Shown here one piece after another: positions 1-33,152 of a DNA stretch of 33,152 nt (its first letter is position 1; each line of letters opens with the position of its first letter). Location: positions 1 through 33,152 of the forward strand of contig JASEEV010000019.1 in assembly GCA_030019435.1 (NCBI GenBank), read 5' to 3'. Made by a program: the position numbers and the translations under genes. The notes under the pieces were generated by a model that was given only the letters and a program-made list of their open reading frames with translations, was not told the origin of the DNA and ran no database searches. Source of the DNA: Methanocellales archaeon (GTDB lineage Archaea; Halobacteriota; UBA148).

Positions 1-561
1 CCCTTTTTCATCGACGAAGCCCATTATCGTCGCTATCTCTGCTATTGCACCCTTAATATCGCCAGTGCTTGGTAGGATCGCTCTGTCACCAGCGATTACA
101 TGATGCACTATGTAAGCGAGACTGGCAAAGACGAGGATCCCTGCACCGATAAAGTGCAGCTTGTAAGCCAGCATGAACTTCGGGAAAACCGCCACCCATC
201 CAAACCTGGTTCCGAGCAACAGCAAAGCGGCTGTTATGACGCATATGATGCATCCTACTGTATGGGTCCAGTGTTCCAACACCACGCTAATATGATGTCG
301 CTTGACCTCTCCGTCTATGATCTTCTCCACTTTTCCTATCTTCTTCCTGAGAATGCCCAACGCTATGCCAACGATGATGCCCAACACCATCACATATGGC
401 AATGCCTTAGCGAAAGCAAGCTTGAGCTCTTGCCAAGCTTGCAAATTCTGTCTCCAGATCTCCATGCCCTCTTCGGTCACCACGCGCGATGCCTGTGCGA
501 CTCCGCTAAGAACTATGATGATAGCCAGCAAGCTGATTGCGATTGCGAGTTTTTTGTTCAT
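1..561 (-). CDS. Cytochrome b-type membrane subunit of formate dehydrogenase-like complex (3' end truncated by window edge)
   Basis: Not in ORF track because it has no stop in the window. Minus-strand ATG at 561 with upstream AGGAGGT; open for 187 codons to base 1: MNKKLAIAISLLAIIVLSGVAQAS...GEVKRHHISVVLEHWTHTVGCIICVITAALLLLGTRFGWVAVFPKFMLAYKLHFIGAGILVFASLAYIVHHV. Signal-peptide-like start, His-rich TM segments typical of FdnI/FdoI-type cytochrome b. Confidence 0.8.
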   Translation of the reverse strand, partial: MNKKLAIAISLLAIIIVLSGVAQASRVVTEEGMEIWRQNLQAWQELKLAFAKALPYVMVLGIIVGIALGILRKKIGKVEKIIDGEVKRHHISVVLEHWTHTVGCIICVITAALLLLGTRFGWVAVFPKFMLAYKLHFIGAGILVFASLAYIVHHVIAGDRAILPSTGDIKGAIAEIATIMGFVDEKG

Positions 562-616
562 GTTTTACCTCCTTTGCAATTAAAAGATAAGGGGGATTGC
601 CCCCTTACTATGTTGC

Positions 617-1117
617 TTATGCTCGTCCTGCTTTTCTAGTTCGGTATATCGCATTGATGTATTCAGCGTCTCCGGCAAGAAGTGCCTTGGTCGAGCAGAA
701 ACCCGCACATTTCGGCTTTGGTGCTCTCTCTGCTCCTCCCTCGAATGGTAGTACGCAGTATGTGCACTTGTCCATCTTGCCCTTGAGACCGAACACTCCC
801 CTGAGGAACTGTGGAGCGCCGAATGGGCAAGCCCAACTGCAGTAACCGCATCCGATGCACTTATCCTTGTCGACTAAGACGATACCATCGTCCCGCTGGT
901 ATATGGCTTTTGTTGGACATGCTGCCAAGCATGGTGGACTGGCGCAGTGCATGCAAGGCATTGGAACGTTCTTCTCTCCTGGCTTGCCTTCGTTGATCGT
1001 CACCACCCTGATTCGTCGTATGCCTATTGGAACATCGTTCTGTTGCTTGCAGGCGACCTCGCATCCTCCGCATCGTATGCATCGTTCCCAGTCTACTAAG
1101 AATTTGTATGTTACCAT
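617..1117 (-). CDS. 4Fe-4S ferredoxin subunit (FdhB/DmsB-type) of molybdopterin oxidoreductase
   Basis: CIRCGGCEVACKQQND, CMHCASPPCLAACPTKAI, CIGCGYCSWACPFGAP motifs; adjacent to catalytic subunit. Confidence 0.9.
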   Translation of the reverse strand: MVTYKFLVDWERCIRCGGCEVACKQQNDVPIGIRRIRVVTINEGKPGEKNVPMPCMHCASPPCLAACPTKAIYQRDDGIVLVDKDKCIGCGYCSWACPFGAPQFLRGVFGLKGKMDKCTYCVLPFEGGAERAPKPKCAGFCSTKALLAGDAEYINAIYRTRKAGRA

Positions 1118-1129
1118 CTTTTATTCCTC

Positions 1130-3895
1130 CTAGGCTTTATAGATCTTGCAAAGAGCCACTTTCGTCTCTTGCATCTGCGTCTGCTCGTCGTAGCCTGGCG
1201 ATGCGATGATGTTCACCGAGTCTCCTCTGGCGAGATCTTTTGTGCCATCTGGATATCTGTCTCCATAGTCCACTCCTTGGAAGATTCCTCCCCAGTTGTA
1301 TGGCATGAACGCCGTCTTTTCGTTCACGCGTTCGGTCACCTTTGCTCTGACCTTGCATCTTCCCCTAGCGGACTCGACCCATACCATGTCCCAGTGCTTG
1401 ACTCCTATGTCGCCTGCCAGCTTCGGATTGATCTCGACGTACATCTCTGGCTGAATCTCCACCAGATATTCTGAGTTTCTGGTCTGAGCTCCACTGCCGT
1501 GATGCTCGACGTGCCTTCCTGACGATAGGATGATTGGATACTTGATGTGGCGTCCTTCAGCGATCGACCTGTCTTGCTCGGTCTTGAATTCGGTCATGAT
1601 CCTGTAGAGCTTCTTGTCCTCATAGGTCGGATACTTCGCTACGAGATCCGGTTCTGGGCTCTCTAGGGGCTCCCTGTGCTTGGGCACTTCATCCGTCCAT
1701 CCATACACTCTGAGCATGGCTCTTCCTCTGCCCGTCGGCGGATTACCTTCTGCAAGTGCAGCCCTGTTGACCTCTCCTGTTGGGTCTTTCGCATAGTCAT
1801 ATGTCCAGTGTCTGGTGCCGCCTGTACCGGCTGGAGGCAGGTTGCCTCTCACAATCTTCTCACCCGCATTGGGTTCGTCTGCTGGATACTTCCATTTTGC
1901 TCTGAAGTCATGTCCGCCCTCCATCACAGGTGCACCATCATTGTACAGGATCGGCGTTCCTGGATGGTCGGTCGTCCAGCAAGGCCACGGAAGTCCCCAG
2001 TATTCTCCATCACATGGTCCTCCTTTCGCCCTGCCGTCCCATGGGTCGAATGTGTGAGCATTCTCCTTCTGTCTCTTCAGCCTCTCAGGCGTCTGTCCTT
2101 GATATCCAATTAGTCTTACCGCTAGATTGATCTCTCTTAGCACATCATCTATGCTCTTGTAGTCGAAGTGAGTTCCGAATCCCAGTTTTGTGGCTAACTG
2201 CTGTAGGATCCACATATCGGTCTTGCTCTCGTACATCGGTGAAATGATCGGATCTCTCCGCTGCATTTCCCTCCCAGTGGTGACCATGCTGCCACTGCCT
2301 TCTTGGCGAGTTGCGGCTGGAAGTACGATTATACCGTCCGACCTGTCTGGCAAAGCGGCTGCAACACTCGGGAACGGATCGATGACCACGAGCAGGTCGA
2401 GTTTCTCCATGGCTTCTTTCATTTTTATCATCTCTGTCATCGAGGTCGCGCCCATTCCCCAGAAGATGGCTGCTTTGATGTTGTGTGGCTGATCGATTTC
2501 GGCTTCTGGTTTTATGACACCTTCGTACCATCTGGATACGGTGAACCCTACCTTGGTCATCATGCTCTCGCCGTTGTGGGTGGCGAATCTCGCCTTCAGT
2601 TCATCAAAGGTTATCTTTCCGCTCGTGCTTGGTGTGTCGCTGAAGCACTGGGCATACCACTTCCAGGATCCTTCACTCTTTACGGAATAGTATCCTGGCA
2701 AGATGTGGGATAGAACGCACATGTCTGTCACGCCTTGCACGTTGCTGTGTCCTCTGAGCGGAATGCATCCACCGCCCCACTTTCCTTGGTTGCCAAGGAT
2801 GCATTGCAGTATGGCGCAGACTCGGACGAGTTGCGTAGCTACAGAATGCTGGGTAACGCCCATTGACCATATTATGTTGCTTGGTCTGTTTTCAGAGATC
2901 ATTCTGGCTGCTTCTCTTATCTGCGCTGCTGGAACCCATGTGATCCTTTCCACGACCTCTGGCGTGTAGCCCTTCACCGCTTCTTTTACGTACTTGAATC
3001 CATAGGTTCTGTTGTCGATGTACTCCTGATCTTGCCAGCCATTCTCCAGGATCACGTTGATGAGACCTAGTATCAATGCAATATCTGACCCTGGCCTGAA
3101 CCTGAGGAATAGGTCTGCTTTTGATGCCGTTCTGGTGAATCTCGGGTCGGCGACGACGATCTTTGCCCCTCTGTCTTTTGCCTCAAGGACCTTCTGCATG
3201 AATGTTGGATGCGCTTCTGCTGCATTCGAGCCAAAGAAGAAGTGACACTTGGCATGTTGCATCGCAATAGGGGTGTTCGTCATAGCACCATGACCGAAGG
3301 TGTTCATCAATCCCGCAACGGTGGTGGAGTGACAAAGCCTCGCCTGGTGATCTATGTTGTTTGTGCCGAACAGCATCGAAAGCTTTCTGAACATGTACGC
3401 CTCTTCGATGGACCCATGCACGAGCCCGCAGAAGAACACTGAGTCCGGACCATAGGTGTTCCGGATGCTATTCAACTTGTTTGCGACCTTGGTCAACGCC
3501 TCATCCCATGTGATTCTTCTCCATGATCCGCCGACTTTCTCCATTGGGTACTTCAGCCTTCTCTCAGAATTGGTGATGTTTGCCAAAGATGCACCCTTGG
3601 AGCACATTCCCCCAAGATTTATGGGGTGATCTTCCCAGGGCTCCATCTTGGTGAACACGCCATCCTCTGCGACGCCTATGTATCCACAACCGATGGAGCA
3701 GAAGGAGCAAATGCTCTTCGTTCGCGTCACTGCTGGAGAGGGCGCTGCTGCTGCATCTATGAACAGCTTGTCTGTGAACTTTGTAGAAGCTGCGTATCCG
3801 CCAAGCGCTGCAGCCGCACTGAGTGCAGCCACTTTGGCGAATGTACGTCTGCTCATCTTGATTTCACTGAGAATAGATTCTGCTTTTGTTGCCAT
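1130..3895 (-). CDS. Formate dehydrogenase-like molybdopterin oxidoreductase catalytic subunit, Tat signal
   Basis: N-terminal SRRTFAKVAALSAAAALGGYAA twin-arginine signal; CSFCSIGCGYIG...MCSKGASLAN 4Fe-4S motif; DHQARLCHSTTV motif with Cys at the FDH Sec/Cys position; 921 aa. Confidence 0.88.
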   Translation of the reverse strand: MATKAESILSEIKMSRRTFAKVAALSAAAALGGYAASTKFTDKLFIDAAAAPSPAVTRTKSICSFCSIGCGYIGVAEDGVFTKMEPWEDHPINLGGMCSKGASLANITNSERRLKYPMEKVGGSWRRITWDEALTKVANKLNSIRNTYGPDSVFFCGLVHGSIEEAYMFRKLSMLFGTNNIDHQARLCHSTTVAGLMNTFGHGAMTNTPIAMQHAKCHFFFGSNAAEAHPTFMQKVLEAKDRGAKIVVADPRFTRTASKADLFLRFRPGSDIALILGLINVILENGWQDQEYIDNRTYGFKYVKEAVKGYTPEVVERITWVPAAQIREAARMISENRPSNIIWSMGVTQHSVATQLVRVCAILQCILGNQGKWGGGCIPLRGHSNVQGVTDMCVLSHILPGYYSVKSEGSWKWYAQCFSDTPSTSGKITFDELKARFATHNGESMMTKVGFTVSRWYEGVIKPEAEIDQPHNIKAAIFWGMGATSMTEMIKMKEAMEKLDLLVVIDPFPSVAAALPDRSDGIIVLPAATRQEGSGSMVTTGREMQRRDPIISPMYESKTDMWILQQLATKLGFGTHFDYKSIDDVLREINLAVRLIGYQGQTPERLKRQKENAHTFDPWDGRAKGGPCDGEYWGLPWPCWTTDHPGTPILYNDGAPVMEGGHDFRAKWKYPADEPNAGEKIVRGNLPPAGTGGTRHWTYDYAKDPTGEVNRAALAEGNPPTGRGRAMLRVYGWTDEVPKHREPLESPEPDLVAKYPTYEDKKLYRIMTEFKTEQDRSIAEGRHIKYPIILSSGRHVEHHGSGAQTRNSEYLVEIQPEMYVEINPKLAGDIGVKHWDMVWVESARGRCKVRAKVTERVNEKTAFMPYNWGGIFQGVDYGDRYPDGTKDLARGDSVNIIASPGYDEQTQMQETKVALCKIYKA

Positions 3896-3965
3896 TATTT
3901 CCCTCCTTTTATTTGATACAAGGCTGTATTTTTGTTATACTATTAAACGTTTGCGTTTGGCAAGA

Positions 3966-4604
3966 TTAAATCGTCTCCGACAATTCATCGATCAAATCTC
4001 TCTCCAGCCATAGAAAACCCTTCGTGATCTTTGCAATGCCCTTGTAGAAATCGGATTGCTTGCTTTCGTATAGATCATCACAGAAATCTGGCACCCATTT
4101 CATCAGATGCTCGTCCATGAATTTTCTTTGCAGGGATAAGCACTCCCTCCTGCGCTCCTCATTTTCGAACGCTTCCTCGCACAGATGGTGCATGAACTTT
4201 AGCTCGAACGCGATGTGATCCTCTGGTTCCTTGTATGAGGGGGATTTGGCGATTCCAGCTTTTCTATAATCCTTCTTGAGCCTTAACAGGGACGCTCCCA
4301 TCATCGTTCCATCAACGTACATGGATTCATAGGGTGGAACTGGAGGGGTACCAGGTCCGAGAAAGAGGCGGGTGTACTCGTCTGTCAACTTTTCATGAAC
4401 CTCATCCACATCTTTGCTCGCTTTCATGAACTTTCTCAACATCTCAAAGCCCTCTGCCATGTCCTCGTTCAATGATTTCAGATCTGGGATTGGGATCTTT
4501 TTATTCACCAGGTCCTCAGCAAGCTCACGTGGTGGTTCCTCCAGATACATTCGATACAAAAACGCATAGAACTCTTTTCTCGTTTTCAAAAGTTCTTCGA
4601 TCAT
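3966..4604 (-). CDS. TorD/DmsD-family molybdoenzyme assembly chaperone
   Basis: 212-aa helical protein with TRLFLGPGTPPVPPYESMYVDGTMMG (TorD-like PPYESxY); adjacent to Mo-enzyme. Confidence 0.8.
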   Translation of the reverse strand: MIEELLKTRKEFYAFLYRMYLEEPPRELAEDLVNKKIPIPDLKSLNEDMAEGFEMLRKFMKASKDVDEVHEKLTDEYTRLFLGPGTPPVPPYESMYVDGTMMGASLLRLKKDYRKAGIAKSPSYKEPEDHIAFELKFMHHLCEEAFENEERRRECLSLQRKFMDEHLMKWVPDFCDDLYESKQSDFYKGIAKITKGFLWLERDLIDELSETI

Positions 4605-6682
4605 TTTATTTTCCCCATGACCTTCTCCAATGCCCTCACGGCTCTACAATCCTCGCAGTATTTGAGCAGCTCCAGTTGCTCCTCCATGCTGAACTCATCG
4701 GTTCCCTTGGACCCTCGTATCACATTTGATGTCCACTCCAATGCCGCTTGGGTTATGAATGCTTTGCCGCATTCCTCGCACTTAACGAGCTCCGATTCAG
4801 CCAGCGTGCTCTCCTTTAGATCGACTAACTTGGCAAAATCGAGCACCTTTTCCAGTTTAAGCGCCTCCTCTGGACATGCTTTTTCGCACAGCCCGCACGA
4901 GATGCAATACCCATATATGAAATCGATCTTGTTCTCCCTTCTTATTATCGCATTCGTGGGACACATGCTCATGCATGTATTGCAGATGGTGCACTTTTCT
5001 GAGATGGCAATATCTGCAAATGGAAATCTCGTGTCCTCCTCAACGAGACTTGGCGATACGCCAGTTTTAATCGAGAAGGCGTGCACCAGATCCAGTATGA
5101 CGCTTCTCTTCGCGGTTTTATCGAGTTGGATTGGCTTTTTCTTTTTGAGCGGAGAAGGACTTAAGGCTTGCACGAAATCCATGACAGAATTCACGAAGAT
5201 CTCTGGTTCATCTGCATCGCCTTGGATCTGCTTTACCCGCTCGCCCAGACCAAATGCACCCAGAGCCATGTTGGAAAACTCTACAGCCGACCTATCATCT
5301 TCGATCTCATGTGGACAGTCTTCACACCTCAGCAGAAGAGCTCCATCTGCTCCCAGATCGAAGGCTCGAAGGATGTGTGCCTCTGAGACGGCACCTACGC
5401 ACGGAACGAATAATGGGAGGACGGGGGGATATTGAAGTCGTTTTCTGCCAGCAGAGTCCAGAGTCGCCTCACATTCAGAGCAAGCAAATAGTAGCACCTT
5501 TGGGTATAGATCTTTTTTTGTTTTGCCTAGCAAGATCTCCATCTGAGAATACATGACACCATCTGAGCATTCCCTCAGTTGAGGAAGCGAGATCGGACAA
5601 ATGGCAGAACAGACTCCACAAGCCTGGCATGCAACCTCATCAAATACGATCCTATCGCCATCACGCGTTATCGCACCGTGGGGACATGCAACCTCGCAGA
5701 GCTCGCAACCGATTATCTCGCTTTTTCCGCACGCACAGTTTTCTAAGTTCAGATCCAATGCCCTTCGTTTTTTAATTTCGCCGAGATTTGAAACGACGTC
5801 TAATACCGCGGATGATGGATCGTCTCCGCACAAGTAAATGCCCGTCTGCACAGGATGCGTCCAGTCTCCAATCACCATGATCTGACCCGCTTTTATCATC
5901 TCCTCTCTATCCCGTAGATCGATGGCACCAGTTGGGCATGCGTCCACACAGGCGCCGCATCCATCACAGAGGTCGTTGATCGAATACACCAGACCGGGCT
6001 GAATCGCATTTTTCTGACATGTATTCTCGCACAGTCCACACGAAATGCATCTCTCCGGATCGACTTTTCCTTTCACCATTTCCACAGAAAAATCGCCCAT
6101 TCTTCCCTTCACGTCTTTTACAGATCCTATATGAATCGTCACATCCTCTAGGGCGGTTAACCCCCCAGTGGATTTCGTCAGAAGTTGCACGTTGGCCAAT
6201 TTTGAGAGTTCTCTTGCGATCCTTGTTCCGAGGGGCAAATCTCCGACCACCAATACGTCGTATCCAACGTCGATGATGAATCTCTCAACTTTAGGCCTTG
6301 TCTTCGTGCGATCGATCGCTGCCAGGAGCAAACGCTTCGCCTTTTCGGTCGCACCCTTTTCATCATGAACCCATCCACAATGCTCTCTGAGGTTTAACAA
6401 GATGATGTCATCGCTTTTGAGCCCCATCCTTCCAACCACTTCTTCGAAAATTCGTTTTTTGGATGTGCAGCCTATGATGATCGTATCGAGTTCCTTTCTT
6501 CTGATGTCATCTATGATATATGCCAGTCCGTCTTCTTGACACAATAGATCATGAATCTGGATGATCTCCACTTCTTTCCTAATGCTCCGCTTGAGCTCCT
6601 TGAAGTCGATGCTTGATGTCTTGTTGCACGTGCAAAGAAACATGCCAATATTCATAGCAATCTTACTTTCAGTTGCACCCAT
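4601..6682 (-). CDS. HdrA-like/MvhD-like polyferredoxin
   Basis: Six ferredoxin-type Cys clusters (e.g. CISCGLCENTCQKNAI, CDGCGACVDACPTGAI, CTICNTCMSMCPTNAI), HdrA-like N terminus (MNIGMFLCTCN), central MvhD-like block LLFACSECEATLDSAG...LFVPCVGAVSEAHILRAFDLGADGALLLRCEDCPHE. Start may instead be the internal ATG (MNIGM) at 6655. Confidence 0.8.
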   Translation of the reverse strand: MGATESKIAMNIGMFLCTCNKTSSIDFKELKRSIRKEVEIIQIHDLLCQEDGLAYIIDDIRRKELDTIIIGCTSKKRIFEEVVGRMGLKSDDIILLNLREHCGWVHDEKGATEKAKRLLLAAIDRTKTRPKVERFIIDVGYDVLVVGDLPLGTRIARELSKLANVQLLTKSTGGLTALEDVTIHIGSVKDVKGRMGDFSVEMVKGKVDPERCISCGLCENTCQKNAIQPGLVYSINDLCDGCGACVDACPTGAIDLRDREEMIKAGQIMVIGDWTHPVQTGIYLCGDDPSSAVLDVVSNLGEIKKRRALDLNLENCACGKSEIIGCELCEVACPHGAITRDGDRIVFDEVACQACGVCSAICPISLPQLRECSDGVMYSQMEILLGKTKKDLYPKVLLFACSECEATLDSAGRKRLQYPPVLPLFVPCVGAVSEAHILRAFDLGADGALLLRCEDCPHEIEDDRSAVEFSNMALGAFGLGERVKQIQGDADEPEIFVNSVMDFVQALSPSPLKKKKPIQLDKTAKRSVILDLVHAFSIKTGVSPSLVEEDTRFPFADIAISEKCTICNTCMSMCPTNAIIRRENKIDFIYGYCISCGLCEKACPEEALKLEKVLDFAKLVDLKESTLAESELVKCEECGKAFITQAALEWTSNVIRGSKGTDEFSMEEQLELLKYCEDCRAVRALEKVMGKIK

Positions 6683-6754
6683 AGAATATAATACTTGTGA
6701 GAATGCGAAAAAGATATATGGGGGCTATCACATTTTCATATCAGAGGTGGTATC

Positions 6755-6979
6755 GTGAAGCTATTCGAGGAAGAGCTAAAATTCTATTATGCGGCGCTGC
6801 TGCTCGGAATAATCGGAGCCTTGTGCATCATAATATTCCTGGCTTCCATGAGGATGACCACAATGATGATCATGGGCTTTGGAATGTTCCTGATCGCGCT
6901 TGGTATTCTATCAGCGTTGTATGCGATCTACCAAGATCGCAAGAAGGGATCATTGAAAGAGGCGTTAGGTCTTACATAA
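6755..6979 (+). CDS. Small membrane protein (2 TM)
   Basis: 74 aa with two hydrophobic segments; upstream AGGTGGT. Confidence 0.6.
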
Positions 6980-9900
6980 AATCCGCCAGTTCTGCTTGTT
7001 TGACTTTGTCAGAGGTGAAGAGCGAGCGAACCTCGAGCTCTAACAAGCGAAGCCGTTGTTTCGTGTAGTTGGAGATATCGTATTCTTCTGCCGTTTTCAA
7101 CGAGATGTCCAGATATTTCTTGACGGTCCCCTCGTGTACGGTCAGTATCACCCTACCACCACATTTTGGACAGGTGCCCCTAAGTGGAGCTCTTCTGAAT
7201 TTTGCATTACATCTAACGCACCGCATTTTTTGTTTTGAGAATGCGCGCAAGTTGCCGACCAAGTCTGGTAGGAAATGTGAGACTATGATGCGCTCAGCCA
7301 CATCCCTTGCGTTCACCGCGCGTACTTTCCTTGCTAGTTTTAGTTGCGCCTCCATTTTATCGATCATGCTTCCTAACGTCTTATATGCGCTGTTGGTCGG
7401 ACCTGCTGCAATATCAGAGGTATCATGTGTGAAGCAAAAGCCCTCGTACTGTGCTGGTGAGCTCAACCTTGCTCCTACTAAATCCATTTTTGCCTCTAGG
7501 TCCTTTGGGTCGGCATATCTCAGAGATGCCTCATAAAATTCCAGTGGATACCTCCTCATGAGATCTATGTTGTGCACCTCGCTATCGATCTCGTTTGGGT
7601 CTATGCGCGTAGTAAGCACGAGCGGCGCATCCATCTTGCCTCCACGCTTGTCAGGCAAGTATGAGCGCGAGAAGTTGAGTAGCCCATCCATCAGGAGCAT
7701 TATACAGTCCTCGTCGCCATCGCACTGGGCGGTAAATAGATCAGAGGCAACGAGCGTGTGATTCTTTTCAACGGTCAGACAATGGACTTTTTCACCCTCA
7801 AATTCCATGAATCTCTTATCAACAACTTCATCCAGCCAAATTTCACCTCCGTCAACTAACGATCTTTGTTTTCGAACTGGAATATTGACGAGGTTGTCCT
7901 CTAAGACTTGCTGCTTGCGATCTAGATCAAAACCAATTTGCTCAGCAAACGTCCTGATGTTGTCAGATGTGATCTTAATTATATTTGATCTGAATTCCGG
8001 TGTCTCTTTACGTTTTCTGTAGAATTCAAAGATCGCTCCACTCGGCGTCCGGGTGGTTTCATATGTTTTGGTAGCAATGCCAAATCGCTTGAGCGATGCA
8101 ACTAGATCCTCTGTCAATTGATCGCTTACAGTGCACGCCCTAACATCATTTCGATTTGATGCGATACTTCCATCCCCGCTGAAATAGGCAGATAAAAATG
8201 ACGCCAGAACATCATTTGAGGAATTTTGGATAATGGTTGGGATCTTCTTTTCATGCGCAGAAGATCCGCAATCCAATATGTTGGTAAATATCGTATGAAT
8301 CAGTTTGCTTGAGATGGTTATTTTCCACTTGTTTTCCTCAAATGAGGTTACACCAAACTTGTCTCTGATGATTCGTTTGATGTGAGTGCGTGGTTTTTCG
8401 TCTGGAGTGCAAATTGTCACCTGGTAAAAGGATTTTGAGGATTCTTGCTTTCTCGCGAATCCCTCGGCCGTATAATAACCCAACACTTTCGCAAGTTCTC
8501 TGTCCACGTCAAACTTTCGTTTAACCACCAGATCCCTCTTGATCCCCAAGCAGGCGTTCTTTGGAACAAAAGTTAACACATCGTCTTCGTTACCAATGAC
8601 GTCGAGAAGGATGTCGAGTGGAATGCTATCTCTATCAACATAGTTATAAAGGGTCTTTTTGTTAATTCGTAGTTTATCTGCGGCCTTCTTGAGGTATGCC
8701 TTTCTGTCTCCAGCAAAGTTTCTTAAAAGTTCTCTGATTCTACCACTGCCGAGACCTCTTATCATCACTTCCTCTTTCTTCACGAAACTGGAGTTCGTCA
8801 ACTCCCTGAGCAAGTCCACCGATTGCGCCTGTCCTCCTAGATCAAGTGACTTTGGAGTGGGGATAGCGTCTCCAACCTCCAACTCCGATGCCTGCACCTT
8901 TTTAATCACACCATTTCTGCTCACAAGCATTGCATGTTCTGGGGTGACCTTGATCTTGCGTCCTGACCTTGTCTTGAAAATCAGAAGGTGTGATGGGGCT
9001 TCGTGAGATGATACCTCTGTTACCCTGCGATATTCTATTTGATTTGTATCGCAGTTGAGTGATGGAGTGTAGATATTTTCATCACATACATCAGCTATTC
9101 TGGTTCCGAAGTCATCGCTACGAACTTCGTTAGCAGCAAGTTTCTCTTCGACGAAAGCCCCTATGCTCCTATAACTCCACTGATTTCCTCCTCGTATCCA
9201 GATCTTGGTGTCTGGGTGGAAACAATTCCTTCGCTTCGCTGCATGGAAGAATGGGTGCGCATAGCCTACGGATGCATTCGTGAAGCCAAGTATTCGTCCC
9301 AGGACTCCTGCAGATGTGTGAGGTGCAAGCCCTATGACCAGTTTTCCGATCAGATCTCCTACGGATTGGACTTTATGATATGCTTCCATCCCATAGTATT
9401 TTATCAACAGATCGTCCACGAAGTTTGCGGCACGCAATAGATAATCGCCAGCGCCCTTTGACAAAATCACATCCTGCGGCCTTAGCTCAATCACTTGGTT
9501 TTCATCGGTGAGAGGCCTACCGTCCTTATCAAGACGGTATCCAAGCTCCCTGAGCTTCTCTAGCGATGTGCCAATCTCCCTTGGCCGGAAGTGCGTCAGC
9601 GGCAAATCCGTTAGATCATATCTGATGGTTCCGTCCTTGAATACGTATATTTCGTGCTTTGCTCTTAGGATTCCCTTTTCCAGTGGCTCTGGAGTCTTAT
9701 CTTTGGACGTTAGGCCTAGCACGCCTTTGAATTTCTCAGGCGCACGTTCGTCCAATCGTTCCAGTGATTGTGCGTACAGGGGGCTGAAATCGATGATCTG
9801 CTTTCTAACGGAGGTTGTCGTCCTACCACAACGTGAGCAACGTTCCTTTTCGCCAGAGGAGATGCCACAACTTGCACAAAACTTCGTTGGAAAAGTGCGC

Positions 9901-11798
9901 TCACCGCAATCACACCGATTTTTGAAGGTGGTGGTGTCGCAACTGGGACATCTTCTGATCCCTAATTCGATCTCGATTTCGCCCATTTTATCGTTTAATG
10001 AACGCCTTCTATCTTTGGCACCCGTTGGGAACAAGACATGGACTGGCGGATGCATTTCCCTTTTTTTGGATTTCTCTGGTCTCCCCATTCGACTGCCAAT
10101 TCGGATCGGAGCACGCTCCCTGATTCGTACGCCGCTTAGTGCTGAGACTGCATCCATTGTTCTTGCATACGATAGAGATGTCCACGTCTTATGCAGATCT
10201 TGATCCAGCCCAAGACATCGAATAAGTGGAAGCGCATGCTCGATGATGATGTTGTCCTCATGAACCTTGTGTTGAACCAGCAACGTTTCCAGGATCCCTT
10301 TCACTTTTGGATCGCTCGGAATGGTGAGCGTTTCATCATATTCCCCTTTTTCAGAAATGTGATTTGCCAACAGCTCTAGCTCTGGGACGGTAATATCATG
10401 CCATAGATATGTGTATTTGGGATGCAGGGGTACATCAAATTTCTCTGATAGCTCGAACGCTCTCTCAGGTGTTATATCTTTGAGATCCTCCTGGATGGAA
10501 GTTTTCTCTCCCAGTTCTTGGACCCACCACTCATAACAATATGAGGCTGGAACGAGAGGATGGGCATTCTCCAGAAAGTCGCCATAGTTGATCAGAATTT
10601 CGCCGACATCGATTATCTCGGCAACGCTTGGACGTAATTCATATGCTTGCTCTACTGATTCTATGCGCAAAACGTCTCCGTTGACCAAGCGAACGGTCGG
10701 TCCCTCTATTGAGTCCACAGGTATTGTCCCAGCAGCCTTTCCCGGCCGCTCGACCTTCATTTGCGTGCCGGTGGCAATAAAATCATCGAGAAGTATCATC
10801 GTTGCAGGGTGAATCCCAGCAGTGGCATAGCCCGAATTGCGCGAGCGTCCATATCGCAATCGAAATCCCCCTTTGGCGGAGGGATGTGAGAAGACCGGTC
10901 GCCCTGCTATGAGATCCTCTAGGAACTGTTCCCTTGGTCCTAATATTTTCTCATCCCTATGTTTCTTAACGATCAGGGCATCCAACCATTCCCAGCCATC
11001 TAAACCCAATTGTGCTACGTATGTCTTGACCTTCGGTGCCTTCAACGCAAGACCTTCCGCCAGCACAAGCGCCATTCCGCCCCTGACCCTATTGGTCTCT
11101 ATGCGACCTAGGTTCCTGTACGCAGAGACCTCTTCCTCCTCCGTAGGTTCGCCATCTATGCAAATTGGGCAATTGTCGACGATCAGGCGAATTTCCTCGT
11201 TTGAGGGCGTGTATTGAAGACTGGCTATTCTTTTGTAAAGAAGGACTTCCTCAGCATAGCGCTCGACTTCCTCTTTTCGTGGTTTGTATCTGGATATGCC
11301 GATGTTTCTGCGCACATAATCAGCCACTAAGATGGACAATGCTTGTGCAGTTCCTCCTGCACTCCTGATGGGTCCGGAGTAATAGATTTTTAGATAATCG
11401 GTACCATCATCGTTTTTCCCCAGTCCTACGCGGGCGATACCTTCAATTGGGGCGGCTACGATTCCTTCGGTCAGCATTGCCACTGCAGTCCTGATCGCAC
11501 CCTCTACTGAATCGAGCTTGGATTTCTTCCCTATTCGGCCTTCAGCAAAGTCCAAGCCTATGTGTAATGCGGCTTCCTCTCTGGGCATCTGAGACTCCAA
11601 CTCGCGAATTCTTTGCGCGACCCCTTCGATGCCCACCAAGCTTTCTACCCGCTCAGCCAGATCCTTGGCCAGCAGAATCTCTGGATGCGGGGTTGGATCT
11701 GCACCGCGCATCTTAGCTTCTCTCGCTATTTTGATGCAGTGCTCTAGTTCGGCTTCCAGCGAATTAAAATAGGATTTGATTTGCTCAGAGCTCATCAT
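6972..11798 (-). CDS. polC: DNA polymerase II (PolD) large subunit DP2, intein-containing precursor
   Basis: DP2 signatures: zinc-ribbon Cys clusters, [32 protein letters not shown]...[37 protein letters not shown]; 1608 aa, about 1108 aa after removing the intein. Confidence 0.95.
7725..9224 (-). other. In-frame intein (500 aa) in DP2 with LAGLIDADG endonuclease domain
   Basis: Starts Cys ([12 protein letters not shown]), block B TPEHAMLV, dodecapeptide-like [16 protein letters not shown] and [16 protein letters not shown], block [28 protein letters not shown]; boundaries in frame with codons 859-1358. Confidence 0.93.
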
Positions 11799-11838
11799 AT
11801 AATGTAAGGAGTGCTAATATATTATGTGGTCTTATGAT

Positions 11839-11862
11839 GGAGCGGCGCAAGAACGCCGCTCC
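11839..11862 (-). promoter_or_regulatory. Perfect 9-bp stem-loop in the DP2 leader
   Basis: GGAGCGGCG-caagaa-CGCCGCTCC, 40 bp upstream of the DP2 start codon. Confidence 0.6.
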
Positions 11863-11975
11863 GTTGGTTTAGGTGTCCCATCCCTTCTTTTTTGCTTACA
11901 TAATCTTAAATACAATTATGTATGTATTCGTGTTCACGATTACATTTATAGTTATGTTCAAAAACATATATATAG

Positions 11976-12227
11976 TTGTCGGACATAACTAAATGTGTTA
12001 TGAAAGAAGGCGTACTAAGACGAAACAAAGGGGATCGCATACCACGGGAGGATGTCAAAGAGCTTATGGTTCAAATATTGCGTGAAGGAACTAAGCACCA
12101 AAATGCCCTTGCACGAGAACTGGGGATCTCTCCCAATTCATTAAGGGAGATCGCAAGTGAATTGGTGGGCGCCAATAAAATAAAGAGAGAGAAGATCGGG
12201 GGGATAGTGTTATATTCTCTAAGGTGA
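11976..12227 (+). CDS. Small winged-helix/HTH DNA-binding protein
   Basis: HQNALARELGISPNSLREIASELVGANKIKREKIGGIVLYSL wHTH pattern. Listed TTG start is doubtful; ATG at 12000 is plausible. Confidence 0.65.
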   Translation: MSDITKCVMKEGVLRRNKGDRIPREDVKELMVQILREGTKHQNALARELGISPNSLREIASELVGANKIKREKIGGIVLYSLR

Positions 12228-12229
12228 TA

Positions 12230-13627
12230 TCACGCAAATTTCAAGATCGAAGATTCCATCGTGCTTAGGTCGATGACCGGAACATGGGCAGGAACTGGCT
12301 CCAAGTTTATCCTTTTCTGGAACTCCGTCTGTGCTTGCCATGTGCTAGAATTTACCAACGTGACGCCCCGATATTTTGATAGCCCCATGGTGTGCACATG
12401 ACCGCAATGGAGCACGTCTGGTACACTGTCGATCACAAAATGGTCTCTCTTCTCAGGGGCTATGGAGACGCGTTCACCATATATCGGAGATAGATGTCTC
12501 CTTCTGAGCATTTCAACCATGGCCCTCTCTGGCTCCTTGTACGATAGTCCTGGCAGCGTTGCAACAAAATCATCCAGGGAGCGTCCATGATAGATGAGGG
12601 CTCTAATGCCACTCAACTCTATCAGCGATGGATTGCCCACGAACGTTACGTTTAGGCGTTCAAACATAGCAGTTATTTTCTTTGGCAAAGCAGGTTGGGG
12701 TTCCGCCTGTCGAACGGCATCATGGTTTCCCGGTGCGATGATGATCTTGATGCGAGGTGGCACTTCTTCCAGATACTCTGCCGCCCTTTGATATTGCTCG
12801 TAAATGTCTGAGATGAGGAGTTCTTTTTCTTGGTCTGGATAGACGCCTATGCCGTCCACCAAGTCGCCTGCAATCACCATGTATTTGACCTTCTCCGCTA
12901 GCAACCTTTGATCGTCATCGCCAAGATCCCCATTTAGCCATTTGGTGAACCTAGACCATGCATCCTCTAAGAACGTCTTGCTTCCAACGTGTAGGTCGGA
13001 TGTCAGCACTGCGCAAACTTGCTCAGATGCTCTTCTGGGCTCATTTCTGACCGGTATGTCAGGCCACATGACATTGCTTGCTATCAAAAGCCTACCATCA
13101 TTTGTTAAATTGCCAGTAACGCCAATTACCTCATCCAAGATGATGCGATTGGATACCCCAAGTAAGCCCTTATCCTTTGGGAGAAGGGCTGGAAACATCC
13201 CAGTCGGATCCTCCAATTCTATCAATTTATGTCCGTTTGAGGTGTTTCTAATATCAGATACCATTCCAATGATGGTGATCTCTCCTTGGACTTTGTTGAG
13301 GCTTTCGATGGGCCTTGCGCTTACCCTTCCCCTGATCATCTCGCTTAGTTTGGCATATCGGTCGCGAAAATACAAAACGAACTCGTCATAATCGCCAACA
13401 CATGTCGATTCGTCGGTGATATCGCTTAAAACGCGAACCCCTGTTGTTTGTCTTAGGACATTTCTAACGTGCTCTTGAGTGATCACCAACACGGAGTCAT
13501 CCAACGACGTCAGTATGTCTTGCACCAGCGCTTCTACAGATCCCTCATGCTTTTGTATCATTGCAACCGCATCTGGATGTATTTGATGCCCTGCCTCTGC
13601 AAACCGTTGGATGATGTTCTCGCCCAT
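12230..13627 (-). CDS. polB: DNA polymerase II (PolD) small subunit DP1
   Basis: MPE-type phosphoesterase motifs: LTSDLHVGS, VIAGDLVDG, IIIAPGNHDAVR, YHGRSLDD, LHCGHVHTMG. The ORF extends to 13897, but MGENIIQRFAEAGHQIHPDAV at 13627 fits as start. Confidence 0.93.
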   Translation of the reverse strand: MGENIIQRFAEAGHQIHPDAVAMIQKHEGSVEALVQDILTSLDDSVLVITQEHVRNVLRQTTGVRVLSDITDESTCVGDYDEFVLYFRDRYAKLSEMIRGRVSARPIESLNKVQGEITIIGMVSDIRNTSNGHKLIELEDPTGMFPALLPKDKGLLGVSNRIILDEVIGVTGNLTNDGRLLIASNVMWPDIPVRNEPRRASEQVCAVLTSDLHVGSKTFLEDAWSRFTKWLNGDLGDDDQRLLAEKVKYMVIAGDLVDGIGVYPDQEKELLISDIYEQYQRAAEYLEEVPPRIKIIIAPGNHDAVRQAEPQPALPKKITAMFERLNVTFVGNPSLIELSGIRALIYHGRSLDDFVATLPGLSYKEPERAMVEMLRRRHLSPIYGERVSIAPEKRDHFVIDSVPDVLHCGHVHTMGLSKYRGVTLVNSSTWQAQTEFQKRINLEPVPAHVPVIDLSTMESSILKFA

Positions 13628-13688
13628 AAAATCAACATGGATATTTAATAGTGCAAGAGGGCATAAATTATACGTTAGCGAGGACATA

Positions 13689-14285
13689 ATGGGTTTACAA
13701 ATGAGTGATAATTTTTGGGTCGGATTGGCAAGGGATTTGGTCTTTGCAGCAGTAGTGGTAGCCTTGGTCACATCGATGGCGTACTTCCTAGCTGGAACCT
13801 GGCCGGTAATGGTGGCAGTCGAGAGCGGTAGCATGATGCCAAACATGTATAGGGGGGATGTCGTATTCATACAAGGTCTAAGCCGCACCGAAGTCATAAC
13901 ATATCAAGTTGGCAGAGAGACGGGCTATACAGCATTTGAGTACTATGGTGATGTAATCGTGTACAGACCAAATGGAGACCCGGATGTGATGCCGGTCATT
14001 CATAGGGCCATGTATTGGATCGAAGTTGGGGAATCAATGCCTGGCGGCAGACCTGCACCCCATGCAGGATTTATCACGAAGGGGGATCATAATAGTGGCT
14101 ATGATCAGCCTAGCTTGAGTGATCCGGTAAAACCTGAGTGGATCATAGGTGTCGCTAGAGCAAGGGTGCCGTACTTAGGATATGTCAGGTTGATGTTTAG
14201 CATGACTTACTCATACAATCGAGTTTGGGTAACGGGTATGCTAACCGATTTTAGCCGAATGCCACCGAGTGATTTCAGCCGGTAA
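13689..14285 (+). CDS. Signal peptidase I (archaeal/ER type)
   Basis: MVAVESGSMMPNMYRGDVVFIQG catalytic Ser box, VIHRAMYW, ITKGDHNSGYDQP; N-terminal TM. Start moved from 13611 to the ATG at 13689. Confidence 0.9.
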   Translation: MGLQMSDNFWVGLARDLVFAAVVVALVTSMAYFLAGTWPVMVAVESGSMMPNMYRGDVVFIQGLSRTEVITYQVGRETGYTAFEYYGDVIVYRPNGDPDVMPVIHRAMYWIEVGESMPGGRPAPHAGFITKGDHNSGYDQPSLSDPVKPEWIIGVARARVPYLGYVRLMFSMTYSYNRVWVTGMLTDFSRMPPSDFSR

Positions 14286-15469
14286 TCCTCAAGGAGCACG
14301 GATTTTGTCTGCTCTGTTGGAGTACTAACTGATATTTCCTTTGTCCGCCCATATCGACCTTTGCTGACCACGATGGCGTTGACGATCCCCAACATGTCGA
14401 GTTCTGATATCAAGTCCGTCACGCGACGTTGTGTTAGAACGGCCATATCAGTCTTGTGGCAAAGGTCTTTGTATACCTTATAGACCTCGCCCGTGGTCAA
14501 GCCCTTTCTGTTAAGTAAGACCATACTGTACAAGACCAGCTTGGATTGCGTCGGCAGGGTGCGCACAACTTCAACGATCCTGTCCAGCTCAATTTTGTCC
14601 TGCGCCCACCTAACATGCTCCTCCTTGACGATATCGCTTTGGGAGCGCTCCGCCAACTCAGCAGAGACACGTAGGAGATCCAGTGCACGCCTCGCATCAC
14701 CATGTTCTTGGGCGGCAAAAGCCGCACAGAGAGGGATTACCTCTGGATCGAGCGTGCCTTGTCGAAATGCCATATTTGCCCTTTGCTCCAGAATGTCCCT
14801 TAGCTGGTTTGCATCATACGGTGGAAATATGATTTCCTCCTCTCCCAGGGAGGAGCGGACCCTTGGATCCAAGAACTCTATGAACTTTAGATCGTTTGAT
14901 ATCCCAATTATGCTGACTTTGGCATTATCCAATTCAGAGTTAATTCTTGACAAATTATACAATATTTCATCGCCCTTTTTGACCAATTTGTCAACTTCAT
15001 CCAGTATGATGATGACCGTTCGGCTCTCGGTGTCGATGCCGTTTTTAAATTCGGCATAAACTTGGTCAGTTGGCCAACCAGTCGACGGGATTTCCCTATC
15101 AAAGTGCCCTGCCAGATGATAAAGTACCCGATATTGGGTATCTACAACCTCACAATTGATGTACAAAACAGTGCATGGGTTTCTTCTGACTTCGCATGTT
15201 CTCTCGAGTTCTCTTCCAACATATTTTGCCACGGCGGTCTTACCCGTGCCACTCTTCCCATAGATCAAGATGTTTGAGGGGGTTTCCCCTCTGATGGCAG
15301 CCACAAGTATGGTAGCCATTCGATTTATCTGTTCTTTTCGATGGGGCAGGTAATCAGGTGTATACGAGGGGCGTAGAACTTCCCTATTCACAAAGATGGG
15401 TTTGATGCTTAGTAAGTCCTCGAAGAGTTGACTGAGTTCCAAATATGTTCCCTCACACAAATGTTCCAA
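14207..15469 (-). CDS. cdc6: Orc1/Cdc6 replication initiator
   Basis: Walker A IYGKSGTGKTAVAKY, Walker B VIIILDEVDKL, sensor ISNDLKFIEFLDPRVRSSLGEEEIIFPPY, GDARRALDLLR; TTG start. Confidence 0.95.
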   Translation of the reverse strand: MEHLCEGTYLELSQLFEDLLSIKPIFVNREVLRPSYTPDYLPHRKEQINRMATILVAAIRGETPSNILIYGKSGTGKTAVAKYVGRELERTCEVRRNPCTVLYINCEVVDTQYRVLYHLAGHFDREIPSTGWPTDQVYAEFKNGIDTESRTVIIILDEVDKLVKKGDEILYNLSRINSELDNAKVSIIGISNDLKFIEFLDPRVRSSLGEEEIIFPPYDANQLRDILEQRANMAFRQGTLDPEVIPLCAAFAAQEHGDARRALDLLRVSAELAERSQSDIVKEEHVRWAQDKIELDRIVEVVRTLPTQSKLVLYSMVLLNRKGLTTGEVYKVYKDLCHKTDMAVLTQRRVTDLISELDMLGIVNAIVVSKGRYGRTKEISVSTPTEQTKSVLLEDYRLKSLGGIRLKSVSIPVTQTRLYE

Positions 15470-15500
15470 TGGAAGGATACCTAATAATGATTTTGGTAAA

Positions 15501-15524
15501 CACCCCTTTATTTCAACTGGAATT
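15501..15524 (-). promoter_or_regulatory. Origin recognition box-like element
   Basis: Minus-strand AATTCCAGTTGAAATAAAGGGGTG. Confidence 0.7.
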
Positions 15525-15670
15525 TACTATCCTTTATGTGCTCATTCGCCTTTTGGTAAAAAGGATTGTGGGGGTTTTGTTTGCCTAAATCTCCTTTTTC
15601 AGCGCTTTTTACTGTTTTGACTTTTTCTGTATTTTTCCCCTAAAAAATGGATAGGTGAGGTGAATTTCTG

Positions 15671-15700
15671 GGTGTCCCACCCCTTTATTTCCACTGGAAC
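15671..15700 (-). promoter_or_regulatory. Origin recognition box (ORB)
   Basis: Minus-strand GTTCCAGTGGAAATAAAGGGGTGGGACACC: TTCCAGTGGAA dyad plus G-string, as in euryarchaeal ORBs. Confidence 0.8.
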
Positions 15701-15811
15701 TATTATAACAGATTTAATGATTATTGATTATATCAACACATCGTTGTTAAGTTATAACACTTTTACTATATAAATCTTGTTATTCAGAAAACTGGATAAA
15801 GGAAACAACAC

Positions 15812-15835
15812 ATCCAATCGAAACAATGGGGTAGG
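15812..15835 (+). promoter_or_regulatory. Degenerate ORB-like element, inverted
   Basis: ATCCAATCGAAACAATGGGGTAGG matches TTCCAGTGGAAATAAAGGGGTGGG at 18/24 positions. Confidence 0.5.
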
Positions 15836-15837
15836 TG

Positions 15838-16104
15838 CTAAACATCAACAGAGACCCTCTCTAACTGGCTAGCGATGCCCCAAATCAAAGTTCGCGTATG
15901 TAACGGAAGATTGGGATCATTGCTCACCTCATCCAGCATCGACATTGCGGAAGCAGCCCTGACAACAGGAGATGTGTGCGTATCAACCAAGACCGCCCGG
16001 GCCCTATCTGCAGCGCGCCGTATGTTCCTTGGAACGGAACCATCATCTATGATCTGTCCCAAGACTGCAACACATTGCTTGATTATATCCTCTCTGGCCA
16101 TCAT
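15838..16104 (-). CDS. UPF0147 family protein
   Basis: 88 aa: IIDDGSVPRNIRRAADRARAVL...AASAMSMLDEVSNDPNLPLHTRTLIWGIASQLE. Confidence 0.85.
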   Translation of the reverse strand: MMAREDIIKQCVAVLGQIIDDGSVPRNIRRAADRARAVLVDTHTSPVVRAASAMSMLDEVSNDPNLPLHTRTLIWGIASQLERVSVDV

Positions 16105-16190
16105 ACCACACCCAAATTACTAAGACGGGCAACTCATATTAAATCTTATACTTTTCTTGCCTGGAGATACCTCACCGGTAACCATCGAGC

Positions 16191-17765
16191 TTAAAATTCA
16201 CCCAGGGTCTTCTGCTCTTGTGCGATTGGCTCAGTCATCAACTCCTCGTTCAGGCTCGCAACGATCTTTCTCATCCTCTTCTCCCTAGCCATGCTGGCCC
16301 AATAATGAGCCTCATCTGCTGTGCCTTTTGCCATCAGTATCTCAACTCTTCCAAACCCTTTTCGGGCGGTCCTCCCCCTCCTCTGGATAAGTCTGATCTC
16401 ACTGGGGATGGGCTCATAAAAAACGACGAAATCGACCGATGGCATATCAAGTCCCTCCTCTGCAATGCTTGTGGCCACCAATACGTTGTATGTGCCATCC
16501 TGAAAGTCTCGCAATATGGAGGACTGCTCATCCTGCGTAAGCCCGGGATCGTGTTGCTTGGAGGCTTGACCCACGAATCTTATGGGTCTTATCGTCTCCG
16601 TCTCTCTCAAGCTGTGAAGTATCTTCGTCGCAGTATCTCTGAACTGAGTAAAAACGATGATCCTTGATTGAGGATTTCGTGAGAACTCGCTTACTATCGT
16701 TTGTCTAAGCTTCCCAAGTTTAGGATGATCTATGTTCAAGCACTTTTCCACCCGCTCCATCAACATCGAAAAATCCGGAAGCCTCGTGATCCTTCTTGCA
16801 AACTTGACATTTCTCTCCGCCTTATCCTGTACGCTCTTTAGGAATTTGTGCAGGACTTCTATGTCCTGTGTGGTCAGAACTTCGATGGCATGCGAGAGCG
16901 AGACCGATGCCGCTTGAAGTACGATGGCGGTATAGATGCTCCTTTGCCTTTTGTCTCGGTCCAGCTTCGCCCTCAGCTTTTGACCCAATAGCAGCAGATC
17001 CTTCTTGCTGACGTACTTGGTTTTCTTGTATGTCAGCATTCCCATGGATTGTAGGTTTTTTATCTCGCTATGGAGCATGCCCTCCAAGATGTCTCTGATC
17101 TCCTCATATTCCTTGGGCAACCTCGTCTCCTGCCAACTCATCATCAGAGGGTGGATGTAGGGCTTTACATCTTCATCCTTCTCAGATCTATATTCTACGG
17201 CCTCGATGAACAAGTTCTCACACGTCTTCTTGATCACCCTTCTGTCTTGCCCAGGGGAGGCAGTCAATGCCAAGATGAGGGGATCTGCGCACTGGTCCAC
17301 ATATCTCTCTGCAATTTGGTTGTAGGCATATTTTTTCCTAGCTCTATGGGCTTCATCAAAGACGATGAGGCGGACATCGCCGAGATCATAGCGACCCGCA
17401 ACGACGTCGTTTCGTATTAGTTGCGGTGTTGCAAAGACGATTTGCGCCTTTTTCCATAGATCAGCTCTTTTTTTAGGTCCCACCTTGCCGGTCAGAACTG
17501 CGAGCTCATCGATGACGAGAAATCTTCTGAACGTCTCGTGATGTTGCAAAACCAGTGGTCTTGTGGGTGCGAGAACCAAGATCTTTGCTAGGGGACGTAT
17601 GCTAAGCCTATGGGCTGCGACCAAGAGGGATATGATCGTCTTGCCCAGGGCGGTCGGAAGGATGACCAGGGTATTATGCTCTAAGCATGTATCGAGAATG
17701 TTTTGCTGGTATAATCGCTCCTCCACCGTCCCCGGTTGGATCAGTGGATGAGACACGTATTTCAT
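16191..17765 (-). CDS. Hef/FANCM-type SF2 helicase (helicase region only)
   Basis: LVILPTALGKTIISL, VFDEAHRARKKYAYN, TASPG, ATSIAEEGLDMPSVDFVVFYEPIPSEIRLIQRRGRTARKGFGRV; ends at 524 aa with no XPF-type nuclease domain. Confidence 0.88.
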   Translation of the reverse strand: MKYVSHPLIQPGTVEERLYQQNILDTCLEHNTLVILPTALGKTIISLLVAAHRLSIRPLAKILVLAPTRPLVLQHHETFRRFLVIDELAVLTGKVGPKKRADLWKKAQIVFATPQLIRNDVVAGRYDLGDVRLIVFDEAHRARKKYAYNQIAERYVDQCADPLILALTASPGQDRRVIKKTCENLFIEAVEYRSEKDEDVKPYIHPLMMSWQETRLPKEYEEIRDILEGMLHSEIKNLQSMGMLTYKKTKYVSKKDLLLLGQKLRAKLDRDKRQRSIYTAIVLQAASVSLSHAIEVLTTQDIEVLHKFLKSVQDKAERNVKFARRITRLPDFSMLMERVEKCLNIDHPKLGKLRQTIVSEFSRNPQSRIIVFTQFRDTATKILHSLRETETIRPIRFVGQASKQHDPGLTQDEQSSILRDFQDGTYNVLVATSIAEEGLDMPSVDFVVFYEPIPSEIRLIQRRGRTARKGFGRVEILMAKGTADEAHYWASMAREKRMRKIVASLNEELMTEPIAQEQKTLGEF

Positions 17766-17902
17766 CTATGAAAAATATGGCGCATAAACATAAATAAGTA
17801 CCCAAGTTTTGGCAATGACGACTGGGACGAATGCAAAAGAAAAAGTATATACAATATTGGGGATATCTTATTCACAAGGCTGCTAGGAGGATCGGGGGCA
17901 TA

Positions 17903-18169
17903 ATGGCATTAATAGAGCCAATAGAGGTTGTTTCGCTTTTAGTTGTGACCATAGCCCTAGTCTACATGCTATCAGCAGCTAGACAAGAGAAAAGATGGTA
18001 TCCATTGACCATTGGTTTCATATTTCTATTCTTAGTAAACGTATTCACGATAGTTGAATGCTTTGCTGCAGAGCAACTATTCAACTTTTTGGAGCATCTT
18101 TCTTCGGCGATCGCAGCACTGATCTTTGCGTTCGCATGTCATAGGTCGTTTAGGAGGCTGAGCTTATGA
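17903..18169 (+). CDS. Small membrane protein, unknown function
   Basis: Internal ATG at 17903 with upstream AGGAGG; hydrophobic segments; overlaps next ORF by ATGA. Confidence 0.65.
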   Translation: MALIEPIEVVSLLVVTIALVYMLSAARQEKRWYPLTIGFIFLFLVNVFTIVECFAAEQLFNFLEHLSSAIAALIFAFACHRSFRRLSL

Positions 18170-18459
18170 CCGATCCCATGATAGTGGCTCTAGAGACCAT
18201 TAGCGTCATGGGTTACATCGTTGCGATAGGTTTTGCCACCAAATTACATAGGAAAACCATAGATGCGTCCCAAGTTTGGTTCCTCATTCTTGGAGCATTG
18301 ATCACTGGAGCAATTTTCTCCTTTTTAACTGCACTGGAATGGACCGGATTTAGGGTATCCTTGATGGAATGCTTGGAGGGAGCCTTCATGCCGATGACGT
18401 CGGTGCTTTGGCTTGCAGCAGCCTATAGCATCAAAAAAGGCGTGCTGAAACCGATTTGA
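18166..18459 (+). CDS. Small membrane protein, unknown function
   Basis: 97 aa, three hydrophobic segments, translationally coupled to preceding gene. Confidence 0.65.
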   Translation: MTDPMIVALETISVMGYIVAIGFATKLHRKTIDASQVWFLILGALITGAIFSFLTALEWTGFRVSLMECLEGAFMPMTSVLWLAAAYSIKKGVLKPI

Positions 18460-18550
18460 TCTTAAGCCAGAGGAAATTGAACCCGCTTCAGTTAACCGTT
18501 GGTTTTAACAAGGTTGAAGTGCTCATGCTGAGTGGGACAGGAGGTGAAAA

Positions 18551-18787
18551 ATGGTGTTAGAGCTTCTCGTGGGCGTTGCTGGATTGATCTACGGGTACGT
18601 TAAACCAGGGAAGGAGGACAAGATGGCTCTATTGAAAAAGGGATCGATGATAGGATTGGCTCTCGGTGTCATCTTCTCGATAACTACCATCGTAGGTGTG
18701 CTCATCTCGGTGATCTATCTAACGATCATCTTCATAGTCGGGACCTTCATCGGAGATTGGCTGGAGATCAAACTCAAAAAAGCATGA
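18551..18787 (+). CDS. Small membrane protein, unknown function
   Basis: 78 aa, hydrophobic; AGGAGGTG ribosome-binding site. Confidence 0.65.
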   Translation: MVLELLVGVAGLIYGYVKPGKEDKMALLKKGSMIGLALGVIFSITTIVGVLISVIYLTIIFIVGTFIGDWLEIKLKKA

Positions 18788-19072
18788 AATAGGTGGTGGG
18801 GTCTATGGAAGAGCCAAAAAAGCTGTGCAGATAGGAAAATAAAAAAGTGCAAATAGAATTCCAAAGCCCGGCCCACTTTAGCTTGTCCCTCTACTTTGGA
18901 TCCACAAATTTTGAGGGCGAGTTAGAGCATGGACAATGAGGTGGACGAACAAGAATGTTATTTAGTAACAGAAACTACGTCTCAATCGTCATTTGTTACT
19001 GGAATAACAGTTTCAAGCCGGTACTTCTGTTATATTTCAAATAATTCACTATGAACGAGCTCTCTGAACGTG

Positions 19073-19091
19073 TCATCTTCCACTGGAGTTT
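19073..19091. repeat. 19-bp fragment matching the right end of the 152-bp repeat
   Basis: TCATCTTCCACTGGAGTTT versus TCATCTTCCATTGGAGTTT at 20207-20225 and 21033-21051. Confidence 0.6.
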
Positions 19092-19110
19092 GAGGTGAAT
19101 CTTTAAATAT

Positions 19111-19150
19111 TTTGAAAACTACTATTCAAATGTGAAAACTACTATTCAAA
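19111..19150 (+). promoter_or_regulatory. Tandem palindromic operator-like repeat overlapping the MNT gene start
   Basis: TTTGAAAACTACTATTCAAA and TGTGAAAACTACTATTCAAA in tandem; 18-bp core identical, period 20; preceded by TATA-like TTTAAATA at 19102-19109. Confidence 0.7.
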
Positions 19151-19704
19151 AGCTGACCAAGTATCCAGCCGTGCTAAGGTTGTTCCTTGGATACCCTAAC
19201 AGGAATTTCACGCCCCCGGAGATTTCCAGGATAACGAAGCTAGCTTACGCTACCACTTGGAGGTTTATTCACGACTTAGAAAGGGCGGGCGTGATCACCA
19301 TAGAAAAAATAGGCGGGTACAATGTATGTAGATTAAACCAGAAATCGCCGATCATAGATGAATTGAGGGACTTTGTGGAGTTAGAACTATCGCCTCATAG
19401 GTTGGCTGTATCCAAGTTCGTCGACCGAGTTAAAAAGCTAAAGCATGTGAAAAAAGTCATTCTATTTGGAAGCGTGGCAAAAGGCAAGGAAACGCTTACG
19501 AGTGATATTGATGTAGCTTTACTCGTAGACGATGGGGATCTACTGGAAAAGAAGATCGTAGAGATAGCTGATGAGGTAGTAGAGGAAACAAAAATGAAAA
19601 TCATACCCATAGTATTGACCCAGAGAGAATTGAAAGAAAACGAGCAATTCGCCTCAGAATTAGCGGAAGGAGTGGTATTGTATGAAAGAGCTAAAAGAGG
19701 CTGA
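19132..19704 (+). CDS. HTH + nucleotidyltransferase (MNT) protein, probable antitoxin
   Basis: N-terminal wHTH (PPEISRITKLAYATTWRFIHDLERAGVI), NTase motif ILFGSVAKGKETLTSDIDVALLV; GTG start. Confidence 0.85.
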   Translation: MKTTIQKLTKYPAVLRLFLGYPNRNFTPPEISRITKLAYATTWRFIHDLERAGVITIEKIGGYNVCRLNQKSPIIDELRDFVELELSPHRLAVSKFVDRVKKLKHVKKVILFGSVAKGKETLTSDIDVALLVDDGDLLEKKIVEIADEVVEETKMKIIPIVLTQRELKENEQFASELAEGVVLYERAKRG

Positions 19705-20068
19705 ATTTTGGTTGGAGAGTGCTGAAGATCTGATGGACGCTATGAGCCCAGACAAAGAGAAGTATACAGTCGCAGTCGCTCAAGCCACTCACTCGATAAT
19801 TAGAGCAAATGATGCCCTGACGCTCAAGTTCTTAAAAAAGCGGGCTATGAGACATGATGATGCTGTAAGGCTATTTCGTGATCTCATCGGTCTCAATAAA
19901 ATTCCATCTAAATTTGCCGACTTGGGAAGTACGATCATAATCCCTGCGGTGCAGACAAAATCAAAGGCAGACTATAAAGGGATAGAGGTCAGCAAGGCAG
20001 GAGCTGAGAGATGGCTCAGAAAGGCCCAGAAGTTCATAGAATGCGCCAAAGAATGTTTGAGGGCGTAA
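19682..20068 (+). CDS. HEPN-domain protein, probable toxin partner
   Basis: 128-aa helical: EAEFWLESAEDLMDAM...ATHSIIRANDALTLKFLKKRAMRHDDAVRLF...RWLRKAQKFIECAKECL; overlaps MNT gene. Confidence 0.8.
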   Translation: MKELKEAEFWLESAEDLMDAMSPDKEKYTVAVAQATHSIIRANDALTLKFLKKRAMRHDDAVRLFRDLIGLNKIPSKFADLGSTIIIPAVQTKSKADYKGIEVSKAGAERWLRKAQKFIECAKECLRA

Positions 20069-20073
20069 TTCCT

Positions 20074-20225
20074 TTTCACCACCACCTCACGCTTTCCTTG
20101 AATTTTGTGATTCTCTCATCCTTTTCTGGTTTTCTGAAGACATACAGATGCTCGTGCGCGATCAAAAGAAAATCGTATTTACCTCTCCATCTTTCCCTCT
20201 TGGATTTCATCTTCCATTGGAGTTT
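20074..20225. repeat. 152-bp direct repeat copy 1 (relic of DNA methylase 3' end, minus strand)
   Basis: One mismatch versus 20900-21051. Minus strand reads KLQWKMKSKRERWRGKYDFLLIAHEHLYVFRKPEKDERITKFKESVRWWW*, like N4/N6 DNA methylase C termini. Confidence 0.9.
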
Positions 20226-20254
20226 GATGATGTCTTCTCGCTGTTTTTACTCCA

Positions 20255-20638
20255 TCATGGATCTTTTATTTCCAGAGAACCCTTCTTGAGGTCTATCTCA
20301 ACACAAAATCCTCTTAAGAGATTCAGCCCAAGCAATGCACTCACAGCGGCTTGAGGGGGCAGATCATGGCAACCGACCTTCACATTTTCTTTTTTCTGTC
20401 CCAAAAATTCAATGGCATCGATCGTAATTAAAGGTATGATCTCGGTACCACTGGCAGTTGTTATGGGAATCCTCTGTTTTGCGGATGCAGGATCATATCC
20501 CAACTTTTCAGCAACTTTCCAAGGGATGATCGTGTAGGTGGAGCCAGAATCGAGAGCTGCATTTATAAAGCAGAATCCGGTTTTGCCCATCAATTTTACA
20601 TCTAACGTCAGTATCGAGGCGTTTGGATCTATCTTCAT
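20255..20638 (-). CDS. Retropepsin-like (clan AA) aspartic protease
   Basis: AALDSGSTYTIIPWKVAEKLG active-site motif and C-terminal ALLGLNLLRGFCVEID; 127 aa. Confidence 0.8.
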   Translation of the reverse strand: MKIDPNASILTLDVKLMGKTGFCFINAALDSGSTYTIIPWKVAEKLGYDPASAKQRIPITTASGTEIIPLITIDAIEFLGQKKENVKVGCHDLPPQAAVSALLGLNLLRGFCVEIDLKKGSLEIKDP

Positions 20639-20859
20639 TTAAATGCCGCCGCGTATCCTTCTTTCAATGGGGGTCCTGCGAAAACTATGTAGATCGGCTT
20701 TTCTTTGCTTATGGGTGCTTTGTCCCATATCTGATCTCTGTCCTTGCTTCTAGCAACTAGCTCCCCTTCCAAGGGCTCTCCGTTTATCTCTTTGGTTACC
20801 TCGATGGCGAGCCACTCGCCCTTGTACTTCTCTTTTAGTCTCTGAACGCTCTCAGGCAT
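20635..20859 (-). CDS. Short DUF5678-like protein
   Basis: LKEKYKGEWLAIEV...GELVARSKDRDQIWDKAPI...PIYIVFAGPP; overlaps protease start by 4 nt. Confidence 0.65.
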   Translation of the reverse strand: MPESVQRLKEKYKGEWLAIEVTKEINGEPLEGELVARSKDRDQIWDKAPISKEKPIYIVFAGPPLKEGYAAAFK

Positions 20860-20899
20860 TTCGTCACCATGGGAAAATTACACCTCTAAGGACTTAAAC

Positions 20900-21051
20900 T
20901 TTCACCACCACCTCACGCTTTCCTTGAATTTTGTGATTCTCTCATCCTTTTCTGGTTTTCTGAAGACATACAGATGCTCGTGCGCGATCAAAAGAAAATC
21001 GTATTTACCTCTCCATCTTTCCCTCGTGGATTTCATCTTCCATTGGAGTTT
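20900..21051. repeat. 152-bp direct repeat copy 2 (relic of DNA methylase 3' end, minus strand)
   Basis: Same as copy 1 apart from one substitution. Confidence 0.9.
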
Positions 21052-21069
21052 TATTTTTGAGTTGTAGCC

Positions 21070-21294
21070 TTACTTCAAATAAAAATGGATAGTCGGTCTC
21101 AGAACTTCTATAATCTTGATCTCGTCCTCAAAAGCCTCTTGCTCGATGAATTCTTCGTTTTCCTTCTTAAATAGTTCAAAGGCTTCTTCGGGAGTTTTTG
21201 TTTCATAATATCCTAAAATTTTATAATCATCCCTTTCTACAAAATTCGTTTTATAATCTCCATACACAATAAATTTCGGCATAAAATCGATCAA
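21070..21294 (-). CDS. Hypothetical small acidic protein
   Basis: 74-aa ORF; promoter-like TTTAAATA upstream on minus strand. Confidence 0.5.
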   Translation of the reverse strand: MIDFMPKFIVYGDYKTNFVERDDYKILGYYETKTPEEAFELFKKENEEFIEQEAFEDEIKIIEVLRPTIHFYLK

Positions 21295-21343
21295 ATCGAT
21301 CTTAGGGGGAAGTATTTAAAGATTGTTACATGATTTTGGGTAG

Positions 21344-21424
21344 TGTTCAGTTAAGCGAAATAGACAATCACTAAACGCCCACAGTAGAGCTTATTCCTAT
21401 CCTAAGATGCCCCTTAACTGAACA
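21344..21424. mobile_element. MITE-like 81-bp element
   Basis: Perfect 12-bp terminal inverted repeats TGTTCAGTTAAG/CTTAACTGAACA; most of it recurs inverted at the right window edge. Confidence 0.7.
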
Positions 21425-21512
21425 GCGCCTGATTTTGTAAGTAAATCATAATCAAAATGTAACAAATCCTCAACCGAAATGTTTAGATCATTCTTACTGT
21501 TCATTTATACAC

Positions 21513-22478
21513 ATGGAATCATACTTCTTCATTGCAGTTTCCACTCGTGAAAATGTTGAAATCTGTAAGCGACATGCTTTAGCAGGATTTACTCAAACAA
21601 TCAACGGAGCATGGGCTTATTCCGAGATAAGTATTGGTGATTACGTAACTTTTCTTTACGGCGCGAGAGCTTACAATCTCTACAAAGTTGTAAATAAGGA
21701 AGCATTAGCTGACGCCGAATCTTTACCGCCTTGGAAACCTCTTCTTTTTAGATCTGGAAGAATATGTTACTTCCCTTTCCGCCTATATTTGGAACCTATC
21801 CGTCAATTTGAAGAGTCCATAGCAAAAGTGGAGTTCGCTTACATCGCTGAAAACCTCCTGTTGCGGGGAGGCTACAGAAAGACACACTTTCAGGCAGATC
21901 AAACAACACTCCAGAACGTCTCGCAAATGGGGAAAATTTTCATAGACAAGGTTGAACCTCTCGAAATGCCAGAGCATGACACATTCATACCAAAGTTTGT
22001 AAGAACAAAGGGTAGTAAACCTCCAGAGCTCTTTCAGCTCAGGGAAATAATTCTTCAGGCTTTGATAAGGCAACATCTCTCTGAAAAGAATAACTTCAAA
22101 ACATTCATCGATCAACTTGGTTTAAGCGAACTCGCTGGAATCGAGTTCGAAATACTCGGAGAAAAGGCGATTGAGGAAGGACATATTGATCTACTTGTTA
22201 AAGAAGCGAGACCAAAAGGTTCAGCGAAGCAAATGCTAATTGAGGTGAAGTTAGGTAGATCGTCCAAAGATGATGTTGACCAACTTCAAAGTTATATGGA
22301 TGAAATTGGCGATGAGTGTGTGGCAGGGGTGTTGATTGCTGAGCGCTTACCTAGAGGTGTTATTTCACTTCCAAGAAGGGACATTCACTTTTGGCGGTAT
22401 GAATTCGAGGGAATCGATATTAAAGAGCCACACACATTTGATGAATTGCTTTCTGTAATTCGAATATCGTCTCTCTAG
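21513..22478 (+). CDS. EVE-like (PUA superfamily) domain fused to PD-(D/E)XK nuclease-like domain; candidate modification-dependent endonuclease
   Basis: N-terminal YFFIAVSTRENVEICKRHALAGF...ISIGDYVTFLYG...YFPFRLYLEP; C-terminal GHIDLLVKEARPKGSAKQMLIEVKLGRSSKDDVDQLQSYMDEIG (D...ExK...Q). Confidence 0.7.
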   Translation: MESYFFIAVSTRENVEICKRHALAGFTQTINGAWAYSEISIGDYVTFLYGARAYNLYKVVNKEALADAESLPPWKPLLFRSGRICYFPFRLYLEPIRQFEESIAKVEFAYIAENLLLRGGYRKTHFQADQTTLQNVSQMGKIFIDKVEPLEMPEHDTFIPKFVRTKGSKPPELFQLREIILQALIRQHLSEKNNFKTFIDQLGLSELAGIEFEILGEKAIEEGHIDLLVKEARPKGSAKQMLIEVKLGRSSKDDVDQLQSYMDEIGDECVAGVLIAERLPRGVISLPRRDIHFWRYEFEGIDIKEPHTFDELLSVIRISSL

Positions 22479-22864
22479 TCTTCATAAGTCATCCTATTTA
22501 TGTAGTCTCTTAGCGCTTTTCTAAGAATCTCTCCAGCGAAATCTGTCTCTTCAAAGAGTGTCGAGAATTCTGGATAATCCTTCAAGAAGTTCTCAAGTTT
22601 TTCCCATTTTTTCCAGAAATTGAAGAACTTTAGCACACCCCAATTTGGATGATGCATTGTTCTGTACCATATCATGAAATCTGCGAAGTACCCATAGTTT
22701 GGATGTTCCATACCTATAACTACTATTGAGCATGTATCAGATTCTATTCCATAACCCCTCATTTTATATCCATCCCCCTCGTCGATGACGATTGTATTGC
22801 TTAGTTTAATCTCTGTTCTTTTCTCTTTAACTGTCTTTGTTTCGTCTTTCCCCTTGTATCTCAT
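22475..22864 (-). CDS. Hypothetical protein
   Basis: 129-aa ORF, TATA-like element (TTAAATAA) upstream on minus strand. Confidence 0.55.
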   Translation of the reverse strand: MRYKGKDETKTVKEKRTEIKLSNTIVIDEGDGYKMRGYGIESDTCSIVVIGMEHPNYGYFADFMIWYRTMHHPNWGVLKFFNFWKKWEKLENFLKDYPEFSTLFEETDFAGEILRKALRDYINRMTYED

Positions 22865-22992
22865 TTTTCTCGATCCGATCGGATCCTCTACGAGCTTATT
22901 TAAGCATTTTGATCAATTTGGGGGCTTTTTCGAAAAATCCTCAAGTGAAAGCCAAGCGCAGCAAACCCCTCTGGGTGTGGGGTGGAGATTTA

Positions 22993-23349
22993 TCAACATC
23001 TTTCTACAAAAATGACTTCTCTCTCGGTAAATGTGATATCAAACTTATCTAGGATGTCCAGTCTGCCTAACAAGAATGGCACGGTATCTATCAAAGCCCA
23101 TGCAATATTCTGGCTCACTGGAACAGTTCCCTCTCCAATTCCCTTTATCTCTTGGATTTTTGATGACTCAAGCTGGAATCCCAAGAGTTCTCCGAACGAC
23201 TTTGGAATGAGCGTTACATCGGCTCCTGAATCAACATACATGAAGGCGGGCATCCAAGTTCTCCCTTTGAACCACACCTTGGCAATGGGTCTGTATATCT
23301 TTCCAAAAAGTGAAGAACTCTCCTCTCTGTAGGGGAATTCCATTCTCAT
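22993..23349 (-). CDS. Retropepsin-like (clan AA) aspartic protease
   Basis: AFMYVDSGADVTLIPKSFGELLGF and LLGRLDILDKFDITF. Confidence 0.8.
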   Translation of the reverse strand: MRMEFPYREESSSLFGKIYRPIAKVWFKGRTWMPAFMYVDSGADVTLIPKSFGELLGFQLESSKIQEIKGIGEGTVPVSQNIAWALIDTVPFLLGRLDILDKFDITFTEREVIFVERC

Positions 23350-23542
23350 TCAGAACACCAAGGTTCCCCCTCTTGGGATGGATGTTATTATGGGAGTCTT
23401 CCTAGGGTGCTGTTTCTTTGCCTTATCCCCAGACCTCGACGGCGTTATCTCCGCTGGCAACGACCTTCTGGTCTATGATTGCGATGAACTTGCCCTTGTA
23501 TTTGCTGAAGTCTTTTTTTGCAAACCATTGTATGTCGCGCAT
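23350..23542 (-). pseudogene. DUF5678-like protein, frameshifted
   Basis: MRDIQWFAKKDFSKYKGKFIAIIDQKVVASGDNAVEVW then, after removing one G from the GGGG run, DKAKKQHPRKTPIITSIPRGGTLVF* ending directly before the protease ATG. Confidence 0.7.
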
Positions 23543-23623
23543 TTTCGCTCACACTAAGGGATTGTTTCATGGGCGTATAAATGTTGCCATGCTCGTAAAT
23601 CACACCAAATCTCATCTGAGAAG

Positions 23624-24190
23624 TTAGAGCGGACTCACGACCGTCATCAGAAATCCTGCTAGCAGGGGAATCGTGAGATTGTCATCCAAGGTGATGCTGC
23701 CAAAACGCCATGGGAATGCGTCGGCAACCATCGCACCCACTGCGCCAATGAATGCGATGGGGGGAGAAACGAAGAGAACGCCGACCAAGAAGCAAGTCCC
23801 TAGCATCATGACCATCAATCTCACATCCTTGATCCTGGACGATTTCTGGAGCGGCAATACAGCCCCGATGATTCCGACGACGGAATCCCCAATGCACAAC
23901 ATCAGCAATGCAGCAATGGCAATCCTCTTTTCAAAGAAAAATATGGCCAAAAGAGAGGCGATCGCGAAACAGGCATAGGCTGCTATGCGTCTCTCCTCAT
24001 CTTTACGCAATATATCAGGAACTAAATTGATGCCGTGCCATAGCCTGGCATACTCCATGCCTATGGTGATCAGCGCAGCGATCGTCAGTGCAACAAGCAT
24101 GATCTCTCGATCCAGGAAAAGATATGCTATGGGTATCGATGTTCCCAGAAGATGTACTGCTTTACGCACAAACTCTCTTGAGATGGGCAT
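23624..24190 (-). CDS. Diacylglycerol/polyprenol kinase family (SEC59/DGK1/VTE5-like) membrane protein
   Basis: SREFVRKAVHLLGTSIPIAYLF, IGDSVVGIIGAVLP, GAVGAMVADAFPW. Confidence 0.75.
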   Translation of the reverse strand: MPISREFVRKAVHLLGTSIPIAYLFLDREIMLVALTIAALITIGMEYARLWHGINLVPDILRKDEERRIAAYACFAIASLLAIFFFEKRIAIAALLMLCIGDSVVGIIGAVLPLQKSSRIKDVRLMVMMLGTCFLVGVLFVSPPIAFIGAVGAMVADAFPWRFGSITLDDNLTIPLLAGFLMTVVSPL

Positions 24191-25854
24191 CAGATCAACG
24201 TTCCAGCACTTTCGAAGGCAACATCACCAGCGACCAATCCGACCATCACACCAGAGAGATCTTTGATCCTGACTCGAATCTGTCTCATCGTGTCCCTCTC
24301 TCGAATGGTTACGGTCTCATCCTCCAACGTCTGATGGTCTATCGTTATCGCAAATGGGGTTCCGATCTCATCATGACGCCTGTATCTTCGCCCGATCGTG
24401 CCGGAATCATCATAGTCCACGAGAAGTCCGCTTTTGCGTAACGAGTGCTCTATTTCTCTCGCTTTTTCATCCAGACCATCCCTTGAGAGCAGTGGTAACA
24501 CTGCCGCTTGTACTGGCGCAATGTTAGGAGGAAACCGGAGCACGATCCTCGTCTCATCCTCTATGCGCTCCTCCTCAAAGGAATGCTCCAACAACGCGTA
24601 AACGATCCGATCGATGCCATATGAAGGCTCGATAACATGCGGCATCACCCTTTCTCCCCGTACTTCTTCCGTAACGTGCCCATATTCAACCAGGTCCTTT
24701 GTGAGAGGAATCGTCTCGCCTTCAAATTGGATCACGCCCTCTTCCAATTGCTCCATGCTTAACGTTCTGAGCACGCCTACAATCTTGGCTGCTTTATCCT
24801 TGAACTTGCGTCCTATCGCACTCATATTTGGCTTGATCACCGTTCTTTCCTTCGTTATGGGCTGCTCATATGGAACGAAAACAGTCATTTCGGTTTGGCA
24901 GTGCTTTGCATGAGCTTTGAGATCGTAGTCCCCCCTATCGGCAATGCCCACGAGTTCGATCCACCCGAATCTATCCGTTAGGGCTTCAGCATCCCAACAG
25001 TCAACCGCATAGTGTGCTCTCTCATCCTCTTTATGTTGCCTAAATCTGAGTTTTTCTGGTGAAATTCCGATTCCAAGCAAAAATAGCTGGATCAGCGCAA
25101 TGTGATATCCCATGAATTGGTGTGCGACGATCCCACGATCGATCGCATCTTTTACAGAGAGCTCCAGCATGCTCCCCTTGCCAACCTGCTCCTTCACAGG
25201 GTATAATCGCAGCATGACATCCTCAACATCATCAAACCTAGGATGTTCTCTCTCTCTAGGATCTATGAAGATTTCCGCCTCTGCAATCGTGAATTCCCTC
25301 AGGCGTAGGACACCTTGCCTGGGTGATATCTCGTTTCGATACACCTTTCCCATTTGCGCAACACCAAATGGCAGTTTGTCCCTGTAAAACCTTAACAATC
25401 GATGAAAATCGACGAACATTCCCTGTGCAGTCTCTGGCCGGAGATAACCAATCCGTTGGGAACCTGGCCCAATGGAGGTTTTAAACATCAGGTTAAACGC
25501 ATACGCATCGCCCAGCGAACCACCACATTCTGGACACTTTTCTTGGACCAAGTCCGCCCGAAACGCCTCGCCACATTTTTTGCACTCGACCATCAAGTCG
25601 ACAAAACTGCTCACATGTCCAGAGGCGACGAACACATCTTCTATGCCCATTGTCGGCGTTTCGATCTCATAGAACCCCTCTCCTATCACATAGAAATCAC
25701 GCCAGAGGTCCTCGATCCTTCTCTTCAGGGCAGCACCCAAGGGACCAAAATCCCAAAATCCTGCTGTAGAGCCGTAAATCTCAAAAGACGGCCAGAGAAA
25801 GCCCCGTCGCTTTGCCAGCTCGATGACTCTCTCGTACTTGTCCATCGCGATCAC
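24190..25854 (-). CDS. glyS: Glycyl-tRNA synthetase
   Basis: MDKYERVIELAKRRGFLWPSFEIYGSTAGFWDFGPLGAALKRRIEDLW; FNLMFKTSIGP; RPETAQGMFVDF; RNEISPRQGVLRLREFTIAEAEIF. Start may be 25845. Confidence 0.96.
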   Translation of the reverse strand: MIAMDKYERVIELAKRRGFLWPSFEIYGSTAGFWDFGPLGAALKRRIEDLWRDFYVIGEGFYEIETPTMGIEDVFVASGHVSSFVDLMVECKKCGEAFRADLVQEKCPECGGSLGDAYAFNLMFKTSIGPGSQRIGYLRPETAQGMFVDFHRLLRFYRDKLPFGVAQMGKVYRNEISPRQGVLRLREFTIAEAEIFIDPREREHPRFDDVEDVMLRLYPVKEQVGKGSMLELSVKDAIDRGIVAHQFMGYHIALIQLFLLGIGISPEKLRFRQHKEDERAHYAVDCWDAEALTDRFGWIELVGIADRGDYDLKAHAKHCQTEMTVFVPYEQPITKERTVIKPNMSAIGRKFKDKAAKIVGVLRTLSMEQLEEGVIQFEGETIPLTKDLVEYGHVTEEVRGERVMPHVIEPSYGIDRIVYALLEHSFEEERIEDETRIVLRFPPNIAPVQAAVLPLLSRDGLDEKAREIEHSLRKSGLLVDYDDSGTIGRRYRRHDEIGTPFAITIDHQTLEDETVTIRERDTMRQIRVRIKDLSGVMVGLVAGDVAFESAGTLI

Positions 25855-26693
25855 TTGATCAAAACTCTGATCAAATCCCTGTCTAGAAGCAGCCCAGCTA
25901 GCTTGTTGTGTGTTGTCACCACTGGAATTTGATCGATTCTATTACGACGCATCTTTTTTGCACAATCGCTGATCTCTGAACGGCGGAATGCGGTTATGAC
26001 ATCTTTGATCATTACTTCTTTTACGGGAACTTCTGGCAGCTTTATACGTGAAACACCATAGTATAGGTTCATCGTGTCCCTCATGCCCTCCCATGCCCAT
26101 GCATCCTCGTCAGAGGCGGCAGACATGTCAGATTTTTCAACGGAGTCCTCGATCTCGCTTACACCGAGCAGATCCCTCTCGGTTATGATGCCGACCAACT
26201 TCTTTTTCGAGTTGAGCACTGGTGATGCCTCCCTGTTGCTCAATCGCAGAATCTCCATGACAACGGGCAGGGGAGTCTCATCCCAGACTGCAACCAAATC
26301 AGGCCGAACAAGATCTTCGATCGGGTCCTTGAGGCCCATGTCGGCGATGGCTCCTATTAGATCGGCAACCGTCACGATTCCCATCAGCGCATCGTCGGTC
26401 ACAACTGGTAAGCGCCGTATGTTTTCCGCAAGAATCACTTTTGCTGCATCAGCGATATCGCTCTCTGGGGAAATCGTGACCGGATCCCTGGTCATTATCA
26501 GCGCAAGCTGCTCCTCCTCTGGGTGTTTGAGCAAGTCCGTCCTGGTCACTATTCCGACCAATCTCCCGTCCTTGACCACTGGGACGCCAGAAACGCGTTC
26601 ACTCTTCAGTATCGCTAAGACATCATCTCTTGATCCTGGAACGGTTGCGCATACAACGTCTTTTACCATTATGTCTTCGACTTTTACTGACAT
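25851..26693 (-). CDS. CBS-domain protein (four CBS motifs)
   Basis: Repeated VxDIM...VPVVKDGRLVGIVTRTDLL, RLPVVTDDALMGIVTVADLI, SPVLNSKKKLVGIITERDLL, QIPVVTTHNKLAGLLLDRDLI. Confidence 0.92.
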   Translation of the reverse strand: MSVKVEDIMVKDVVCATVPGSRDDVLAILKSERVSGVPVVKDGRLVGIVTRTDLLKHPEEEQLALIMTRDPVTISPESDIADAAKVILAENIRRLPVVTDDALMGIVTVADLIGAIADMGLKDPIEDLVRPDLVAVWDETPLPVVMEILRLSNREASPVLNSKKKLVGIITERDLLGVSEIEDSVEKSDMSAASDEDAWAWEGMRDTMNLYYGVSRIKLPEVPVKEVMIKDVITAFRRSEISDCAKKMRRNRIDQIPVVTTHNKLAGLLLDRDLIRVLIK

Positions 26694-26696
26694 TAT

Positions 26697-27143
26697 CTAC
26701 CCCCTCACGACCATCACCGAAACTGGTGATGTTCTTATGACCTTTTCTGCCACACTTCCCAATAAGAATCGTTCGAGACCAGTTTTTCCAAGCGTGCCAA
26801 TCACGATCAGATCGACGTCATTCTCTTCTGCAAAATTGATGATTTCGGTAGCAGGCTGTCCGACTAGGACCTCTGAGCGAACATCCACACCATTCTTCTT
26901 AGCCATTTCTTCGACCGTTCTTGCTGCCTTCTCCCCCTCTTCGTGGAGTAAATCATACATCTTCCCCCACGCTGCACCAGCTGGAATGGAAGCGAATGCA
27001 GAAGTGTCAACCACGGAGACCGCGTACAATTTTGCATCCACCGACTTTGCAAGCTCGATGCCCTGTTCCACTGCCTTTCTTGTCCGCGGAGATCCATCAG
27101 TTGCGATCAAAATTTTTTTGTACGGACCCATCTCATCCCCCAA
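26697..27143 (-). CDS. Universal stress protein (UspA family)
   Basis: KKILIATDGSPRTRKAVEQGIELAK...VDLIVIGTLGKTGLERFLLGSVAEKVIRTSPVSVMVV. Confidence 0.94.
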   Translation of the reverse strand: MGDEMGPYKKILIATDGSPRTRKAVEQGIELAKSVDAKLYAVSVVDTSAFASIPAGAAWGKMYDLLHEEGEKAARTVEEMAKKNGVDVRSEVLVGQPATEIINFAEENDVDLIVIGTLGKTGLERFLLGSVAEKVIRTSPVSVMVVRG

Positions 27144-28197
27144 GTACAGCCATTATGTCATCGGGTCTTGCCCGTCTTACGATACCACTTATCGGATTCT
27201 TCACACCTCTCATGTTGTTTGATTTCCTGTCGACGATCATTAGATGTGCTGCTTTACCCTCAACGATCGAACCCATCGCATCATCGAGACGTAACATTTT
27301 TGCTCCATTAAGCGTGCCGAGCTTAAATACTTGTCTGTCATCTCTTAAAAATGCTTTTGCCACGAACTCCATCTCAGAGAACATGTTGACCGAGTTGAGC
27401 ATTACGTTATCAGTTCCCAGTGCGACCGTTATGCCTAACTCGATCATCTCCTCGATCGGCGGTCTTGTCCATGAACGTCCAACGCCAGTCATGAAGTTCG
27501 ATCTTGGACAGACGACCACCGGAATATTTTTATCGGCGACCGCTTTGAGATCTTTGCGATCTGCGCAAGTCAGATGAACCAAGAAATCCGGATCCAATTC
27601 CAATGCATCTCCTATGTCCCCTCTGCTCGCTTCACCTGCATGTATCGCAAACAGCTTATCTTCCTTTTTCGTCAGCTCCGCCACCCCTTTCAGATGATCC
27701 CAAGGATGATCGTTAGTGCTGCTCATGCCAATGCCATCTGCGATTTTCAAGACCTCAGCGATATCATCATCAGGGCGACCCAAGACGACCGGTTTTATCC
27801 CTTTTATGCAAGCCTCTTTCAGAGCACGCACCCCTGCTGCGCCACCCTCCCTAAAATCAGCAAATGCAGCGGTCCCACTGCATTTCATGTCCAACAAGCT
27901 GCCCCTCATCGCTGCGATCAGTTCATCCTTTGACGTTTCTGACAGGATTCTGTGTTTTAGCCCACCAGGCGAAACCAACGCCTCTAGAGAATCAAAATTT
28001 ACATCCTTTGCGACAGAATCGCCGATATGCGTATGCGCGTTTATAAATGCGGGAGCGACGATTCCCTCCATGAAAAAATCCACCTCTCCAGTGGCGACCT
28101 CACTGATCGCCCCATCTTTGATGACCACATATCCCTCTATCACATCAAAATCATCGCCATATATGATGGTGCCAGAGATGATACGTTCATGAACCAT
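27133..28197 (-). CDS. Amidohydrolase family protein
   Basis: GIVAPAFINAHTHIGDS, FAIHAGEAS, LGTDNVMLN, KAAHLMIVD. Confidence 0.88.
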   Translation of the reverse strand: MVHERIISGTIIYGDDFDVIEGYVVIKDGAISEVATGEVDFFMEGIVAPAFINAHTHIGDSVAKDVNFDSLEALVSPGGLKHRILSETSKDELIAAMRGSLLDMKCSGTAAFADFREGGAAGVRALKEACIKGIKPVVLGRPDDDIAEVLKIADGIGMSSTNDHPWDHLKGVAELTKKEDKLFAIHAGEASRGDIGDALELDPDFLVHLTCADRKDLKAVADKNIPVVVCPRSNFMTGVGRSWTRPPIEEMIELGITVALGTDNVMLNSVNMFSEMEFVAKAFLRDDRQVFKLGTLNGAKMLRLDDAMGSIVEGKAAHLMIVDRKSNNMRGVKNPISGIVRRARPDDIMAVLGG

Positions 28198-28284
28198 AAG
28201 GACAAAATAAACACATCACCGCAGATTAAAACTTTTGCACTAAAAATCGTAATTTAAGCCGCACGCTTTTCACAACCCAGAGAA

Positions 28285-28471
28285 AAAGGCACATGTCCGA
28301 AGGGGATGGGAGGTGACATTCACTCTGGGGTTTTTGTGGGCGCGCGGCACCACGCCATTTCCTATGCACCGTGGCAGGATTAGACGATGTAGTACCGTCA
28401 GGTACATCCTCTGAAGCAGGAGGGAACGGATTGTGCGGAGATGGTGTGGCTACGATGGGCGTCCCACCCCT
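28285..28471 (-). ncRNA. Candidate structured RNA or leader RNA
   Basis: GC-rich noncoding block; minus-strand TATA-like 28487-28494 just upstream; near-complementary ends (AGGGGTGGGA / TCCCATCCCCTT); internal hairpin GTACC-gtca-GGTAC; T5 at minus-strand end. Confidence 0.4.
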
Positions 28472-28621
28472 CTAAAATGTACTTTCTATATATACTTTAA
28501 TTATCTTTTATCTTTATCCAACTTAGTTTTATGCTTTTATAGTAAATAAATCTATTGATTTTAGACCCAAAATATAAGTAGTAAAAAGAGAATCTCTAAG
28601 CAAAGGGGGCATAGGGTCACC

Positions 28622-28858
28622 ATGAAGAGAGGATTTATGTTAGGAAAGACCGAAACAGGCGTTCTACGACTTGTGGCAAAAGGCAGTTCTGAGGAAGACG
28701 TCATAAGATGCATGCTGGGGGAAGGGCTCGCATCCTCGCGTCATATAGTGAAAGAAGCCATCAATCGATTGATCGAGAAAAAGTTCATCAAGAGAATCGA
28801 TGATGAACTAGAGTTGACAGAAGTGGGCGAGAAAACGGTGGACGTTCTCAAGGGGTGA
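28622..28858 (+). CDS. Winged-helix DNA-binding protein
   Basis: 78 aa: SSRHIVKEAINRLIEKKFIKRIDDELELTEVGEKTVDVL. Confidence 0.7.
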   Translation: MKRGFMLGKTETGVLRLVAKGSSEEDVIRCMLGEGLASSRHIVKEAINRLIEKKFIKRIDDELELTEVGEKTVDVLKG

Positions 28859-28863
28859 ATCTC

Positions 28864-29037
28864 ATGGCAAAGAAAAAGGAGTCCAAAAGCGGTTTAATGT
28901 CATCTGCGGGTTTAATGAGATACTATGATGTGGAAAAGACTGCAATCACAATCGATCCAAAAGCAGTGGTCGTCATGAGCATCCTCATAGCAGCAATCGT
29001 AATCATGTTGAACGCATATTATGGCATATGGCCGTAG
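28864..29037 (+). CDS. Preprotein translocase Sec61beta subunit
   Basis: MAKKKESKSGLMSSAGLMRYYDVEKTAITIDPKAVVVMSILIAAIVIMLNAYYGIWP. Confidence 0.9.
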   Translation: MAKKKESKSGLMSSAGLMRYYDVEKTAITIDPKAVVVMSILIAAIVIMLNAYYGIWP

Positions 29038-29633
29038 TCTCTCAGACGGAAATCGTATTCCTCGGGCGCTCAAACGTCGGTAAGTCCACCATTCTGCGTC
29101 AGTTGATCGGTAAGAAGGTCAGGGTTGGAAGGAAACCAGGAGTAACGTTAAAGCCCAATCAGTTCCGTTTTGATGATTTGCTCATCACCGACATGCCTGG
29201 ATTTGGGTTCATGTCTGGAGTAAAAAAGCAGAAATGCGAGCAAATCAAGGACTTCATCGTTCGCTACTTGGAGGAGAACGCGGATCGGATTTTGATGGCG
29301 GTACAAGTCATCGATGCAGGATCTTTCATCGATGTAGTGGATCGATGGAGTATGAGGGGCGAAACGCCCATCGACGTCGAGTTGTTCCATTTTTTACACG
29401 ATCTGGATCTTGCTGTAGTTCTCGCAGTCAACAAGATCGATAGGTTGGGGGATGTTGATTCGGAGCTGGATGAGATCGTTCAGCGATTGGGCATGTCTCC
29501 TCCCTGGAGACAATGGCGAGACCGAATTGCTCTGATATGTGCAAAGAAGGGGGAAATAGACGAGCTGAGGGGGCTAATCAAGCACCGATTACATGACATC
29601 AAGCGGGACGATTTGCTGAAGTATTTTTCTTAG
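29028..29633 (+). CDS. engB: EngB-type GTP-binding protein
   Basis: EIVFLGRSNVGKSTILRQLIG, DMPGFGFMSG, AVNKIDRL. Confidence 0.9.
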   Translation: MAVVSQTEIVFLGRSNVGKSTILRQLIGKKVRVGRKPGVTLKPNQFRFDDLLITDMPGFGFMSGVKKQKCEQIKDFIVRYLEENADRILMAVQVIDAGSFIDVVDRWSMRGETPIDVELFHFLHDLDLAVVLAVNKIDRLGDVDSELDEIVQRLGMSPPWRQWRDRIALICAKKGEIDELRGLIKHRLHDIKRDDLLKYFS

Positions 29634-29684
29634 CACAGTAAACCTTATCTGGTTACGAGGGCACGATCGAAGGTGAATTAAAAT

Positions 29685-30811
29685 ATGAGGGATATAGTCG
29701 TCGGGATTCCCACCAAAAACGAAGAATGCACCATCATTCATGTGTTAAACATGGTCACCGCGGGTTTACTCGATTTTTTCCAGAGTATGATGCGTCAATC
29801 CTAGTCGCTGATGGCAACTCCACAGATAGGACAATACGTCTGGCAGAATCATTTAGAACTCCACCGCAGATTGAGAAGATTGTGATGCGAAAATCCGGTG
29901 AAACCGGGAAAGGGGGCGCAATTAGGGATATCATGAGAGTGGCGACCAAAGCAAATATGCTCGCCATTGTGGACAATGATCTCATATCCATAACACCGAG
30001 TTGGATGGATCACCTGCTGAGACCAATCGCATTTGGAATCGCCGACTTCACAACTCCTCGCTATATCCGTGACAAGCATGATGGGGGAGTAACAAAGCTG
30101 CTAACATATCCAATGATCACAACGCTATTTGGAGATGAAATACGACAGCCGATGGGTGGTGAAGTCGGTTTGAGCTCTGAGCTGATAAGATGCTGTCTAG
30201 ACCACCCGTTGTCTCCAGATGACTGGGGAATCGATACCTTCATAACCTTTGTAGCACTCGCCAACGGCTTGAGGATACAAGAAGCCCCCCTTGGACCGAA
30301 GTTCCATGAGTCCACCTCAAAGTATGTTAAGCCAAGTACCATCTTCTTCCAATGTTTGAGGAGGTTGTCATCACTCTTTTCCGCATGATGGAGCACTACG
30401 AGTCGGTGTGGAAAAAAACATACCCTCACCCGAGTTGGAGGGGCTAGGAAATTCGATAGATGTAAAGGACCGAGCCCGACGCCAGCCATTATTGACGCGA
30501 AAGTTTTTCGGAGCACTGCGGAGGAAAGGATTAAAAAACATCGAAGAATGCTGGGTGAGATGGTGGAAGAGAAGCCAGACGCCAGAGTATCCATGGAAGA
30601 ATGGCCTGAAATCGTGTTCAGATTCGCATCAGAGTATAAGCGCTCGAAGGATGAAAATGTAGTCAAACTCCTGGGTGGGCTCTGGCTGGCGAGATACGCT
30701 GATTTTGTTGAAGAAACCCGTGATATGGACTTGAACGACGCTGAAAAGGTGGTGCACAACCAAATGCTCTCTTTCTTGGAGAAAAGGGATTTACTGGTTG
30801 AGATTTACTGA
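29685..30811 (+). pseudogene. GT2/GT81-like glycosyltransferase interrupted by three indels
   Basis: MRDIVVGIPTKNEECTIIHVLNMVTAGLLDFF | PEYDASILVADGNSTDRT...KYVKPS | HLLPMFEEVVITLFRMMEHYESVWKK | HTLTRVGGARKFDRCKG...LLVEIY; frame changes at T6 (29774-29779), about 30337 and A7 (30412-30418). Confidence 0.75.
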
Positions 30812-31702
30812 TCGAAATCCCTCTAAATCCCTTTTATAGGGCAACCCCTTTCTTGCACCGTATTCGCTGATGCATCTGGCTGCGAAAAAGTTCCCCAGTC
30901 TTCCGCACTCATAGATGCTTTTTTCCCCTAGCAAGGCGTATAAAAAGCCAGCGGCGAACGCATCTCCCGCTCCAGTGGTATCGACCACCTTTGTTTTGCA
31001 CGGGGCGATCAAGCGTGCACCCTTATCATCTGCTACATAACAGCCTTTTTCGCCTAGGGTCGTTGCGACGGTCTTAGTGCCAAGCTCCAGCAATGCCTTT
31101 GAGCCGCTCTCGTAATCACAACTTGTAAGTGCATCCATCTCATCATCATTCAAAAAAATCACATCACTTTTTTCGATGATCGGTTGCAAATCCTCCAGGG
31201 AAAATTTGAAGCATAACATGCCAGGATTGAAGCTTACCTTTGTTTTGATGCGTTCGACCAATGACACTTGCATCTCCAGTTGCCCTCTGTCTACGAAGGA
31301 GCTCATATGAACGAAATGAGCATTGTTGGCGTAATTTATGTCCTCATCGTCCATGGACAGCGCATCGTTGACCCCAGGATGGATGTAGAGCACTCTTTCA
31401 CCATGTTTGTCAACCAATCCAAGCGCTGTTCCACTACTACCCCTCACCCTTCTAATCCTGCTGACATCAATGCCCTCGGCAGCAAAATCATCCATGATGA
31501 TTTTTCCTTCTATATCATCGCCCACGATACCAATAAATCCAGTGCTTACCCCTAGCCTAGCTAAACCGACGATGGTGTTCGCGGCAGAACCACCTGGGTA
31601 GCCCCTCACATCAATAACACCGACTTCTTCGCCTGCTTTTGCCGTTCTCTCGACCACATACAGCTTATCATAGTTCAATGCCCCAAGACCGATGACGTCC
31701 AT
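30791..31702 (-). CDS. PfkB/ribokinase family carbohydrate kinase
   Basis: GYPGGSAANTIVGLARLGVSTGFIGIVGDD; VVDTTGAGDAFAAGFLYAL. Confidence 0.94.
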   Translation of the reverse strand: MDVIGLGALNYDKLYVVERTAKAGEEVGVIDVRGYPGGSAANTIVGLARLGVSTGFIGIVGDDIEGKIIMDDFAAEGIDVSRIRRVRGSSGTALGLVDKHGERVLYIHPGVNDALSMDDEDINYANNAHFVHMSSFVDRGQLEMQVSLVERIKTKVSFNPGMLCFKFSLEDLQPIIEKSDVIFLNDDEMDALTSCDYESGSKALLELGTKTVATTLGEKGCYVADDKGARLIAPCKTKVVDTTGAGDAFAAGFLYALLGEKSIYECGRLGNFFAARCISEYGARKGLPYKRDLEGFRSVNLNQ

Positions 31703-31708
31703 GTTTTT

Positions 31709-32761
31709 TCACCCTAGTTTTGCTGCCTCCCCTCTCACGAGATTTCTAAATCTCTTGTGTATCTTGATCACCTCATCCAACTTCGCTTTATCCTCTAAGT
31801 AATGAAAGTATGGAAAGATTTGCTCTTTGACGATGAAATCTTTGATATCAGGGGTGATTAGGTCGTCTGGAATGTTCTCAGGATCCTTCTCAAATCCATC
31901 CCGTTCGGTCTCCCAAGACTTGACGATCTCGATCAGATGATTCCTTTCATCAAAGTGCCTCACCACTAGATGCAAAAACCGTATGTCCAAGGATGCCAGA
32001 CCCACGCTCGCATATGGAATTGCGTATTCATTCCCATTGAAGACGACAGCCAATCCACCGTGCTCTCTTACTTCTTTTAACATCTTGTAGTCTGTAATGC
32101 TATCTCCGACGACCACGATCTCACTTAGCTTGGCTTTGTTCTCTCTGGCGATTCTATGTATCGCTTGAACTTTTCTCTCCCCTCCAACCACTCGCACTTT
32201 TTCTAGGATGTTCCCGTAGCTCTTCGGAAGCTCTTCAAAAAAGAACTCATCTAAGAGGTTGACAAGCCTCTCATGATCATCTAGATGTGAGTAGAGTTGG
32301 ATGATGTCCTTCTCAGCATGCTCTATCACATCAAAATTCCCCACACTCGCCCTTAGCTCCTTCAATGAAAGTCTTGTGCATGCGATGTTCTCCTTTGGAA
32401 CGTTTAGCTGTGCACCTATGTGGTAGGCGTGCTGCTCATAGCTCGTTGAGATGATGTATACCTTCCAACGCTCGGACTGAAGTTTGGATACCAAATCTAT
32501 AGCGCCGTCAACGATCTTTGCCCTTTTCGATACATTCTCTACGTCTTTCTCTGAAATATCATGGAGCAACAAAAATGGTACTATTAATGCAAGGGTATCT
32601 CCAGGCTCATAGCCCTCCCTGTTCTCGAGCGCTATTATGTCATCGTACTTGCTGATGACCTCAAATATCCTCTCTCCATTTTCAGCTAGAGACATGACCT
32701 CATATGCATTATCTTGAGGCGACAAAGGACCCTCTAGGTCAAAACAGATTATATGCCCCAT
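31709..32761 (-). CDS. HAD-superfamily protein (EhaR-like)
   Basis: ICFDLEGPLSPQDNAYEV, YIISTSYEQHAY, VVVGDSITDYKML. Confidence 0.75.
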   Translation of the reverse strand: MGHIICFDLEGPLSPQDNAYEVMSLAENGERIFEVISKYDDIIALENREGYEPGDTLALIVPFLLLHDISEKDVENVSKRAKIVDGAIDLVSKLQSERWKVYIISTSYEQHAYHIGAQLNVPKENIACTRLSLKELRASVGNFDVIEHAEKDIIQLYSHLDDHERLVNLLDEFFFEELPKSYGNILEKVRVVGGERKVQAIHRIARENKAKLSEIVVVGDSITDYKMLKEVREHGGLAVVFNGNEYAIPYASVGLASLDIRFLHLVVRHFDERNHLIEIVKSWETERDGFEKDPENIPDDLITPDIKDFIVKEQIFPYFHYLEDKAKLDEVIKIHKRFRNLVRGEAAKLG

Positions 32762-32770
32762 GTTCTTCCC

Positions 32771-33037
32771 CTAAGCAAGGTGGATCTCGATCGTGGAGAT
32801 GTTGGTTTGCTCTCCTTCTGCCCCCCTCATCTCGGTTGAAATCTTAATATCCTTCACCTTGAGCTTAGAAAGGAATTTGTTTCTCACGATTTCCGCCACA
32901 TCTACCGCACGGGAAATCGCTCTGCCCCTGGCTTTGAGTACTACTTTTTTTGCGCCGCTGTTGAATTGCGTGATTACGGCGAGAACGTAATTCATCACCG
33001 GTTTGCTTCCCACGAGAACTGTGTTATCCTCTGCCAT
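32771..33037 (-). CDS. albA: DNA/RNA-binding protein Alba
   Basis: [50 protein letters not shown]. Confidence 0.94.
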
Positions 33038-33102
33038 TTCAGATCCCAGTTTCTTATCCTCAGTGAGTGAGCTAATAAATGTTTTGATTGATGCACAGGC
33101 GC

Positions 33103-33152
33103 TGTTCAGTTAAGGGGCATCTTAAGATAGGAATAAGCTCTACTGTGGGCGT
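33103..33152. mobile_element. Partial second copy of MITE/IS-like terminus, inverted, truncated by window edge
   Basis: TGTTCAGTTAAGGGGCATCTTAAGATAGGAATAAGCTCTACTGTGGGCGT matches the reverse complement of 21375-21424 with one mismatch. Confidence 0.8.

Follow-up and report, generated by a model that had tools for sequence, protein, structure and literature searches.

A two-domain EVE/YTH and NucS-like nuclease amid broken DpnII-type systems: a candidate modification-dependent restriction enzyme, likely directed at Gm6ATC

The window, as we call the whole 33,152-nucleotide stretch of archaeal DNA analyzed here, contains a gene for a two-domain protein, in which a predicted EVE/YTH-type reader is followed by a NucS-like nuclease (Table 1). 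The open reading frame singled out by the original prediction is a real one, and that prediction had placed it in an island with methylase relics, an MNT/HEPN module and a MITE. The relics are two tails of a permuted N6_N4 methylase, here termed HPPY after its motif; they lie in two direct repeats of 155 bp, 99% identical (20074-20228 and 20900-21054), which encode the last ~55 residues of the methylase. The repeat pair is a recent duplication or a recombination scar. The 671 bp between the repeats hold a DUF5678-like ORF and an aspartyl-protease-like ORF, and retropepsin-like aspartyl protease ORFs flank the nuclease gene on both sides (20255-20638, minus strand, 2.3e-11; 22993-23349, minus strand, a weak 0.0027). 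As for the MNT/HEPN module, an MNT nucleotidyltransferase gene with a winged-helix start overlaps a HEPN-like ORF (19132-20068, plus strand). In Pfam the former matches NTP_transf_2 at 1.1e-10 and the latter matches HEPN at 0.0012, under the cut-off; the module therefore has support, and the pair is likely a toxin-antitoxin system. The MITE was not borne out, since no MITE-like inverted repeat was seen within 18.1-24.2 kb. Elsewhere in the window, the translation of a 1608-aa ORF (6972-11798, minus strand) reads as the large subunit of DNA polymerase D with a probable intein. The divergent layout of the locus is shared by its closest relatives (L010, L012 and L065; L numbers denote loci throughout): L010 has a methylase start at the contig end, L012 a methylase tail only, and L065 an intact methylase with a frameshifted nuclease.

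Table 1. Positions of the nuclease gene, its parts and the adjoining features in the window.
Feature	Coordinates	Strand	Evidence
HPPY-motif methylase tail, relic copy 2	20079..20240	-	tblastn/profile; in 155-bp direct repeat
HPPY-motif methylase tail, relic copy 1	20905..21057	-	tblastn 53%, profile 3.2e-13
Small-partner-related gene	21073..21294	-	blastp 1.1e-6 to L055 copy; profile match (this copy was in the training set)
Nuclease gene (EVE/YTH-NucS-like)	21513..22478	+	ORF, 321 aa, ATG to stop
EVE/YTH-like (PUA superfamily) reader domain, predicted, ~residues 1-145	21513..21947	+	Foldseek, conservation
NucS-like PD-(D/E)XK domain, ~residues 170-321	22020..22475	+	Pfam NucS_C, Foldseek EndoMS/NucS
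Catalytic residues E217, D226, E244, K246	22161, 22188, 22242, 22248	+
Convergent ORF, relatives beside nuclease in L012, L031, L072	22475..22864	-	iterated profile search

The N-terminus had been read as an EVE/PUA-superfamily domain, and the predicted fold agrees. By sequence, no EVE/YTH match to the N-terminus was obtained in Pfam, NCBIfam, PADLOC or the PDB, and a profile search of the PDB for EVE or YTH chains returned chance matches only; the earlier EVE call therefore required structure. Modelled alone with AlphaFold2, the domain reached a pLDDT of 91.5, and its best structural match in Foldseek was PH1033 (E 4.8e-6, TM 0.60/0.66), an EVE-type protein. MJECL36 came next, followed by many YTH domains, among them that of YTHDC2 in complex with m6A DNA. 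With TM values of about 0.6, the kinship is at the level of the fold. Across 60 homologues F26, W34 and W74 are invariant or nearly so and, as judged from conservation, may form an aromatic cage; at position 85 the window protein has C, as against Y in most homologues. Reading of m6A is not known for EVE domains of the PH1033 type.

The NucS/RecB-like nuclease core foreseen for the C-terminus is clearer. Against Pfam NucS_C the window protein scores 5.8e-5 and 23.5 bits, just under the cut-off of 24, and 59 of the 60 homologues match this family; none of the 60 differs at E217, D226, the E244-x-K246 pair, Q257 or Y261. The window protein is not a full-length NucS, as the NCBIfam equivalog for NucS scores 26.3 against a cut-off of 216, and the DpnI catalytic and winged-helix domains gave no Pfam match in the window protein or among the families listed for 60 members. 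The full-length model, built by AlphaFold2 from a 60-sequence alignment, has a pLDDT of 95.4 and contains both the EVE/YTH-type and the NucS-like fold. Its top Foldseek matches are MspJI, EndoMS, AspBHI and YTH domains, with NucS also present. MspJI and AspBHI are known modification-dependent enzymes. Their whole-chain alignments span both domains with a high rmsd and a TM below 0.2, and the resemblance is therefore one of layout and not of close superposition.

A single scan of species genomes yielded 77 further loci (78 with the window), most of which encode the full-length protein. The hosts include Hadesarchaea, Archaeoglobi, Thermococci, Bathyarchaeota, DPANN, Chloroflexi, Bacillota, Acidobacteriota and WOR-3, among others, and the family tree intermixes archaea and bacteria. 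The isolates Caldicoprobacter algeriensis (L015), Caldicoprobacter oshimai (L044) and Thermovorax subterraneus (L020) are among the carriers. Matches came from 8 of the 397 genomes in the window's own phylum; in one of these the match was weak and confined to the nuclease half. Searches of viral contigs, phages and plasmids turned up no relatives, so that nothing points directly to a virus or plasmid as vehicle. In seven homologue pairs dN/dS was 0.06-0.25, indicating purifying selection; taking this together with the invariant catalytic residues, the protein is maintained. The reading frame is broken in several loci, some of these breaks possibly being assembly errors. The nucleases of L025 and L026, from bins labelled Brockarchaeota and Archaeoglobaceae, are 97% identical and their upstream DNA is nearly the same, which reflects either recent transfer or misbinning.

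The neighbourhood survey of the homologues showed that broken methylases of DpnII-type systems recur beside the nuclease. In a Pfam scan of 90 neighbours, which preceded any hypothesis, N6_N4_Mtase was the top family with 10 members, the next family having 3. DpnII-type systems recognize GATC. In 21 of the 78 loci the nuclease has a DNA methylase or a DpnII gene at a distance of no more than 500 bp, and nearly all of these genes are of DpnII type: HPPY, DpnA-like and Dam-like methylases and DpnII itself, most of them broken, often at the nuclease gene. Of 26 methylase or DpnII-family segments, 24 fall within this distance, although the zone accounts for 11% of the DNA on either side; the binomial p is 3e-21, a value not corrected for common descent. 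The other 57 of the 78 loci show no DpnII-type remains, and members adjoining DpnII-system genes are dispersed across the family tree. A further neighbour, in L052, is a whole beta-class methylase on the opposite strand.

Only by linkage can the HPPY methylase be placed in GATC systems: its intact copy in L140 lies directly upstream of DpnII (Pfam DpnII 2.6e-15), in L144 it forms one cluster with Dam and DpnII, and there is a DpnII gene nearby in L150 and L141 and a Dam gene in L158 and L149. The DpnA-like class has its counterpart on the Lactococcus plasmid pSRQ700, where it matches the second methylase of a Dam-DpnA-REase operon known as LlaDCHI, and fragments of the third, Dam-like class occur in L042, L064, L071 and L082. 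DpnM, DpnA and DpnII together are the components of a DpnII-type GATC system (PMC3573125). In L162, L173, L174 and L175, from one archaeal genus, whole and broken HPPY copies stand in tandem within a few kilobases.

Inspection of the neighbours revealed methylases truncated at the nuclease gene, which in many loci abuts or interrupts them at a distance of 0-60 bp. Measured along the HPPY profile of 341 positions, which was trained partly on these junction fragments, homology stops at 49 (L033), 118 (L036), 141 (L050), 216-224 (L035, L028), 273 (L059) and 295-302 (L030 and L023, with an in-frame stop in L023), and from the other side at 72 (L019) and 261 (L012). L038 was among the sequences behind the DpnA profile; no nuclease locus contributed to the Dam and DpnII profiles. 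Homing at a fixed site was rejected because the junction positions vary. In L050 and L059 a 3'-cut HPPY gene is followed by the nuclease, by a small gene that overlaps the stop codon of the nuclease, and by a DpnII gene that is cut at its 5' side and starts from residue 178 or 80 of 298; this is the gene order of the intact HPPY-DpnII operon of L140, with the methylase-REase junction replaced. A search across the nuclease for the lost methylase halves found none, even at E < 1, and the loci therefore resemble replacements and not simple insertions.

Intact GATC methylases are few in the genomes that carry the nuclease. A strong Dam-like gene is present in 1 and a strong DpnA-like gene in 2 of 51 nuclease-bearing genomes; an intact strong HPPY gene, beyond the copies beside the nuclease, occurs in 3 of 51 genomes of a largely overlapping set. 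In 2 of those 3 (L065 and L073) the nuclease is broken, by frameshifts that are possibly assembly errors. In most surveyed carriers none of these methylase classes is present in intact form, which speaks against a GATC restriction enzyme of the ordinary kind. Both partners are intact in four cases: L038 and L021, where an apparently intact DpnA-like methylase lies 13 bp upstream of the nuclease (the L021 locus being cut by the contig end); L027, with an HPPY-type methylase elsewhere in the genome and no DpnII beside it; and L054, with a Dam-like methylase. Silent methylases, or recognition of other motifs, may account for these exceptions. The window genome (94% complete) has no Dam-like or DpnA-like gene, and HPPY as tails only; the intact cognate methylase that a conventional type II GATC enzyme needs was not found there. 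Since it retains other N6_N4 methylases, the enzyme cannot attack every such mark. An N6_N4 methylase match over the cut-off is found in 44 of 50 carrier genomes, so that the presence of such genes in general is uninformative; few carriers have D12 methylases, most of which are not Dam-like. No genome of the window's phylum combines the nuclease with an intact, strongly matching HPPY methylase, but fewer than one such genome would be expected and this exclusion proves nothing.

Based on these findings, we propose that the family probably represents a single-chain modification-dependent restriction enzyme, likely acting on Gm6ATC, that replaces DpnII-type systems. The EVE/YTH domain would flip out a modified base and read it, N6-methyladenine in GATC being the most likely one; cleavage of the DNA by the NucS-like PD-(D/E)XK domain would follow, a working mode like that of DpnI but from different domains. 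Such an enzyme would destroy a GATC-methylated genome and would therefore become established where the DpnII-type system is lost, often, we suggest, by landing in it and replacing part of it. Recognition of m6A, its GATC context, base flipping, cleavage and incompatibility are all steps that we infer. The scarcity of intact GATC methylases in carriers favors a nuclease that cuts methylated GATC and is mutually exclusive with the methylase. The original prediction of a type IV enzyme against modified viral DNA is supported as far as modification-dependent restriction goes, given the folds, the MspJI and AspBHI matches and the broken methylase neighbours; as its target, m6A in GATC now seems likelier than modified viral DNA in general. 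The broader proposition, that this is a second, non-homologous DpnI-like class of Gm6ATC-dependent enzymes with an EVE/YTH reader, which in mainly thermophilic and anaerobic archaea and bacteria has repeatedly integrated into and displaced DpnII operons and whose target can be told from the methylase remains next to it, we hold to be evenly poised between right and wrong.

A modification-dependent nuclease could instead read another mark (5mC, 5hmC or 4mC, like EVE-HNH enzymes, or m6A outside GATC), with the DpnII wreckage merely flagging restriction islands as landing sites. The top match of the N-terminal domain is indeed of EVE and not YTH type, restriction genes do group in islands, and the EVE-HNH enzyme VcaM4I reads 5mC and 5hmC (PMC7897488, cited in PMC11037411). 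Against this, four kinds of DpnII-system part make up nearly all of the broken neighbours, where a generic island would give mixed systems, and in two loci the cassette sits inside a single DpnII operon; we therefore regard this reading as rather unlikely. The nuclease might also be a conventional type II GATC enzyme in the position of DpnII, shielded by the neighbouring methylase. In L038 and L021 it directly follows the DpnA-like methylase, that is, it occupies the REase slot of the pSRQ700 operon. Intact and selected nuclease genes beside broken GATC-system methylases, as in most loci, are hard to square with a conventional enzyme, and most carrier genomes are without another recognized GATC methylase, which makes this explanation very unlikely.

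That the protein is a NucS-like DNA repair enzyme with no restriction role is highly improbable: its C-terminal domain is closest to NucS in sequence and fold, but a reader domain replaces the NucS N-terminal domain, the neighbours are restriction genes, and the distribution is patchy within the phylum and scattered over two domains of life. A homing-type mobile nuclease that targets the methylase gene itself would account for the close abutment described above; however, the junctions are spread along the methylase, three unrelated methylase classes are affected, the lost halves are mostly gone and not split, and no intron or intein context was seen, so that we give this idea the least credence of all.

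Compared with known systems, the DpnII-system context is the new element here, the EVE-PD(D/E)XK architecture having already been predicted. Fusions of this kind were proposed as type IV restriction enzymes (Bell, Wolf, and Koonin 2020, PMC7641849), with the same architecture at the superfamily level and the same predicted modification-dependent role; that text does not mention NucS and makes no link to GATC. Our literature search found no description of a GATC link for EVE-PD(D/E)XK proteins and no paper in which NucS is named together with an EVE domain. Work on m6A-dependent enzymes from 2024 lists YTH-NTPase and YTH-HNH as future work and does not name YTH-PD(D/E)XK. In pneumococcus, the same chromosomal site carries DpnI in some cases and DpnII in others (PMC3573125), and the family described here would share with DpnI of Streptococcus pneumoniae both Gm6ATC cutting and alternation with a DpnII system. 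DpnI consists of a PD-(D/E)XK domain plus a winged helix (PMC11037411), whereas the window protein combines an EVE/YTH reader with a NucS-like nuclease and has no DpnI Pfam match. By the tests made it belongs neither to the DpnI family nor to NucS, and it may work in a DpnI-like way. With the mismatch endonuclease NucS/EndoMS it shares the C-terminal nuclease domain, the N-terminal domains being different. MspJI and AspBHI have the same order of a PUA-superfamily reader and then a nuclease, but their readers are SRA domains for 5mC. PcaRCI/PcaRCII of Pectobacterium represent a conflict between an R-M system and a methylation-dependent nuclease (PMC8989522), and there, as we propose here, methylase and nuclease are incompatible in one cell; in that case the R-M system silences the nuclease gene, whereas here the methylase is physically broken.

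If our proposal is correct, it makes one testable prediction for the whole family, cleavage of Dam-methylated DNA, and a single-chain EVE/YTH reader would join the few DNA m6A-dependent nucleases. The family may then supply heat-stable DpnI-like enzymes. The DpnI/DpnII cassette conflict would have re-arisen from unrelated parts in two domains of life, and a general method would suggest itself, in which methylases broken at insertion sites reveal the target of a modification-dependent enzyme.

Other genes also accompany the nuclease. The pneumococcal DpnI cassette holds a small second gene, dpnD, and in ~20 of our loci a conserved protein of ~80 aa overlaps the nuclease stop codon (for example, L046:1730-1993). 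This partner has no Pfam match, and dpnD is cited here as a parallel and not as a relative. In L038 a stretch resembling it is fused to the DpnA-like methylase. In the Caldicoprobacter loci L015 and L044, a gene at 5162-5986 for a 274-aa protein ends 12 bp before the nuclease and has a possible second PD-(D/E)XK-like stretch (VAEVK).
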